Assembly: GCF_024704835.1 (NCBI RefSeq)
Contig: NZ_JAMXBE010000003.1
Location: 62,001-126,000, forward strand
DNA: 64,000 nucleotides
Direction: 5' to 3'
Source: Parapedobacter tibetensis
GTDB lineage: Bacteria > Bacteroidota > Bacteroidia > Sphingobacteriales > Sphingobacteriaceae
This document shows, one piece after another, positions 1-64,000 of the stretch. Within the stretch, counting starts at the first letter, position 1; the number at the start of each line of letters is the position of its first letter. The position numbers and the translations under genes are program-made. The notes under the pieces were generated by a model. The model was not told the DNA's origin, ran no database searches, and saw only the letters and a list, made by a program, of their open reading frames with translations.

Positions 1-838
1 GAATGACATTTAAAATCCATTTGCCTTCATCAAACGTAGCGGGATAGTAATCCGCTGCCACCAGTAAGTTTTTACCATCTGGAGAAAAGACCGCTTCGCG
101 CTCGGCTCGATCGCTTTCCGTTACTTGCACCAAGTCGCTGCCATCGCTATTCATGAGGTATATATGTTTGTCTATTCTTAACGAGATTTTTGATCCATCG
201 CGACTGACATTCAAACCTCCCCATTCGTTGTAAGCCATTTCCTTAACGGGCGTGATGGATGTATAAGGCGGGTCGCTCCTGAGAACATATTTATCCTGGA
301 ACGTAAATAGTATGCCATTGCCAGGCAGCCAGCGTACCTTGTCGCCCAAAGTTAGCTCTTCATCATTCACGCGGGGCAAATGATGCATGACATTACCATC
401 TGTATCAATAATCACAATACCGTGATCAAAATCGGGCTGAATCAGGATACGCGATCGATCCGGGGACAACAAACCGGCAATGTTTCGATCTTCTCCGTTG
501 ACCAGCTTATACTCGAATTCTTTTATCAAACTATTGTCGTTTGTATTGATCAGCCTGAATTTCACCTTGTCGGTAGCCCCCGCAATCTGCTCGGTTTCCA
601 GTCTGATCTTTCCATCCTGACTCACATCCCAACCATTAAGCGAATAGTTATTATGATCGAAATAGATGGTTTTGCTGTTCGTCGCTAAATCAACCTGATA
701 AATATGCTCTCCGAAATCGTAAAGTAGCTTACCGGACAGCTGATGACGCTGTGGTCCTGAGGTGTCCCCGCCACTACTACAAGCGATCGACAAGACGATG
801 CAGGACAGCAAGCGTATGGAGTAGCGCAACTGCTTCAT
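1..838 (-). CDS. Lipoprotein with beta-propeller (PD40/TolB-like) repeats, C-terminus cut by window edge
   Basis: The reading frame is open from an ATG at 838 to the window edge (279 codons), so the C-terminus is missing. Residues 1-20 form a lipoprotein signal with lipobox SIAC (Cys20), so the protein is probably anchored in the periplasm or outer membrane. The rest contains recurring blades of the WD40-like/TolB type, such as LLSPDRSRILI, NVSRDGSKISLRI and VFSPDGKNLL, each with the SPDG-type turn of PD40 repeats. Such proteins often bind partners or ligands; no enzyme motif is visible. It runs away from the LysR gene and has its own promoter about 20 bases upstream. Family-level call is good; the function is unknown. 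Confidence 0.7.
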   Translation of the reverse strand, partial: MKQLRYSIRLLSCIVLSIACSSGGDTSGPQRHQLSGKLLYDFGEHIYQVDLATNSKTIYFDHNNYSLNGWDVSQDGKIRLETEQIAGATDKVKFRLINTNDNSLIKEFEYKLVNGEDRNIAGLLSPDRSRILIQPDFDHGIVIIDTDGNVMHHLPRVNDEELTLGDKVRWLPGNGILFTFQDKYVLRSDPPYTSITPVKEMAYNEWGGLNVSRDGSKISLRIDKHIYLMNSDGSDLVQVTESDRAEREAVFSPDGKNLLVAADYYPATFDEGKWILNVI

Positions 839-856
839 AATACAAAAATACATATT

Positions 857-887
857 CAAAAATACATTTTTTTGCTTTCTTTATAAA
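857..887 (-). promoter_or_regulatory. Bacteroidota-type promoter for the beta-propeller lipoprotein
   Basis: On the minus strand TATTTTTG (857-864) matches the -7 consensus TAnnTTTG, and TTTA (884-887) lies exactly 19 bases upstream where TTTG is expected. A second TATTTTTG lies at 843-850, only 4 bases before the ATG, and could give a leaderless transcript, but it has no good -33 partner. Confidence 0.5.
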
Positions 888-952
888 AATAAGGACACGG
901 TGAAGCAGGTTTGGTAGCAATGTGCTCATAGGCGTACCGGTTAATTGTTAGA

Positions 953-1837
953 TTATTCAATTCCAAAATACTGTTTTAACATATCCAATAGTGGGCTTAA
1001 GCCGCTTTCTCGTTCCGTCTTCCAGACGAGTTTCATATCCAGTTGATTCGGCACATTTTTAAGTTCAATCGCTTTAATATTCAAGTTAAAACCTTTGATG
1101 GTAGATTTCCCCATCATGGTTATACCCAATCCTGCTTCTACCATACGAAGTACGGAAGATGTATTAGGTGAACGATGGGCAATATTGGGAGCATAACCGT
1201 AACTGTTGATTATTTTGAGAATTTCCTCCATATATCCAAAACCCTCGGCCTGTGGATGTAATATCCATTTTTCTTTTGTGCAATCTTTCAAATCCTTGAA
1301 ATTAGATTGATCTATAAGATGGTCTTTGGGGAGAATCAGCAGGTAATTTTCTTTATAGACTATACTACTGGACAGCCCTTCAGGAACAAATGCATTAGGA
1401 ACGAAACCAAAATCTACCTCGTTGTCCGTCAACTTATTAAAAATGAGTTCATTGGTTCCCTCCACTAAACTGGCCTTTAAATTAGGCACCTCCTTTTCCA
1501 TATAGCGTAACAATGCCGGTAAAACGGAGTGCATAGCAGAGCTGGCATGGCCGATACGTATTTCACCAGCTTTTCCGGTGTGTACCTGAGCCGTTATTCT
1601 GATCGTTTGTTTGAGTTGATGGATTAGTTTAAAAACCTCATTTTTAAAGTAAACTCCAGCAGGTGTAAGCTTAATCTGCTTTTTAGTCCGATCAAATAAT
1701 TCCGCACCAACCTCTTCTTCAAGTTGCTGTATCTGCCTGCTCAATGCGGGTTGGGCAATATAAATTTGTTCCGAAGCTTTTCTAAAATTTAGGGTCTCGG
1801 TCAATATCAAAAAATTTTCGAGTTGGGCAATGGTCAT
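953..1837 (-). CDS. LysR-family transcriptional regulator
   Basis: This 294-residue protein has the usual LysR layout: an N-terminal winged HTH (about residues 1-60, with ENFLILTETLNFRKASEQI and the PALSRQIQQLEEEVGAELFD recognition region), a linker helix, and a type 2 periplasmic-binding effector domain (about 90-290). The length is typical of the family. It is divergent from the DUF5916 gene at 1931 with 93 bases between the start codons, and the gap contains inverted repeats of LysR-operator type (1845-1871). It therefore probably controls itself and that neighbour. The effector is unknown. The gene is AT-rich compared with most of the window. Confidence 0.92.
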   Translation of the reverse strand: MTIAQLENFLILTETLNFRKASEQIYIAQPALSRQIQQLEEEVGAELFDRTKKQIKLTPAGVYFKNEVFKLIHQLKQTIRITAQVHTGKAGEIRIGHASSAMHSVLPALLRYMEKEVPNLKASLVEGTNELIFNKLTDNEVDFGFVPNAFVPEGLSSSIVYKENYLLILPKDHLIDQSNFKDLKDCTKEKWILHPQAEGFGYMEEILKIINSYGYAPNIAHRSPNTSSVLRMVEAGLGITMMGKSTIKGFNLNIKAIELKNVPNQLDMKLVWKTERESGLSPLLDMLKQYFGIE

Positions 1838-1844
1838 ATTTATC

Positions 1845-1871
1845 GATTAAAATTATTGATCGGTTAATCAA
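1845..1871. promoter_or_regulatory. Candidate LysR operator in the divergent intergenic region
   Basis: TTGAT-N6-ATCAA occupies 1856-1871 and fits the T-N11-A pattern of LysR sites. It is nested with GATTAA-N13-TTAATC (1845-1869). It sits between the divergent LysR and DUF5916 starts, the usual place for such operators. The assignment is inferred from position and symmetry only. Confidence 0.4.
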
Positions 1872-1930
1872 AATTAAGTATTTTTCTTTATCAATATGTA
1901 GCTTTTACTTTGTTTTCATAAAGACTATTA

Positions 1931-4129
1931 ATGAAAGCGAAGCTGTACTCTTTAATGTTGATTTTACTTCAGTTCATTTGTTATGGACAAAATAAGGATG
2001 TGATAAGCAATGAAAAAAAGAGCTTTAGGACAACTTTTACTACGAATAAAATAATTGTGGATGGTTTTTTGGATGAATCTGATTGGGGAAAAACTGAGGT
2101 GGCGAGCAATTTCACACAGATACAGCCTCAAACTGGCAACAAGGCTTATTTCATTACGGAAGTAAAAAGTTTATATACGGCAAGCTCGCTGTATTTTGGA
2201 ATAGTCTGCTATGATACCATAGGAAGAAATAACGTTAAAGCTCCCGACCTCAAAAGGGATTTTAACTTTCAAAACCATGATTTGGTAGGAATTACAATCG
2301 ATGGCTTTAACGATGAACGTAATGGTATTACCGTTTTTGCCAATCCATATGGAGCACAGCGCGATTACCTTTCTTTTGATGATACATATTTTGATGTTGA
2401 TTGGAACGGATTGTGGAAAGTAAGGACAACCCGAACAGATGATTATTGGGTTGCGGAATTTGAAATTCCTTGGAAAACCCTACGGTATAAACTATCGGAT
2501 AGTCAAACACCAGTTTTTGGCATCAATTTTCAACGGGTACAACGAACCAGTAATGAACGTTCCGCTTGGTCGTTTTATCCTCGCTCAGTAGGTTTTAACC
2601 GCATGGAGCATGCCGGAAAAATGTCGGGCTTTATACCTCCAGAGCCGATGACCAATATACAAGTAAATCCCTATACCTTGTTTTCAGATAATCCTGATGG
2701 TGCCACCGAATTCAAGGCAGGAGGAGAAGTCAAATGGGTCATAACTCCGAACCTTGTTCTGGACGCTACTGTCAATACAGATTTTGCGCAGGCAGATGTC
2801 GACCAGCTTGTGAATAACACGACTCGATTTTCGGTTTTGTTTCCTGAAAAGAGACAGTTCTTTTTGGAAAACTCTTCTTTGTTTGGGGTAGGGATTTCTG
2901 GAGATGGCGGTATAAGCGGAAATGTTGCCCTAATCCCTTTCTTTAGTAGGCGGATAGGTTTGGATGCCAATAGTAGACCTATTCCCATAGCCTATGGGGG
3001 CCGGGCGGTACATCGTTCCAATAAGCGGAATTTTGGAGCCATGTTCCTTCAGCAAAAGGGATCCAGCAATGGTGCGAACCAAAAGTACTTTGTGGGCAGG
3101 TATTCGGAAAATATCGGGAAAAACAATAGAATCGGTGCTATTGTAACCGGTGTAACCGGCAAAGCAACCGACGCCACAACGGCACTTAATTCCCGATTCG
3201 ATTATACAACTGCCATTGATGGTTTCTTTCGGTTGAATCCACAGCATTCAATTAATGCCATGATTAGCCTTACAGGAGATAAAGCGGGGAATAATATGGG
3301 CTGGGCGGGGTATGTTCAATATGAATATAAATCGGACAGAATCAATGCTTGGCTGGCTTCCACATGGATTTCAGATAAATTTGACCCCAAAAGTGGGTTT
3401 ATCTCAAGAAGGAATATCATAGCGACCATGCCCGGAGTTGAGCTCAGTTTAAGGGAAAAATGGCTACCTTTTAAACGAGTGGTTCGCGACTATGAACCAG
3501 GTATATTTGCAGAAATCTACCACGAAGCGTCCACAGGGAATATTTTAGAGCAAAAGATAGCCATATCTCCCTTATCCTTTAATTTTATAAAAGGGGGCAA
3601 AATGGGGGTTTCGTACTCCTACAATTATCAACGCATCGCCGAAGATTTTAGCCCTGTCGGGCTGGCCATAGGAATGGGAACGTATACTTACAACAACTAT
3701 GAGATATACTATTCGAGCGATGGTTCACGGAAAATCTCCTATGACATCTCCTATCAAACCGGAGGGTATTTCAACGGCAAACTCCATACATTGGATGTTT
3801 CTCTCGCGTATTCCCCAAAGCCATATATTTCATTAGGTGCAAGCATTGGAGCAAATGATTTCGAAAAGGTTGGCATTATGGAAGAAGACAAATCGGTCAA
3901 TCTATTTTCGTTTGACAGTCGGTTTGCCGTTAATCCTCGACTTCAGTTTACATTCCTTTACCAACGGAACACGTTGGACAAAAGTAACCTTTACAATGCC
4001 AGGCTTTCTTGGGAATACAAACCCTTATCCTTTGTGTATTTGGTTTTTAATAGTCGAGAATACGGCTTGTTGGAGCGCACTAATGAGCAAAACACTATCG
4101 TTAAGGTTAGCTTTTTAAAACAACTTTAG
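1931..4129 (+). CDS. DUF5916 outer-membrane protein with CBM9-like N-terminal domain
   Basis: The 732-residue protein starts with a signal peptide (about residues 1-19, ending CYG before Q). Residues about 30-230 look like a carbohydrate-binding-module-9 fold (DGFLDESDW, YFGIVCYD, FEIPWKTLRY), and the remainder is the DUF5916 region: alternating beta strands rich in aromatic residues, with RQFFLENSSLFGVG and FFSRRIGL as family hallmarks. This architecture is common in Bacteroidota and is thought to form an outer-membrane beta barrel. Substrate unknown. It is divergent from a LysR regulator. Local GC is low (20 of 60 bases at 2041-2100), unlike most of the window. Confidence 0.85.
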   Translation: MKAKLYSLMLILLQFICYGQNKDVISNEKKSFRTTFTTNKIIVDGFLDESDWGKTEVASNFTQIQPQTGNKAYFITEVKSLYTASSLYFGIVCYDTIGRNNVKAPDLKRDFNFQNHDLVGITIDGFNDERNGITVFANPYGAQRDYLSFDDTYFDVDWNGLWKVRTTRTDDYWVAEFEIPWKTLRYKLSDSQTPVFGINFQRVQRTSNERSAWSFYPRSVGFNRMEHAGKMSGFIPPEPMTNIQVNPYTLFSDNPDGATEFKAGGEVKWVITPNLVLDATVNTDFAQADVDQLVNNTTRFSVLFPEKRQFFLENSSLFGVGISGDGGISGNVALIPFFSRRIGLDANSRPIPIAYGGRAVHRSNKRNFGAMFLQQKGSSNGANQKYFVGRYSENIGKNNRIGAIVTGVTGKATDATTALNSRFDYTTAIDGFFRLNPQHSINAMISLTGDKAGNNMGWAGYVQYEYKSDRINAWLASTWISDKFDPKSGFISRRNIIATMPGVELSLREKWLPFKRVVRDYEPGIFAEIYHEASTGNILEQKIAISPLSFNFIKGGKMGVSYSYNYQRIAEDFSPVGLAIGMGTYTYNNYEIYYSSDGSRKISYDISYQTGGYFNGKLHTLDVSLAYSPKPYISLGASIGANDFEKVGIMEEDKSVNLFSFDSRFAVNPRLQFTFLYQRNTLDKSNLYNARLSWEYKPLSFVYLVFNSREYGLLERTNEQNTIVKVSFLKQL

Positions 4130-4229
4130 CATGAAAGCGTAAATGTCCAAATCAACCCGTTAGGACAACCTCTTGCCCGACAAAATTTTACCGACAACCC
4201 TTGGCACCAGAATTGATGTAATATAGGCT

Positions 4230-4511
4230 ATGACAAGCAAAGAATCATTTTTTATAAAGGGTGAAAACCTACTTAAAAAGGTCAAAGAATTGATTGCCGA
4301 GGGAAATATCCGCAAAATCAGCATTTCAGACAAAGAAGGGAAGGAAATCATGAGTTTCCCACTCACCATTGGTGTGGTCGGTGCGTTATTGGTACCCGTC
4401 TTAGCGGCTGTAGGGGCATTGGCGGCGTTAATTGGCGAATGTTCAATCACCGTAGAAAGGGAAGTACAACCGGATACCGAATCAGATGCTGCTTCAGATA
4501 CGGATACCTAG
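4230..4511 (+). CDS. DUF4342 domain protein
   Basis: A 93-residue protein matching the DUF4342 pattern: GENLLKKVKELIAEGNIRKI, then KEGKEIMSFPLTIGVVGALL and a hydrophobic stretch ending in GECSITVER. After this comes an acidic tail (residues about 80-93, DTESDAASDTDT). The central hydrophobic segment (about 45-70) could be membrane-embedded. In this family the N-terminal helix pair resembles a UBA-like fold; no biochemical function is established that I know of. It stands alone between the DUF5916 gene and the convergent helicase. The family call is based on recalled motif similarity. Confidence 0.75.
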   Translation: MTSKESFFIKGENLLKKVKELIAEGNIRKISISDKEGKEIMSFPLTIGVVGALLVPVLAAVGALAALIGECSITVEREVQPDTESDAASDTDT

Positions 4512-4590
4512 CCTCAAATTGCTCAAGAAGTGTATGGATATTTCAATGGTCACATTAAATCATATTGGTACTATAGCGGCATAGTGGCCA

Positions 4591-4632
4591 TAAAAAATGA
4601 AAGGTTTCCAAACGGGGAGAATGGAAACCTTT
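4591..4632 (-). terminator. Intrinsic terminator downstream of the RhlE helicase gene
   Basis: A perfect 10-bp stem (arms 4600-4609 and 4623-4632, loop 13 bases) is followed on the minus strand by ATTTTTTA. It lies about 120 bases past the helicase stop. The plus strand has no T-run, so it is directional. The rest of the 243-base gap 4512-4754 shows no gene. Confidence 0.6.
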
Positions 4633-4754
4633 ACTAACCAATTATAAACCTAAATTATGATGCCGCAAAGATAGTGTTTTTAATACACTACACAAAATAT
4701 TTTTTAAAAAAGATAAAAACGCGACTATTGAATCAATAAGAAGTATTTAGACCG

Positions 4755-6014
4755 TTAAGAGGCTCGGTTATTGGCATTAAAATTACCTTCATTACGCTGT
4801 TGAGGGTTGCCTTTATGCCTAAAATTTCGCTTCTTGTTTGGCTTTTTCCGCTTTACTCCGCTTTCTGACTGGGGTACAAACCCGCTACCCAGCCCCTCAG
4901 GTAAAGGTATAACCTCCACCCCTTTTTCCATTAATTTCTCGATGGCTTCAAAACGCCGGTTGTCCCGATAATTCACAAAAGTGATGGCGGTCCCGGTTTT
5001 TTCAGCCCTAGCCGTCCGCCCGATCCGGTGGATGTAATCTTCGGGATCTGGGGGTACGTCATAATTGACGATCAGATCGATTCCCACTACGTCAATTCCC
5101 CTAGAAAGCACGTCCGTGCCAATCAATATCGGTAATTGCTTGTTCTTAAAGCGTAGCAGGATCTCTTCGCGTTCCCCTTGATCCAGATCGGAATGAAAAG
5201 GTTGTACCGCCAATCCCAGGTTCTGCAGCTCACGGCCCAACGCCTTGACCTTGTCTTTGGTTGACGAAAACACAATAACACTGCGGAAATCGCCACTTTG
5301 CAGCAATTGCTTCAGTAAAGGTGTTTTCTGTTCGTCGCCTATCCGGTATTGTTGCTGCACAATGCCTGCCGCGGGTTTTGATATGGCAATGTTTACCTGC
5401 TCCGGGTGCTTTAACAATGTTTTGGCAAAAACCCTTATTTTAGGCGGCATGGTGGCCGAAAAAAGCATCGTTTGCCTTTCAACAGATACTTGGCCAACAA
5501 TACGATTAATGTCATCTTTGAAACCCATGTCCAACATGCGGTCGGCCTCATCGAGCACCAGAAATTTGATTTCGTTTAAACGCACGATACCCGAACTGAT
5601 GTGCGCGATAAGCCGCCCAGGGGTAGCGATTACGATATCCACACCATCACGCAATGCCCGGCGTTGCTGCTCATAGCCAATGCCATCGCCGCCGCCATAG
5701 ATGGCGATGGAGGTGATGCCCGTGAAATAAGCCAACCCTTCTACCTGCTGATCAATCTGCATAGCCAACTCACGCGTGGGCGCCAATATCAATGCACTGA
5801 TGGTCGGCCGGTGCTCCATGCGGCATATGGCATCCATTACCGGCAATAAGTAAGATGCTGTCTTCCCTGTACCGGTTTGTGCGCAAGCAATCAGGTCACG
5901 CCGCTTTTGGATAATTGGAATGGTTTCGGCCTGTATCGGTGTAGGTGTCTTGAAGCCCATGCTATTCAGGCCTTCAAAAAGATTCCCGTCGAAATTAAAA
6001 TCGCTAAATGTCAA
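4755..6014 (-). CDS. rhlE: DEAD-box ATP-dependent RNA helicase (RhlE type)
   Basis: From the proposed TTG start the protein is 419 residues. All helicase motifs are present: Q motif (GFKTPTPIQ, 20-28), Walker A AQTGTGKT (45-52), PTRELA (79-84), TPGR (131-134), DEAD (155-158), SAT (186-188) and HRIGRTAR in the second RecA domain. A basic, Asn/Gln-rich tail (about 385-419, KRKKPNKKRN) is typical for RNA contact. It unwinds RNA, probably in ribosome assembly or decay. An upstream ATG at 6056 lies outside the predicted -7 promoter box (6046-6053), so TTG at 6014, which gives the usual LTFSDFNF start of this family, is preferred. Confidence 0.93.
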   Translation of the reverse strand: MTFSDFNFDGNLFEGLNSMGFKTPTPIQAETIPIIQKRRDLIACAQTGTGKTASYLLPVMDAICRMEHRPTISALILAPTRELAMQIDQQVEGLAYFTGITSIAIYGGGDGIGYEQQRRALRDGVDIVIATPGRLIAHISSGIVRLNEIKFLVLDEADRMLDMGFKDDINRIVGQVSVERQTMLFSATMPPKIRVFAKTLLKHPEQVNIAISKPAAGIVQQQYRIGDEQKTPLLKQLLQSGDFRSVIVFSSTKDKVKALGRELQNLGLAVQPFHSDLDQGEREEILLRFKNKQLPILIGTDVLSRGIDVVGIDLIVNYDVPPDPEDYIHRIGRTARAEKTGTAITFVNYRDNRRFEAIEKLMEKGVEVIPLPEGLGSGFVPQSESGVKRKKPNKKRNFRHKGNPQQRNEGNFNANNRAS

Positions 6015-6045
6015 AGTATTGTAATTAATTTTTACTGTGAAATTA

Positions 6046-6053
6046 CAAAAATA
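6046..6053 (-). promoter_or_regulatory. -7 promoter box for the RhlE helicase
   Basis: TATTTTTG on the minus strand matches TAnnTTTG. No convincing TTTG lies 19 bases further upstream. Its position argues against translation from the ATG at 6056 and for the TTG start at 6014. Confidence 0.4.
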
Positions 6054-6178
6054 CACAATTCTTTTCGCGATTCCGTAAAACTTACGCAGTTATGTATGAT
6101 TAGGCTCAACTGACCTTTTAACCCGAATTGTCAAAATTTCGTTATTAATCATTATTGATACTGATTTATCTCAAAATA

Positions 6179-6781
6179 ATGTCTTCCTTTGACGACCGAA
6201 TGAACGTTCAATTAAATACCACGGCAGAGAAGAAACAGGCCATCTATGAAAGCACACTGCGACTCATCAAGGAGTTTGGCTTCCATGGCACTCCCATGAG
6301 CATGATTGCAAAAAAGGCGGGAGTAGCCACTGGAACCATCTACCATTATTTTGCATCGAAGGAAGAATTGATCATTGAGCTCTTCCTGTATAACAGAAAA
6401 AAAGTACGAAACGCAATATTTAAGGAAAACGAAGAAGGACTTGCTTACCCCGACCGATTTATTTCGATATGGACCAACTTCGTGAACTATTATATCCAAT
6501 ATCCGGAAATATTGAGCTTCTTGGAACAATTTTATTCCTCTCCATACGTCAAAGCAATATACAACAAGGACAATATCTGCTTTCAGGATGAACTTACAAA
6601 GTTCTTAAAACAAGGCATTGAAAAAGGACACATCAAAGCACTGGACGTCAATATTATAAATGCGGCATTTATTGGAACAGTGGCCGCTACGGCAAAAAGA
6701 CATATCAACGGTTATTTTATCTTTGAAGAAGAAGACATGAAAAAGATGGTGGGTATCATCTGGGACGGCATCAAGAATTAA
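6179..6781 (+). CDS. TetR-family transcriptional regulator of the adjacent RND efflux operon
   Basis: A 200-residue protein with an N-terminal TetR HTH (KKQAIYESTLRLIKEFGFHG, MSMIAKKAGVATGTIYHYF, ASKEELI) and an all-helical ligand/dimer domain behind it. An upstream TTG (6155) extends the frame, and ATG at 6200 is another possible start. I use ATG 6179; the HTH is intact in all cases. The gene lies 24 bases before a TolC-adaptor-RND cluster on the same strand, the standard setting for a repressor of drug or solvent efflux. The inducer is unknown. No clear operator was recognised, although ATCA/TGAT half-sites lie just upstream (about 6145-6165). Confidence 0.9.
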   Translation: MSSFDDRMNVQLNTTAEKKQAIYESTLRLIKEFGFHGTPMSMIAKKAGVATGTIYHYFASKEELIIELFLYNRKKVRNAIFKENEEGLAYPDRFISIWTNFVNYYIQYPEILSFLEQFYSSPYVKAIYNKDNICFQDELTKFLKQGIEKGHIKALDVNIINAAFIGTVAATAKRHINGYFIFEEEDMKKMVGIIWDGIKN

Positions 6782-6805
6782 TTAACAACATACTAGTACA
6801 GCAAC

Positions 6806-8137
6806 ATGCATATCAAGAGACTGATTTACGGTATTCTACTATTATCATTGACTAGCTATTCATCGGCGTTGTTGGCGCAGGAATCCGCTGAATCCCTTCC
6901 CCAAAATGCGCGATTGCAAGACATCATTGATTTTGCCCTTGGCAATCGAGCGGCTGTACAGCAGGCCCTTTTGGATGAAGAGATCGGCGAGCGAGATATT
7001 GCCTCCGCCCTTTCCGGATGGTTTCCCCAAATCAGTGCTAACGCTACCTACAATCGCAACATCATCATTCCTACCCTCGTGATAGGCGACCAAGTAATAC
7101 AGGCGGGGCAAAACCATGTGGGGGCTTTGGTGCTACAGGCCGATCAGCAACTGCTCAATCCGGGGCTGCTGCAAGCTTCAAAGGCTGCAAAATATATTCG
7201 GCAACAAAATGACCAGAATACGGAAAACAGCAGGATAACCACCGTTGTGGAGGTCAGCAAAGGCTATTACGACATTCTCACCAGTGAGGAACAGGTGAAC
7301 ATCATCAAAGAGAACATTATACGCCTGGAAAAGCAACTGAGGGATGCCAAGGCCCGGTATGAAACCGGGATTGTCGACAAGACCGACTACAAACGGGCGG
7401 AAATCTCGTTGAGCAATTCGAAGGCCGAACAAAAGCGGGTGACCGAGGTATTGAAGTACAAATATGCCTACCTCAAGGAACTCATTGGACTGACAGCGGA
7501 TGAAACACTCACCCTGTCTTTTGACAATGCGTCCATGGAAAATGAGATGCTGTTGGACACCACGCTGGTGGTCGACTATAACAAACGGATAGAGTACCAA
7601 CAATTACAAACCCAAAGGCAACTCCAAAGCATCAATACACAATACAACAAATGGACGTTTCTACCCAACCTATCCGCCTTTTATAATTATGCGTGGGATT
7701 ATCGGGAAAATCGGTTTTCAGCATTATTCGATCAGGACTATCCGCGCTCAGTATTCGGACTGACACTCAATATCCCCATCTTCCAAGGCACCAAACGCAT
7801 CCAAGAAATCCGGAAGTCGAGGTTGCAGGAGGAACGGCTGGATTGGGATATTATCGATCTCAAGAACCAGATTAACACTCAATATGAAATGGCAATGGCT
7901 ACCTATAAGGCTAACTTGAATGATTGGCAGGTAGCTAAGCACAATGTAACGTTGTCTGAAGAGGTGTATAACACCATCAAATTGCAATATGATGAAGGCA
8001 TCAAGACCTATTTAGATTTGATGACTGCTGAAACGGACCTTCGCACTTCGCAAATTAATTACCTCAATGCCTTGTATGCTGTCTTGTCAGGGAAACTTGA
8101 CGTGCACCAGGCTCTGGGCAGTACTGAAACCAATTAA
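6806..8137 (+). CDS. TolC-family outer-membrane efflux protein (RND operon)
   Basis: The 443-residue protein begins with a signal peptide (about 1-25, ending ALLAQ). It has the duplicated OEP repeats of TolC proteins: two long helical hairpins (for example VTTVVEVSKGYYDILTSEE and YKANLNDWQVAKHNVTLSEE) with strands such as FLPNLSAFYNYAW and SVFGLTLNIPIF between them. The family trimer forms an outer-membrane channel with a periplasmic tunnel. It is the first structural gene of the TetR-TolC-adaptor-RND cluster, with 42 bases to the adaptor start, so it should be the exit duct of the pump encoded downstream. Confidence 0.93.
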   Translation: MHIKRLIYGILLLSLTSYSSALLAQESAESLPQNARLQDIIDFALGNRAAVQQALLDEEIGERDIASALSGWFPQISANATYNRNIIIPTLVIGDQVIQAGQNHVGALVLQADQQLLNPGLLQASKAAKYIRQQNDQNTENSRITTVVEVSKGYYDILTSEEQVNIIKENIIRLEKQLRDAKARYETGIVDKTDYKRAEISLSNSKAEQKRVTEVLKYKYAYLKELIGLTADETLTLSFDNASMENEMLLDTTLVVDYNKRIEYQQLQTQRQLQSINTQYNKWTFLPNLSAFYNYAWDYRENRFSALFDQDYPRSVFGLTLNIPIFQGTKRIQEIRKSRLQEERLDWDIIDLKNQINTQYEMAMATYKANLNDWQVAKHNVTLSEEVYNTIKLQYDEGIKTYLDLMTAETDLRTSQINYLNALYAVLSGKLDVHQALGSTETN

Positions 8138-8179
8138 TCCCGTAGCATGAAACGAACAACACCGTCGAAATCAATAACT

Positions 8180-9304
8180 ATGAACAGTAATCGTATCGCA
8201 GCCCTATTTGTTATTGGGGCAAGCATAACCGCATCATGCGGAGGCAATGGTCAGCAACAGCAACCAGCCCCTGGTCAACAAGCCATTCCCGTAGCTACGC
8301 AAGCCGTGACGGAAGAAATCGTAATCGGCACGGACAATTTTCCAGGCAGCGTGGTGCCCCTCAAGGAAACGGAGCTGCGGGCAGAGGTAAGTGGGTATAT
8401 CACGGGCATTTCCGCTGCGGACGGTGCTTCAGTAAGCAAAGGGCAAAAGCTCTATGAGATAGACCGCACCCGCTATGCAGCAGCGGTGGAGCAAGCAAAG
8501 GCAAACCTGGCGATTGCCGAAGCTAACCTCGCGCGGGTGAAACGCGATGTGGAACGATACCGTAAGCTGGCAGAGCAAGACGCCATTGCGAAGCAAACCT
8601 TGGACTATGCCGAAACGGATGTCAACAATGCTGAGGCACAGGTGGAGTCGGCACGAGCAGCGTTCACGACCGCCAATACCGATCTCAATCGCTCCGTTAT
8701 CACGGCCCCATTCAGTGGCACCATCGGCATTTCTCAAGTACGCATGGGCGCATTGGTCAGTGCCGGCAGTACATTAATCAACACGATATCATCTACGACA
8801 CCCATTGCCGTCGATTTTCCGGTAAACGAACGCAATATCCAGCGATTTACCACATTGCAGCGGGATGCTTCCAGCGAAAAGGATTCCACCATCATGCTTG
8901 ACCTATCCGCTGGTGCCACGTATGCGCATCCGGGCAAAATCATCACCATAGACCGGGCAGTAGACCGGGCCACTGGCACCATCACCATCCGTGCGAGCTT
9001 CCCCAATCCGGATGGTATCTTGCGGGCGGGGATGAATACCAATGTGCTGGTGCGCAGCCAATCCGAATCCAAACAGCTGGTCATTCCTTATCAGGCGGTC
9101 ACGGAGCAGCTAGGCCAATCATCCGTATTTGTCGTCACCGACAGCAGTACCGTAGCACAGCGCAAGGTCGTCCTGGGGACGAAAGCAGCCGACAAGGTGG
9201 TCGTGTCTGAGGGCCTTTCCCTTGGCGATACAATTGTTACTGAGGGCATCATTAACCTCAGAGAGGGCACCAAAGTAACCGTTCAACGACCTGGTCAAAA
9301 ATAG
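8180..9304 (+). CDS. RND efflux periplasmic adaptor (membrane fusion lipoprotein)
   Basis: A 374-residue adaptor of the AcrA/MexA type. From ATG 8180 it starts with a lipoprotein signal (ITASC, Cys20). An upstream ATG at 8147 would add 11 residues ahead of that signal and is less likely. The split lipoyl domain is visible (GYITGISAADGASVSKGQKLYEID, in parts, and SVITAPFSGTIGIS), with an alpha-hairpin coiled coil between the halves and beta-barrel and membrane-proximal domains after. It bridges the inner-membrane pump encoded 49 bases downstream and the TolC channel encoded upstream. Confidence 0.93.
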   Translation: MNSNRIAALFVIGASITASCGGNGQQQQPAPGQQAIPVATQAVTEEIVIGTDNFPGSVVPLKETELRAEVSGYITGISAADGASVSKGQKLYEIDRTRYAAAVEQAKANLAIAEANLARVKRDVERYRKLAEQDAIAKQTLDYAETDVNNAEAQVESARAAFTTANTDLNRSVITAPFSGTIGISQVRMGALVSAGSTLINTISSTTPIAVDFPVNERNIQRFTTLQRDASSEKDSTIMLDLSAGATYAHPGKIITIDRAVDRATGTITIRASFPNPDGILRAGMNTNVLVRSQSESKQLVIPYQAVTEQLGQSSVFVVTDSSTVAQRKVVLGTKAADKVVVSEGLSLGDTIVTEGIINLREGTKVTVQRPGQK

Positions 9305-9353
9305 GCCTAAGCGATGAAGATAAACATTCACCCCGTATAGCACAAGAGTAAAC

Positions 9354-12300
9354 ATGATATCAGAAGTATTTATAAGAAGGCCCGTTACAGCCATTGTCAT
9401 ATCCATCCTGATTACGCTGATCGGGGTCATCTCCATCACCACCCTGCCCATTAGCCAGTACCCTGATATAGCCCCACCCACGGTCACCGTAAGCGCCACC
9501 TATACCGGAGCTGATGCCCAAACCGTGGAGCAAACGGTGACCACCCTAATCGAAAGCCAAATCAACGGTACGCCGGGCATGACCTATATGTCGTCAAACA
9601 GCACCGCCAACGGCCAGTCGGCCATCACCGTAACCTTTGATGTAGGTACGGATATTGATATCGCTACGCTGGATGTGCAAAACCGCGTGGGTATCGCCGA
9701 GCCGGCCCTGCCTGAAGCGGTAAGGCGACTGGGGGTAACCACCCGTAAAGCCAATACCGATGTGCTGATGATGGTGGCGCTGGTATCTCCAAATGGTACT
9801 CGGGACCGGAAGTTTCTGGCCAACTATGTGAATCTGTACGTGCGCGATGCTATCATGCGGGTAAAAGGTGTAGGTGACGTGACAGCCTTTGGCCAACCGT
9901 TCAGTATGCGCGTGTGGTTGGATGCTACCAAGCTTTCCAACCTAGGCATCACGCCAGCGCAAGTCAACGCGGCCATACAAGAACAGAATGTTCGTGTGCC
10001 GGGCGGGAGCGTAGGCGGAAGTCCACAACAATCTACACAGGTCTTTGAGTTTCCGATTATTCTAGACGGCGACCTCAATACCGAAGAGCAATTTGAAGAA
10101 ATTGTGGTAAAAACCAATGCCGATGGTTCCATCGTTTACCTCAAGGATGTGGCTCGTGTGGAACTCGGTGAATTTGCTTATTCCATCTCTACCAAGGTCA
10201 ATGGCGAGCTTTCGTCAGGCATGATGATCAGCCAGATGCCGGGAGGAAATGCCGTGGAAACGGCAGAGGGCATTTACAAAGCCTTGGAGGAACTGAAAGC
10301 CGCTTTCCCTTCCGATGTAGATTATGTAGTGGGTTATGAAACCGTCTCAGTCGTAGAAGCTTCCATTGAGGCTGTGCTGCATACGCTTATTGAGGCCCTT
10401 ATCTTGGTCACATTGGTGGTGTTCCTGTTCCTGCAAAGTTGGCGGGCTACACTTATCCCCATCCTAGCCATCCCGGTTTCCATCGTGGGTACGTTTATTT
10501 TTTTCAACCTCTTTGGTTTTTCCATCAACAACCTGACCATGCTGGCCTTCGTATTGGCCATCGGTATTGTGGTGGACGACGCCATTGTGGTGGTGGAAGC
10601 CGTGCAACATTATATCGATCATGACAAGCTTTCGGCTCCCGAGGCCACCCGGCGTGCCATGAAAGAAATCACAGCACCTGTTATTGCCATCGGCCTCATA
10701 CTGGCTGCCGTGTTCGTACCGGTAGGCTTCATCCCCGGCATGGTGGGTCAGCTATACCAGCAATTTGCCATCACCATTGCAGTATCCGTATTATTGTCAG
10801 CATTCATTGCACTTACCCTTACACCCGCCTTATGCTCGCTACTGCTCAAACCCATGCAGTTTAACGAAAAGTCCCGCGGTATCAATAGGCTATTTTACCG
10901 GTTCAACACCTGGTTTGAGCGGGCCACCAAACGCTATTCCAATGGCGTACGTCGATCCATAAAACGCGCACCTTTGGTCATTATCGTATTGGTTTGTATC
11001 TACGTGGGCACGTATGGCCTGTTCAGTGCTAAACCTACTGGATTCATTCCGAATGAGGATGCTGGTGTATTCTTCGTGGGGATTTCCCTACCTGAAGGTG
11101 CTTCGGCAACCCGTACCAACGTGGTGATGGATGAAATATCTGATACGCTAAGGAAGAGCGTTCCTGAAATCAATAACATTACCCTTGTATCTGGGATTAA
11201 CCTGCTGAACCGTTCGTTTAAACCCAGTGCCGGCACGTTTTTCGTGCAACTGAAACCCTGGGAACAACGAGACAGGACGGTGCAGGAGATCCTTGGACAA
11301 ATTCGGGGGATGTATAATGGATACACCAAGGCTACCTTGCTACCGGTTTCGCCACCTGCCATACCCGGCCTCGGCGTGAGCGGCGGGTTCACGATGCAGG
11401 TCCTTGACCAACAAGGGGGCGACATCAAGGATTTTGAAGCTACTGTGGGCAAGTTCTTGATGGCTGCAAACCAGCGACCGGAAATAGGCGCGGCATATAC
11501 CCTATTTAATTCAAAAACCCCCAATTACCAAGTCCGGATTGATCGTGAGCAGGCTAAACGGATGGGTGTTTCCATCGGCAGCATCTATAGCACCATTTCC
11601 TCCTACCTGGGTAGTAGCTATGTCAATGATTTTACTAAATATGGCCGGAATTACCGGGTGGTCACCCAAGCCGATACCACCTTCCGTATGGAAATCGATG
11701 ACATCAAGAAACTATATGTCAGCAATCAGCAGGGCACTTCCGTACCGCTTAGCGCTTTGGTCGATTACCATATCGTCGAAAATCCTTCCATTATCAATCA
11801 CTTCAACATCTTCCGTTCCATTGAAGTGGGTGGCAGTGCCGCACCGGGATACAGTAGTGGCGATGCATTGGCTGCCTTGGAGGAGACTGCGGCGCAGACA
11901 CTTGGGGCGGGTTATACCTATGAGTTTTCAGGGCTGAGCTTGCAAGAGCGACAGGCGGGCAATACAACGATACAGATATTTGCATTATGTATCATTTTTG
12001 TATTCTTACTGCTTGCGGCACTGTATGAGAGTTGGTCGGTCCCCTTTTCAATATTGCTCTCGGTACCATTGGGCGTCTTTGGGGCTATTCTTATCCTTAC
12101 TTTCCTGCCTCGACTCGATAATAATATCTATGCACAAATCGGTTTGATTGCCATTATCGGGCTCGCGGCCAAAAACGCCATCTTAATTGTGGAGTTTGCC
12201 AAAGAACGGCTAGACATCGGGATGGGCTTACTCAAAGCCACCATGGAGGCCGTAAAACTACGCCTCAGGCCCATCATCATGACTTCCATGGCTTTCATCC

Positions 12301-12545
12301 TCGGCATCGTGCCACTGATGTTTTCCGCTGGAGCGGGTGCCATTTCCCGGCAGACTATTGGCTGGGCGGTATTTGGTGGGATGCTGATCGCTACATTCAT
12401 CGGTATCTTTGTGGTACCCGTGCTGTTCGTATTGATCACCAAGATGGCTTATGGCAAGAAGAAACTTGCCGAGCTCAAGCGGTCTTATAAACCCGAAGAA
12501 CACACCGACATCTTGCATACGGATGACGATGAAGAGGAGGATTAA
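9354..12545 (+). CDS. RND multidrug efflux pump, inner-membrane permease (HAE1/AcrB family)
   Basis: At 1063 residues this is a full-length HAE1 pump with 12 expected membrane helices and two large periplasmic loops. The proton-relay residues are in place: Asp408-Asp409 in GIVVDDAIVVVE, and Lys940 in GLAAKNAILIVE (AcrB has D407, D408 and K940). The N-terminus (EVFIRRPVTAIVISI) and the C-terminal half with FVVPVLFVL are typical, and an acidic tail (DDDEEED) ends the protein. It should export lipophilic compounds through the adaptor and TolC encoded upstream, under the TetR regulator. The substrate cannot be read from sequence. Confidence 0.96.
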   Translation: MISEVFIRRPVTAIVISILITLIGVISITTLPISQYPDIAPPTVTVSATYTGADAQTVEQTVTTLIESQINGTPGMTYMSSNSTANGQSAITVTFDVGTDIDIATLDVQNRVGIAEPALPEAVRRLGVTTRKANTDVLMMVALVSPNGTRDRKFLANYVNLYVRDAIMRVKGVGDVTAFGQPFSMRVWLDATKLSNLGITPAQVNAAIQEQNVRVPGGSVGGSPQQSTQVFEFPIILDGDLNTEEQFEEIVVKTNADGSIVYLKDVARVELGEFAYSISTKVNGELSSGMMISQMPGGNAVETAEGIYKALEELKAAFPSDVDYVVGYETVSVVEASIEAVLHTLIEALILVTLVVFLFLQSWRATLIPILAIPVSIVGTFIFFNLFGFSINNLTMLAFVLAIGIVVDDAIVVVEAVQHYIDHDKLSAPEATRRAMKEITAPVIAIGLILAAVFVPVGFIPGMVGQLYQQFAITIAVSVLLSAFIALTLTPALCSLLLKPMQFNEKSRGINRLFYRFNTWFERATKRYSNGVRRSIKRAPLVIIVLVCIYVGTYGLFSAKPTGFIPNEDAGVFFVGISLPEGASATRTNVVMDEISDTLRKSVPEINNITLVSGINLLNRSFKPSAGTFFVQLKPWEQRDRTVQEILGQIRGMYNGYTKATLLPVSPPAIPGLGVSGGFTMQVLDQQGGDIKDFEATVGKFLMAANQRPEIGAAYTLFNSKTPNYQVRIDREQAKRMGVSIGSIYSTISSYLGSSYVNDFTKYGRNYRVVTQADTTFRMEIDDIKKLYVSNQQGTSVPLSALVDYHIVENPSIINHFNIFRSIEVGGSAAPGYSSGDALAALEETAAQTLGAGYTYEFSGLSLQERQAGNTTIQIFALCIIFVFLLLAALYESWSVPFSILLSVPLGVFGAILILTFLPRLDNNIYAQIGLIAIIGLAAKNAILIVEFAKERLDIGMGLLKATMEAVKLRLRPIIMTSMAFILGIVPLMFSAGAGAISRQTIGWAVFGGMLIATFIGIFVVPVLFVLITKMAYGKKKLAELKRSYKPEEHTDILHTDDDEEED

Positions 12546-12565
12546 TGGTTAATTGTTGGTGGCTG

Positions 12566-12596
12566 ATTGTAATTATCCACGAAAAGTATATATTTG
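12566..12596 (+). promoter_or_regulatory. Promoter of the tRNA-Leu gene
   Basis: ATTG (12566-12569) and TATATTTG (12589-12596) are separated by exactly 19 bases and match TTTG-N19-TAnnTTTG with one mismatch. The transcript would start just before or in the hairpin at 12600-12624. Confidence 0.6.
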
Positions 12597-12599
12597 CAG

Positions 12600-12624
12600 T
12601 CCCAAATCGATAATGGATTTGGGA
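12600..12624 (+). other. Perfect 9-bp hairpin in the pre-tRNA leader
   Basis: The arms TCCCAAATC (12600-12608) and GATTTGGGA (12616-12624) enclose a 7-base loop, between the -7 box and the first base of the tRNA (12631). There is no T-run, so this is not a terminator. It may protect the leader or position RNase P. Confidence 0.5.
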
Positions 12625-12630
12625 CGCTTT

Positions 12631-12717
12631 GCCCGGATGGCGAAATTGGTAAACGTTGCGGTCTCAGAAGCCGTTGGGAGCAGTCCCTTGAGAGTTCGAG
12701 TCTCTCTCCGGGCACCA
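12631..12717 (+). tRNA. tRNA-Leu, anticodon CAG, CCA encoded
   Basis: The 87-base cloverleaf has acceptor arms GCCCGGA/TCCGGGC, a D-arm with TTGG, an anticodon stem GCGGT/GCCGT closing the loop CTCAGAA (T33, anticodon CAG), a long class II variable arm (GGGAGCAGTCCC region) and the T-arm GAGAG-TTCGAGT-CTCTC. The discriminator is A, and CCA is encoded. The long variable arm and discriminator A agree with leucine. It reads CUG codons. Confidence 0.95.
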
Positions 12718-12720
12718 TTG

Positions 12721-12747
12721 AAAAAGCACCTTTAGGGGTGCTTTTTT
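12721..12747 (+). terminator. Intrinsic terminator of the tRNA-Leu transcript
   Basis: AAGCACC and GGGGTGCTT pair around a short TTTA-containing loop and are followed by a run of T, beginning four bases after the CCA end of the tRNA. Confidence 0.75.
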
Positions 12748-12792
12748 ACGTTATTCAAACACATCCTTTTCATCGCAAACCATATTTATTGC

Positions 12793-12800
12793 TACTTTTG
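12793..12800 (+). promoter_or_regulatory. -7 promoter box for the imine-reductase-like gene
   Basis: TACTTTTG matches TAnnTTTG. It lies 18 bases before the first in-frame ATG (12818) and 75 before the preferred one (12875). No clear -33 partner. Confidence 0.4.
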
Positions 12801-12874
12801 TCGCATAACGACTGGCCATGGCGAACATCCATCATTTCAAGGAGATCAGTACCAACAAAATAAACGAACATCAT

Positions 12875-13765
12875 ATGAATCCTTCAACAAACAAAGAAAA
12901 TGCTGTAACGATTATTGGTCTAGGTCCGATGGGACAGGCCATGGCAACGGTATACCTAAACAAAGGTTACCGTGTAACCGTGTGGAATCGCACCGCCAGT
13001 AGGGCCGACGGCCTCGTTGAAAAAGGAGCCGTAAAGGCAAGTACAGTTGCTGATGCCCTACGGGCCAGCGAATTGGTTATCTTGAGTTTGACCGATTACG
13101 AGGCGATGTATCCTATCTTTGCAGGATCCGAAGACGCATTAGCAAACCGACTCATCGTCAACCTGAGTTCAGACACGCCCGACAAGACCAGAGAAGCAGC
13201 CGCATGGCTGAAAAGCCACGGAGCCGAACTCCTCGTGGGTGGTGTCATGGTTCCCGCCGAACTTGTGGGGAAAGAAGGGGCATACGTATTTTACAGTGGA
13301 CAGAAGACGGTTTTCGAGACGCATGAAGCGACATTGCGGCTAATAGGCAAACCTGACTACGTTGGCGAGGATCCCGGGCTCGCGCAACTCTACTACCAAG
13401 CTCAGCTCGATATCTTCCTTACATCGTTAGCCGCATACTTGCATGCCACCGCACTGGTCGGTTCAGCAGGGGTTTCCGCAAAGACATTCCTCCCCTATGC
13501 GATTGAAACGTTTGATTCCCTGTCGGTTATCGGTGGGTTGGCAGAAGCCGCTGATCATATCGATGCGGGCAAATACCCCGGTGAGATGGCCAACGTCATT
13601 ATGATGGGTGCCACCGCGGATCACATTGTTGGAGCTAGCCGTGCTGTTGGAATCAACTCCCGCCTACCGGAAGCCGTGAAGGCGCTTTATGACCGTACAA
13701 TTGCGACAGGCCATGGAAAAGACGGCTGGCCTAGTCTATTTGAGGCTATTAAAAAGAATTCATAA
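12875..13765 (+). CDS. NAD(P)-dependent oxidoreductase, imine-reductase / 6-phosphogluconate-dehydrogenase-like
   Basis: The 296-residue protein has an N-terminal Rossmann fold with VTIIGLGPMGQAMA and an Arg-containing NADPH site after the second strand (VWNRTASR). The C-terminal half is all helical, as in the beta-hydroxyacid dehydrogenase superfamily, with the imine-reductase type sequence LYYQAQLDIFLTSLAAYLHA and the end motif TIATGHGKDGWPSLFEAIKK. Such enzymes reduce cyclic imines or carry out reductive aminations, but the natural substrate is unknown. ATG 12875 places the nucleotide-binding strand at the usual distance; ATG 12818 adds 19 uncharacteristic residues. It is followed by a broken second copy. 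Confidence 0.85.
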   Translation: MNPSTNKENAVTIIGLGPMGQAMATVYLNKGYRVTVWNRTASRADGLVEKGAVKASTVADALRASELVILSLTDYEAMYPIFAGSEDALANRLIVNLSSDTPDKTREAAAWLKSHGAELLVGGVMVPAELVGKEGAYVFYSGQKTVFETHEATLRLIGKPDYVGEDPGLAQLYYQAQLDIFLTSLAAYLHATALVGSAGVSAKTFLPYAIETFDSLSVIGGLAEAADHIDAGKYPGEMANVIMMGATADHIVGASRAVGINSRLPEAVKALYDRTIATGHGKDGWPSLFEAIKKNS

Positions 13766-13785
13766 AAAACCAGGATTAAGTTCGT

Positions 13786-13854
13786 ATGACAACAACCAAT
13801 AAAACAGCGCAAGCAGTAACGGTAATTGGCTTGGGAAGATCATCATCCAATTGA
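13786..13854 (+). pseudogene. 5' stub of a second imine-reductase-like gene
   Basis: The 22-codon frame begins MTTTNKTAQAVTVIGLG, parallel to MNPSTNKENAVTIIGLG of the intact gene 20 bases upstream. It then loses similarity after GLG and stops. The Rossmann glycine motif is cut in half. Another frame continues as EDHHPIDNGAIFQQYG (about 13836-13883), so an internal deletion joined two pieces. The identity of the second piece is not recognised. Best read as the remnant of a tandem duplicate, later deleted up to the cupin gene. Confidence 0.6.
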
Positions 13855-13897
13855 CAATGGAGCCATTTTCCAGCAGTACGGGTTGTTGAAATGCAAT

Positions 13898-14509
13898 TCA
13901 TTGCAGGCTACGCAACACGTCGGCAGCCTCCGATTCATCAATAGGGTGGCTATCATACTTGTGGTATAACTGAAGGAATTTAGAGGCATCCATGGGTTCT
14001 TCGGAAAGCACCTCCTTCATACCCCTGAAAAAATCTTCACGGTGCTGAGGGGGGTTGAAAAGCATCAGTGCCATGACTTCCTCATCCGTACCGTTGTAGA
14101 AACCATGGGGTGTGAACCGTGGGATATGGATGACACCCCCCTCCCCGATCTCCACTTCACGGTCGATCAATTGGACGGTCAACGTGCCTTTGGTGACCAC
14201 AAAGGTTTCATCCATAAACCGGTGGTAATGTAGTTTGGCACCAGACACTTGTGGAGCTAGTTTCACCTCATATAAACCCATTTGGTTATTGGTGGACTCG
14301 GTGGTGAGTTTGAACGTGAGTTTAGAACCCAGCATTTCAAGGGATTCACCTGCATCAGCAGCCATAACTACCGGAGCATTGACCAGTTTGTCTGCCAAAT
14401 AATCCTGTACACCCGATTTATTTCCTGCACCTTCCACCCTTGGTGTTTGTGCTTTTCCTGTTAATATATCCATGCTTAATACAATGATAATAATGATTTG
14501 TTTTGTCAT
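13898..14509 (-). CDS. Secreted cupin-domain protein, predicted ECF41 target
   Basis: From ATG 14509 the protein is 203 residues, with a signal peptide (about 1-20, ending TGKA before Q), so it is probably periplasmic. The cupin barrel covers about residues 60-150: LHYHRFMDETFVVTKGTLTVQ is motif 1 (in two parts, with the HxH and E metal ligands) and IPRFTPHGFYNGTDEEVMAL is motif 2 (with His). A small-molecule dioxygenase, isomerase or binding role is possible. The longer frame to 14566 would start upstream of the predicted promoter (14530-14556), so it is rejected. It lies 88 bases beyond the sigma-factor stop and carries its own ECF41-type promoter. Confidence 0.85.
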   Translation of the reverse strand: MTKQIIIIIVLSMDILTGKAQTPRVEGAGNKSGVQDYLADKLVNAPVVMAADAGESLEMLGSKLTFKLTTESTNNQMGLYEVKLAPQVSGAKLHYHRFMDETFVVTKGTLTVQLIDREVEIGEGGVIHIPRFTPHGFYNGTDEEVMALMLFNPPQHREDFFRGMKEVLSEEPMDASKFLQLYHKYDSHPIDESEAADVLRSLQ

Positions 14510-14529
14510 GATTCCCGTTTTGTGGTAAA

Positions 14530-14556
14530 GACAAAACAGTATACCGAAACGTGACA
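14530..14556 (-). promoter_or_regulatory. ECF41-type promoter of the cupin gene
   Basis: On the minus strand TGTCACG (14556-14550), 16 bases of spacer and TGTC (14533-14530) match the published ECF41 consensus TGTCACA-N16-CGTC closely. The 11-base block TGTCACGTTTC and the end TGTCTT are shared with the promoter at 15921-15947. The predicted start is about 10-15 bases before ATG 14509. Confidence 0.7.
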
Positions 14557-14597
14557 AAATTGTCAAAATGTTTGAGCTGTAGTCCCGTACACCATGC

Positions 14598-15449
14598 TCA
14601 GTGAACCTGGATATGTCTTATCTTCTCTGGATCGACAATCGAATTAATCTGGGTGATTTTCCCTTCCTCCGGCGACATTTCAAATACTTGGCAAACCTTA
14701 AGCTCACCGTCATGGTAATACAATAAGGCCGGCTGGTGGTTTACCTCTCCCATTACGATTTGATAGCTCGATTGATACTGATGATAGACAAATAATAACA
14801 GATCGGCCACGTCCTGCGATCCGATGCAAAGTTTCTTAACCACCTGGAGTTTAGCGCCACCATCCGCATAAAATACGATGTCTTCGGCAAGCAATTCCTC
14901 TATATGGGTCATATCCTTGCTTCGGATTGCTTCTATATACTTATCCAGCATGGCTTTGGTTTCCATTTTTGTATGAATCGCTTTTGGTGACACTTTTCCA
15001 GTTTTGAACAGCTTGTCTTTTGCCCTACTTAGCAATTTACGCGAATTTTCCTCCGTGATGTCCAATGTATCGGCAATCTCTTGGTGAGCATAGTCAAAAC
15101 TTTCCCTTAGGATAAATACCGCACGCTCCTGGGCATTCAGCCTTTCCAGCAGTACCAGTAACGAATAAGAAAGGATATCCTTGAGGTGCACATCCCTGTC
15201 GGCATCTTCGGTGGCAACAGGTTCGGGTAACCACACATCATTATGGGTGATCCGTTTATTTCGGTTCTTGATATTGATAGCCCTATTGATCACACTTCTG
15301 ATCAGGTAGTTGCGTTCATCGGCAATTCCATCTTTTGGCAGTGTGATAAACTTTAATAACACATCCTGTATGGCATCCCTCGCATCATCTGTGGATCCCA
15401 AGATATTATAAGCGTATGGAAATAATAGGTGTTGGTAATCGGTACTCAT
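14598..15449 (-). CDS. ECF sigma factor, group ECF41, with fused SnoaL-like regulatory domain
   Basis: The 283-residue sigma factor has region 2 (about 1-65), region 4 (about 88-148, with AQERAVFILRESFDY and EIADTLDITEENSRK) and a C-terminal SnoaL-like domain (about 160-283). The three ECF41 marks are visible: WLPEP in the linker (73-77), DGGAK (196-200; family DGGGK/R) and DPEKI near the C-terminus (273-277; family NPDKL). In ECF41 the extension takes the place of an anti-sigma factor and tunes activity from inside the same chain. It is preceded by a SnoaL-like gene (65-base gap, probably cotranscribed) and followed by a cupin gene. Both have promoters of the matching type. Confidence 0.93.
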   Translation of the reverse strand: MSTDYQHLLFPYAYNILGSTDDARDAIQDVLLKFITLPKDGIADERNYLIRSVINRAINIKNRNKRITHNDVWLPEPVATEDADRDVHLKDILSYSLLVLLERLNAQERAVFILRESFDYAHQEIADTLDITEENSRKLLSRAKDKLFKTGKVSPKAIHTKMETKAMLDKYIEAIRSKDMTHIEELLAEDIVFYADGGAKLQVVKKLCIGSQDVADLLLFVYHQYQSSYQIVMGEVNHQPALLYYHDGELKVCQVFEMSPEEGKITQINSIVDPEKIRHIQVH

Positions 15450-15514
15450 TTTTCTAACTTCATATAAATGGCTAGGGCATCAAATGCCAAAGATAAGGGA
15501 TATAGGATACAAAC

Positions 15515-15892
15515 CTATGAGACTATCGGTTCAGTATGTGGGTAGTTGCCAACCACTTTCCATTGGCCGTTTTCGTCTGCTATAAGTGCAATAAACGAAA
15601 TAAACTTGAATGTCGGTCGATATAAATGGACCTTTACCATGGCAAGTGCTCCCGCCCGATCCACGGACTCTACGTGTATTTCCCTAGGTGTGCCCCCAAA
15701 TACCTTTTGCTCAATAAGCGAAAGATAAGCTTCCTTATCGATGTTGAATACGCCTTTTTGTTCAAAGAAGCCACTTTGCAAGTTTCTATAATTAGCATGC
15801 AGTACGGCATCCAGTTTTTGGATATCTTGCTCGTCCCCTCCCTTTACAAAGTCAGTTACTACGCTTAAGATTTCATTCTCTGCTGATTCCAT
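15515..15892 (-). CDS. SnoaL/NTF2-like protein, predicted ECF41 target
   Basis: The 125-residue protein has the NTF2-like pattern of a long N-terminal helix (ENEILSVVTDFVKGGDEQD), a short helix with the family aromatic/Asn region (LDAVLHANYRNL), and a curved sheet ending in KVVGNYPHTEP. It is annotated in many genomes as a nuclear transport factor 2 family protein. The fold serves as a hydrolase, isomerase or binding scaffold; the ligand is unknown. ATG 15892 is chosen because the longer frame (15925) begins inside the predicted ECF41 promoter. It shares its fold with the C-terminal domain of the sigma factor encoded next to it. Confidence 0.82.
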   Translation of the reverse strand: MESAENEILSVVTDFVKGGDEQDIQKLDAVLHANYRNLQSGFFEQKGVFNIDKEAYLSLIEQKVFGGTPREIHVESVDRAGALAMVKVHLYRPTFKFISFIALIADENGQWKVVGNYPHTEPIVS

Positions 15893-15920
15893 AATGTGTT
15901 GTTTTGATATTTTTATAGAA

Positions 15921-15947
15921 GACAAGTTTCACGAGGGAAACGTGACA
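15921..15947 (-). promoter_or_regulatory. ECF41-type promoter of the SnoaL-like gene and sigma factor
   Basis: On the minus strand TGTCACG (15947-15941), a 16-base spacer and TGTC (15924-15921) repeat the arrangement found before the cupin gene, including TGTCACGTTTC. It precedes ATG 15892 by about 28 bases. If the sigma gene is cotranscribed, this gives autoregulation. Confidence 0.7.
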
Positions 15948-15968
15948 ACTTTTTATAACATATAGCTG

Positions 15969-17129
15969 TTATTTCACCAGCCTCGCCACAAACATGCTGT
16001 CTGCCTTATGCAGGTATCCACACAGCATATCCATCCGTTCAAGCCTGAGGCTATGGTGCGCTTGCAAGTGTTCTATTACGTGTTCATTCTCCGCTGAAAA
16101 TACGGAGCATGTGATGTAAATAAGTGGCTTTCCGGGCTTCAGGTGTTTCACCATATTGCCGGCAAGCTGTTTCTGCAGTGTGGCAAAGCGGCCAATCGAC
16201 TGTTCGTCAAATGCGGATATCTGCTCCGGTGTGCGGCCCCATGTACCGGAACCCGTGCAGGGTGCATCTAAGATCATGCCATCAAACTGCTCATCTCCAA
16301 GTATAGTATCGGCATCTTTGGAAAGATCGATGATTTTACGCCTATAGGATTTGATTCCCGCTGCTTCAAACCGTTCATCCAGGTTGCGCAGGATGCTGTT
16401 TCGTGTATCCGACACCAATAGGTTCACACTGGGATTGCTATCGAGCAATAAAAGTGATTTTCCGCCCGAGCCCGCACAGGCGTCCCACCAGTGTTCACCT
16501 GCGGACGCTTCAAAATATGCGGCCGTTTGCTGTGAAGATTTATCCTGCACTTCATATTTCCCGGCTAGACCAGGGATACGGTCCAAGGCCGTACCGTTGG
16601 GCAGGGCGATAGTAAAATCGCTTAGCTTCTGGTAAGGGATATTTTCTTTTTCCAATATACTAAGCACCTCAGTTTCGTGAGCATGACGTAAGCGGATAAA
16701 CAAATCAGGCTGTGTGAACAGGCTATATGTAAACCCAAGTTGGTCTACACCAGCTGATAAATGCGATGTATAAGGGAATACATCGGCCAACCGGAATGCG
16801 GTATAGTCTTCCAATAACGCAATTTTTTGGGATAGCTCATCGGAGATATGAGAATAAAGCTCCGGTAGCAACAACTGGGCTACGGCGCTATCTTTGCTAC
16901 ACAAGAACTCAGCCAAGGCCAATCGATCCGGCAACGGACTTTTTGCGGCTGCAAGTCCAATCCGGAAATAATTATAAGCTAGACGCGATGCTATGCGCCT
17001 ATCAGCAGATCCCATCTGGCGATTCCGCTTGTAAAACCCCGAAAGGAAACGGGCCAATGGTTCATCGCCCGAATATTCCTGCAAAAGGCGTTCAACCGTA
17101 CGGATTTGTTGCTGTATGCGTTTTTCCAT
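15969..17129 (-). CDS. RsmB/NOL1-family RNA (cytosine-5-)-methyltransferase
   Basis: The 386-residue protein has a helical NusB-like N-terminal half and a C-terminal SAM-dependent methyltransferase domain. Visible motifs: the SAM-binding DACAGSGGKSLLLL, the DAPCTGSGTWGRTPEQ motif with one catalytic Cys, and ITCSVFSAENE with the second Cys, both required for the C5-methylation chemistry of the RsmB/RsmF family. The likely target is 16S rRNA; whether it is C967 or another site cannot be decided. It follows the guaA-lipoprotein pair by 64 bases on the same strand and probably belongs to that transcript. Confidence 0.9.
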   Translation of the reverse strand: MEKRIQQQIRTVERLLQEYSGDEPLARFLSGFYKRNRQMGSADRRIASRLAYNYFRIGLAAAKSPLPDRLALAEFLCSKDSAVAQLLLPELYSHISDELSQKIALLEDYTAFRLADVFPYTSHLSAGVDQLGFTYSLFTQPDLFIRLRHAHETEVLSILEKENIPYQKLSDFTIALPNGTALDRIPGLAGKYEVQDKSSQQTAAYFEASAGEHWWDACAGSGGKSLLLLDSNPSVNLLVSDTRNSILRNLDERFEAAGIKSYRRKIIDLSKDADTILGDEQFDGMILDAPCTGSGTWGRTPEQISAFDEQSIGRFATLQKQLAGNMVKHLKPGKPLIYITCSVFSAENEHVIEHLQAHHSLRLERMDMLCGYLHKADSMFVARLVK

Positions 17130-17193
17130 GGAATCCGTCAGATATTATGTTGCGTCATCATGAGGCAGATAACGGGTCGCGCTGCACTAGCGA

Positions 17194-18456
17194 TTATTTA
17201 AGCGGCTTAAAGCTTTCACCTTTATATTGCATAAAGGAAATAGCGTTATTCACATATCCCCAAGAGGGATTATACTCAAATTTAAAGGTATTGTGCAGCC
17301 CGTCGTATTCTACATTAGTAATGTGGTCCTTATACCCTTCGCCATACTCTGCCAATAAGCTTCCGAAATAATAAGCAGCATCATACCCTTTGTAGGCAAA
17401 TTCCGTAGGTACCACACCAAACTCTTGCTGGTACTGCTGGTCAAACTTGCGTACATTGGAAGCACTTTTATCGATATAATAAGAAGACGTGATCCGTGTC
17501 TGGAATGCACCTAAGCCCTCGCTTTCATCAAAATCCATTTTCGCCCAATTGGGGTGACCAAATAGTTGGATTTGGTACGATAGTTCATCCTTCAATGTCA
17601 GTAAATGGGCTAAAACGGGTGATATTTGATATTTATTGGTCGTACCTAATACAACCAAGTTTTTGCCCGAAAGACGCACCCTACTTTCCAGGCTTTCTTC
17701 GTCCTGTACCTCAACGATGCTAATATTTTTGTTCAGCTGTTGGATTTCTGTTTTTAGGGGTGCGAGGAATTGCTGGCTTGCCGCATCTTGCGTCTTGTAT
17801 AGCAATACCACATCACCGGTGCTATATTGCTTCGCGATATGGGTTGCCAAAGTCTTGATATGTGCCGAGATGGGCGAAGTAATGGTGACCAAATTGGGAA
17901 GGTTAAACTCGGAAGGCATGCTGGCCGCCAGCGGCGAAATCTGTAGCGCTTGGTCAAGCGAAGCATTAAATCCAAAGGTCTGGATTTCCTTGGGGTATAC
18001 CGGCCCCACCACCAAAGCGGCGTTCCGTACTTCATCTAGCTTGGCAATGCGTGTATTTTCCGCCACATCATCCCGGGTATCCAGCACATTCACCTTGAAA
18101 TTGGTGCCAGCTGCAGCCAGTGCATCGAGCCCTAATTTGAACCCTTGGTAAAAGTCCAACGCCAGCGCTGATCTACGGATGTCGATGGTGCTAGGCGCAT
18201 GTTGGTTGGCCTTGTTCAGCTGGAAAGGCAACAGCAATGCGATGCTCTTCACATCTATTATGTCTGCGTCCGTCTCTTCCTTGTCTTTCTTTTCCGCTGG
18301 AGTTTCCTTCTTCGGTTCATCTTTGCTACCCATAGGGCGGAGTACCCGCACTTTGGGTTTACATCCAGCGATAAGCAGCATCAATGATGCGACCAGTATT
18401 ATAAGTTTACTCCCATTCAATGGTAGCCGGTGGTTTCGAACTGATATCATATACAA
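17194..18456 (-). CDS. Lipoprotein with type 1 periplasmic-binding fold
   Basis: A 420-residue lipoprotein: the signal region [15 protein letters not shown] gives a lipidated Cys. A charged linker (about 40-65, rich in E/K/D) follows, then a type 1 periplasmic-binding domain (about 66-415; [53 protein letters not shown]), as in branched-chain amino-acid receptors and LpoA-like proteins. There is no transporter beside it, so a cell-envelope sensing or scaffold role is as likely as uptake. The start overlaps guaA by 50 bases; a TTG at 18420 would reduce the overlap to 14 and still keep the signal peptide. No LysM domain is visible. Confidence 0.75.
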
Positions 18457-19957
18457 CCCTATTTATCCCTTTTACGTGATTGATTATTTCATTTGATATT
18501 TTTGCCAATAACTCATATGGCAGATGTATCCAATCTGCAGTCATTCCGTCCAAGGACCCAACGGCACGTAGGCATACCACATGTTCATAAGTACGTTCAT
18601 CGCCCATTACGCCTACCGACTGCACGGGGAGGAATATGGTGCCTGCCTGCCATACTTGGTCATACCAACCCGATTCACGCAGGTTGCGGATATAGATGTC
18701 ATCAGCTTCCTGCAAAATCCGTACCTTTTCCGGTGTGATATCACCTAAAATCCGTATGGCTAGTCCGGGTCCAGGAAAAGGATGTCGTCCAAGGATATTA
18801 GGGGCTATTCCTAAAGCTTTCCCAACCCTACGCACTTCATCTTTGAACAGCGTGTTCAGCGGTTCCACTACCTTGAGCTTCATTAAATCGGGTAGCCCAC
18901 CCACGTTGTGGTGTGATTTGATGGTAGCCGATGGACCGTTGACCGATACAGATTCAATGACATCGGGGTAAATGGTGCCTTGGCCAAGCCATTTCACCGC
19001 TACCCCTTCGGGCAATTCGGCCTGCACCGCGTGGGCAGCATCGTCAAATTCCTCGATAAAAGCCCCGCCGATGATTTTACGTTTCTGCTCCGGTTCACTC
19101 ACACCAGCCAGCTGCCGATAAAACCGATCTTTGGCATTTACCCCCTTGATATTGAGCCCCATGTGCTGGTATGAATCAAGCACCTGTTCAAACTCATCCT
19201 TCCGCAAAAGACCATGGTCTACGAAGATGCAGTGCAGGTTTTTGCCAATCGCTTGGTGCAACAATACCGCTGCCACCGTCGAGTCCACCCCACCGGAAAG
19301 GGCCATGATCACGTGGTCATTGCCCAGTCTTTCCCTTAAAGCGGCCACGGTGGTTTCGACAAAGGCATCAGCCGTCCAGGATGGGGTACATCCGCAAATG
19401 TCCAGCACAAAATTTTTGAGTAATGTAGTACCATCCGTACTATGCGTCACCTCGGGGTGGAATTGTATACCATAGGTACGGGTACCTTTGACATGGTAGG
19501 CCGCCACCTTTACTTTATCGGTACTTGCAATGATTTCAAAATGATCGGGAATCACCGAAATGGTATCCCCATGCGACATCCATACTTGAGATTCAACAGG
19601 AATATCAGCCAACAGTGGATTGGCGTTATCTATAAAGTGGAGATTGGCCCTACCGTATTCACGGATAGTCGAAGCGACAACTTGACCACCCGAATGCTGG
19701 GCAATATATTGCGCCCCATAACACACGCCTAGCAAGGGAAATTGGTCTTGCAGGTCATGGAAATCAATATGGGGTGGGTTTTCTTGGCGCACAGAGTATG
19801 GGCTGCCTGAAAGGATAATCCCTTTTACCGTACCGTTAAATTCAGGAAGATGGTTATATGGGTGTATTTCACAATATACATTCAGCTCTCGTACACGACG
19901 TGCAATCAATTGGGTGTATTGGGAGCCGAAATCAACAATAATGATTTTTTCTGGCAT
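18407..19957 (-). CDS. guaA: GMP synthase (glutamine-hydrolysing)
   Basis: A full-length 516-residue GuaA converts XMP to GMP, using ATP and glutamine ammonia, in de novo purine synthesis. The class I amidotransferase domain (about 1-190) has catalytic Cys79 (LLGVCYG), His167 and Glu169 (QFHPE). The ATP pyrophosphatase domain has the PP-loop SGGVDS (221-226), and the C-terminal dimer domain ends with [16 protein letters not shown]. The ATG at 19957 lies only 4 bases from a perfect TACCTTTG box, so the mRNA may be leaderless. Downstream genes overlap or follow closely (lipoprotein, RsmB-family gene). Confidence 0.98.
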
Positions 19958-19961
19958 GGGC

Positions 19962-19969
19962 CAAAGGTA
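19962..19969 (-). promoter_or_regulatory. -7 promoter box directly abutting the guaA start codon
   Basis: TACCTTTG on the minus strand matches TAnnTTTG exactly and is separated from the guaA ATG by four bases. Transcription would start at or next to the A of ATG. No convincing -33 TTTG is seen. Confidence 0.5.
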
Positions 19970-19981
19970 CGGATTTGATTC

Positions 19982-20007
19982 GAGATGTGAGATATGAGAT
20001 GTGAGAT
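19982..20007. repeat. Short direct repeat upstream of guaA
   Basis: GAGATGTGAGAT occurs twice (19982-19993 and 19996-20007), separated by AT, giving a 14-base period in the -20 to -50 region of the guaA promoter. Confidence 0.7.
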
Positions 20008-20025
20008 CTCCGAACTTCCTATTCC

Positions 20026-21348
20026 TTACCTTTTCACAAATGCTACCCTCCGGTTTTGGGCCTTACCTTCAGTCGTATTGTTATCCCCTACTGGCTCACC
20101 TTCACCTTTACCATCAGTTTCCATCCGGTTTCCATCAATCCCAAATTCGCCGCTCAACGCTTTCTTCACCGATGCTGCGCGATCCTTGGATAATTTAAGG
20201 TTCACATCGTCACTACCATCGCTATCCGTATAGCCGATGATGGAAACGTTCACATCTGGGTTTTCTTTGAGCACCGTCGCGATTTCTTTCAACACCCCGT
20301 AGGATGCTGGTTTGATAACTGCTGACCCCGTATTGAAATAGATGCCGGTCGTAGAAAACCTACCTTCTGTGATCAACTTGCTGCGGGTATCCGGTGTGCC
20401 GACTGCCAGCCGGAGGTTGCTAATCAAGTATTGGTTGCCATTCTTGGCGCCATCTCTACTGAATACCAATCCATTATAGCTTACACCTGTTGCAAAAGCT
20501 CGAGGAAGATCCCAAACTTTGTTTTCATCCACATAGAAACGGAGCCGCTGATTTTGTCGCCATATCGATATCTTTACGATGTTGCGATCTTTATTGTTGA
20601 AGGCCTCCAATCCTGACATCATATTCTCCATGCTTTTCTTCTTGTTTTCCCATAGTTCATAGCCACTTTTTCCTTTCGGAGCACTACCAGCGTCTTGAGG
20701 ATGTAGGGTTACGGTCACGCCAGTATTTCTGCCTTGCCCAAAACGGCTCCATCCGGTAAAGTTGTTGGCTCCGGAGAGACTAGCCATGGAGATCATCAAG
20801 GGGGAATCATAAAAACTATAATCCGGTGTGACGGCCAAATCAAACTCCAAAGTGAAATTTTCAGGTAGGTTGGTAATGAAATCCGGCGTAACAGTACCTT
20901 TAGTGGTCAATGCCAACCATTTGCCTTCGGCACCCGCGATGGTCTTGATTTCTCCGCTGGCATTCGTATTCCACTTTGCAGGGAAATCCCCCACGGCATC
21001 TTGGGAAAAATCTTCCATCACGATGACTTTTTCTCCCGGCACAAAATCAAACTTACCGTACGAAGCAAAGGTTGTTGTATTGGCCGACCCCATCTCACCC
21101 TGACGCCCACCTTGGGTAGTGCCGGATGCTGCGTCTTCCTTGTCAGACTTTTTGGATTTATCGCCCTCAAACACTTTGTCTAATGCTTTGTCCGTATTTT
21201 CAGATGTCTCTTTCTCTATCCGACGTTCAATGGTGCGTTCCGCTGCTTTCCCGGCCTTTTTAGCCAACTTCTTCATCAGTTGGGCCTCTGCTGTCCCCGG
21301 GGCACCTACCCATAACAATGCACCTAAGCCTATTAGTACAATTTTCAT
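20026..21348 (-). CDS. OmpA-family outer-membrane protein
   Basis: From ATG 21348 (preceded by GGAGGG, an unusually good ribosome site for this group) the protein is 440 residues with a signal peptide (about 1-23, ending TAEAQ). A basic/acidic helical stretch (about 24-75, [20 protein letters not shown]) is followed by a beta-rich, lectin-like middle part (about 90-310; [19 protein letters not shown]). The C-terminal OmpA peptidoglycan-binding domain (about 325-440) shows [30 protein letters not shown] and NRRVAFVKR. It probably ties the outer membrane to peptidoglycan. The middle-domain ligand is unknown. The upstream frame extension to 21453 lacks a signal peptide at its start. Confidence 0.85.
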
Positions 21349-21501
21349 GTTTCCCTCCATTAGTTTTGTCAATGGTTTATTCATTGATAAATATAGCCAT
21401 ACTGCTGTGGCGTTACTGCTGGAATGAGCGAACATGCCTTTTGGATAAACCATTACCCCTGTTCACTTAGCCGCATACCGCTCCCCCGTGAAAATATTTT
21501 T

Positions 21502-21519
21502 GTTCTCTGCTTGGAGAAC
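21502..21519. promoter_or_regulatory. Operator candidate 1 of the GbsR-type regulator
   Basis: The palindrome GTTCTC-N6-GAGAAC covers the -33 element of the regulator promoter. The same 6-6-6 arrangement, GTTCTT-N6-AAGAAC, recurs before tolC at 22039-22056. Binding here would block RNA polymerase, so autorepression is inferred. Confidence 0.55.
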
Positions 21520-21540
21520 CAAATTTTTCTCATACCTTTG
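21510..21540 (+). promoter_or_regulatory. Promoter of the GbsR-regulated efflux operon
   Basis: CTTG (21510-21513) and TACCTTTG (21533-21540) are spaced by exactly 19 bases: a one-mismatch Bacteroidota promoter, 17 bases before the regulator start. Confidence 0.65.
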
Positions 21541-21557
21541 TACTGTAAAAGATTGAT

Positions 21558-22022
21558 TTGGAAAAATTCAGAGATAAAATCGAACTGCATGGCAGTACAA
21601 TGGAGCGCATGGGCTTAGGGCCAGTAGCCGCAAGGGTGTATGTTTACTTATTGTATTGCGATGAAACCGGCGCAACCTTTGAAGATATGGTAGCCTATTT
21701 CAGTGTGAGCAAAAGCGCTGTTTCAAACGCACTGAAGATGCTCAAAGCTGTCGAAATGGTGGATTCTCGCACGATGGGTGGGAAACGGAAACGTTTTTTT
21801 TATATCAATTTCCAGAATATGTTTAATGAACGATATATGGAGACACGTATCAAAAGTTTTTCCAAGATGTTGGAAGACATCCGTGCAGATCGGGCTAAGG
21901 ATGACGGCTTTGCCCAAGAACTGGAAAATGTGGCACTCCTTTATAGCATGCTATTGGTGGAGTATCCCATCATGATAGAGCGCTGGCGGCGCACAGTGGC
22001 TATGCGGGCAAATAAAGATTAA
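21558..22022 (+). CDS. GbsR/MarR-type transcriptional regulator
   Basis: A 154-residue winged-helix protein. MGLGPVAARVYVYLLYCDE and MVAYFSVSKSAVSNALKMLK form the HTH, and GKRKRFFYI is the wing, as in the GbsR branch of the MarR superfamily. The C-terminal half is helical and probably forms the dimer (and ligand) interface. The start is TTG at 21558, 17 bases after a clear -7 box. It is the first gene before tolC, adaptor, permease and ATPase genes, and two matching palindromes flank it, so it most likely represses itself and the export operon in response to an unknown ligand. Confidence 0.85.
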   Translation: MEKFRDKIELHGSTMERMGLGPVAARVYVYLLYCDETGATFEDMVAYFSVSKSAVSNALKMLKAVEMVDSRTMGGKRKRFFYINFQNMFNERYMETRIKSFSKMLEDIRADRAKDDGFAQELENVALLYSMLLVEYPIMIERWRRTVAMRANKD

Positions 22023-22038
22023 TTTTTTTTACCAACTT

Positions 22039-22056
22039 GTTCTTTACTTTAAGAAC
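22039..22056. promoter_or_regulatory. Operator candidate 2, upstream of tolC
   Basis: GTTCTT-TACTTT-AAGAAC in the 47-base gap between regulator and tolC repeats the symmetry and spacing of the palindrome at 21502-21519. A further AAGAAC half-site follows at about 22059-22065. Confidence 0.55.
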
Positions 22057-22069
22057 TAAAAGAACTTAA

Positions 22070-23386
22070 ATGAAAGCACGCTGTTTATATCTTCCGTTTT
22101 TTTCCGCGATGTTGGGCATACCGGGGATCGCCAGTGCCCAGGAATGGACACTTGAAAGCTGCCTCCAATACGGTTTGCAGCACAGCCGTGAACTGCTTGT
22201 CGCTGAAAAGGAGAGCGAAGTCGCCGAGGTGGGCCAACGCAAAGCCATATCCGCGCTTCTTCCCGAAGTGGATGGTACCGCCGGTTTGGACCATTACTGG
22301 AAAATACCGGTGCAGGTATTCCCGGGAGAGCTGCTCGGTCAACCCGAAGGGACTTTTGTGCCGGTAAGATTGGGTACGCCTTGGACGGGCACCTTCGGGG
22401 CTGAAGGCAGATTGCCCATCGTGGATGCACAGGCATGGGGAGAAATCAAAATGGCCGCATTGAAACAGCAAGCCGCACAAGAGAGGCAACAAAATCTAGA
22501 CAAGACACTCGTCCGTAATATCCGTATGGCATTTTACCATACCAGTCTTGGGATGGAAACCATCCAACTTACCGAAAGCCGGCTAGAGCGGGTCAGTGAA
22601 ATGCATGGGCTCATCAGCCGGTTGTTTAAAAGTGGGCTGACGGATAAAATTGCGTTCAACCAATCACTCACCCTCTTGAAAGACCGCGAAGAAGCAGCGT
22701 TAGCTGCTAAATCCGACAGTGATGCCGCCCTTTTGGATCTCAAATTTTGGATGGGGTATCCACTGGACAGCGTGCTTACGATTAATCCTGGCACGCTGGG
22801 AACATATTCCGCCATGTCTGATGCCTTTGATCCATCGCTATTGCCTGAATATGGTAACCGCCGCTTGCAAGCAGACCTGGCCACACAGCAGTGGAAAAAC
22901 ACCAAAAAGGCCTTACTGCCCACGCTGGCCCTCACAGCGGGATACAGTAAAATGGGATTCGGTTCGTCGCTCGATTTCATCGGTGAGTCAACCTGGTTTG
23001 CCTCGGGATATGTGGGACTACAATTGCGCGTACCCCTATTCTCAATGGCCAAAATGGCCCATAATCCCAAAGAACAACGCTTGCGTGCCGAAACTGCAGC
23101 GATTGAATTTGAGCAGTATCAACAATCCGAACAAAAAAGGTACATGGAGGAACGCCTACAACTGAACAAGAGCCTAACCCGTGTACGCATACAGGAGGAG
23201 CGTATGGCACTGGCTCAGGAAAATGAGGTGTTAGCAGCACAGAAACTCGAAAAAGGCATCATCGATATGCTGGAACTCAAGGACGTGCAGCAAGAACTTG
23301 ACCAAGTACATACGCAGCTCAATCAGGCAAAACTGGAATATTTCCGCCATCAAGTAACCATTCAATATTTGCAAAATCAACAATAA
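22070..23386 (+). CDS. TolC-family outer-membrane protein (MacAB-like operon)
   Basis: The 438-residue protein has a signal peptide (about 1-24, ending ASAQ) and TolC-type OEP repeats: WTLESCLQYGLQHSRELLVAEKE near the N-terminus (in two parts), LLPEVDGTAGLDHYW, and a second copy with LLPTLALTAGYSKMGFG. The long helices in between are Gln/Glu-rich. It provides the outer-membrane channel for the adaptor, permease and ATPase encoded next (2-base gap, overlap and 5-base gap). It is clearly distinct from the first TolC at 6806, which serves the RND pump. Confidence 0.92.
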   Translation: MKARCLYLPFFSAMLGIPGIASAQEWTLESCLQYGLQHSRELLVAEKESEVAEVGQRKAISALLPEVDGTAGLDHYWKIPVQVFPGELLGQPEGTFVPVRLGTPWTGTFGAEGRLPIVDAQAWGEIKMAALKQQAAQERQQNLDKTLVRNIRMAFYHTSLGMETIQLTESRLERVSEMHGLISRLFKSGLTDKIAFNQSLTLLKDREEAALAAKSDSDAALLDLKFWMGYPLDSVLTINPGTLGTYSAMSDAFDPSLLPEYGNRRLQADLATQQWKNTKKALLPTLALTAGYSKMGFGSSLDFIGESTWFASGYVGLQLRVPLFSMAKMAHNPKEQRLRAETAAIEFEQYQQSEQKRYMEERLQLNKSLTRVRIQEERMALAQENEVLAAQKLEKGIIDMLELKDVQQELDQVHTQLNQAKLEYFRHQVTIQYLQNQQ

Positions 23387-23388
23387 CC

Positions 23389-24537
23389 ATGAATAGACTC
23401 ACATCAGTAAATACATTGATTAAGCCATTAACTGGCAGGTGGATGGTTTCATTCGCGGTGCTTCTGCTCCTATCCAGTATACAATCCTGTGGGGATCGTA
23501 CCGAACGCCATACCGTGGAAGAGGTGTCCTTACATGAGGCCGTGTACGCTTCGGGTGAAATCTTCCCGCTTGAATACGAACACCTCATGGCCACTACGCC
23601 TGAACGTATCCATCAAATTCTGGTCCGTGAAGGTGATACGGTAAAGGCTGGGCAACCCCTTGTGATTTTGGGCTCCCCCAGTGAAAACGAACAGCTAGGC
23701 ATCCTTTCTGGACAACTGGCGATAGCCCGTCAAAACGCCGCGGCGGGTTCGGCCGTCCGGGCCGAGTTGCAAGAACGCATGGCCCTTGCCAAAAAACAAT
23801 ATGAACAAGATTCAATAAACGCACAGCGTTACACCGAATTGGCCATCACCCAAGCGGTTTCGCGCAAACAAGCTGAGGAAATGGCGGTGCAAGCAGCTTC
23901 CAGCCTTACCCAATACAACAATCTCCGGCTGCAGTTGCAGTCGCAATACAATGACCTGCAAAACAAGGTATTGGCTGCAGAACAGCAACTAGCGCAATTC
24001 CGGCAAGGAAGGGAAAGCCGCGTACTGATTAGCCGAATTGAGGGAAAAGTTTTCAGCATCCATAAGGAAGTGGGTGAAACCGTCAACCCTCAAGAGCCCA
24101 TCCTCATGGTAGGCTCCCCTGGGAAATACCAGTTGGAACTTCTGGTGGATGAACGCGACGTCTCCAAAATCAAACTGGGTCAACAAGTCCTTTTCGAAAC
24201 CGATGCTTATGCCGGAAAACAGTTCAAGGCACAAGTGAACAAAATTATGCCCGTGCTACAAAAAGAAAACAGGAGCTTCGAAATTGAAGCGCTGGTACTC
24301 GATGACAGCGATTTTTATCCACAGGCGTCCGTAGAGGCCAACATTGTGATCCGTGATAGTAGTCAGGTATTGGCGATTCCCGTAGATTATTTATTGCCGG
24401 GAGACAGTGTGCAGATAAGCCGTGATGGCAGTGAACAAAAAATCGCCGTACAAACGGGTATCCGGGATGGCGAACTGCTAGAGGTGAATGGCGGATTGCA
24501 AAAGGGGGATGTCGTCATCAAAAATAAAACACCATGA
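23389..24537 (+). CDS. HlyD/MacA-type periplasmic adaptor (lipoprotein)
   Basis: The 382-residue adaptor has a lipobox SIQSC (Cys34) after one hydrophobic segment. Split lipoyl halves (ILVREGDTVKAGQPLVILGS and VFSIHKEVGETVNPQEPIL) flank a long alpha-helical hairpin (about 110-210, rich in Q/A/E), then beta-barrel segments follow (LLVDERDVSKIKLGQQV). This is the membrane-fusion protein type that pairs with a MacB-like permease. The stop codon overlaps the permease ATG (ATGA), which indicates translational coupling. Confidence 0.9.
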   Translation: MNRLTSVNTLIKPLTGRWMVSFAVLLLLSSIQSCGDRTERHTVEEVSLHEAVYASGEIFPLEYEHLMATTPERIHQILVREGDTVKAGQPLVILGSPSENEQLGILSGQLAIARQNAAAGSAVRAELQERMALAKKQYEQDSINAQRYTELAITQAVSRKQAEEMAVQAASSLTQYNNLRLQLQSQYNDLQNKVLAAEQQLAQFRQGRESRVLISRIEGKVFSIHKEVGETVNPQEPILMVGSPGKYQLELLVDERDVSKIKLGQQVLFETDAYAGKQFKAQVNKIMPVLQKENRSFEIEALVLDDSDFYPQASVEANIVIRDSSQVLAIPVDYLLPGDSVQISRDGSEQKIAVQTGIRDGELLEVNGGLQKGDVVIKNKTP

Positions 24538-25796
24538 AGATAGCCAAAGATTTCAAACTGGCTGCTTCCATCGCTTTCACCCACATGCGCGCAAAACTGA
24601 AGCAGACCATCATTGCCACCGTCGGGGTTGCCTTTGGCATCACGGTATTCATCTTTATGGTCAGCGTCATGGAAGGCACCAATGAATTCACGGAGGACGT
24701 CGTGTTTGAGCAATCGCCACATCTCAGACTATATAACGAAATAGCGCTTGCGGAGCATTCCATATTGGACAGGGCCGCACCCAGCGCATGGAATGTGGTA
24801 CACCACCAAAAACCCAAGGACATCCTTCCCAACCTGAAAGACGGCATCAGGGCTGTGGAAGAACTCGGAAAGGATCACCGGGTGCTGGCCATCTCTGCAT
24901 CCGTGAGCACCCAATTGTTTTACCGATTAGGGTCAGCTTCCGTAAATGGCCGGGTTCTCGGCATCAATTTCGAGAATGAAGATGCTTTATTTGCCCTAGG
25001 TAGCAAAATTGTGGAAGGTGGCCATGAGAAGCTGGCTACCCAACCCAATAGCTTACTCATGGGCGTGGGTCTTGCCAGGAAACTCAATGTGGCGACGGGA
25101 GACAAGTTATCCGTGACCACGGAGAAAGGCGATAATTTTCAAGTTACCATCATTGGGCTGTTCAAGACCGGATTGACCGATATTGACAACCAACAAAGTT
25201 ATGCCAGCCTGAAGACCGTGCAGCGGTTCCTTGGGGTGCCGGCAAGCTATATCACAGACATCAAGGTAAAGCTCCATGATAAGGAATTGGCTCCCGAAAT
25301 TGTTGAAGAACTGGAAAACCGCTACCAATATAGCGGGTCTGACTGGAAAAAGGACAATTCAGCCTTGTTGGAAGGAAACGTGCTACGCAACATGATCACA
25401 TACGGAGTAGCCTCTACCATTCTACTCGTTGCCGGTTTCGGCATCTTCAACATCCTAACCATGATGATTTATGAAAAAATGAAGGATATTGCCATTCTGA
25501 AAGCCACGGGCTTCTCAGATACAGACGTCCGGTGGGTATTTCTTATCCAAGCAATCGTCATCGGATTCATTGGGGCGGTGATGGGACTGATTTTCGGCTT
25601 TCTACTCGCTTACGCAACATCGAGGATGCCCTTCGAAAGTGATGTGATGATTACGATGGACCACCTACCCGTAAGCTTCAAGCCCATTTATTACATATCC
25701 GGATTCACTTTTGGCATCCTCACCACTATATTGGCCGGCTATATGCCTTCACGCCACGCCGCCAAGGTCGACCCGATCACCATCTTAAGAGGATAA
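24534..25796 (+). CDS. ABC transporter permease, FtsX/MacB-like
   Basis: The 420-residue protein has the MacB/LolE topology: one N-terminal membrane helix (about 25-47, TIIATVGVAFGITVFIFMV), a large periplasmic domain (about 50-280), then three helices (about 290-315, 340-370 and 385-405) and the FtsX-type end GYMPSRHAAKVDPITILRG. These transporters do not pump through the membrane. They use ATPase movement to push periplasmic substrates (peptides, lipoproteins, macrolides) into the TolC duct. With the adaptor and TolC in the same operon, an export role is favoured over LolCDE lipoprotein release. Confidence 0.9.
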   Translation: MKIAKDFKLAASIAFTHMRAKLKQTIIATVGVAFGITVFIFMVSVMEGTNEFTEDVVFEQSPHLRLYNEIALAEHSILDRAAPSAWNVVHHQKPKDILPNLKDGIRAVEELGKDHRVLAISASVSTQLFYRLGSASVNGRVLGINFENEDALFALGSKIVEGGHEKLATQPNSLLMGVGLARKLNVATGDKLSVTTEKGDNFQVTIIGLFKTGLTDIDNQQSYASLKTVQRFLGVPASYITDIKVKLHDKELAPEIVEELENRYQYSGSDWKKDNSALLEGNVLRNMITYGVASTILLVAGFGIFNILTMMIYEKMKDIAILKATGFSDTDVRWVFLIQAIVIGFIGAVMGLIFGFLLAYATSRMPFESDVMITMDHLPVSFKPIYYISGFTFGILTTILAGYMPSRHAAKVDPITILRG

Positions 25797-25801
25797 TTAT
25801 C

Positions 25802-26476
25802 ATGAATATACTAGAAGCAAAGGATATCCATAAATATTTCAGGGAACCCACGGAGTTCCATGTATTGAAGGGGCTTACTTTCCACATCGAGAAAGGCAAG
25901 TTCATTTCCATCACCGGTAAATCCGGCAGTGGGAAATCTACATTGCTATACTTATTGTCTACGATGGATACCGATTTTGAAGGAAGCATCAAAATCAATG
26001 GGGAGGAAATGAGGGGAAAAAGCAACCGCTGGCTCGCTGATTTCCGCAATCACCACATTGGCTTTGTCTTCCAGTTCCATTTTCTGCTCCCCGAATTCTC
26101 CGCTTTGCGCAATGTGATGCTACCGGGCCTCAAACGGGCACAACAACCACCCGATGAAGTGGAACACAAAGCCTATGAATTGCTCAAGCTGCTGGATGTG
26201 GAGGATCAGGCGAAAAAAAGGGCCGTTTTGCTATCGGGTGGCCAGCAGCAACGGGTGGCCATTGCCCGGGCACTCATCAACGACCCCCTGATTGTGATGG
26301 GCGATGAGCCCACGGGCAACCTCGATAGCCGTAACTCGGCCATTGTATTTGATCTGTTCAGTCAATTAGCAGCAGAACGGGGACAAACCATGCTCATGGT
26401 GACGCACGATGACGAATTTGCCGAAAAATCAGACCATATCATCCACTTGGCTGATGGCCGAATCGATAAACAATGA
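25802..26476 (+). CDS. ABC transporter ATP-binding protein, LolD/MacB type
   Basis: A 224-residue ATPase with every nucleotide-binding motif: Walker A GKSGSGKST (39-47), Q-loop (FVFQFHFLL, about 88-96), signature LSGGQQQ (144-150), Walker B with DEP (168-170) and H-loop His202 (MVTHDD). The length and the PTGNLDS motif are typical of the MacB/LolD subfamily. It lies 5 bases after the permease gene and should power it. It is the last gene of the operon before the convergent AGCS gene. Confidence 0.94.
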   Translation: MNILEAKDIHKYFREPTEFHVLKGLTFHIEKGKFISITGKSGSGKSTLLYLLSTMDTDFEGSIKINGEEMRGKSNRWLADFRNHHIGFVFQFHFLLPEFSALRNVMLPGLKRAQQPPDEVEHKAYELLKLLDVEDQAKKRAVLLSGGQQQRVAIARALINDPLIVMGDEPTGNLDSRNSAIVFDLFSQLAAERGQTMLMVTHDDEFAEKSDHIIHLADGRIDKQ

Positions 26477-26486
26477 TCAAGGAACT

Positions 26487-26594
26487 ATGGAAACAGCAAT
26501 CTATGTGCACAAGACCCCTGTTTGCTCACAACAAGATGTCGACTTGTTGAGGGTGGAGCTGATCATCAATTTTTCCACATGTCCGTGTTTTTGA
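26487..26594 (+). CDS. Possible 35-residue protein after the efflux operon
   Basis: An ATG 10 bases after the ATPase stop opens 35 codons beginning METAIYVHKTPVCSQQDVD and ending in CPCF. It overlaps the 3' end of the convergent symporter gene by 29 bases. The start resembles the small HMA-like proteins seen in Sphingobacteriaceae, but it is shorter, so it may be the truncated remnant of one. Only position and codon run support it. Confidence 0.25.
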   Translation: METAIYVHKTPVCSQQDVDLLRVELIINFSTCPCF

Positions 26595-27990
26595 TACCCA
26601 CCTCGTCCGCATTGAAAACAGGGTCTTTTCCAGCTTTTCGTTGCGTGCGGTAATCCTTAAGCGCGCGTAAGGCTGGTTTATGCAGCAGTAATATGGCAAT
26701 AAGATTGAGCCAGGCCATGAGCCCTACCCCGATATCGCCCAACGTCCAAGCCGCTTCGGCCGTTTTGATCGTGCCATAGAATGTAGCTCCAAGTATGAGG
26801 AACCTCAGTCCCCATATTGCCCATTTATGGCGACCTTGTTTGTCAAGGTAACTTAAATTCGTCTCCGCCATATAATAATAGGCCATAATGGTAGTAAAGG
26901 CAAAGAAAAGCAAGGCCAGTGCCACAAACCCTGCACCTAAATAAGGAAAATGGTGTGCAATGGCGTATTGCGTGTACTCCGGACCATCCTTTATCTCGGG
27001 CAGATTTTCAACGATAAAGCCTCCCGATGGGTTCTTTACATTATACTGTCCGGTAAAGAGAATCATCAAGGCCGTTGCCGTGCAGATAAACAAGGTGTCT
27101 ACATAAACTGAAAAGGACTGGACCAACCCCTGTTTCACCGGATGGCTTACCTCGGCAGCCGCAGCCGCATGTGGCGCGGTCCCCTGCCCCGCTTCATTGG
27201 AATAAATCCCCCTTTTCACACCCCAGGCAATAGCCATACCGATAATACCACCAAAAGCCGGCTCCAGGTTAAAAGCCGATTTAAAGATTAATGCAAACAT
27301 CGCAGGTACCTCTGCGATGTTCAACGCGATGATGACAATAGCCATGAGGATATATGCAGCGGCCATAAACGGCACCACCACTTCCGCAACCTTACTGATT
27401 CGTTTTACTCCACCGAAAATAACCAAACCAAGCAATAACGTCAGTGCAATACCCGTATAGATCATCGGTATATCAAAGGCAGTGCTCATGCCCTTTGCAA
27501 TGCTATTGCTCTGCACACCAGGCAGGAAAAGTGCCGTGCTGAATACCGTTACTATCGCAAACAGCACAGCATACCACTTTACGCCAAGCCCTTTTTCAAT
27601 ATAAAAAGCAGGGCCGCCCCGATATTGCCCGTCTTTCACTTCCTTATAAAGTTGGCCCAGAGTGGCCTCAATGAATGCGGAGGCACTCCCCAAGAAAGCG
27701 ATGGTCCACATCCAGAACACCGCGCCGGGACCACCCATGGCAATTGCTGTAGCCACCCCGGCGATATTACCCGTTCCTACGCGGCCGGATATGGCCAGCG
27801 CAAATGCCTGAAAAGACGAAATGCCCTTTTTGGAGGCATTTCCTTTGAACAACAGGCGGATCATCTCCCTGAAATACCTCACCTGCAAAAATCGGGTTGC
27901 AAATGAAAAATAAATTCCTGCTCCGAGACACAAAACGATAAGCGCATTGCTCCACACAATGTTATTTACGGTATTAATCAATTGTTCCAT
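26566..27990 (-). CDS. Alanine/glycine:cation symporter (AGCS family)
   Basis: The 474-residue inner-membrane protein has about ten hydrophobic helices. AGCS signatures are GRVGTGNIAGVATAIAMGGP (near 70-90) and EAGQGTAPHAAAAAEVSHP (near 265-285). The family imports D/L-alanine or glycine with Na+. Met at 27990 (MEQLINTVNNIVW) is preferred over the longer frame to 28020, since the 10 extra residues are not typical. It is transcribed alone, convergent with the efflux operon. A weak TTAATTTG box is seen at about 28059-28066. Confidence 0.93.
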   Translation of the reverse strand: MEQLINTVNNIVWSNALIVLCLGAGIYFSFATRFLQVRYFREMIRLLFKGNASKKGISSFQAFALAISGRVGTGNIAGVATAIAMGGPGAVFWMWTIAFLGSASAFIEATLGQLYKEVKDGQYRGGPAFYIEKGLGVKWYAVLFAIVTVFSTALFLPGVQSNSIAKGMSTAFDIPMIYTGIALTLLLGLVIFGGVKRISKVAEVVVPFMAAAYILMAIVIIALNIAEVPAMFALIFKSAFNLEPAFGGIIGMAIAWGVKRGIYSNEAGQGTAPHAAAAAEVSHPVKQGLVQSFSVYVDTLFICTATALMILFTGQYNVKNPSGGFIVENLPEIKDGPEYTQYAIAHHFPYLGAGFVALALLFFAFTTIMAYYYMAETNLSYLDKQGRHKWAIWGLRFLILGATFYGTIKTAEAAWTLGDIGVGLMAWLNLIAILLLHKPALRALKDYRTQRKAGKDPVFNADEVGIKNTDMWKN

Positions 27991-28173
27991 AAGGGCTTTC
28001 GGCTCAACATGCAGCCGCAAATCGTGTTTTTAAGGGTTAGTATTGCTCCAAAGGGCCGCAAATTAAACATATTCTATACATTTGACGAATAAAAACACCA
28101 AAAAACATATATTTCACCAGCCTGTTCACTAAAATTCCATATAACCAAACATATAGCGTCAAGCTAAACAATA

Positions 28174-28212
28174 AAAAAACCCTTGCAACACTATTGAGCA
28201 TTGCAAGGGTTC
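28174..28212 (-). terminator. Intrinsic terminator of the aldolase gene
   Basis: A perfect 11-bp stem (AACCCTTGCAA against TTGCAAGGGTT, 12-base loop) is followed on the minus strand by a run of seven T. It lies about 40 bases past the aldolase stop codon. The rest of 28021-28252 shows no gene. Confidence 0.85.
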
Positions 28213-28252
28213 CTTATAATAAGTTGTATTACAGATATTGACAGAAGTTCGA

Positions 28253-29332
28253 CTATAACTTGCTGTTCGCATCCACTGCATTCAATTCCTCGAAAGCTTG
28301 AGTAAGCCTTTTCACAAGGCTTTCCTCTGCTTTGCGCAACCACACCCGTGGGTCATAGTATTTCTTATTGGGTGAATCGGCGCCTTCAGGGTTGCCGATT
28401 TGGCTTTGCAGATAGCCTTCTTTGGATTGATAGTGTCCGCGCACTCCGTCCCAAAATGCCCATTGGATATCGGTATCGATGTTCATTTTGACGGCACCGT
28501 ATGAGATGGCTTCCGCAATTTCTTCAGGAGCCGAACCTGACCCACCGTGAAATACGAAGTCGACAGGTTTCTCGGCCGATAATCTAAACCGCTCCCGGAT
28601 ATAATCCTGTGAATTTTTCAGGATCACGGGTTGTAGCTTCACATTACCGGGTTTGTATACGCCATGCACATTGCCAAAGGCGGCGGCCACGGTAAATTTG
28701 TCACTCACCTTATTCAGTTCCTCATAAGCATAACCCACTTCCGAAGGTTGGGTATACAATTTAGAGCTATCCACATCGGTATTATCTACACCGTCCTCTT
28801 CTCCTCCAGTGACTCCCAGTTCGATTTCAATCGTCATGCCAAGTGGTTTCATCCGTGCTAAATATTTGGATGAAATTTCAATATTTTCCTCAATGGGTTC
28901 TTCAGAAAGATCGAGCATATGAGAGGAAAATAACGGTTTCCCGTGCTGTTTGAAAAAGCGCTCGCCATAATCAAGCAATCCATCAATCCAGGGCAGCAAT
29001 TTCTTGGCAGCATGATCGGTATGCAAGACTACGGCAATGCCATAATATTCGGCCAACAGGTGTATATGCTGCGCAGCGGAAACACCGCCAAGGATGCAAG
29101 CCTGCAAGCCGTCATTGTTGAGCGACTTACCGGCATAGAACTGTGCTCCGCCATTGGACAATTGGATGATCACCGGTGAATTGACCGCTTTCGCAGTTTC
29201 CATCACTGCATTGATGGAGTTGGTACCGATGACGTTGACGGCAGGTAAAGCAAATTTGTTGGCCTTGGCCACGCTAAACAATTCCTGAACGGCATCTCCC
29301 GTAACGACTCCTTTGAAATCTTTCAAACTCAT
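28253..29332 (-). CDS. fbaA: Class II fructose-1,6-bisphosphate aldolase
   Basis: The 359-residue length and sequence fit the class IIA (FbaA) enzymes, Zn-dependent aldolases that split fructose-1,6-bisphosphate to DHAP and glyceraldehyde-3-phosphate. Visible motifs: VVLHTDHAAKKLLPWIDGLL with the zinc/catalytic His-Asp pair, the cation site region EIELGVTGGEEDGVDN, and the phosphate-binding FVFHGGSGSAPEEI with NIDTDIQWAFWDGV. It is monocistronic, with a strong terminator downstream and a near-consensus TACTTTCG box at 29367-29374 upstream. Function secure. Confidence 0.96.
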   Translation of the reverse strand: MSLKDFKGVVTGDAVQELFSVAKANKFALPAVNVIGTNSINAVMETAKAVNSPVIIQLSNGGAQFYAGKSLNNDGLQACILGGVSAAQHIHLLAEYYGIAVVLHTDHAAKKLLPWIDGLLDYGERFFKQHGKPLFSSHMLDLSEEPIEENIEISSKYLARMKPLGMTIEIELGVTGGEEDGVDNTDVDSSKLYTQPSEVGYAYEELNKVSDKFTVAAAFGNVHGVYKPGNVKLQPVILKNSQDYIRERFRLSAEKPVDFVFHGGSGSAPEEIAEAISYGAVKMNIDTDIQWAFWDGVRGHYQSKEGYLQSQIGNPEGADSPNKKYYDPRVWLRKAEESLVKRLTQAFEELNAVDANSKL

Positions 29333-29410
29333 GATATTCTTTCTTTTTTGCGTTGATTAACGGCTTCGAAAGTAGGGATAATTTTTTAAAATGAGTGAAT
29401 GAAACGTGGA

Positions 29411-31504
29411 TTAATACCTCACCATTACTCCTCCATAAAAATTTCTTCGAGCGGCTGCATTGAAGAAGCGGCCACCAAAAGCATTGATATCATTGCCAAG
29501 GCTATACCCTTGGTTGAGGATATTATCCGCGCCAACGAAAAATTGCAATTTCAGTTGGTGTCCCAACGATCGCCACCAACTCACTTTTGCCTGTAGCAGC
29601 TGGTAGGCATCAGCATGTACGGTATTGGCATCATTTAGCGGGATGCTTGATGTGTAATTATGCATCAAATAAGCCTCAATATTCAACGGAAATTGCACTA
29701 ATAGGCTGCTAACTAGGGTTTCCGATGGCACACCTGTGAGCTTATTGCCCGTGAAATCAAACTCCTCCCCTATGCGATAATCACCAAATCGGAACCTGCT
29801 GATGGTTAGATTTGCGCCGATCTCCAGACCACGCAACCAACCTGCTTGGCGGGGTTCGACTGCCCATGTGGACGCGGAAAATTCAATCCCCCGTTGATCT
29901 ACCCCTCCGGCATTGCCGAAAAATTCGGCTCCCGTCTCACGTACTTGGCGGATAATGGCATCTTCCATGCGGTAATAAAACACGGAACCATCAATGAATA
30001 TGCGGCGATTGTCGGTCTGCCACCGGAATCCGGTTTCATAATTCCAACCCGTTTCTGCTTCCAGCAAGGTATTGATGACGTTATCAGATGGGCGTACCTC
30101 AGCAATGGTAGGTGGTGAATACCCTCTTGATACGGATGCCCGCCATGCAAGATGCCGATTAAGCAGGTAGGACAACGCAATCCTCGGCATCCATTCGGCA
30201 TCAAAACGCTTGTCCGTAAACATGGATTCATGCATTGGGAAAATGGATCTAAATCCATATCCATAATAATTGAGACTCAAGGAGCCTTCCAGGAAAAGCC
30301 GGTTACGCATATCCGCGCTGAAACGCGCAAAATAAAAATGTTGGTTGTTTTTCAACGCGTCAGCAGCTTGCTCATTACCTAGTGAGCCGCCATTATTGTC
30401 ATAATTATAAATATCTGCCCGTCCATACTGCCATTCTACCCCTGCGTTGGCACGCCAAGAAAAAACATCGGAATTGCTATTGGCGTAGTCGAAATAAGAA
30501 CGGAAGCCAACGTTGTACTCATCCCGTATCTCATAATTGGTGATAAAGGGGTTGCTGAAATCGGTATGCGAGCCAAAAACACTGACAACATGCCTTAGGT
30601 TTCCAGTAAGTTGGGCATCGTGCACAATGCCACCTATCAAAGTCTTATTGATGATACCGGCTTGTTGTTCCGCGGCGCCGGGTATGGTAGCCGTAGCTGG
30701 CCGCGCCAGTTTCGGATCCTCGGCATATTGTGCCTCCGTGAGTCCGCCCGATGTTTGATAACGTAAATCGGAATACAGGGCCAGTAGACGAAACTCGTTA
30801 GTTTGATTGTATTTCCAACGTTGCGCGGTTTGGAAAGCAGCCCGTTTCATCGCCGAATTTTGCCGGTATCCATCGGCACGCTGATAGGCTTGGTTGACAC
30901 TGAATCGATAGTTGGATGACGGATGCATCTCCACCGCTAGCTGTTGGTGGAATAACCCATAGGATCCTCCGCTGAAGCGCAAAGACCCCGTATTGGACTT
31001 CCCTGATAGGCCTGCTGGCCGAATCAGAACCACCCCACCGGAATTGGCGCCAAAAATGCTGCCATCTGGCCCCTTCAGCACCTCAATATCACCTACGCTA
31101 CCAGCATCAAGTATGTTGAGGTAAGTATTTCCTCCGGCATCGGTTAGCGGAATCTCATCCAAATATACCTTTACATTCCGTACACCAAAAGGTGAGCGTA
31201 ACAAGCTGCCCCTAAGTGACAATCGGTAACTTCCCGGAGAACGTTCTTCCATCCGTACTCCGGGGATGGTATTGATAGCGGGCAACAAGGTCGTTCCGCT
31301 TTGATGATGCAATGTGGTATTGCTAATTATACCCGCCGAAGCGGTAAGGCGTAACAAGGGTTGTTCGGCGAAATAGGCCCTTACCATCACTTCTTCCAAA
31401 TGGGTGATATCTTGATGGGTAGTATCTTGGGGGGATTGCTGCGCAATGGAAAGGAATACCGGAAGAACTGATAGGAACATAATGACGCTAACTAACCTTG
31501 TCAT
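29411..31504 (-). CDS. TonB-dependent outer-membrane receptor
   Basis: The 697-residue receptor has a signal peptide (about 1-20, ending SIAQQ), a plausible TonB box (LEEVMVRAY), a plug domain (about 45-150, with PGVRMEERSPGSYRLSLRGS and DIEVLKGPDGSIFGANSGGV) and a 22-strand-type barrel ending in NFYGGVMVRY, with the terminal aromatic-containing strand. The plug style resembles siderophore or ferric-citrate receptors rather than SusC (no CarboxypepD-like domain, no SusD neighbour). Ligand not predictable. Start 31504 is chosen because the longer frame (31564) adds 20 hydrophobic residues ahead of a complete signal peptide. Confidence 0.9.
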   Translation of the reverse strand: MTRLVSVIMFLSVLPVFLSIAQQSPQDTTHQDITHLEEVMVRAYFAEQPLLRLTASAGIISNTTLHHQSGTTLLPAINTIPGVRMEERSPGSYRLSLRGSLLRSPFGVRNVKVYLDEIPLTDAGGNTYLNILDAGSVGDIEVLKGPDGSIFGANSGGVVLIRPAGLSGKSNTGSLRFSGGSYGLFHQQLAVEMHPSSNYRFSVNQAYQRADGYRQNSAMKRAAFQTAQRWKYNQTNEFRLLALYSDLRYQTSGGLTEAQYAEDPKLARPATATIPGAAEQQAGIINKTLIGGIVHDAQLTGNLRHVVSVFGSHTDFSNPFITNYEIRDEYNVGFRSYFDYANSNSDVFSWRANAGVEWQYGRADIYNYDNNGGSLGNEQAADALKNNQHFYFARFSADMRNRLFLEGSLSLNYYGYGFRSIFPMHESMFTDKRFDAEWMPRIALSYLLNRHLAWRASVSRGYSPPTIAEVRPSDNVINTLLEAETGWNYETGFRWQTDNRRIFIDGSVFYYRMEDAIIRQVRETGAEFFGNAGGVDQRGIEFSASTWAVEPRQAGWLRGLEIGANLTISRFRFGDYRIGEEFDFTGNKLTGVPSETLVSSLLVQFPLNIEAYLMHNYTSSIPLNDANTVHADAYQLLQAKVSWWRSLGHQLKLQFFVGADNILNQGYSLGNDINAFGGRFFNAAARRNFYGGVMVRY

Positions 31505-31683
31505 AATTATTATAAATTGCGGGTAACATGGAAACAAAAAAATATCCGTGACGAAAATAAACAATATACACCTAGCTTATCGCACCAAATCGCATTTGTA
31601 ACATCATTTAAACTTTAATGGCTTGCCGGAGTCTAACTATAAATAGAACACAGTTAAATAGAACAGATAAAAGGACTTATACC

Positions 31684-32322
31684 ATGAAAACGATCATCGC
31701 ATTCACCCTAATCATTAGCTCAAGCGTTGCGCTTGCACAAGAAGAGAGCATCAAGCATATTTCAAAACTGGAAATAGGACGCAAAGATAAGGAAGTTTTT
31801 GGGGGACGGGATTCCTCCTTGGTGTTACATATTGATACCTTGATCATGAAAGACAGGGCGCAATTGATTTTTTTCGCCAAAAAGGATGTCAAACTCACCG
31901 TAAAGCACGCTGAAATCGACAAACGTGCCTATATCTTTGGCACAGATGGCAAAAACAACGGGTCTGATTTTGATATCGATATTCGGTTTGACAAACTTGG
32001 AGCATTGTATGTGTTGGCTGGTGGCCATGATGCAAGTAATAACGGATCGCGCACACATCCCAATGGAGATGGAGGAAATGTGAATTTCACTTATGCCAGT
32101 GATGGTATCATGCCGCAGACCGAGGATAGGAAATCACCGAATTACCTCCAAATCGACACCCGAGCCGGTGGATACCGGGTAAATCCACAAAGCGACCTCA
32201 ATAACATCTATAGTTTAATCAACACGCGATCCGCAGGCCGGCCATTGGGCAACTTAAGCCAAGGGACTGTGTATTCGGGTTCACCCGGTAAGGATGGGAA
32301 AAGTACCGTCAAGGCAAGATAA
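31684..32322 (+). CDS. Secreted protein of unknown function
   Basis: A 212-residue protein with a clear signal peptide (about 1-18, ending ALAQ), so probably periplasmic or exported. The body is rich in short beta segments and in Gly/Asn/Asp turns (GTDGKNNGSDFDIDIRFD, AGGHDASNNGSRTHPNGDGG, SGSPGKDGKS), which suggests a beta-sandwich or beta-helix-like fold with metal-binding turns; this is inference. I recognise no family. Met 31684 is chosen since the longer frame (31618) lacks a signal peptide. Its last 14 bases overlap the convergent epimerase gene. Confidence 0.65.
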   Translation: MKTIIAFTLIISSSVALAQEESIKHISKLEIGRKDKEVFGGRDSSLVLHIDTLIMKDRAQLIFFAKKDVKLTVKHAEIDKRAYIFGTDGKNNGSDFDIDIRFDKLGALYVLAGGHDASNNGSRTHPNGDGGNVNFTYASDGIMPQTEDRKSPNYLQIDTRAGGYRVNPQSDLNNIYSLINTRSAGRPLGNLSQGTVYSGSPGKDGKSTVKAR

Positions 32323-33226
32323 CTGCTTCCAAGGCTTCTGCAATAGTAGGGTATCGGAATTGGAACCCTGCGTTGCGGATTTTTTCGGACGATACACGGG
32401 TGCTGCTGAGGAGCATTTCACTCATTTGCCCCATAACGGTTTTTAGTAAAAATTTTGGAATATGCGGTAGCCAAATGGGCTTGCCCAAATGCTTGGCCAT
32501 GGTGCCAACAAAGGTCGAAAAAGTAATTTGCTCGGGAGCGGCCATGTTATAAGCCCCAGCTATCCCGTTATGTTCCAAAGCAAAGATATACATGGCTACG
32601 GTATCATCGATATGTATCCATGGCATCCATTGCTTACCCGTTCCAGGCACAGCACCCAATCCCTTCCTCACCATGTTGGCCAGTTTGCGATAGACCCCGC
32701 CATTAGCTGACAATACCATTCCACTCCTCAATGAGACCGTCCGCAGCCTTAAATCCTTGCCCTGACTCACCGCTTGCTCCCATTTTAAACAAGTTTGCCC
32801 AAGGAAATCGTTTTTGGGAGCCTTATCTTCGGTCATCAATTCATCGCCCCTATCATTATAATATCCGGAAGCCGAGGCAGACACCACTGTTTTGACGTTA
32901 TGGTTAGGATTCTTTTTCAACAAATCATAAATCAATGCGATGGATTTTGTTCGGCTTTCAAGGATGGTACGTTTGCGGCTGTTACTCCAAGGCAGAGCGC
33001 CTATGTTTTCTCCGGCAAGATGTATGACGGCCTCAACCCCATCGACGCAAGCCATGTCTACCTCCCCTTTTGAAACATCCCATTCATAAAACTGAACGGA
33101 CGGCGATTCGGCTTGCTGTTTATGCCTACTTAATACCTTGACCGAATAATTGCGGTTTACTAATGCGGTGACCAGTTCTTGGCCTATCAAACCGCTTGCC
33201 CCAGTTACCAAAACACTTTTTTGCAT
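32309..33226 (-). CDS. TIGR01777-family epimerase (SDR39U1-like)
   Basis: A 305-residue extended SDR: the Rossmann motif VLVTGASGLIGQELV (about 5-19) starts it, VIHLAGENI and SRTKSIALIYDLL follow, and the catalytic-region Tyr appears in SASASGYYNDRG. The C-terminal DUF1731 domain is recognisable (HLGKPIWLPHIPKFLLKTVMG, SSTRVSSEKIRNAGF). The family is widespread, and its substrate has not been established to my knowledge. It lies 7 bases after the upstream SDR gene (33234-34130), so the two are probably cotranscribed. The start at 33226 is preferred over 33256. Confidence 0.88.
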   Translation of the reverse strand: MQKSVLVTGASGLIGQELVTALVNRNYSVKVLSRHKQQAESPSVQFYEWDVSKGEVDMACVDGVEAVIHLAGENIGALPWSNSRKRTILESRTKSIALIYDLLKKNPNHNVKTVVSASASGYYNDRGDELMTEDKAPKNDFLGQTCLKWEQAVSQGKDLRLRTVSLRSGMVLSANGGVYRKLANMVRKGLGAVPGTGKQWMPWIHIDDTVAMYIFALEHNGIAGAYNMAAPEQITFSTFVGTMAKHLGKPIWLPHIPKFLLKTVMGQMSEMLLSSTRVSSEKIRNAGFQFRYPTIAEALEAVILP

Positions 33227-33233
33227 AACTTCA

Positions 33234-34130
33234 TCATTTACCCATCGGATGTCCACTTTCCAAAGCCCCCAACGCCCGATTTATTGCATCGTCGAATGGG
33301 GTCAATTCGACGGGAAATAGCACATCCAACCCATTTTTTTTACACAATAGGTCGCTACGCATATTCGCGATGAATGCCGAGGACACATCTTGTTCAAATT
33401 TATAAAGATAGCGTGATACCAACGTAGCCAATGACAGTCCCAATGCTGGCAAGGGCACGATTTTTTTCCGTAGCTTGGCGAGCTGTAAATACCGTTCAAA
33501 AACCTCCCGGTATGTCATGATCTCCGGCCCGCCAATATCATAGGATTCACCATAAGTTCTTGGGTCAAGCATGATATGGTTCAGATACGCACATACATCC
33601 AATAAATGTACAGGCTGGCAGCGATTTTCTGCAAACTCCTTGGGAACCATTATGATATTTTTCTTCGCTAATTTTGACAGAATATTCATCAATATAGACC
33701 CATTGCCTATAATATTACTTACCCTAATTATGGTATAATGCAGCCCGCTACCATGTAGATAAGAATCAATAAGATCCACGCTATCATCGACCAATTTAGT
33801 CACATAAATTAAGTGTTGGCAAGCGATGTCCTGCAAGGAATTGATATATCGCTGTAAGGCAATCCGTTCCATTTCCAGTCGGATATCAAGCTCATTGGCC
33901 GGAGATTGGTTGAAATAAAAGGCAACTCGGGTATCCCTACTTATTTCCGGATGGAGAGCACCCCTAAACATATCGCCCTCCGTGACGGTTATACCATAAT
34001 TATCAGGTACGTGCTTATAAAAGAGATTCCTATTCCGTACCAAGCAGGTTACTTTATAATCTTCTTCAGCAAGAAATATTGCTATATTTCTCGCTAAATA
34101 ATTATTAAGGCCAGTTATCAGGACTTCCAT
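33234..34130 (-). CDS. Atypical SDR / NmrA-like NAD(P)-binding protein
   Basis: The 298-residue protein has an N-terminal NAD(P) fold, but the glycine motif is degenerate (VLITGLNNYLARNIAIFL instead of TGxxGxxG). Residues about 95-150 (QHLIYVTKLVDD, GLHYTIIRVSNIIGNG) and YDIGGPEIMTYREVFERYL match complex-I-like or NmrA-type atypical SDRs, which often bind a nucleotide without full catalysis. It lies immediately upstream of the TIGR01777 gene. Function unknown. The loss of two glycines in the nucleotide motif is notable. Confidence 0.8.
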   Translation of the reverse strand: MEVLITGLNNYLARNIAIFLAEEDYKVTCLVRNRNLFYKHVPDNYGITVTEGDMFRGALHPEISRDTRVAFYFNQSPANELDIRLEMERIALQRYINSLQDIACQHLIYVTKLVDDSVDLIDSYLHGSGLHYTIIRVSNIIGNGSILMNILSKLAKKNIIMVPKEFAENRCQPVHLLDVCAYLNHIMLDPRTYGESYDIGGPEIMTYREVFERYLQLAKLRKKIVPLPALGLSLATLVSRYLYKFEQDVSSAFIANMRSDLLCKKNGLDVLFPVELTPFDDAINRALGALESGHPMGK

Positions 34131-34302
34131 ATGCTATGTATACACCTCAGAATGCGGCTTGGTTATTAGCTATTACAATTGAAAACAGAATATGTTTCCG
34201 GTCAATGATAATTTTCTTCGGCAAAAATAGCATTAAAAATGATTTACCCATCAACGCTACATCCTTCCAATACATGGATTTAATTTTGCAATAATTTTAT
34301 CC

Positions 34303-34310
34303 TACATTTG
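34303..34310 (+). promoter_or_regulatory. -7 promoter box of etfB-etfA
   Basis: TACATTTG matches TAnnTTTG, 16 bases before the etfB ATG. A TTTG occurs only 14 bases upstream (34285-34288), so the -33 element is not at consensus spacing. Confidence 0.5.
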
Positions 34311-34326
34311 TGAAAAACCAATTGTT

Positions 34327-35064
34327 ATGAATATTTTAGTATGCATTAGTAATGTACCTGACACGACATCAAAGATATCCTTCACCAATGACAAAACGAC
34401 ATTCAATACCACTGGAATCCAATACATTGTCAATCCTTACGATGAGATAGCCCTCTCAAAAGCAATTGGCCTAGCCGAGGGCGGGCAAGGTACCGTAACG
34501 GTTATCAATGTGGGCGAATCCAGTACCGAGCCTACCATCCGCAAGGCGCTGGCCACAGGTGCCGATGAAGCCGTTCGGATAAATGCAGCACCACGTGATG
34601 CGTGGTTTGTAGCCCATCAGATTGCGGCTTATGCCAAGGATAAAAATTTCGACCTCATCCTTACCGGACGCGAGTCCATCGACTACAACGGTTCCCAAGT
34701 AGCGGCCTTCGTGGGCGAATTGCTCGGCATCCCTTCGGTTGCCACCGCCAAGAAAATAGACATCGCTAATCATACCGCCACGGTGGAACGCGAGATCGAA
34801 GGAGGCAAGGAAGTGCTTTCCATCCCACTCCCGCTCATTGCAGGCACCGCCGAAGGTGTAGCCGAACCACGCATCCCCAACATGCGCGGTATCATGACCG
34901 CTCGTACCAAGCCACTGGCTGTAATCGATGCCATAGATGTGCCCGTATTAGCTAACGTGGTTAAATACGAAATCCCTGAACCAAGAGGTGCTGTTACGTT
35001 AGTAGAAGCCAGCGAAGTAGAAAAACTTGTAGACTTATTGCATAATAAGGCGAGGGTGATTTAG
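34327..35064 (+). CDS. etfB: Electron transfer flavoprotein beta subunit
   Basis: The 245-residue EtfB begins MNILVCISNVPDTTSKI and carries the AMP/adenine-binding region (NVGESSTEPTIRKALATGAD; ILTGRESIDYNGSQVAAFVG). The beta/alpha heterodimer takes electrons from acyl-CoA and other dehydrogenases and passes them to an ETF:quinone oxidoreductase. It is followed by etfA after 42 bases, the normal order. The length is typical of the Bacteroidota type. Confidence 0.96.
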   Translation: MNILVCISNVPDTTSKISFTNDKTTFNTTGIQYIVNPYDEIALSKAIGLAEGGQGTVTVINVGESSTEPTIRKALATGADEAVRINAAPRDAWFVAHQIAAYAKDKNFDLILTGRESIDYNGSQVAAFVGELLGIPSVATAKKIDIANHTATVEREIEGGKEVLSIPLPLIAGTAEGVAEPRIPNMRGIMTARTKPLAVIDAIDVPVLANVVKYEIPEPRGAVTLVEASEVEKLVDLLHNKARVI

Positions 35065-35106
35065 TTTGGGAAGAGTGAATCAACGAATAAGCAAAAAGAA
35101 AAAAAT

Positions 35107-36081
35107 ATGTCAGTTTTAGTATATGCCGAAAATACCGATGGCAAATTCAAGAAATCCGTCCATGAAGTGATTTCCTATGCCAAGGCCGTCGCCGACGACT
35201 TGAATACCTCCTTAACCGCTATATCCATTGGGGACGTAGCCTCCGATGAGCTGAATACGTTGGGCAACTATGGCGCTTCCAAGGTATTAGATGTCTCTTC
35301 GGAACAACTTAAAAAATTCATCAACCAGGCGTATGCATCCGTGATTGCGGCTGCCGCGAATGAACTCGATGCCAGCCTCGTGGTGATCTCCAATTCATTC
35401 AGTGGAAAGGGACTGGCCCCACGTATTGCGGCCAAACTTGAAGCCGGACTGGCAGCAGGTGCCGTGGAATTGCCCAATGTTGATGGCGATAAGCTTACCG
35501 TCAAAAAAACAGCCTTTTCGGGTAAAGCATTTGCCATCGTCGAGCTCTCTTCGGCCAAAAAAGTCATTGCGCTCAATCCAAACGCATTTGAAGTGCGCGA
35601 AACCGGGGGAAGCGCCCAAGTGGAAGCTTTCAATCCGGAAATCAGCGGCAACGACCTCGCCACGGTCATCCAAGATATCGTCCGTGCCACGGACAAAGTG
35701 ACGTTGCCCGATGCAGAAATCGTGGTTTCCGCGGGCCGTGGGCTTAAAGGTCCCGAAAACTGGCATATTGTAGAAGAGCTTGCTGAAGTTTTGGGGGCGG
35801 CCATGGCTTGCTCCAAGCCAGTGTCTGACGCCGGGTGGCGGCCACATTCAGAACACGTGGGCCAAACAGGCATTGCCGTAAGCCCCAATCTGTATATCGC
35901 CATCGGTATTTCCGGCGCCATTCAGCACTTAGCTGGGGTAAGCTCTTCAAAAACCATTGTGGTCATCAATAAGGATCCCGAAGCACCATTCTTCAAAGTG
36001 GCTGATTACGGCATTGTGGGTGATGCTTTCGAAGTGGTACCCAAACTTACAGCGGCCATCAAAGCCTATAAAGGCAACTAA
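35107..36081 (+). CDS. etfA: Electron transfer flavoprotein alpha subunit
   Basis: The 324-residue EtfA has an N-terminal domain pairing with EtfB and a C-terminal FAD domain: VVSAGRGLKGPENWHIVEEL, MACSKPVSDAGWRPHSEHVG, QTGIAVSPNLYIAIGISGAI and VVINKDPEAPFFKVADYGIV together form the classic FAD-binding signature. It forms the flavin-carrying part of the heterodimer with EtfB encoded 42 bases upstream. A bifunctional-nuclease gene follows, but it has its own promoter. Confidence 0.97.
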   Translation: MSVLVYAENTDGKFKKSVHEVISYAKAVADDLNTSLTAISIGDVASDELNTLGNYGASKVLDVSSEQLKKFINQAYASVIAAAANELDASLVVISNSFSGKGLAPRIAAKLEAGLAAGAVELPNVDGDKLTVKKTAFSGKAFAIVELSSAKKVIALNPNAFEVRETGGSAQVEAFNPEISGNDLATVIQDIVRATDKVTLPDAEIVVSAGRGLKGPENWHIVEELAEVLGAAMACSKPVSDAGWRPHSEHVGQTGIAVSPNLYIAIGISGAIQHLAGVSSSKTIVVINKDPEAPFFKVADYGIVGDAFEVVPKLTAAIKAYKGN

Positions 36082-36084
36082 TCG

Positions 36085-36116
36085 TTTGATTTTTTACGGA
36101 AAAGCTGCTATCTTTA
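36085..36116 (+). promoter_or_regulatory. Promoter of the bifunctional-nuclease gene
   Basis: TTTG (36085-36088), a 20-base spacer and TATCTTTA (36109-36116) match the Bacteroidota consensus with one mismatch. A second box, CATCTTTG at 36163-36170, is also near the start. Confidence 0.45.
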
Positions 36117-36192
36117 TGGTACAAAAACAATAAAGGTGGCAGCATTTCCCAATAACAATTCGCATCTTTGCAATTCTTGCATTGAATGGGGC

Positions 36193-36801
36193 ATGAAGAA
36201 AATTAAGTTAGATATCGTTGGCTTATCCTATAGCCAGACACAATCTGGGGCCTATGCACTGGTCTTGGGAGAGGTTTCGGGACGTCGGCGCCTGCCCATC
36301 ATCATCGGTGGGTTTGAAGCGCAGGCCATTGCCATAGAAATCGAAAAAATGACCCCCAGTCGGCCGTTGACCCATGATTTATTCAAAACCTTTGCCGAAA
36401 CTTACCGCATCAAGATCGAAGAGGTAATCATATATAACCTCGTGGATGGGATTTTCTATGCAAAAATCATCTTCAACGATGGTCATAAGCATACCGAAAT
36501 TGATGCCCGTACATCAGATGCCATTGCGTTAGCGGTACGTTTCAAGGCTTCCGTGTATACATATGAGTTCATACTAGCCTCTGCCGGTATTGTTATCGAA
36601 GGCAACGATTTCGTTTTCCTCGAAAACATTGAATCGGCTGGCGCCAACGATCCAGAGACGATGGCTTCTACCGACACCTCCTCATACTCATCCATGACCG
36701 ATGACCAATTGCAGGAAACATTGTCCAAGGCATTGTCCGACGAGCAATATGAGAAAGCTGCCCGCATAAGGGATGAAATCACCCGAAGGAAGTCTTCATA
36801 A
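36193..36801 (+). CDS. Bifunctional nuclease family protein (DUF151) with UVR motif
   Basis: The 202-residue protein has an N-terminal DUF151 domain (about 1-130: GLSYSQTQSGAYALVLGE, RRLPIIIGGFEAQAIAIEIE, HTEIDARTSDAIALAVRF), the bacterial relative of plant bifunctional nucleases. At the C-terminus (about 165-200) is a UVR (UvrB/UvrC-like) helical hairpin, QLQETLSKALSDEQYEKAAR. The DUF151-UVR pairing is common in Bacteroidota; its role (nucleic-acid related) is not proven. The start is ATG 36193; a GTG frame from 36136 adds 19 residues that do not match the family. Confidence 0.88.
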   Translation: MKKIKLDIVGLSYSQTQSGAYALVLGEVSGRRRLPIIIGGFEAQAIAIEIEKMTPSRPLTHDLFKTFAETYRIKIEEVIIYNLVDGIFYAKIIFNDGHKHTEIDARTSDAIALAVRFKASVYTYEFILASAGIVIEGNDFVFLENIESAGANDPETMASTDTSSYSSMTDDQLQETLSKALSDEQYEKAARIRDEITRRKSS

Positions 36802-36895
36802 ATAAAAGCGCAACAATGTTCAGTATCAAGTTAACCTTTAACCTTGGGCCCTTGACACTGCCCTGTACCCCACATCCTGAGCAACATAAATAAGC

Positions 36896-38143
36896 ATGCC
36901 GATAAAAATAAGACTTACGGTGATGAATTTCCTTCAATTCTTTATTTGGGGTTCATGGCTGATTTCTCTTGGTGGATACATGGGAAACCAACTGGGGTTT
37001 TCAGGCTTACAAATTGGCTCTGTTTACTCCACCATGGGTATAGCTTCAATATTCATGCCTGGCTTACTGGGTATCGTAGCAGACCGGTGGGTTAATGCCG
37101 AACGGGTGTTTGCCGTAGCACACTTCGTCGCGGCAGCCGCCCTGATTGCGGCCACCAGGGTGACCGACTTCCAAACGTTTTACAGCTTGATGCTGCTCAA
37201 TTCCCTCTTCTACATGCCTACACTGGCCTTGTCCAATTCAGTTTGTTACAATGTATTGTCACGAAAACAATTTGACGTGGTGAAAGCCTTCCCTCCTATC
37301 CGTGTTTGGGGGACTATTGGATTTATCGTAGCCATGTGGACGGTAGATTTATTCGAATGGACCAAGAGCGCCAACCAACTTTACGTGGCCGCAGGTGCCG
37401 GACTGTTCCTCGGATGCTATGCGTTTACCGTGCCAGCATCGCCCCCTTATTTGGATGAAACCCGTAAAAAAGCACTCGTATCATCGCTTGGCTTGGATGC
37501 GTTTGTCCTATTAAAGAAAAAGAATACCGCGTTGTTTTTTGTCTTTTCGCTGCTGCTCGGTGCTGCCTTGCAGATTACCAATGCGTTTGGCGGGCCTTTT
37601 TTGGACGACTTCAAAACGATGTATCCGAATTCCTTCGGTGTACAGCACCCCAACCTACTGCTTTCCATCTCCCAAATTTCCGAAACGTTTTTCATCCTGT
37701 TGATTCCGTTTTTCCTTACCCGTTTCGGTATCCGAAACGTCATTTTCTTCAGTATCATAGCATGGGTATTGCGGTTTGGCTTTTTCGGACTAGGCAACCC
37801 CGATGACAAGCTATACCTGTTGGTATTATCCATGATTATTTATGGAATGGCATTCGATTTTTTCAACATCTCCGGCTCACTGTATGTGGAGAAAGTGGCC
37901 GACCCGAAAATCCGTTCCAGTGCCCAAGGATTGTTCATGATCATGACCAACGGCTTTGGCGCCATTATTGGCGGCTATGGCAGCGGTTGGGTAGTTGACC
38001 ATTTCACCGATGCCGATGGCATAAGGGATTGGCCCAATATCTGGTTTACATTTGCCGGTTATGCCTTGGTCTTGGCAGTGCTCTTCCTATTGATTTTCCG
38101 AGGGCAACGGCTGGAAAAAACAGCCGTAGTTAGGCCGTCTTAA
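36896..38143 (+). CDS. MFS nucleoside permease (NupG-like)
   Basis: A 415-residue inner-membrane protein with 12 predicted helices. The start (RLTVMNFLQFFIWGSWLISL), GSVYSTMGIASIFMPGLLGI and AQGLFMIMTNGFGAIIGGYG are typical of the nucleoside:H+ symporter (NHS) group of the MFS. It probably imports nucleosides; the exact substrate is inferred. It is not obviously in an operon: 94 bases separate it from the nuclease gene (with only a 25-codon frame at 36816, probably not real) and 228 from hrpB. Confidence 0.85.
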   Translation: MPIKIRLTVMNFLQFFIWGSWLISLGGYMGNQLGFSGLQIGSVYSTMGIASIFMPGLLGIVADRWVNAERVFAVAHFVAAAALIAATRVTDFQTFYSLMLLNSLFYMPTLALSNSVCYNVLSRKQFDVVKAFPPIRVWGTIGFIVAMWTVDLFEWTKSANQLYVAAGAGLFLGCYAFTVPASPPYLDETRKKALVSSLGLDAFVLLKKKNTALFFVFSLLLGAALQITNAFGGPFLDDFKTMYPNSFGVQHPNLLLSISQISETFFILLIPFFLTRFGIRNVIFFSIIAWVLRFGFFGLGNPDDKLYLLVLSMIIYGMAFDFFNISGSLYVEKVADPKIRSSAQGLFMIMTNGFGAIIGGYGSGWVVDHFTDADGIRDWPNIWFTFAGYALVLAVLFLLIFRGQRLEKTAVVRPS

Positions 38144-38356
38144 TTTTAATTAGGCGGTTGTCTATCGGCATCCGTTCTACGGATACTCGTTAAGCTCTTT
38201 AAAATTAAGCGGTCAATTCGACCCATGGGATTTGCCTTCCGATCTTCCTCCTAATTGGCATTCAAAGAACATATAGACCGTACGCAAAGACGAGGAGCGA
38301 CAACTTGGAATGCACCCTTTGTTAAACGTGTGCGATGTCATTTCTGAACCGTTTCA

Positions 38357-38364
38357 TATCTTTG
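38357..38364 (+). promoter_or_regulatory. -7 promoter box directly before hrpB
   Basis: TATCTTTG matches TAnnTTTG exactly and ends 7 bases before the hrpB ATG, so the leader would be 0-3 bases. The 228-base gap 38144-38371 otherwise shows only a weak 5-bp hairpin (38170-38184). Confidence 0.5.
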
Positions 38365-38371
38365 ACCGCAT

Positions 38372-40864
38372 ATGCCGACACGTTTCGACCCGATAAATAT
38401 CGACCTTCCCATCAAGGATGTCATACCTCAGGTAAGGCAATACCTTACGGCTCATCATACCCTCATCCTCAGTACGCCACCCAGTGCCGGTAAAAGCACC
38501 ATCATTCCCTTGGCCTTGTTGGACGAGCCTTGGTTGCAAAGCAAAAAGATCATCATGCTTGAACCGCGGCGGTTGGCCGCCAGCAGCATTGCCCACCGCA
38601 TGGCCTCCTTATTGGGCGAAAAAGCCGGTGAAACCGTCGGATACCGCGTCCGGTTCGAAAACCAGACATCCTCACGCACCCGCATCGAAGTTGTCACCGA
38701 AGGCATCCTCACCCGCATGCTCCACCAGGACAACGCCTTGGAAGATGTGGGTATCGTCATCTTCGACGAATTCCATGAACGACGGTTGCATACCGACCTA
38801 TCCATGGTGCTATGCCGCGAAAGTCAGCAGGTCTTGCGGCCCGATCTGCGCTTACTGATCATGTCGGCCACCCTTGATACAGGTCAACTATCAACGTTGC
38901 TAGACGCCCCTATAGTGGCAAGCCAAGGGCGGATGTATCCGGTTGAAACCATCCACACAGCGGATGTGGATCCCTTACAATTACCCCAAGAATGTGCTCG
39001 GACCATTCATTATGCGCTGAAGGAACGGGAGGGCGATATCCTAGCCTTCCTGCCCGGCGAAGCTGAAATCAGGAGTTGTGAGGAGCTCCTTACCGCCAAT
39101 ATCACAGGAGCTGCCATCCGTCCGCTCTACGGGCAGCTATCGCTTGCCGAACAACACGCGGCCATCCGGCCCAATAACAACGGACCAAGAAAAATCGTGC
39201 TCGCTACAGCCATAGCGGAAACCAGCCTTACCATCGAAGGCGTTTCCATTGTGGTAGACTGTGGCTTTACGCGAACCATGGTGTTTGATCCACCATCAGG
39301 CTTGTCACGTTTGAAAACCGTGCGTATTTCCCTCGATGCGGCCGACCAACGTGCCGGACGTGCAGGCAGGCTCGGACCGGGCACCTGCTACCGAATGTGG
39401 TCTACAGCTACCCAACAACGGATGGCTCCATATCGCACGCCCGAAATACTGGAAGCCGACCTTACCCCAATGCTGCTCGATTTGGCCCGATGGGGTGTGC
39501 CCGACATCCATCAATTGGACTGGATAACCCGGCCTCCCGCTTCCACAATGGCTCAAGCCAGTGACACGCTTCATGAACTAAACGCATTGGATAAGGGTAA
39601 AATCACCACACATGGCAAGCAAATCCATGCGCTGCCATGCCATCCGCGGATTGCCCACATGCTGCTTATAGGTAAAGACGAGGACATGCTGCCTCTTGCA
39701 ACCGATATCGCAGCCCTAATGGAAGAGCGTGATCCATTGGGCAGGGAAGCCGGCGCAGATATCAACCTGCGTATCGAAGCATTGAGAAGACACAGGGCGC
39801 ATGGCAAGTCGGGCAAACGTTTTGACAATATCGAGAAAATAGCGCGTTCATACCGTAAGTTGCTCGATGCAAAAGCACACAACGGTATCGTATCGCCATA
39901 TCATACCGGCCTATTGCTTGCACATGCCTATCCAGAGCGTATTGCCAAGGCACGGGCTGAAGGTAACGGCATTTTTCAATTGGCCAACGGTAAAAGAGCC
40001 AGCCTGCCCGCCGTTGATGATCTTGCCCATGAGCCTTGGCTAGCCATCGCTCAACTCGATGCCCGCAGTGGCTTGGGTAAAGTGTTTCTGGCTTCACCAG
40101 TAAACCCGGAACACCTATCAGCCTTTGCTGAAGAAACGGCCCGTATCAGTTGGGACACCCAAAAAGGCGGGATCATCGCGACCAAAGACTTACGCATTGG
40201 AAACATCGTATTGGAATCGTCTCCACTCCACACACCGGATGAAAACGCGGTAATCCAAGCGATTTGTGACGCAATACGGTCGGAAGGTGCACAATTGCTC
40301 TCTTTCACGGATGCCGTGGAGCAATGGCAGAACCGCGCGCTGAGCTTACGGGCTTGGAGGCCAGAGGAAGGCTGGCCTGATGTATCGACCAGCACCCTAC
40401 TTCAACATCCGGAGAAATGGCTTATGCCGTATCTAAGCGGTATCAAAAAAACCGAGGATTTGAAACGGATTGATCTCCTTGATGTACTCCGGCATAGTCT
40501 CGATTTCGAAATGCAACAGGCCCTAGATCGCCTCGCTCCTACTTCCCTGCAAGTGCCGAGTGGATCCGCCATTAAGTTACGCTATTCAACCTCGGGCGAA
40601 GCTCCGATTTTAGCAGTACGGTTGCAGGAAGTATTCGGTCTTATGGATACACCACGTATCAACGACGGCCGAACGTCCATCGTGCTGCACCTTCTTTCGC
40701 CTGGATTCAAGCCGGTACAAGTAACTTCCGATTTGCGCAGCTTCTGGCAAACGACGTATTTTGAAGTGCGGAAGGAACTCAAAAGGCGCTATCCCAAGCA
40801 TGCCTGGCCCGACGACCCGTTAAATGCACAAGCTGAACGGGGTGCATCCAGGAGAAACCGATAA
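38372..40864 (+). CDS. hrpB: ATP-dependent helicase HrpB
   Basis: An 830-residue DEAH/RHA-type helicase. Motif I GKST (40-43, in PPSAGKST), motif II DEFH (132-135, the HrpB variant of DEAH), SAT (LLIMSATLDT) and motif VI (DQRAGRAGRLGPG) are present, followed by the HA2-like region and the HrpB C-terminal domain (about 700-830, ending YPKHAWPDDP with the family W-P-D-D-P sequence). The family length is about 810-840. It is believed to act on RNA, but its cellular role is poorly defined. The ATG is only 7 bases from a -7 box. Confidence 0.95.
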   Translation: MPTRFDPINIDLPIKDVIPQVRQYLTAHHTLILSTPPSAGKSTIIPLALLDEPWLQSKKIIMLEPRRLAASSIAHRMASLLGEKAGETVGYRVRFENQTSSRTRIEVVTEGILTRMLHQDNALEDVGIVIFDEFHERRLHTDLSMVLCRESQQVLRPDLRLLIMSATLDTGQLSTLLDAPIVASQGRMYPVETIHTADVDPLQLPQECARTIHYALKEREGDILAFLPGEAEIRSCEELLTANITGAAIRPLYGQLSLAEQHAAIRPNNNGPRKIVLATAIAETSLTIEGVSIVVDCGFTRTMVFDPPSGLSRLKTVRISLDAADQRAGRAGRLGPGTCYRMWSTATQQRMAPYRTPEILEADLTPMLLDLARWGVPDIHQLDWITRPPASTMAQASDTLHELNALDKGKITTHGKQIHALPCHPRIAHMLLIGKDEDMLPLATDIAALMEERDPLGREAGADINLRIEALRRHRAHGKSGKRFDNIEKIARSYRKLLDAKAHNGIVSPYHTGLLLAHAYPERIAKARAEGNGIFQLANGKRASLPAVDDLAHEPWLAIAQLDARSGLGKVFLASPVNPEHLSAFAEETARISWDTQKGGIIATKDLRIGNIVLESSPLHTPDENAVIQAICDAIRSEGAQLLSFTDAVEQWQNRALSLRAWRPEEGWPDVSTSTLLQHPEKWLMPYLSGIKKTEDLKRIDLLDVLRHSLDFEMQQALDRLAPTSLQVPSGSAIKLRYSTSGEAPILAVRLQEVFGLMDTPRINDGRTSIVLHLLSPGFKPVQVTSDLRSFWQTTYFEVRKELKRRYPKHAWPDDPLNAQAERGASRRNR

Positions 40865-40910
40865 AAACCCCTATATTTAGCCCAATCGATATACTGACAT
40901 CTACCAATTA

Positions 40911-42677
40911 ATGAAGCAAATTTACATTGTTATCTGTTTTTTATGCCTGTCTTTAGCTGCCCAAACGCAACAGCCCGTAAAGTTGAATGTGCTGGTTGAA
41001 GAATTGGCAGACCTCACCCCAAAAAACCGTATCATCAGGGCATCCAAACACTTGGACACATTGATAGTAGTTGGCATTCCATTGCAACAAGTAAGCCAAC
41101 GCATTGATAGCATACAAAAACTGGCTCATAGATGGCAAGATGGCGAACTGGCAGGTTACCTTCATTTTTATGATAAAATGAAAAGGGGGTTTCTGCCCAT
41201 ACCGAATAACGAGATCCTCACCGTTTTTGATTCGACACTGTACCATTTCGAAAAAAAGGGTGACTTGCGCTACACCGGTGTGTGCCACTACTTCATCGGC
41301 CAGCATCACTATGAACGGCAACAGTACGGCGAGGCGTTCTACCATCACGCAAAGGCGCAAGAATTGTTTAATGAGGTTGGCATAGCGAACATTATCGACA
41401 TCGGGAAATACCTGCATGTCATGGCACTTAACCACTATTATTTCCGTGATTATGAGCGGGTGATACAGTTAATGCGTGCATCCATTACCCTGCCGCCTTT
41501 TAGCGATAACCTGGACATCCAGCGTTATAATACCTTAGGGATGGCCTATAAACAGCTTAATCAACTGGATAGCGCAGCGTTCTATTTCAAGCGGACGCAG
41601 GAGGTCGCCAGTTCATGGCGCGATACCACCTGGATACACCTCGCAGCCGGCAATCTTGGGAGCGTGTATATCAAACAAGGCCGGTACGGGGAAGCATTAC
41701 CCTTCCTGGTGCAAGATTACCAATACAACCAACACCGGGACCGCCATCCGGTGCTGGCCCGCAATGCGGCGGTAGATATCGCGGCCACTTGGCAGAAGCT
41801 CCACCAACAGGATAGCGTTTCCCACTATTTACGGGAAAGCGAACGGCTGAATGCGGTAGTTAGGAAAGGGGAGCTGATGTGGAAGCAGCAGCGGGATGAA
41901 CAATTTTACATCAGCTACTACGAGGTTTTGCATGATCATTTTAAAGCCCAAGGAAACACGACAATGGCCTATCGTTACTTGGATAGCCTGACCCACCTGA
42001 CCAATGAAACCAACCTGCGTTACAATAAAATGACCGCCCGGGTAGCCGAAGACCGACTCAAAATACAACAACATCTTGCTGACATCGCTGTTCAACAAGC
42101 CGAGAAAAAAAGAATCAGCGCACGGTTGCAACTGGTCATCGGTATCGTCGGATCGCTGGCCGTCATCCTGGCCCTGCTCTATTATCTGCTGCGGCTCCGG
42201 CACGCTAAAGACCGGCTACAGGCCGAAAAGGAAAAAATTGTCCAACAGGCGACACAGGAAAAAGTGGAAGCACAGTTGGCTAAAGCAACGCTTGAACTGC
42301 AGGAATATATGCAGCGACTGCAAGAAAAGAACAGGCTGGTGAAAGCATTCCAGATGCAGATCGACCAGCTACGCACCCACTCAGCGCAACAGGCACCACA
42401 ACTGGACGAGCTGACGAACCGATTGGCGGAGACGAAGCTGCTTACGACGGACGACTGGAACGATTTCAGGCGGCGTTTCAACCGGGCTTTCGGTGGCGAG
42501 TTGGACCAGCTCAAAATGAAATATCGCGACCTGACCAGCGCCGAAGAGCGCATCTACGCACTGGAGAAAATGAATGTGTCCACCAGTCAAATGGCCTGGA
42601 TGCTGGGCATATCACCGGAGTCTGTCCGGAAAGCCCGGTATCGGCTCCGCAAAAAAATAGACCCCAAGGCCGCCTAA
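40911..42677 (+). CDS. Membrane-anchored TPR regulator with C-terminal LuxR-like HTH
   Basis: A 588-residue protein with signal peptide (about 1-19, ending AAQTQ), TPR-like helical repeats (about 90-370; HYFIGQHHYERQQYGEAFYH, YKQLNQLDSAAFYFKR, GSVYIKQGRYGEALPFL), one membrane helix (about 406-428), a coiled coil (about 430-500, Gln/Glu/Lys-rich) and a C-terminal HTH (about 520-588; YRDLTSAEERIYALEKMN, MAWMLGISPESVRKARYRL). The TPRs would lie in the periplasm and the HTH in the cytoplasm: a one-component sensor/transcription factor of a Bacteroidota type. It lies 105 bases before the giant T9SS adhesin gene, whose expression it may control (inference). Confidence 0.82.
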   Translation: MKQIYIVICFLCLSLAAQTQQPVKLNVLVEELADLTPKNRIIRASKHLDTLIVVGIPLQQVSQRIDSIQKLAHRWQDGELAGYLHFYDKMKRGFLPIPNNEILTVFDSTLYHFEKKGDLRYTGVCHYFIGQHHYERQQYGEAFYHHAKAQELFNEVGIANIIDIGKYLHVMALNHYYFRDYERVIQLMRASITLPPFSDNLDIQRYNTLGMAYKQLNQLDSAAFYFKRTQEVASSWRDTTWIHLAAGNLGSVYIKQGRYGEALPFLVQDYQYNQHRDRHPVLARNAAVDIAATWQKLHQQDSVSHYLRESERLNAVVRKGELMWKQQRDEQFYISYYEVLHDHFKAQGNTTMAYRYLDSLTHLTNETNLRYNKMTARVAEDRLKIQQHLADIAVQQAEKKRISARLQLVIGIVGSLAVILALLYYLLRLRHAKDRLQAEKEKIVQQATQEKVEAQLAKATLELQEYMQRLQEKNRLVKAFQMQIDQLRTHSAQQAPQLDELTNRLAETKLLTTDDWNDFRRRFNRAFGGELDQLKMKYRDLTSAEERIYALEKMNVSTSQMAWMLGISPESVRKARYRLRKKIDPKAA

Positions 42678-42782
42678 GCCCGCTTTATCCCATTTGTCCA
42701 CGTTTTTGTCCATGCCCATTTCATGGCTTTGGCTAAGTAGCGGCCTATATTCGCCACAGAAAACATTTATCCGTTATTACCA

Positions 42783-45700
42783 ATGACCGTATTTACCACG
42801 AATAGCCCCGGGCGGCTGATGTCGCTGTTGCTTACCCTCTGTTTGTTAGGCATGGCCGACATGGTTCAAGCACAAACCATCCGCTATGTAAAAGAAGGGG
42901 GCACGGGTAATGGCTCCTCCTGGGCCAACGCCGCCGGCGACCTGCAGGCGATGATCAATGCGTCTGCCGTAGGCAACCAGATTTGGGTGGCCGCGGGCAC
43001 ATATCTGCCTACACGACCAGCAAATAACCTTGAGGTAATAAACCCTGTAAACCGCGACAATGCATTTACATTCGTCAAAAACGTCAAAATTTACGGGGGC
43101 TTCCCCGCCACTGGCAACCCCGGTATGGCCGACCGTGATTGGCAGGCGCATCCCAGTGTACTCAGCGGCAACATCGGCGACTCCGGTGACCAAACCGATA
43201 ATGCGTACCACGTGGTGATTACCGCCGGGGCTTCGGTAACGACCGACTTCCTCATGGACGGCTTTACGATTACGGAAGGGTATGGAAATTTAGTGGCCAC
43301 GATTACCGTGAATGGGCAGAACATTGAGCAGCGAACTGGTGGCGGTTGGATGAATGTGGGCGGAAGCCCAACAGCCAGTCATCTCTTGATCACTGGGAAT
43401 ACAGTAACCAACAGCGGATCGGGAGGGGGATGGTCTAATGATATGGGCGGTCAGGCAGTCGTATCCCATTCCACAATCAGCAACAACCATGCGGAAAATG
43501 GACGGGGCGGCGGAATTTATTTTGGGAACGGCTCCAACTCGATGCTGACCAATGTAACCATTAGCGGAAACACAGCTAACATAGGCGGTGGGATCAGCAA
43601 CGTCTCTTCCCCTTCGCTGACCAATGTAACGATCGCCGGGAATACGGCGGCGAGGGAGGGTGGTGGTATGTATACGACGATAGGTTCCCCCACGCTGACC
43701 AACGTGCTCATCAGTGGGAATACCGCTACCAACTGGGGCGGTGGGATATCTAACACAGGCTCGACCACATTGACCAACGTGACCATCAGCGGCAATATGG
43801 CGCCCCAAGGCGGCGCGGTAGCTCATAGGCCCTTTGTTGGTGATGAAATCCTACAGATGCGGAACGCAATCATCTGGGGGAACAGTAGCGCTTTTTATAT
43901 TTCTTTATCACTTCCTATCTCTGTAAATCACAGCATTGTACAAGGCGGGGTTGATGGCCTGACCAATCTGGATGCAGACCCGTTGTTTGTTAACGCACCG
44001 GATTACACCGGCGCTCCTTTTACCCACGGTAACTACCGCCTGCAAGCGGCCAGTCCGGCTATTGGTGCGGGGGATAATATTGTGTATGACATCGGTCAAA
44101 CACCGGATTTATCCGCCATAACCACCGATCTGGACGGCGCTGCACGTATCCACGGCGGCATCGTAAACATGGGTGCGTATGAATCTCAGGGCATCCCGGC
44201 CATTACCCCGGGCGATCCGGGCAATTTCATCACTACCTGGAAGACCAACAACGACGGCATCTCAAATGAACAGCAGATCATCATCCCTGCGCAAGGAGGC
44301 GGTTATAACTATGACGTATATTGGGAAGATATAAACGATGACTCGAAAAACGGAACGATCAGCAATGTCACAGGCAATCTCACCATTGAATTTCCTTCAC
44401 CGGGTACCTACCGGGTGGAAATCACCGGTGATTTCCCGCGGATTTTCTTCAATAACGAAGGCGACAGGTTAAAAATACATGCTATAGAGCAATGGGGCAA
44501 TATCCAATGGACAAGCATGGAAAATGCTTTCTGGGGTGCTGAAAACCTAGTCATCAATGCCACAGACGCCCCTGATCTCGGCGGAGTCACTTCTCTGACA
44601 AACATGTTTCGAGGGGCTTCGTCCATGAACAGCCCCATCGGGCATTGGGACGTCACCAATGTGACGGATATGTCCGGGATGTTTAGCGGCGCATTGGCTT
44701 TTAACCGGCGCCTGAACAATTGGACGGTTTCCAAGGTGACCAATATGTCCCAGATGTTCCAAGACGCAACCAGCTTCAACGGAAACATCAGCGGCTGGCA
44801 GACCCCCAATGTAACCGATATGTCCGCAATGTTCAATGGCGCATCGGTTTTTAACCAAGCCTTGAACACGTGGAATGTTTCCAAGGTGACCAATATGGCC
44901 TTAATGTTCCGAGGCGCGACCAGTTTCAATAGAAACCTCAACAATTGGACGGTCTCCAGTGTGACTGATATGTCCGATATGTTCAACGGCGCATCGGCCT
45001 TTAACCAGGATTTGAGCAGTTGGGTCGTTTCCAATGTGATAACCATGAACCGGATGTTCACCCAGGCGACCAGCTTCAATGGAAATATCGGGAATTGGAA
45101 GGAGAAGGTCTCCAAGGTGACCGATATGGCCGGAATGTTCAACGGCGCATCGGCTTTTAACCAGGATCTAAACGAATGGAATGTATCCAATGTGACCGAT
45201 ATCTCCGGCATGTTCAATGGCGCATCGGCTTTTAACCAGGCCCTGAACAACTGGGCTGTTTCCAATGTGACCAATATGGCCGGCATGTTCAATGGCGCGT
45301 CGGCTTTTAACCAGACCCTGAACATGTGGAATGTCTCCAAGGTGACCGATATGACAGCTATGTTTTATGACGCGGTCAGCTTCAATGGAAACATCGGCAA
45401 TTGGATAGTCTCCAGTGTGACTGATATGAATGGAATGCTCTTTGGTGCAACAAACTTTGACCGGAATTTAGGCGGTTGGGATGTTTCCAACGTGACAAGT
45501 ATGAATGGAATGCTCTACAACTCCGGGCTTTCCCTTGAAAACTACGACGCCACGCTGATCGGTTGGGCCGAACACGGCAATTTGAAAACCGGAGTAACCA
45601 TGGGCGCCAATGGATTAACATATTGCCAGGGTGCGGATGCCCGGCGGCAATTAACTGACGGATATAACTGGACGATCATAGGGGATATCGAACAATGCGA

Positions 45701-48700
45701 TGCCGATATCACCCCCAATCCCGACAACATCTTCTACGTGGATATCGCTAAAAAGGATGTAGAGGGGCACACCCCTATAGGCGATTCCTGGGCTAATGCC
45801 CTGCCCGAACTGGCCGATGCACTGCTGTGGGCCAGATTACATTGGGGTGAAGATGGAACCGATGCAGGTTGGAACGCAGGGCAACCGCTGAAAATCTACG
45901 TGGCCAAAGGCACCTACCTGCCGCTGTACCATGCAGCAGACGGGTCATATATTGCAGACGGCGACCGGGACAACGCCTTCGTGATGGTGCCCAATACGAA
46001 GCTCTATGGCGGGTTCGACCCCACGAGCGGCATCACCGATTTAACCCACCAACGTATCGTTCCGAACCTGGGAGAAGAATCTTTCACCGGCGGAAGCATC
46101 CTCTCCGGCAACATCGGCGAGCCCGGCGACCAAACCGATAATGCATACCACGTGGTGATCACCGCCGGTGCCGCACTGGATGAACACTTCCTGATGGACG
46201 GTTTTACCATTACCGGTGGGTATGGGGATCTCGATGCCACGATTACCGTGAATGGGCAGCAGGTGTTTCAACTAGATGGCGGTGGGTGGATGAATGCGGG
46301 TGGAAGCCCGACGGCTAACCACCTCTTGATTAATGGGAATACCATACGCGAGAGTAGATTATTACCGTTAGGAGCTGGTTGGTTTAACAATGGCGGAAAC
46401 CCCATATTAACCAATTCGACGATCAGCGGAAATCATGCGCCATCAGGTGATGGTGGTGGAATAGCTAATAATGTTTCCAATCCCGAGCTGACCAACGTAA
46501 TCATCAGTGGAAACACGGCCAGCAGGGGCGGCGGGATGTTTAACGCAGGTTCCCCCATCCTGACTAACATCACCATCAGCGGTAATACGGCCAGCCAGGG
46601 CGGTGGGATGTTTAACATCAGTGCATCAAGCCCCATCAACATCCGTAACAGCATCATTTGGGGAAACAGCAGTGGGATATATAATTTTTCAAGCACAGTC
46701 ACTATCAACCACAGCATTGTACAGGGTGGATATGCCGGCGAGGGAAACCTCGATGAAGACCCCTTGTTTGTCAACGCTCCAGACCATACCGGCGCCCCGT
46801 TTACAGGCGGCGACTACCGCCTGCAAGTGGGCAGTTCAGCGATAGACGCGGGGGACAATACTGTGTACGATGCCGGTCAAACACCGGATCTTTCTGCCAT
46901 CGATACGGATCTGGATGGCGCTGCCCGTATCCAGGGGACCGCCGTAGATATGGGTGCGTATGAACTTCGGTCTGGCCACGGCAACATGTTATATGTCAAC
47001 CAAAACGTAACGGGTGGCAACGGCTCTGGCGATAGCTGGGCCAACGCTATTCCCGAACTGGCCACGGCACTCGCTTGGGCAAAGGATAACGCCGGCAATT
47101 GGACGGAAACCGCCCCGCTTCAAATCTGGGTAGCTGCAGGGGAATACCAACCCACGGCCGGCCAATCCTTTGAAATGGTAGATCATGTAAAAATCTATGG
47201 TGGCTTTGCCGGTGAAGAAAACGAACTGGACCTGCGTGATTGGAATCTACATAACACCACCCTCCTAGGCAACGGTTCTTCCGTTGTCCACAATCCGGAA
47301 GGGCTCACGCTTTCCCGCATTGCTGTTTTGGACGGCTTTACCATAACCGGGGGTAATAACACCCAAGGTGGCGGAATCTATAATAGAGGTGATGCTACCT
47401 TTGCCAACCTCATCATTACCGGCAACACGGCTACCGGTTCCGGCGGGGGCATGCGGAATTTCGCCTCACCGTTGCTTTATAATATTCTCTTCACCAAAAA
47501 CCGTTCTCCCCTTGGTGCGGGGTTCTTCAATACGGAAGTCGCTGGTGGCCAACCCAGCCAACCTATACTCCTCAATGTGACCAGCAGCGGCAACGAAGGC
47601 GATAGCGGACAGGAGTTACACCTGGAAGCGGGTAAACCGATCATCCGGAATTCTATTTTTTACGGAAATGGAACCGACGGTGTGAACAGCGAGCACGACA
47701 TCAAAAACAGCCTCGTGCAGAGTCTGACCGTCAATAGCGATGGGAATGTACCAGGCATGACCAACCCGCTCTTTACCGATGCCACAACTGGTGATTTCTC
47801 GCTAAGTCCGGCAAGTGCGGCCATCAATGCGGGGAGTAATGAGGCGTATGTCAATTACATAGGAGCCTTAGCTGACCAGCTTGACCTGATCGGCGCAGCT
47901 AGGGTACAACAGGGCACCATCGATATGGGTGCCTTGGAAGGCCCCGGCAAACGGATATTGGTACCCGCAGAAACTGGCAATATCCTATACGTTAATCAGG
48001 AGGTCGATCAACAAGCAGTCGATTACACAGGCGATGGTTCCTCTTGGGTCAATGCCGTGCCCGACCTTTGGAGTGCGCTGATCTGGGCTAGGAAAAATGC
48101 CGGTAACTGGTCGGAAACTGATCCCCTCCAAATCTGGGTGTCCGAAGGGGAATACCAGCCCGCCCGTGGCCAATCTTTTGAAATGGTAGACCACGTGAAA
48201 ATCTATGGTGGATTTGAGGGTACGGAAACCACCCTGGCAGCGCGTGATCTCTCAGGAAGCACTACCGTCTTGTATGGTAATGGAAATTCCATTGTCCGTA
48301 ACCCGGAGGGGCTCACACTCTCCCGCCACGCGGTACTTGATGGCTTTGTCATCGGCGATTTCGGTTTCTTCGAAATGGAAGAAGCCCCCGAAGGCGCAGG
48401 CATATATAACAGCGGGGATGCTACTTTTGCCAACCTTTACATCTTGAATAACACCGCTGAAACAGCTGGGGGTGGTATTTATAATACCGGGTCAGCACTA
48501 TTTTATAATACACTGATTGTAGGAAATACCGCGCCTAAAGGTGCAGGCTTTTATAACGCATCTGCAAGCAGTGCTCCCGTACTGGTCAATGTCACGATTC
48601 TGGGTAATTTAGCAGCTGAGGGACAGGCATTTTACTTGGAAGCCGGCAATCCGATCATCCGCAATGCTATTTTGTATGGCAATGCGGTGTTCGGTATAAC

Positions 48701-51700
48701 GGATGCCACCGATGTCCAATACAGCCTGGTGCAGGGAAGGATGGCTACCGACAACGGCAATGTCGCCGATGTAGGCTTCCCGCTCTTCGAATATGCAGCA
48801 CTTGAGGCCATGATGTTCCCGACCAGTCCAACCATCAACACCGGCAGCAACCAGGCGTACATCGATCTCGTCGGACCGTTTGATGATCAGTTAAGTTTTT
48901 TTGGTTTTCCCAGGCTGCAGCAAGATATTATCGATATGGGTGCCATCGAAACCCCATTCAAAAAAGCGCTGGCGCCAGACGCAAACAACATCATTTATGT
49001 CAATAAAACCGTAGATCAAACCACCGCTGAATACGCTACTGACGGCAGCAGCTGGTCCAATGCGGTACCTGAACTGGCCGATGCACTGCTGTGGGCTCGT
49101 GCGAAACGGGAATTGGAAACTTTGATTCCCGAGCCGGTAACTGGTGACCCGCTGAAAATCTATGTGGCCAAAGGCACCTACTTGCCCCGCTACGATGCGG
49201 AAGACTATCGTTATGTGTTTGAAGGCGACGGCAGGGGCAACGCTTTCGTGATGGTACCCAATACGCTGCTCTATGGCGGTTTCGATCCCGCAAACGGCAT
49301 CACGGAGCTTACTCACCAACGGATCGTTCCGAGCGTTGGCGAAGAATCCCTCACTGGCGGAAGTACCCTCTCCGGCAATATCGGCGATGTGAACAGCAAT
49401 ACGGACAACACCTACCATGTGGTCATCGCCGCCGGCACCACAACGGATGAAAGCTTTCTGATGGACGGTTTTACGATTACAGGAGGGTATGCCGATTCCG
49501 ATGGCACGGTTGAGGTGAATGGGCAAACCGTTTCTCAACGGAATGGTGGTGGATGGTTCAACATCATTGGAAGTCCGATAATCGACCAGGCGCTGATCAG
49601 TAAAAGCAGGGCTGGCATAAATCGTACAGGAAACAGCGCTGGTTGGTTGAATAAGCTTGGGATAAACCCAATGTTGATCAACTCAATAGTTGATGCAAAT
49701 CCTATTATACTGGCCAATGTGACCACCGAAGCTACCAAGGCAAATCGGGTCAACCTGATGGCCGACGAAGGCCCTTCCCCGATCCTGACTAACGTGATTA
49801 TCAGCGGGAATATGGCTCAAGACGGTGGCGGGATGTACGGCTCGATGTCTTCGCCCGTGCTGACCAACGTAATCATCAGCGGAAACACCGCTACTGCTCG
49901 CGGCGGGGCAATGTATAACGACGAATCGTCCCCCACGCTGACCAATGTGACCATCAGTGGGAATACAGCGCTTAATGGCGGGGCGATTGCGGGTCTTGGC
50001 CTTACGGACATCTCCACCAACATCCGCAATAGTATCATTTGGGGAAATAGCAGCGGGATACTTCATTCGGAAGGTGAATTAAATATTACCCACAGCATTA
50101 TACAGGACGGATATGCCGGCGAGGGAAACCTGGAAATAGACCCCTTATTTGTCAACCCTCCAAGTTATGAAGGGGCCCCGTTCAGGAATGGCGATTACCG
50201 CCTGCAAGCGGGCAGCCCGGCCATCGACAAAGGCAGCAACAGCGCCTATTCAGGAGTGTTGGATAACGACTCCGACTTAGGCGGTAACCCTCGGCTGAAT
50301 GGCAGCACCATCGATATGGGCGCCTATGAGTTCCAACGTGAACCGGAACCAACCATCACTCCAGACGCAGGCAACATCCTCTACGTGGACATTGCTAAAA
50401 AGGATGTGGAGGGGCATATCCCCACAGGCGACTCTTGGGCAAACGCGCTGCCCGAACTGGCCGATGCCCTGAAATGGGCCGGTGATCATAAAGAAGACGA
50501 ACTTTGGGATAGCACTATCCCCTTGCAGATCTGGGTGGCCAACGGTACGTACCTGCCGCTGTACCGTGCGGCAGAAACAGATAATCGGGGCAACGAAACC
50601 ACCAACCGAGACCGAGCTTTTGTGCTGGTGCCTGATGTGCAACTATACGGAGGGTTCGATCCCGACAATGGTATCGAAACACGCGATGATACCCGTATCC
50701 TGCCGGGTGTCACCCCGAGCGAAGTCGAGGGGGGCACCATCCTCTCCGGCGACCTGGACAATAGCGAAAGCCTTTCTAACGGCGATGCCTATCACGTAGT
50801 AATCTCCGTTAACGAAGTGGGCACGGCCCGCTTAGACGGTTTTACCATCACGGGAAGCAATGCCAATACAGGGCTCACTACCATCAGCGTCAATGGAACC
50901 CCTGTTAATAGAGATTTTGGCGGCGGGATGTTTAACTTAACGTCGTCCCCAGCCGTCACCAACGTCGCATTTTTTGGTAATGCGGCAACTCGGGGCGGCG
51001 CAATGTATAATTATAGCTCGTCCCCTGCACTAACCAACGTCGCATTTTTCCGCAATGCTGCAGACGCACTCGGCGGAGGGATGTTTAACGAAGAATCTTC
51101 TCCGGCCATCACCAACTCCACGTTTTCCGGAAATACAGCAATCTACGGCGGCGGGATGTATAATTCCTCCTCCTCCCCGATCATCACCAACGCTACGTTT
51201 GCTGGGAATTCTGCTAGCGGCGAAGGCGGCGGGATATACGATAACGTATCCTCCACCACACTGCACAACAGCATTGTTTATGGCAATAGCAGCGGAATGG
51301 AGGACAATACGGGGGCTTCCACCATCACTTACAGCTTGGTGCAGGGAATGGACGCTAATGAGGCAACCGGCGTGTTAGATGGCACCGACTCCGAGCTAAC
51401 CCCTGATGCCATATTTGTATCCACAGTGGCGCCTGGCCTGTCAATAGGCGGCGACTATCGCCTGCAACCCAATAGCCCGGTCATTAATGTGGGTAGCAAC
51501 GAAGCGTATAAGGCCGTGAATGGCACGGATATCGCCAGCGACCTCGACTTGGGTGGCGAACCGCGGGTGTATAACTACCCCGACGGCACTATCGATATGG
51601 GCGCTTATGAGTATCAGGGTAGTCAGGTACCTGCAATCGTTAGCCTTTCGACACCGGAAGTCGTGCAGGTAGACCATGGCACGGCCCTAAACACCATTGA

Positions 51701-54700
51701 CAATCTTCCCACGGAAATAACGGGCACCTTGAGTGATGAAACAGAAGTGACCGTGGCACTAGACGGAAATACCGACAACTGGATGCTGTTAGAACCTGAA
51801 GGTGATGCGTACAACGGCGAAACAGCGGGCACATATGTGTTCGCGGTACCGCTGGTATTGCCGGATCCGGGCGACGAGCCCTTCTTTACTAACCCTGAAG
51901 ACTTGCAAGTCCGGATAACCGTAACGGTCGCGAAAGGCGCACCACAATTTACCGCTTCATGGAATGATACGGGCATCCATGTTGGGGAAGGGCTTTCACT
52001 GACCTATGGCGATAGTGGAGTACTTACATTCGGCAGCACCGATCCCAATGCGGAAATCTCCCATGCGTTTGAGGAAGGCGACGCACTTGTACTGAATCTG
52101 AACGATTTGAATGCGGTAGTCGCACAACTGGCTGGCACAGCCACATTGACCGTACAACAGGGAGAAACGGACAACTTTGAAGCGGCTTCGTTGAGTTTTA
52201 TGGTCACGGTGGCACCGAAAGCCATCACCATCATGCCCGCGGCCGGCCAAGAGAAGATATATGGTGCAGCTGACCCTGCGGATTACGGCCATGCCTTGGC
52301 CGAGGACAGTGAATTAGTGCATGGGGATGCCCTGACGGATATCATTTCCGGAACTTCGCGCGAAGCCGGCGAAAATGTGGGTGAATACGACATCATATTA
52401 ACGGTTGAAGGTGAACGCGCTAATAATTATGACATTACGTTCGAGGAAGATAATAACGCTTTTGTAATTGCACCGTATGTGATTACCGTAACAGCGGACG
52501 ATAAATCCAAGATCTATTGTACGGACGATCCGGCGCTGACCTATACAACGGCACCAACGTTGATCGGTGACGATGTCTTCACGGGTGAACTGGCCCGCGA
52601 GTCCGGCGAGGATGTCGGCACCTACGCGATTACCCAGGGTATGCTGACCGCCGGAGATAACTACGCGATGACGTTCGAAGGGGGTACGTTGACCATCACG
52701 CCAGCAGGTTATGAAGGCATCACGTTCAACGACGGTACCTTCACCTACGATGGCATGGAACACACGCTGGCCATCATGGGCGAACTGCCGGAAGGTGCGT
52801 CGGTGACTTACCAAAACAACGGACGCATAGATGCAGGTACGCAGGAGGTGACCGCCACCATCACGGGTGACAACCACGGGGATATGGAATTGAAGGCCGA
52901 ACTGACCGTAACACCACTGGTCATTACGGTGACGGCGGATGATAAATCCAAAGTGTTCGGAACGAACGATCCGGCGCTGACCTACACGGCAGCACCGACA
53001 TTGATCGATAACGACGTCTTCACGGGTGAACTGGCCCGCGAGTCCGGCGAGGATGTGGGCACCTACGCGATTACGCAGGGTATGCTGACCGCCGGAGATA
53101 ACTACACGGTCACGTTCGAAGCGGGTACACTGACCATCACCAAAGCCAAGGCTGTTATCACTGCCGATGCGTTGCAGACCCACACCTACGACGGAGCGGT
53201 CAAAAATATAGTGGTCAACCTAAACCATAGTGAAACCACGCTAGGCTACAACCCGCAGCGGGGGTACACCGATGCGGGCACCTACCCCACCACCATTACC
53301 GCCGCTGAAACGGCTAACTATCAGGCCGCCAGTAGGGAGGTGACCCTCAAGATCACCAAGGCGGACTGGACGGGTACACCGGTGACCTTCCCCGACATCG
53401 ATCCCATCGTTTATGATGGTGAAGAACACGGAATAACCGTGGATGATGTGCCCCCAGGCAGTGAAGTGATCTATACCATCATCGATGGCGATGGCAACGA
53501 GATCCCCGGAAACACCATTACCGACGCAGGGGATTATACAGTGATTGTCGTTATCCGTCAGGACAACTATGAGGACATCACGGTAAGTACGCCGGTGACC
53601 ATCACCAAAGCCCAAGCCACCATCACCGCCGATGCGTTGCAGACCCACACCTATAGCGGGACGGTCAAAAACGTAGCGGCTAGCCTGAACCATGGTGAAA
53701 CCACGCTGGAATACAACCCACAACAGGGATACACCGAGGCGGGCAGTTACCTCATCACAGTAACGGCCAAGGAAACCGCCAATTACCTCAGTGCGGAAGC
53801 CAGTACCGTGACCCTCGTCATCGAGCGGGCGGTTTGGAATGGCCCCGCCATCACGTTGCCGCAAAAGCTCGAATTCACTTACGACGGCAAGCCTCATCCG
53901 GTGACGGCCATAAACCTACCGCCCGATGCCACCGTGGAATACACCGTGACGGATGCCGATGGCAATACCAAACCCGGCAACACCGTGACCGAAGCAGGGG
54001 AATATACGGTGAGGGTAACGGTGAAACAGGACAACTACCAGGACGTGGTCATATCCACCAAGGTGACCGTGAAGCCTGGCATACGTACCATCAGCTTCCC
54101 ATCCCTACCGGAGAAAACCTTCGGCGATGGGGACTTCGACGCTGAGGCTACAGCCAGCAGCGGTGAGGAAGTGGGCTATATGAGTAGCGATCCTACAGTA
54201 GCCACCATCGTGGATGGCCGCATCCATATCGTTGGCGCGGGAACAGCCAACATCACGGCCACCGTGCCGGAGAATGCTAATTACGCATCCCGGCCGTCGG
54301 CAACCCAAACCCTGGTGGTACGCAAAGCTTCCCAGTCCATCGACTTCGATGCCCCGGCGACCGTCGACCGCGATGCGGGCAGCATCACGCTGGACGTATC
54401 GGCGGGCAGTGGCCTACCGGTAACGCTTGAAGTGGATGACCCCGAGGTGGCCACACTGAATGGCACTACCCTTCGTATCCACCGGCTAGGCACGGTGCGC
54501 ATTACCGCCATACAGGAAGGGGACGCCAACCACGAAGCGGCCGAGCCGGTGACCGTGACTATCCGTGTCGTTGATCCAACGGCCGAACTGCCGATGCGCG
54601 TCAGCAAAGTCGTATCACCCAACAGCGATGGCATCAATGAATTCCTTCTCATCGAGGGGATCAAGGACCATCCCGAAAACAAGGTGACGGTATTCAACCG

Positions 54701-54872
54701 GAACGGCACCATCCTCTATGAGGCCAAGGGATACAACAACGGCAGCATCGCGTTCAGGGGCATCAGCACCGGCCAGCTGCCCCTGCCCGCAGGAACCTAT
54801 TTCTACGTAGCGGAAATCAAGGTCAACGGAACATGGAAATACGAAAAGGGATGGTTTGTATTGAGGTACTAG
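42783..54872 (+). CDS. Giant modular T9SS adhesin (beta-helix, DUF285, MBG, CHU_C)
   Basis: One uninterrupted 4029-codon frame. Signal peptide (about 1-31, ending VQAQ); six right-handed beta-helix modules at about 30-470, 981-1398, 1400-1720, 1730-2059, 2068-2522 and 2528-2945, each starting YVNxxx-GDGSSWANAxPELADAL (spelled in parts) and ending with choice-of-anchor-Q-like DMGAYE; thirteen DUF285/BspA repeats of 25 residues (about 600-920); Ig-like and MBG domains (about 2953-3936); and a type B gliding-motility CTD (about 3938-4029, SPNSDGINEFLLIEGI, VTVFNRNGTILYEA, GTYFYV). It is secreted by the T9SS and probably serves in attachment or matrix binding. A PorP/SprF gene follows. Repeats differ enough to exclude a simple assembly artefact. 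Confidence 0.93.
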   Translation: MTVFTTNSPGRLMSLLLTLCLLGMADMVQAQTIRYVKEGGTGNGSSWANAAGDLQAMINASAVGNQIWVAAGTYLPTRPANNLEVINPVNRDNAFTFVKNVKIYGGFPATGNPGMADRDWQAHPSVLSGNIGDSGDQTDNAYHVVITAGASVTTDFLMDGFTITEGYGNLVATITVNGQNIEQRTGGGWMNVGGSPTASHLLITGNTVTNSGSGGGWSNDMGGQAVVSHSTISNNHAENGRGGGIYFGNGSNSMLTNVTISGNTANIGGGISNVSSPSLTNVTIAGNTAAREGGGMYTTIGSPTLTNVLISGNTATNWGGGISNTGSTTLTNVTISGNMAPQGGAVAHRPFVGDEILQMRNAIIWGNSSAFYISLSLPISVNHSIVQGGVDGLTNLDADPLFVNAPDYTGAPFTHGNYRLQAASPAIGAGDNIVYDIGQTPDLSAITTDLDGAARIHGGIVNMGAYESQGIPAITPGDPGNFITTWKTNNDGISNEQQIIIPAQGGGYNYDVYWEDINDDSKNGTISNVTGNLTIEFPSPGTYRVEITGDFPRIFFNNEGDRLKIHAIEQWGNIQWTSMENAFWGAENLVINATDAPDLGGVTSLTNMFRGASSMNSPIGHWDVTNVTDMSGMFSGALAFNRRLNNWTVSKVTNMSQMFQDATSFNGNISGWQTPNVTDMSAMFNGASVFNQALNTWNVSKVTNMALMFRGATSFNRNLNNWTVSSVTDMSDMFNGASAFNQDLSSWVVSNVITMNRMFTQATSFNGNIGNWKEKVSKVTDMAGMFNGASAFNQDLNEWNVSNVTDISGMFNGASAFNQALNNWAVSNVTNMAGMFNGASAFNQTLNMWNVSKVTDMTAMFYDAVSFNGNIGNWIVSSVTDMNGMLFGATNFDRNLGGWDVSNVTSMNGMLYNSGLSLENYDATLIGWAEHGNLKTGVTMGANGLTYCQGADARRQLTDGYNWTIIGDIEQCDADITPNPDNIFYVDIAKKDVEGHTPIGDSWANALPELADALLWARLHWGEDGTDAGWNAGQPLKIYVAKGTYLPLYHAADGSYIADGDRDNAFVMVPNTKLYGGFDPTSGITDLTHQRIVPNLGEESFTGGSILSGNIGEPGDQTDNAYHVVITAGAALDEHFLMDGFTITGGYGDLDATITVNGQQVFQLDGGGWMNAGGSPTANHLLINGNTIRESRLLPLGAGWFNNGGNPILTNSTISGNHAPSGDGGGIANNVSNPELTNVIISGNTASRGGGMFNAGSPILTNITISGNTASQGGGMFNISASSPINIRNSIIWGNSSGIYNFSSTVTINHSIVQGGYAGEGNLDEDPLFVNAPDHTGAPFTGGDYRLQVGSSAIDAGDNTVYDAGQTPDLSAIDTDLDGAARIQGTAVDMGAYELRSGHGNMLYVNQNVTGGNGSGDSWANAIPELATALAWAKDNAGNWTETAPLQIWVAAGEYQPTAGQSFEMVDHVKIYGGFAGEENELDLRDWNLHNTTLLGNGSSVVHNPEGLTLSRIAVLDGFTITGGNNTQGGGIYNRGDATFANLIITGNTATGSGGGMRNFASPLLYNILFTKNRSPLGAGFFNTEVAGGQPSQPILLNVTSSGNEGDSGQELHLEAGKPIIRNSIFYGNGTDGVNSEHDIKNSLVQSLTVNSDGNVPGMTNPLFTDATTGDFSLSPASAAINAGSNEAYVNYIGALADQLDLIGAARVQQGTIDMGALEGPGKRILVPAETGNILYVNQEVDQQAVDYTGDGSSWVNAVPDLWSALIWARKNAGNWSETDPLQIWVSEGEYQPARGQSFEMVDHVKIYGGFEGTETTLAARDLSGSTTVLYGNGNSIVRNPEGLTLSRHAVLDGFVIGDFGFFEMEEAPEGAGIYNSGDATFANLYILNNTAETAGGGIYNTGSALFYNTLIVGNTAPKGAGFYNASASSAPVLVNVTILGNLAAEGQAFYLEAGNPIIRNAILYGNAVFGITDATDVQYSLVQGRMATDNGNVADVGFPLFEYAALEAMMFPTSPTINTGSNQAYIDLVGPFDDQLSFFGFPRLQQDIIDMGAIETPFKKALAPDANNIIYVNKTVDQTTAEYATDGSSWSNAVPELADALLWARAKRELETLIPEPVTGDPLKIYVAKGTYLPRYDAEDYRYVFEGDGRGNAFVMVPNTLLYGGFDPANGITELTHQRIVPSVGEESLTGGSTLSGNIGDVNSNTDNTYHVVIAAGTTTDESFLMDGFTITGGYADSDGTVEVNGQTVSQRNGGGWFNIIGSPIIDQALISKSRAGINRTGNSAGWLNKLGINPMLINSIVDANPIILANVTTEATKANRVNLMADEGPSPILTNVIISGNMAQDGGGMYGSMSSPVLTNVIISGNTATARGGAMYNDESSPTLTNVTISGNTALNGGAIAGLGLTDISTNIRNSIIWGNSSGILHSEGELNITHSIIQDGYAGEGNLEIDPLFVNPPSYEGAPFRNGDYRLQAGSPAIDKGSNSAYSGVLDNDSDLGGNPRLNGSTIDMGAYEFQREPEPTITPDAGNILYVDIAKKDVEGHIPTGDSWANALPELADALKWAGDHKEDELWDSTIPLQIWVANGTYLPLYRAAETDNRGNETTNRDRAFVLVPDVQLYGGFDPDNGIETRDDTRILPGVTPSEVEGGTILSGDLDNSESLSNGDAYHVVISVNEVGTARLDGFTITGSNANTGLTTISVNGTPVNRDFGGGMFNLTSSPAVTNVAFFGNAATRGGAMYNYSSSPALTNVAFFRNAADALGGGMFNEESSPAITNSTFSGNTAIYGGGMYNSSSSPIITNATFAGNSASGEGGGIYDNVSSTTLHNSIVYGNSSGMEDNTGASTITYSLVQGMDANEATGVLDGTDSELTPDAIFVSTVAPGLSIGGDYRLQPNSPVINVGSNEAYKAVNGTDIASDLDLGGEPRVYNYPDGTIDMGAYEYQGSQVPAIVSLSTPEVVQVDHGTALNTIDNLPTEITGTLSDETEVTVALDGNTDNWMLLEPEGDAYNGETAGTYVFAVPLVLPDPGDEPFFTNPEDLQVRITVTVAKGAPQFTASWNDTGIHVGEGLSLTYGDSGVLTFGSTDPNAEISHAFEEGDALVLNLNDLNAVVAQLAGTATLTVQQGETDNFEAASLSFMVTVAPKAITIMPAAGQEKIYGAADPADYGHALAEDSELVHGDALTDIISGTSREAGENVGEYDIILTVEGERANNYDITFEEDNNAFVIAPYVITVTADDKSKIYCTDDPALTYTTAPTLIGDDVFTGELARESGEDVGTYAITQGMLTAGDNYAMTFEGGTLTITPAGYEGITFNDGTFTYDGMEHTLAIMGELPEGASVTYQNNGRIDAGTQEVTATITGDNHGDMELKAELTVTPLVITVTADDKSKVFGTNDPALTYTAAPTLIDNDVFTGELARESGEDVGTYAITQGMLTAGDNYTVTFEAGTLTITKAKAVITADALQTHTYDGAVKNIVVNLNHSETTLGYNPQRGYTDAGTYPTTITAAETANYQAASREVTLKITKADWTGTPVTFPDIDPIVYDGEEHGITVDDVPPGSEVIYTIIDGDGNEIPGNTITDAGDYTVIVVIRQDNYEDITVSTPVTITKAQATITADALQTHTYSGTVKNVAASLNHGETTLEYNPQQGYTEAGSYLITVTAKETANYLSAEASTVTLVIERAVWNGPAITLPQKLEFTYDGKPHPVTAINLPPDATVEYTVTDADGNTKPGNTVTEAGEYTVRVTVKQDNYQDVVISTKVTVKPGIRTISFPSLPEKTFGDGDFDAEATASSGEEVGYMSSDPTVATIVDGRIHIVGAGTANITATVPENANYASRPSATQTLVVRKASQSIDFDAPATVDRDAGSITLDVSAGSGLPVTLEVDDPEVATLNGTTLRIHRLGTVRITAIQEGDANHEAAEPVTVTIRVVDPTAELPMRVSKVVSPNSDGINEFLLIEGIKDHPENKVTVFNRNGTILYEAKGYNNGSIAFRGISTGQLPLPAGTYFYVAEIKVNGTWKYEKGWFVLRY
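44588..45540 (+). repeat. Thirteen DUF285/BspA repeats, 75-base period
   Basis: The units follow VTDMSGMFNGASAFNQ-LNNWNVSN (in parts), 25 residues each. Units 8-10 (about 45115-45340) are nearly identical at DNA level (blocks such as GGCGCATCGGCTTTTAACCA recur), so recent unit duplication or gene conversion is likely. Confidence 0.9.
46985..48958 (+). repeat. Tandem pair of beta-helix modules (3 and 4), 1008-base offset
   Basis: Modules 3 and 4 form a subtype different from modules 1, 2, 5 and 6: both contain LQIWV-EGEYQP, SFEMVDHVKIYGGF and NPEGLTLSR-AVLDGF. Aligned anchors (47121 and 48129) are 1008 bases apart, exactly 336 codons. Confidence 0.8.
52479..53147 (+). repeat. Near-identical MBG domain pair, 441-base offset
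   Basis: About 228 bases at 52479 recur at 52920 (441 bases, 147 codons apart), encoding VTADDKSK...DPALTY...GELARESGEDVGTYAITQG. Silent and replacement changes are few. A second pair (GCCGATGCGTTGCAGACCCA at about 53163 and 53628, 465 bases apart) lies just downstream. Confidence 0.85.
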
Positions 54873-54887
54873 GTTTAACGAATGATT

Positions 54888-54970
54888 GAACACGGATGAC
54901 GCGGATCCATACGGATTATTTTCAATGGCCAACCAGCGAAAATCCGTCCAATCGGTGTAATCCGCGTTCC
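54888..54970. repeat. Imperfect inverted repeat of the AATCCGTGTAATCCGCG type
   Basis: Two arms of about 30 bases (54888-54917 and 54941-54970) are imperfect inverted copies containing CGGATGACGCGGATCC and GGTGTAATCCGCGTT. It fills the adhesin-PorP gap and could form a transcript hairpin. Similar sequence is known to me as a common intergenic repeat in environmental genomes. Confidence 0.6.
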
Positions 54971-54985
54971 ATAAAGATAAAAAAT

Positions 54986-55879
54986 ATGAAACGAATTATC
55001 ATATCCACAGCCACTCTGCTTGCAGCGGCGATCACGGCAACGGCCCAGCAACCCCTGACCCACACCCAACATGGGCAGATCCGGACGGCCATCAATCCCG
55101 CCGCCTCACTCCTGCAGGAGCAGGGTTCTTTATCCGTTATCGGCCGGCGGCAGTGGGTCGGCATCGATGGCGCACCGACAGTGTTCTGGGGAAGTGGCCA
55201 CATCGGTCTGCAATCCATCAACGCCACCGTGGGCCTCAACATCCGCCACGAAAGCCTGGCCGTGGAAAAACTCACCGAGGCCTCCGCCTTCTTCGCCAAG
55301 GGCGTACGGATCTCCGAAAGCGAATACCTCGCCCTGGCACTCAACGCCGGGGTCAGCTACATGGAGGGAAACTATTCGGGGCTCGACCCCATCGATCCCA
55401 CCGTCCGCGACGACATCCGGGAGACCGACGCACTCGTCGGGTTCGGGATCATGCTTTACCGGCCCGAAAAATATTACGTGGGCCTCTCCCTGCCAAGGCT
55501 CATGCTGGGGAACCTTGGCGTGACCGGCGATTCCCGCTACAATTTCCGGAATGTCTATCACCTTTCGGCGGGAGCCCTGTTCCCGCTCGGCACCGACTTC
55601 CACGTCCGGCCATCCCTGCTGGTAACCTATTCCGAAAGCCTCCGTCCGCAGGCCGAGGCCTCCGCCCTGTTCTTCATCAAACGCGTCTTCGGCATCGGGT
55701 TCAACGTAAGGAGCTATGGCGAACTTGCAGCGATGGCGCAATTCAACTTCGCCGGATTCGGACTGGGGTATGCCTACCAGTTCAACCCCCGGAACGAACC
55801 GCTCAAAAGGAGGATTAATAACAGTACCCATGAAATTGGCATCAGTTACCGGTTCGGGAAAAATGTCCCACTTCTTTGA
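54986..55879 (+). CDS. PorP/SprF-family T9SS outer-membrane protein
   Basis: The 297-residue protein has a signal peptide (about 1-20, ending TATAQ) and the PorP/SprF pattern: INPAASLL near the N-terminus, RRQWVGIDGAPTVFWGSG, then repeated beta hairpins (VGLNIRHESLAVEK, YYVGLSLPRLMLGN, FGLGYAYQFNPRNEPL) ending GISYRFGKNVPLL. Members sit beside genes for type B CTD substrates and help these proteins reach or stay on the surface. It should partner the giant adhesin. Met 54986 is chosen; the frame extension to 54896 runs through the intergenic repeat. GC is very high (42 of 60 bases at 55381-55440). Confidence 0.9.
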   Translation: MKRIIISTATLLAAAITATAQQPLTHTQHGQIRTAINPAASLLQEQGSLSVIGRRQWVGIDGAPTVFWGSGHIGLQSINATVGLNIRHESLAVEKLTEASAFFAKGVRISESEYLALALNAGVSYMEGNYSGLDPIDPTVRDDIRETDALVGFGIMLYRPEKYYVGLSLPRLMLGNLGVTGDSRYNFRNVYHLSAGALFPLGTDFHVRPSLLVTYSESLRPQAEASALFFIKRVFGIGFNVRSYGELAAMAQFNFAGFGLGYAYQFNPRNEPLKRRINNSTHEIGISYRFGKNVPLL

Positions 55880-56060
55880 CCAACATCACCCCTAGCGCTG
55901 GCAACTTGGTGTACGTCAACAAAACCGTAGACCAAACCACCACCGGTCATATAGGCGATGGTTCCTCCTGGGCCAATGCTGTGCCCGAGCTGGCCGATGC
56001 ACTACTCTGGGCTCGGCTGCGCTGGGGAACCGAGGGCTGGTTTATGCAAACATCACCACC
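55880..56060 (+). pseudogene. Orphan fragment of an adhesin beta-helix module
   Basis: Directly after the PorP stop, a frame encodes TNITPSAGNLVYVNKTVDQT, then GDGSSWANAVPELADALLWA and RLRWG. This matches the start of adhesin module 5 (IIYVNKTVDQTTAEY) and the RLHWGEDG end of module 2. It has no start signal, signal peptide or beta-helix body, and continues in an unrelated sequence (another frame reads ANITTDIDRYMRINYQRRNP, unrecognised). It is a detached module end produced by duplication or deletion. Confidence 0.7.
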
Positions 56061-56082
56061 GACATCGACCGCTATATGCGTA

Positions 56083-56505
56083 TCAATTACCAAAGACGTA
56101 ACCCGTTAGGAAATCCGCGCAGCTGTACACGGGTAGGTCGGAAAAATAGAAGTCGCCCTTATCTTCGGTGATGATGATCTCGCAGGCTGATTGCACGGCA
56201 GCGTAATATTCCAATCCATCCTCGAAATCATGGATGCGTTTATCGGCCACCGCTTGCCTGACGGTCTCGGCATCGGATGCCGCTATCTGCAAACGTGAGA
56301 CTAGCAGTGCGATTTTCGTCCGGGCAAGATTGGTGCCCGACTTTTTCTCGGCAAAATAAAACGCAATGGCCAAGCATAGCGGCGAAGTCACTAGCATAAA
56401 CCGTTTGTCATCCTGCAAACTTAACACCCTCGCAGCAGTGCTGAACAATGGGTACTCCTTATTCAACACGGCAATAAGCACATTAGCATCCAGAAACACC
56501 TTCAT
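56083..56505 (-). CDS. PIN-domain ribonuclease toxin (VapC-like)
   Basis: The 140-residue protein begins with MKVFLDANVLIAVL (Asp6, first metal ligand). Further acidic residues are in HDFEDGLEY (Asp93, Asp96) and TEDKGDFYF (Asp115, Asp118). At the place of the usual second acidic residue the sequence reads SPLCLAIAFYFAEKK, without Glu except at position 53, which is a feature of this PIN subfamily as I recall it. It probably cleaves RNA when free. The start codon overlaps the antitoxin stop (ATGA). Its 3' end reaches into the adhesin-module fragment. Confidence 0.85.
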   Translation of the reverse strand: MKVFLDANVLIAVLNKEYPLFSTAARVLSLQDDKRFMLVTSPLCLAIAFYFAEKKSGTNLARTKIALLVSRLQIAASDAETVRQAVADKRIHDFEDGLEYYAAVQSACEIIITEDKGDFYFSDLPVYSCADFLTGYVFGN

Positions 56506-56759
56506 TTACGGGTACTGAGATATTCGTTTTTCAGGGACTTTCGACTGCGGGGCTGACGCTGGTACTCGACCTGTCCCTCGGCGAGCATGTTCACCCAATC
56601 GGAAATGGGTAACTCTTCCAGGCTGCCGTATGATTTGGTTGTAAGCTGCCGGTAGATAAACTCAGTAAGGCGGGAAAGGCTGATGTGATGTTCATCGGCA
56701 AAAGACTTCGCCCGCTCGACAATTTCTTTATCAAAGGAAAGGGTTATTTTAGCATCCAT
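56502..56759 (-). CDS. Antitoxin with N-terminal RHH-like DNA-binding motif (DUF6364-like)
   Basis: The 85-residue protein starts with a ribbon-helix-helix-like segment (KITLSFDKEIVERAKSFADE, HHISLSRLTEFIYRQL), followed by a C-terminal tail (EELPISDWVNMLAEGQ; basic end RSRKSLKNEY) that should wrap the toxin. It precedes the PIN gene with a 4-base overlap, the classic antitoxin-toxin order. Autoregulation is expected at its promoter (56782-56812). Confidence 0.82.
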   Translation of the reverse strand: MDAKITLSFDKEIVERAKSFADEHHISLSRLTEFIYRQLTTKSYGSLEELPISDWVNMLAEGQVEYQRQPRSRKSLKNEYLSTRK

Positions 56760-56781
56760 GTCATTCGCGCATTTAATACGA

Positions 56782-56812
56782 CAAAGATAAAAGTTTTATA
56801 CGTAAAAACAAA
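56782..56812 (-). promoter_or_regulatory. Perfect promoter of the antitoxin-toxin pair
   Basis: On the minus strand TTTG (56812-56809), a 19-base spacer and TATCTTTG (56789-56782) match TTTG-N19-TAnnTTTG without mismatch. The start is about 15-20 bases before the antitoxin ATG. Confidence 0.8.
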
Positions 56813-56853
56813 AACACGGTAAACACCCCAAAAATGAAGTACGGGAATTTTTC

Positions 56854-56861
56854 TATTTTTG
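56854..56861 (+). promoter_or_regulatory. -7 promoter box of the M3 peptidase gene
   Basis: TATTTTTG matches TAnnTTTG, 19 bases before the ATG. The -33 element is poor. It is back to back with the antitoxin promoter. Confidence 0.45.
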
Positions 56862-56880
56862 TGGCCAAACTAGTCGTTAC

Positions 56881-58905
56881 ATGGAAAATCCGTTGTTAAA
56901 GCCATTCAATACTCCATTCGAAAGCGTACCATTCAGTACCATCAAGGAAGAACACTACAAACCCGCCATCCTTCAGTTAATCGATGAGGCCAAACAGGAA
57001 ATCGATTCGATTGTGGCCAATCCGGATACCCCTGATTTTGCCAATACCATCGCAGCGCTGGAACGTACGGGTGCTCGACTCAACATCGCTTCCGCCACCT
57101 TCTTTAACCTCGATGCTGCGGAGACAAACGACTATATCCAGCAACTTGCCCAGGAGCTCTCACCCATTTTAGCGGCATATAGTAACGACATCATGCTCAA
57201 TGAAGGACTCTTCCAGCAGGTAAAACAGGTCCACGACCAAATGGACAAAACCACGCTGACCGATGAAGAGAACCGACTATTGGACAAGACCTATAAGGGA
57301 TTTGTCCGCAATGGAGCGTTGTTATCTCCTGAAGCGAAAACAGAACTGCGCGATATCGACAAGCGATTGGCCACACTTACGATGAAATTCTCGCAAAATG
57401 TACTGCAGGAGACCAATGCTTACCAATTACACGTCCAAGACAAGGAACAGCTGGCGGGCCTACCGGATTCCATTTTAGCTGCCGCCAAGGACGAAGCCGA
57501 GAAACGCAGCCTTGAAGGATGGGTATTCACCCTCCATTTTCCCAGTTTCGTTCCTTTCATGAAATATGCCGCCAACCGTGAAATGCGTAAGGAGCTATAC
57601 CTCGCTTCGGCCACTCGGGCGCTGAAGTCAAACGAATACAACAACGAAGGCATTGTGCGCGATATCGTTGATTTGCGCGCCCGCCGGGCCAACTTGTTGG
57701 GATTTGGCACCCATGCCGATTTTGTCTTGCAGGAACGGATGGCCTCCTCCCCTCTCCTTGTCTTTGATTTCTTGCATGACCTGTTGCAGAAGGCCAAGCC
57801 TCATGCCGCGGAGGAAGTGGCCAAGCTACAAGCCTTGGCTGAGGCCGATGGCATATCCCCGATCATGCCGTATGACCACGCTTATTATGCCGAAAAGCTA
57901 AAGGAGGCCACATTCAACTTGTCGGAAGAAACGTTGAAGCCCTACTTTCCTTTGCCGCAAGTGCTGGAGGCTGCATTCGATGCTGCAAGTCGGCTCTATG
58001 GACTTGTCTTTGAGCTGCGTACCGACATCCCCAAATACCACCCTGAAGTAACCGTATATGAAGTATTGGAAAATGGTGAACATAAAGCGCTGCTTTATAC
58101 CGATTGGCATCCCAGGGAAGGTAAACGGGCAGGGGCCTGGATGACCGCCTACCGTGGTCAGCGCATCGAAAACGGCATGCAGGTCCGGCCGCACATTTCC
58201 ATCGTATGCAATTTTGCACGACCAACCGGCGACACCCCTTCCCTGCTCACGTTTAACGAAGTGACCACACTTTTCCATGAGTTTGGACACGCCCTGCATG
58301 GCATGATGGCCGATACGGTCTATGAAAGCCTGTCAGGCACCAATGTCTATTGGGACTTTGTGGAATTGCCCTCGCAATTCATGGAAAACTATTGCTATGA
58401 GCAGGAATTCCTCCGCTCTTTTGCCCGGCATTATCAGACGGGTGAGGCCTTGCCAAATGAAGAAATTGATAAAATCGTGGCTGCGGCCAATTTCATGGAA
58501 GGGTACCAAACCATGCGCCAACTGGGTTTCGGCCTATTGGATATGGCCTACCATACGGGGAAACTTGCCGATGACACCCCAATTGAACATTTCGAAAAGG
58601 ACACCATCCGCGAAACCCAACTCTACCCCAATGTGAAGGGTACGGCACAAAGCCCGTCGTTTTCGCACATCTTTGCAGGAGGCTATTCCGCCGGTTATTA
58701 TTCTTACAAATGGGCCGAAGTACTGGATGCCGATGCATTTGCCTATTTCAAGGAAACCAGTATTTTCAACCCGGATACAGCGGCCAGATTCAAGAAACTG
58801 CTGAGCAGCGGAGGCACCGTAGATCCCATGGAGCTTTACATCCAGTTCAGGGGTCGCAAGCCCGAAGCCGATGCGCTACTCAAGCGGGCTGGTTTGACAA
58901 CCTAG
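56881..58905 (+). CDS. M3-family zinc oligopeptidase (Dcp/PrlC-like)
   Basis: The 674-residue protein belongs to the thimet oligopeptidase/dipeptidyl carboxypeptidase family. The zinc site is His466-Glu467-x-x-His470 (TLFHEFGHALHG), with Glu495 in WDFVELPSQFMENY as the third ligand. The substrate-closing sequence HIFAGGYSAGYYSYKWAEVL is present near 600. There is no signal peptide, so it is cytoplasmic and should degrade short peptides. Length and start (NPLLKPFNTPFESVPF) are typical. It is transcribed from its own promoter, divergent from the toxin-antitoxin pair. Confidence 0.95.
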   Translation: MENPLLKPFNTPFESVPFSTIKEEHYKPAILQLIDEAKQEIDSIVANPDTPDFANTIAALERTGARLNIASATFFNLDAAETNDYIQQLAQELSPILAAYSNDIMLNEGLFQQVKQVHDQMDKTTLTDEENRLLDKTYKGFVRNGALLSPEAKTELRDIDKRLATLTMKFSQNVLQETNAYQLHVQDKEQLAGLPDSILAAAKDEAEKRSLEGWVFTLHFPSFVPFMKYAANREMRKELYLASATRALKSNEYNNEGIVRDIVDLRARRANLLGFGTHADFVLQERMASSPLLVFDFLHDLLQKAKPHAAEEVAKLQALAEADGISPIMPYDHAYYAEKLKEATFNLSEETLKPYFPLPQVLEAAFDAASRLYGLVFELRTDIPKYHPEVTVYEVLENGEHKALLYTDWHPREGKRAGAWMTAYRGQRIENGMQVRPHISIVCNFARPTGDTPSLLTFNEVTTLFHEFGHALHGMMADTVYESLSGTNVYWDFVELPSQFMENYCYEQEFLRSFARHYQTGEALPNEEIDKIVAAANFMEGYQTMRQLGFGLLDMAYHTGKLADDTPIEHFEKDTIRETQLYPNVKGTAQSPSFSHIFAGGYSAGYYSYKWAEVLDADAFAYFKETSIFNPDTAARFKKLLSSGGTVDPMELYIQFRGRKPEADALLKRAGLTT

Positions 58906-58915
58906 TGGAAAATGT

Positions 58916-58962
58916 GGTGCAAAGAACCGCAACGTAATTTCTTGGCGCACTTTGCGTGAAAC
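58916..58962. repeat. Degenerate GCAAAG/CTTTGC intergenic repeat
   Basis: GTGGTGCAAAGAACCGCAA and TTTCTTGGCGCACTTTGCG form an imperfect inverted repeat just past the peptidase stop. The CTTTGCG-type words resemble intergenic repeats common in Bacteroidota. It may also act as a transcript end. Confidence 0.4.
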
Positions 58963-59015
58963 CTGTTAGCTGCACCCGAAAGACATAGCAATACTCCTTT
59001 CCACATAAATTTCCT

Positions 59016-59023
59016 TACTTTTG
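59016..59023 (+). promoter_or_regulatory. -7 promoter box of the 169-residue membrane protein gene
   Basis: TACTTTTG matches TAnnTTTG, 20 bases before the ATG at 59044. No good -33 element. Confidence 0.4.
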
Positions 59024-59043
59024 CCGATATTTTATCATTAAAC

Positions 59044-59553
59044 ATGAGCGACCGCACCAAGAGAATTTTCCTTGCCATTTGTATCATTGTACCGTTTCTG
59101 CTGTATTGTTTTTACTATTACAGCCAAATGTTCAAAAATGCACCTTACCGATTTACCGATTTTGAATCCATTGTGTTTAAATACGGCGAGGGTAATGAAC
59201 TGGTAAACCAGTTTGACTCTGAAACCGGGCGCTATCAGTACCTCAATGTGCGGGACTCATTGATGACAGATACCATAAAACTCCGGAAGGACGACATGCA
59301 ATACCTACATGGCAAAGCGACGCAATTGGGTTTTTGGAACCTTCCGGACGACATGACCACGAGCCCAGCCGCTGATGACACGTCAGGGGGTCAACCGGTA
59401 GCCCGGTTTTACCTCCAGTATAACTACAAAGAGAAAAGCAAAGAAATTACGCTTGATGCAGACTTCAATGGCAACTCAAAAATGCGCGACGCGGCCAAGT
59501 CAGTAATCGATGAAGTCATGCGGGTAATCAGTGATGCACACGACCGTCAATGA
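59044..59553 (+). CDS. Single-pass membrane protein of unknown function
   Basis: The 169-residue protein has a short basic N-terminus (MSDRTKR), one membrane helix (about 8-27, FLAICIIVPFLLYCFYYY) and a mixed alpha/beta domain (about 35-165; FTDFESIVFKYGEGNE, YLHGKATQLGFWNLPDD, ITLDADFNGNSKMRDA). The type II topology places the domain outside the cytoplasm. I recognise no family. It overlaps the convergent MscS gene by 7 bases at the 3' end. Confidence 0.72.
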   Translation: MSDRTKRIFLAICIIVPFLLYCFYYYSQMFKNAPYRFTDFESIVFKYGEGNELVNQFDSETGRYQYLNVRDSLMTDTIKLRKDDMQYLHGKATQLGFWNLPDDMTTSPAADDTSGGQPVARFYLQYNYKEKSKEITLDADFNGNSKMRDAAKSVIDEVMRVISDAHDRQ

Positions 59554-60842
59554 TCCACCCCCTTCCCTGCCCGTAAATACCGGATATCATCCGATGCCGG
59601 GGCCTCGAACACTTCTAATCCAAAATACTTGATGGCCGAGAGCAAATGGTCGAAAATATCCGACATGATATCTTCGTACACCGCCCAACGGGTGTCCGAT
59701 GTAAACATGTAAAGCTCAATCGGCAAGCCATGCTCACTGGGCGAAAGTTGCCGTACAAGCATGGTCATATCTTGGCGAATCTGCGGGTGGGCTTGCGCAT
59801 AACGGTTGATATACTGGCGGAATAGTCCCACATTCGTCATGTTTCGACCATTCACGGGCATAGACCGATCCGCTTGGGTCTCCGTATTGTATCGGTCGAT
59901 TTCAGCTTGCCTTTCCCCTATATAAGCAGTTAGCAATTGTATTTTCTCCAAACGCTCGATTTCATCTTTCGTAAGGTACCGGATGGATGAGATTTTGATG
60001 TTGATTGCCCGTTTGATGCGGCGGCCCCCGGCGTTTTGCATGCCCCGCCAGTTTTTGAATGAATCCGCAATGAGGTAATAGGTAGGGATGGTCGTGATGG
60101 TCTTGTCCCAGTTCTGCACCTTCACAGTATTAAGGTTGATTTCAACGACATCACCATCGGCACCATATTTGGGCATCTCAATCCAATCGCCCACACGCAC
60201 CATGTCATTGGAGGATACCTGTATGCTGGCTACAAAACCAAGAATGGTGTCTTTGAATACCAACATGAGGATAGCGGATCCTGCCCCTAGCGCCCCCAAA
60301 AAGGCCCATGGTGATTCCTCCGTAACCATGGAAAACACGATGATCCCCGCAACGAAAAACATGAAAATATTGATTACCTGAAGGTAGCTTTCCAATGGTT
60401 TGTCAAGGAAACCTTTCTTGGTACGGAGGTGGTCGCGCACCGACCTAAAAAATGCCCGTAATAGCATAACCCATCCAAATACCAAAAGGATATCTACAAA
60501 CTTTTGAACAGGGGAAATCCACGTTGGAAAACCCGAGAAAACCACCGGGATGAAATGGATGGAAACGATGATCGGGATGAGCCTCGCAAAATAGACAAGC
60601 GTCTTGTTATTCACTAGGTAATCATCAAACCTAGTGGTGGATTTACCGGCCGCAGACGTTAGGATTTTGACCAATACCTTTCGGGTAATGAAATCAATAA
60701 CAGCCAGCAATAACAACAACATGGCCAACAAGATAAAGAGGTTGAGTATATTTGCCTGCACTTCAGGTATTCCCCACCCAATCAGTTTACGATAAGTCCA
60801 TTCATAAATAAAGTTTGTAGTAGTATCAAAACGTAATTCCAT
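59547..60842 (-). CDS. MscS-family mechanosensitive channel (YbdG-like)
   Basis: A 431-residue channel: five hydrophobic helices in the first half, the pore helix and beta domain in LGALGAGSAILMLVFKDTIL, GFVASIQVSSNDMVRVGDWI and VVEINLNTVKVQNWDKTITT, and a mixed C-terminal domain. An insertion in the C-terminal part (about residues 270-330) is as in YbdG-type members of about 415-430 residues. It should gate under membrane tension and protect against osmotic downshock. Met 60842 (MELRFDTTTNF) is chosen; an ATG at 60848 adds two residues. Confidence 0.9.
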   Translation of the reverse strand: MELRFDTTTNFIYEWTYRKLIGWGIPEVQANILNLFILLAMLLLLLAVIDFITRKVLVKILTSAAGKSTTRFDDYLVNNKTLVYFARLIPIIVSIHFIPVVFSGFPTWISPVQKFVDILLVFGWVMLLRAFFRSVRDHLRTKKGFLDKPLESYLQVINIFMFFVAGIIVFSMVTEESPWAFLGALGAGSAILMLVFKDTILGFVASIQVSSNDMVRVGDWIEMPKYGADGDVVEINLNTVKVQNWDKTITTIPTYYLIADSFKNWRGMQNAGGRRIKRAINIKISSIRYLTKDEIERLEKIQLLTAYIGERQAEIDRYNTETQADRSMPVNGRNMTNVGLFRQYINRYAQAHPQIRQDMTMLVRQLSPSEHGLPIELYMFTSDTRWAVYEDIMSDIFDHLLSAIKYFGLEVFEAPASDDIRYLRAGKGVDH

Positions 60843-60906
60843 AATCACTGTACACCTTAGCCGAAAAAAATTGGGTTTTTAAGAAATAGCGAAGAATATT
60901 ATGGCA

Positions 60907-60914
60907 CAAAAATA
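60907..60914 (-). promoter_or_regulatory. -7 promoter box of the MscS gene
   Basis: TATTTTTG on the minus strand matches TAnnTTTG, and TTTC (60937-60934) stands 19 bases upstream in place of TTTG. The leader would be about 60 bases. Confidence 0.5.
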
Positions 60915-61155
60915 TGCATTGCGCATGGATAATGAAAATTATTAGTCACATCAAAAATGATACGATGAGGGAAACCTGCTATATGCAGCATGCTGTAATG
61001 AAGTACCGCTAACCGCCGAAGGCAGCTTGAACGCCTTTGAAATATGATTGCATGTGAAAAAAACGAACACAAGCGAATAAACTATACGAATGAAATACAG
61101 GCAAAAACAGCGATATTATACCCAAAAAACATTCTTTTATCACCCAAAAAATTCT

Positions 61156-61193
61156 TAATTTCGCATGCGCAATATGCTAAAAGTATGTTGCGC
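61156..61193 (+). promoter_or_regulatory. gyrA promoter box and 5' leader hairpin
   Basis: TAATTTCG (61156-61163) is one mismatch from TAnnTTTG. Right after it, GCGCAATATGC (61167-61177) and GTATGTTGCGC (61183-61193) form an 11-bp stem, with two G-U pairs in RNA, around a 5-base loop. No T-run follows, so it is a leader structure rather than a terminator, 28 bases before the gyrA ATG. Confidence 0.45.
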
Positions 61194-61221
61194 GTAGTTT
61201 TATTGATGAACTGAACTAAAT

Positions 61222-63819
61222 ATGGCAGAAGAAACAGAAAACGACGACAACCTCGTTCCGGCTAATGACCGGATTATCCCCATCAATATCGAAGACCAAA
61301 TGAGATCCGCATACATTGATTACTCGATGTCTGTTATTGTATCCCGCGCATTACCAGATGTCAGGGACGGATTAAAACCTGTACATCGTCGTGTATTGTA
61401 TGGGATGCTTGATTTAGGAGTAACTAGTAATAAATCCTATAAAAAATCAGCGCGTATTGTGGGTGATGTATTGGGTAAATACCATCCCCATGGCGACTCG
61501 TCTGTATATGACACCATGGTGCGAATGGCTCAAGAATGGAGTTTGCGTTACCCATTGGTAGATGGGCAAGGAAACTACGGTTCTGTTGACGGTGACCCTC
61601 CTGCGGCCATGCGTTATACAGAAGCAAGGTTGAAGAAGATTGCCGAAGAACTACTTTCTGACATCAACAAGGATACCATCGACTACCAGCTCAATTTTGA
61701 CGATTCACTCGAAGAGCCGACCGTGCTCCCAACGCGTATACCCAATCTACTGGTTAATGGTGCTTCGGGTATTGCTGTGGGTATGGCCACCAATATGCCC
61801 CCTCACAACCTGACAGAGGTGGTGGATGGCATCATTGCCTATATCGATAACCGGGACATTGAAATCGCCGAATTGATGCAACATATCAAAGCGCCCGACT
61901 TCCCCACCGGAGGGATTATCTACGGTTATGCAGGGGTGCAAGAAGCATTTCTCACAGGCAGAGGACGTGTCGTCATGCGGGCAAAAGCGGAGATTGAGAC
62001 GTTGAAAAGTGGGCGGGAACAAATCATCGTGACCGAGATACCTTACCAGGTAAACAAGGCTAACATGATCGAGCGGACGGCAGATCTGGTCAACGAGAAA
62101 AAGATGGAGGGCATCTCCACCATTCGCGACGAGTCAGACAGGCACGGTATGCGCATCGTGTATGAAATCAAACGCGAATCCAATGCTTCCATTGTATTAA
62201 ACAATCTCTATAAGCATACGGCTTTACAGACCTCATTCAGTGTAAATAACATAGCGCTCGTGCATGGCCGCCCGATACTCCTCAACCTCAAGGATATGAT
62301 CCACCATTTTGTGGAACATCGCCATGAAGTAGTCGTACGCCGGACACGGTTTGAACTGGCAGAAGCCGAGAAAAGGGCACATATACTGCAAGGTTTACTC
62401 ATTGCCCTTGACCATCTCGATGAAGTCATCAAGCTTATCCGTGCATCGGAGACCCCGGAGGAAGCACGGACTGGCTTAATGGAAAAATTCGGCCTTTCCG
62501 ATATACAAGCCAGGGCTATCTTGGATATGACACTGCGCCGTCTTACCGGACTGGAACGCGACAAAATCAAGGATGAGTATGCCGAACTGATGAAAACCAT
62601 CGATTATTTGAAATCCATTCTTGATGATGAAGGCCTCCGGATGAAAATCATCAAGGATGAGCTTCAAGAAGTAAAGGAAAAATATGGGGATGAACGCCGC
62701 TCCATCATTGTGCATTCAGCAGAAGATATGCGCATGGAAGACTTCATCGATGACGAGGAAATCGTCATCACCATATCGCATGAAAGCTATGTGAAGCGCA
62801 CACCGCTGACCGAGTACCGCAGGCAAAGCCGGGGCGGCAAGGGTTCCTTGGGGACCAATACGCGTGAAGAAGACTTCACCGAACACATCATCATAGCCTC
62901 GGCACACAACTACATGCTGTTTTTTACCGAGACTGGTCGTTGTTTCTGGCTACGGGCGTTTGAAATCCCCGAAGGTAGCCGTACATCACGGGGCCGTGCT
63001 ATCCAAAACATCATCAATATTCCCAAGGAAGAAAAGATTAAGGCCTATATCAAAGTGAAAAACCTCAAGGACAAGGAATACCTTGAGAACAATTTCATCA
63101 TCATGTGTACAAAAAGGGGCACAATCAAGAAAACGTCCCTCGAAGCTTACTCCCGCCCCCGCGCTAATGGCATCAACGCCATCAACATCAACGAGGGCGA
63201 CCAACTGTTGGAAGCATCCCTTACTGATGGCAACAGTGAAATTGTAATGGCCTTACGTTCAGGAAGAGCCATCCGTTTCAATGAATCCACCGTACGCCCC
63301 ATGGGACGCACCGCTACCGGTGTCCGCGGTGTCACATTAGCAGGCCCAGATGACGAAGTAGTTGGCATGATTAGTGTTAATAATCCTGAAATAACGGTGT
63401 TGGTTGTATCAGAAAAAGGATATGGCAAACGTACGGATATTGAGGATTACCGGGTAACCAACCGGGGAGGCAAGGGTGTAAAAACGCTCAATGTTACCGA
63501 AAAAACCGGTAGATTAGTATCCATAAAGAATGTGACTGATAACGATGACTTGATGATTATCAACAAGTCGGGCATCGTCATCCGAATTGCCGTTAGCGAG
63601 TTGAGGGTGATGGGCAGAGCAACACAGGGTGTACGCCTCATTAACCTAAAAGGTAAAGATGAGATTGCATCGGTCACCAAAGTGGAACATGAAGAAGCAA
63701 TAATCATTGAGGGCGAGATCGTCGAAGGCGAAGAGATCGTCGGAGGGGAAACTTCGGAAAATGATGGCGATACCGATGTAAACGATACCGATGACACCAC
63801 ACCCCAAACGGAGGAATAA
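61222..63819 (+). CDS. gyrA: DNA gyrase subunit A
   Basis: The 865-residue protein is full length. The catalytic Tyr is residue 132 ([10 protein letters not shown]). The quinolone-determining region reads [10 protein letters not shown] (88-97, in [11 protein letters not shown]), with Ser93 and Asp97 at the E. coli S83 and D87 positions, so the sensitive residues are present; Ser94 replaces E. coli Ala84. The C-terminal beta-pinwheel has a GyrA-box-like RQSRGGKG (near 535-542), which is needed to wrap DNA for negative supercoiling. The end is a long acidic tail (about 835-865). It is transcribed alone behind a leader hairpin. Confidence 0.97.
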
Positions 63820-63924
63820 ATAATGAACCCGACATGATTAAAATAATCGTTAAACACACAGGGTAATGATTGTTTTAATTATCAAAGGCTCCATCTGGCC
63901 GTCGAAGATTAAAATTATATACAG

Positions 63925-64000
63925 ATGAAACTAACAGTTTTTATTTCTTTCTTATTAACCATCGGCGCATTGCACGTTGTTGCCCAATCCAACTTGAAGG
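63925..64000 (+). CDS. Start of a secreted protein, cut by window edge
   Basis: An ATG opens MKLTVFISFLLTIGALHVVA, a signal peptide ending VVAQ, and the frame is open to the last base (25 codons). The product cannot be recognised. In related genomes a TPR protein often follows gyrA, but nothing here proves it. It lies 105 bases after the gyrA stop. Confidence 0.55.
   Translation, partial: MKLTVFISFLLTIGALHVVAQSNLK

Follow-up and report, generated by a model that had tools for sequence, protein, structure and literature searches.

A Bacteroidota ECF41-Type Sigma Factor Locus with Predicted SnoaL-Like and Cupin Targets and a Promoter Recurring among Relatives

Does an ECF41-type sigma factor encoded between two genes with the same upstream promoter sequence control those two genes alone? 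The question is raised by a locus in a 64,000-nucleotide stretch of the Parapedobacter tibetensis genome (hereafter, the window), which a preliminary description had read as a mini-regulon of two targets. According to the available text of PMC3426412, the C-terminal domain of ECF41 proteins restrains the sigma factor, the targets carry a TGTCAC promoter, and this promoter and its sigma dependence were shown in Bacillus licheniformis and Rhodobacter sphaeroides. Its authors conclude that an ECF41 sigma factor, as a rule, has a single gene or operon under its control, and the accessible sections of PMC6180224 describe one target per sigma factor in S. meliloti too. In the same portions of PMC3426412, neither an inducing condition nor a phenotype is reported to have been found for ECF41.

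The sigma factor and the sites that flank it

The three genes of the locus lie on the minus strand. A SnoaL/NTF2-like protein of 125 amino acids, matching Pfam Lumazine_bd_2 (15515-15892), is followed by the sigma factor (283 amino acids, 14598-15449) and then by a cupin protein (203 amino acids, 13898-14509). The likely start codons of the flanking genes are the ATGs at 15892 (SnoaL-like) and 14509 (cupin); the program-made reading frames are too long at their starts.

The sigma factor contains Sigma70_r2 (29.9 bits; cut-off 24) and Sigma70_r4_2 (43.7 bits; cut-off 25.7) domains and carries WLPEP in its linker, as expected for ECF41. Its alignment with M. tuberculosis SigJ (structure 5xe7) spans residues 6-277, which places a SnoaL-like-fold extension of approximately 100 residues at the C-terminus, as in ECF41; the Pfam SnoaL_2 match is 17.9 bits, below the cut-off of 27. 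The C-terminal motifs of ECF41 are of the DGGGK and NPDKL type. In the window protein they read DGGAK and DPEKI, with NHQPA also present, and are thus recognizable but altered, as in a group of 28 relatives described below. The protein scores below the curated cut-offs for SigX4 (TIGR02957, 224.6 versus 323.25 bits) and SigJ (NF007214, 189.4 versus 271 bits); a paralogue from the same genome that has canonical motifs likewise fails TIGR02957, at 270.1 bits. With most features of the class present, the window protein is, judged by its sequence, an ECF41-type sigma factor. The preliminary description had assigned it to this class and listed WLPEP, DGGAK, and DPEKI; the assignment is borne out by the domains, the SigJ alignment, and WLPEP, and all three motifs are present.

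Candidate promoter P1 (15921-15947, minus strand; TGTCACGTTTCCCTCGTGAAACTTGTC, then TT) lies 5' of the SnoaL-like gene, and candidate promoter P2 (14530-14556, minus strand; TGTCACGTTTCGGTATACTGTTTTGTC, then TT) lies 5' of the cupin gene. TGTCACGTTTC and TTGTCTT are common to the two. Counted from the final base of TGTC, the likely ATG of the SnoaL-like gene is 28 bases away and that of the cupin gene 20 bases away. Both sites have the ECF41 -35 element TGTCAC and a spacer within 16 ± 1, and at both the -10 element is TGTC, versus the ECF41 consensus CGTC; the mapped B. licheniformis promoter carries TGTT at -10 (PMC3426412, available text). In the window, TGTCACG-N16-TGTC matches these two places and no third, even at one mismatch. 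Taken by itself, the short pattern is weak evidence, because 13 of 100 shuffles searched at one mismatch gave two or more matches (mean, 0.67). A weight matrix that excludes this locus was built from 43 distinct sites at other loci, one of which (L031) is in the same genome. It scores the P1/P2 pair at 29.4 and 27.3 and every other window site at 8 or less; the best score across 20 mononucleotide shuffles, one strand each, was 20.1. The motif scan and the locus-excluded matrix support the earlier proposal that both flanking genes carry an ECF41-type promoter. The accompanying statement that the sequence occurs exactly twice holds for the 64-kb window and fails for the genome, where more near-identical sites are found.

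The sigma gene is probably part of the SnoaL transcript, because the two genes lie 65 bases apart, with no terminator-like stem detected between them. A TAnnTTTG element at 15495 (minus strand) is a candidate piece of a housekeeping promoter for the sigma gene; such a promoter was rejected, as the minus strand between 12400 and 18500 contains no full match. A TTGACA-17-TATACT match overlaps P2. The gene beyond the SnoaL-like gene (15969-17129) was judged by eye to encode an RNA methyltransferase, and no anti-sigma gene was found beside the locus, as examined with Pfam for the SnoaL-like gene, the cupin gene, and the next gene past the cupin and by eye for 15969-17129.

The closest characterized systems are those of B. 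licheniformis ydfG, R. sphaeroides RSP_0606, and S. meliloti RpoE9. As described in the accessible sections of PMC3426412 and PMC6180224, they share with the window protein the sigma-2 and sigma-4 regions, the fused C-terminal domain, and WLPEP; their loci likewise have a -35 TGTCAC, a spacer of 16, an adjacent target with a promoter, and no anti-sigma gene, and the target gene frequently heads an operon that includes the sigma gene. The >COE>>ECF> arrangement accounts for 107 of 373 cases, 97 of which have the promoter before the first gene, and three conserved motifs are noted in the C-terminal extension (PMC3426412, available text). The window differs from these three systems (PMC3426412 and PMC6180224, as available) in its -10 sequence (TTGTCTT against consensus CGTC), in its C-terminal motifs (DGGAK and DPEKI), and in having predicted cupin and SnoaL-like targets rather than a carboxymuconolactone decarboxylase. 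The usual, though not defining, decarboxylase, oxidoreductase, or epimerase neighbor of ECF41 is thus replaced by the two genes identified here with Pfam, a departure from the norm that had been claimed beforehand; the usual neighbor type is missing in about 30% of ECF41, according to the same part of PMC3426412.

The nearest solved relatives of the cupin are quercetin dioxygenases (E 8.5e-08), in family and structure searches whose query carried one extra leading codon. By eye, the N-terminal stretch of the cupin reads like a signal peptide. At E 1e-30, the cupin is found in 5 of 301 genomes of the family. It stands beside an ECF41 gene with the motif in two of these five (its own genome and G045), and the three other cupins, at 45-53% identity, have neither an ECF41 gene nor the motif alongside. 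Crocinitomix (L078) provides a third linked case. In both L078 and L108, the cupin gene lies downstream of the sigma gene and the motif is in the same place as P2. L108 is also the locus of the nearest sigma relative (66% identical), where the cupin gene adjoins and the SnoaL gene does not. Cupin-fold genes were noted at four ECF41 loci in 2012 (PMC3426412, available text).

Conservation of the promoter and changes of target

With a threshold of E 1e-40, 38 of the 301 family genomes contain a match to the window sigma factor. The 44 loci scanned consist of 40 stretches from family genomes, the window, two other loci of its own genome, and Crocinitomix, the one relative found by a search of genome contigs. 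A class-wide sigma search at E 1e-60 or better matched 4 of 395 genomes, two of them already in the set; of the two additions, the motif precedes an ABM-like gene in L212 and is absent within 3.8 kb in L213.

The strict motif lies between -40 and 150 bases relative to the sigma stop codon at 32 of the 44 loci, and at 17 of these 32 an additional motif is found within 700 bases upstream. Outside the tested places, the strict motif gave 8 matches in 1.08 million strand-bases; within the tested places of the 44 loci, its reversed form had no match. Just past the sigma stop, the -10 element is always TGTC or, at two loci, TGTT, in a scan that permitted CGTC too. Inspection by eye of the 12 loci without a strict match at those positions revealed a one-base change (L031 and L112), a shifted -10 (L132 and L133), a weaker -10 (L144 and L145), a motif at another place (L119 and L143), an upstream motif with a spacer of 15 (L110), and a motif just beyond the tested range (L127); no variant was seen by eye at L109 and L148.

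Across the 301 genomes, the longer pattern TGTCACRT-N15-TGTCTT has 33 occurrences, spread over 23 genomes: 21 of the 38 that have the sigma factor and 2 of the 263 that lack it (Fisher p 6e-20, a value that ignores relatedness and rests on a pattern shaped on such sites). By hand count, 27 of the 33 sites lie no more than 2 kb from an ECF41 gene. The reversed control gave 26 matches in 25 genomes; 5 of the matches fall in sigma-bearing genomes and 21 in the others, also by hand count. In the two genomes that have a site and no close sigma gene, only generic ECF matches were found, and no same-strand open frame follows the site within 1.5 kb. A reading in which the two window sequences match by chance, or serve some unrelated regulator, would fit the frequency of two or more short-pattern matches among the shuffles; the same-place conservation at 32 of 44 loci and the co-occurrence with the sigma gene argue against it and leave it barely credible. 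A chance pair was rejected on this conservation together with the matrix trained without the window locus.

For each locus, the nearest downstream gene on the same strand was recorded if it lay within 250 bases of the sigma stop. Among the 44 loci, this gene encodes a carboxymuconolactone decarboxylase at 12, a flavodoxin-fold azoreductase-like protein at 10 (with a SnoaL-like gene next in 9), a YCII protein at 7, a cupin at 3, an FMN reductase at 2, an ABM-like protein at 2, SnoaL alone at 1, and a product without a family name at 1; at 6 loci, no same-strand gene lies within this distance. The genes neighboring the sigma genes fall into 261 clusters, 49 with more than one member, and Pfam names were taken from one member each for part of the clusters. 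The YCII genes recall ECF42, where a YCII-related gene accompanies the ECF42 gene rpoE10; ECF42 proteins differ in having tetratricopeptide repeats, not a SnoaL domain (PMC6180224, available text).

A tree of 43 sigma factors, from which the split sigma gene of L143 was excluded (it is kept in the motif counts), has a branch with support of 98/94 that separates 28 of them. The tree is unrooted and gives no direction of change. In all 28, D replaces the N of NPDKL; in 27, the third G of DGGGK is replaced or gapped, or the motif is DAG, the exception being L110. In none of the 28 does a decarboxylase gene directly follow the sigma gene; the position is taken by azoreductase-like, ABM-like, YCII, cupin, or SnoaL genes. 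DGGGK and NP(D/E)KL are present in all 12 sigma factors with a decarboxylase downstream and also in L138, L144, and L148. Outside the tree, L143 is an exception: its split sigma factor has altered motifs, and a decarboxylase gene lies upstream, behind a site. At six azoreductase-type loci (L122, L124, L128, L129, L132, and L133), a decarboxylase gene is also present farther upstream. The cupin and ABM/FMN targets are scattered on the tree (2 and 4 changes) and do not form single groups, so targets have changed more than once. The motif, its place, its conservation, its linkage to the sigma gene, and the tree are all read directly from the sequences.

Repeated change of target under a constant promoter narrows the candidate chemistry, which, going by family names, would comprise flavin-dependent reduction of quinones or azo compounds, quinol oxidation of the ABM type, and cupin and decarboxylase-fold proteins. 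The natural target-swap pairs are offered as material for finding the ECF41 signal. In the open-access literature, we found neither a SnoaL-type target of ECF41 nor experiments on ECF41 in Bacteroidota. Nor did we meet there the altered-motif group, its changes of target, a promoter common to two paralogues, or the distant sites predicted below; these, like the SnoaL target, may be in print elsewhere.

The SnoaL-like protein as a recurrent predicted target

The Pfam match of the SnoaL-like protein is PF12893 (Lumazine_bd_2; 47.8 bits, cut-off 22.1). This is not a SnoaL model, and we take it to belong to the NTF2 clan; the match is one to a member family of the SnoaL/NTF2-like superfamily. A fold search with a single-sequence model (pLDDT 66) placed the NTF2-like structure 3fka second, with a TM of 0.33, and no PDB match reached E ≤0.001.

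Six SnoaL queries gave 21 matches in 20 of the 301 family genomes. Twelve of the 14 close full-length copies adjoin an ECF41 gene, which is broken in G270. In G225, the SnoaL and sigma genes are on different contigs, and the promoter lies 22 bases before the SnoaL ATG. One close copy (G121) has neither a sigma gene nor the motif alongside, and the same holds for seven distant or fragmentary copies within the stretches fetched. A SnoaL gene of this kind is present at 11 of the 44 ECF41 loci; in the window it lies upstream of the sigma gene with its own promoter, and at the azoreductase-type loci it comes second among the downstream genes. By position and motif, the SnoaL-like gene is a recurrent target of ECF41 promoters. 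Because the window locus is not part of the azoreductase-SnoaL clade, the tie between SnoaL and sigma genes arose, or was retained, at least twice.

The preliminary description had suggested that the SnoaL-like protein and the sigma C-terminal domain compete for one ligand. A broader form of this idea, in which the SnoaL-like protein either binds the same ligand as that domain or associates with it, thereby reporting or buffering the signal, draws on the 12 adjoining copies, on the unlinked G225 copy under a promoter, on the repeated tie, and on an unlinked SnoaL-like lipoprotein gene that also has the promoter. A profile-profile comparison of the two families, in contrast, gave a probability of 22% over 31 columns, with a shallow SnoaL profile, and neither DGG-K nor DPxK, the contact motifs, was seen in the SnoaL alignment. 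Such a gene is present at just 11 of 44 loci, the nearest sigma relative lacks one, and the structure models (pLDDT 66 and 50) are too poor for a comparison of pockets. Competition for one ligand is not supported by the profile and motif results, and the broader form appears unlikely. Sigma factors with a SnoaL_2 extension are also known from ECF56, where SigG1 is named with a partner, RsfG, a point in which it differs from the window protein; this comparison is by description only (PMC7730460, available text).

Sites across the genome and a proposed mechanism

A genome scan for TGTCACG-N16-TGTC returned 4 exact matches, and at up to one mismatch the 47 places found equal the 47 of the reversed control. 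With the short pattern at chance level genome-wide, a 17-base form, TGTCACGTTT-N12-TTGTCTT, was used. In the 5.98-Mb genome it has 3 exact and 2 one-mismatch sites, versus 0.036 expected at up to one mismatch with uniform bases. One exact short-pattern match (G000:C67:211575) was rejected; it has two mismatches to the long form and is inside a predicted coding sequence.

Four near-identical sites are spread over the window locus and a second ECF41 locus 26 kb away, whose sigma gene (G000:C23:49691-50512) encodes a protein 46% identical to the window sigma factor. There, one site immediately follows the sigma gene and lies ahead of an NADPH-dependent FMN reductase gene, and the other precedes a short gene whose best Pfam match, ABM, is below the cut-off. 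The fifth site (C67:205472) is 67 bases before an unlinked SnoaL-like gene whose product reads like a lipoprotein and matches DUF4440 and SnoaL_4 above cut-offs. A third ECF41-like gene (C23:3141-3950, L148) encodes canonical DGGGK and NPDKL motifs, and neither a strict scan nor inspection by eye found a promoter site there. The same promoter is therefore present at several places in the genome, including the second ECF41 locus and the region ahead of an unlinked gene, so the picture of a private two-gene regulon is too narrow. The predicted distant sites bear directly on the one-target rule.

Because the promoter recurs at the second paralogue and at the unlinked lipoprotein gene, two sigma factors may share targets. 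Under this reading, both of the closer paralogues, or mainly the other one, would act on the window promoters, and the neighborhood would not define the regulon. The four near-identical sites at two loci are consistent with it, as are the sigma-4 (63%) and sigma-2 (57%) identities of the second paralogue to the window protein and the retention of NSRKL-SRA-KL in both. Each sigma gene nevertheless adjoins its own sites, the C-terminal domains are only 41% identical and may respond to different signals, and sigma-4 identity does not discriminate, because the site-less third paralogue also reaches 61% (36% in sigma-2). We regard sharing of the window promoters as a real possibility, somewhat short of probable. 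The conserved sigma-2 and sigma-4 regions and diverged sensor domain of the second paralogue hint at two sensors acting on one promoter type. A combined reading, in which the paralogues share a multi-site regulon and the SnoaL-like protein is a soluble sensor twin that binds the same aromatic or quinone-like ligand and tunes the sigma factor by ligand uptake or pairing, is quite improbable.

Our preferred reading, which the sequence data make very probable, is that the locus is a Bacteroidota variant of the ECF41-type sigma system in which P1 would drive the SnoaL-like gene, and probably the sigma gene, and P2 the cupin gene. In the proposed mechanism, the fused SnoaL-like C-terminal domain would gate the activity of the sigma factor. 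Once released, the sigma factor would guide RNA polymerase to TGTCAC(G/A)TTT-N12-TTGTCTT; we infer this recognition, as well as a chemical signal. Transcription from P1 would pass through the SnoaL-like gene and probably onward into the sigma gene, a read-through that would amount to self-amplification, and P2 would direct expression of the cupin gene. Some targets may be common to the two paralogues. From their family names, the targets would be small enzymes and pocket proteins of types that act on quinone-like or aromatic molecules, and the likeliest purpose of the system would be to clear a small reactive compound sensed by the C-terminal domain. One further site in the genome, at C5:120548, has two mismatches to the 17-base form.

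Consensus matches in genomes without the sigma gene

In a scan of 301 family genomes, the forward consensus (TGTCACRT-N15-TGTCTT) has only 2 matches in the 263 genomes that lack the sigma gene, fewer than the 21 matches, by our own count, of the reversed control.

Further sites in the window's genome and its relatives

The window's own genome contains a second ECF41 locus (L031 5528-6799, corresponding to G000:C23:50528-51799), in which the same promoter, TGTCAC(G/A)TTT-N12-TTGTCTT in type, occurs twice, ahead of FMN reductase and ABM-like genes. An unlinked ECF41-type site in this genome (L149 3472-4066) precedes the gene for a SnoaL/DUF4440 protein, the sequence of which is lipoprotein-like. 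In relatives, unlinked sites lie ahead of an aldo/keto reductase gene (G225, L176 1501-2638) and an unannotated 431-aa gene (G204, L157).

The cupin promoter itself overlaps an 11/12 match to TTGACA-17-TATACT (window 14538-14566, minus strand). This match is probably irrelevant in a Bacteroidota host, and it could mislead tests of the cupin promoter with E. coli reporters.

Sigma-gene neighborhoods

In loci L128 and L129, two sites are found in the surroundings of the sigma gene, within a stretch that reaches about 4.6 kb upstream of it and 1.8 kb downstream. The genes between or after them encode decarboxylase, ABM-type (a label assigned by eye), DUF4440-type, azoreductase, and SnoaL proteins, and the stretch also contains a relative of the window's reductive-aminase-like gene (12818-13765). 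ECF41 genes are split or broken in L143 and in G270 (L189), the latter retaining a SnoaL gene that adjoins the broken sigma gene. YCII genes are paired with ECF41-type genes in a group of seven loci (L114, L115, L116, L117, L118, L121, and L123). This group resembles ECF42 in its YCII-type neighbor, a protein type that PMC6180224 places next to an ECF42 gene.
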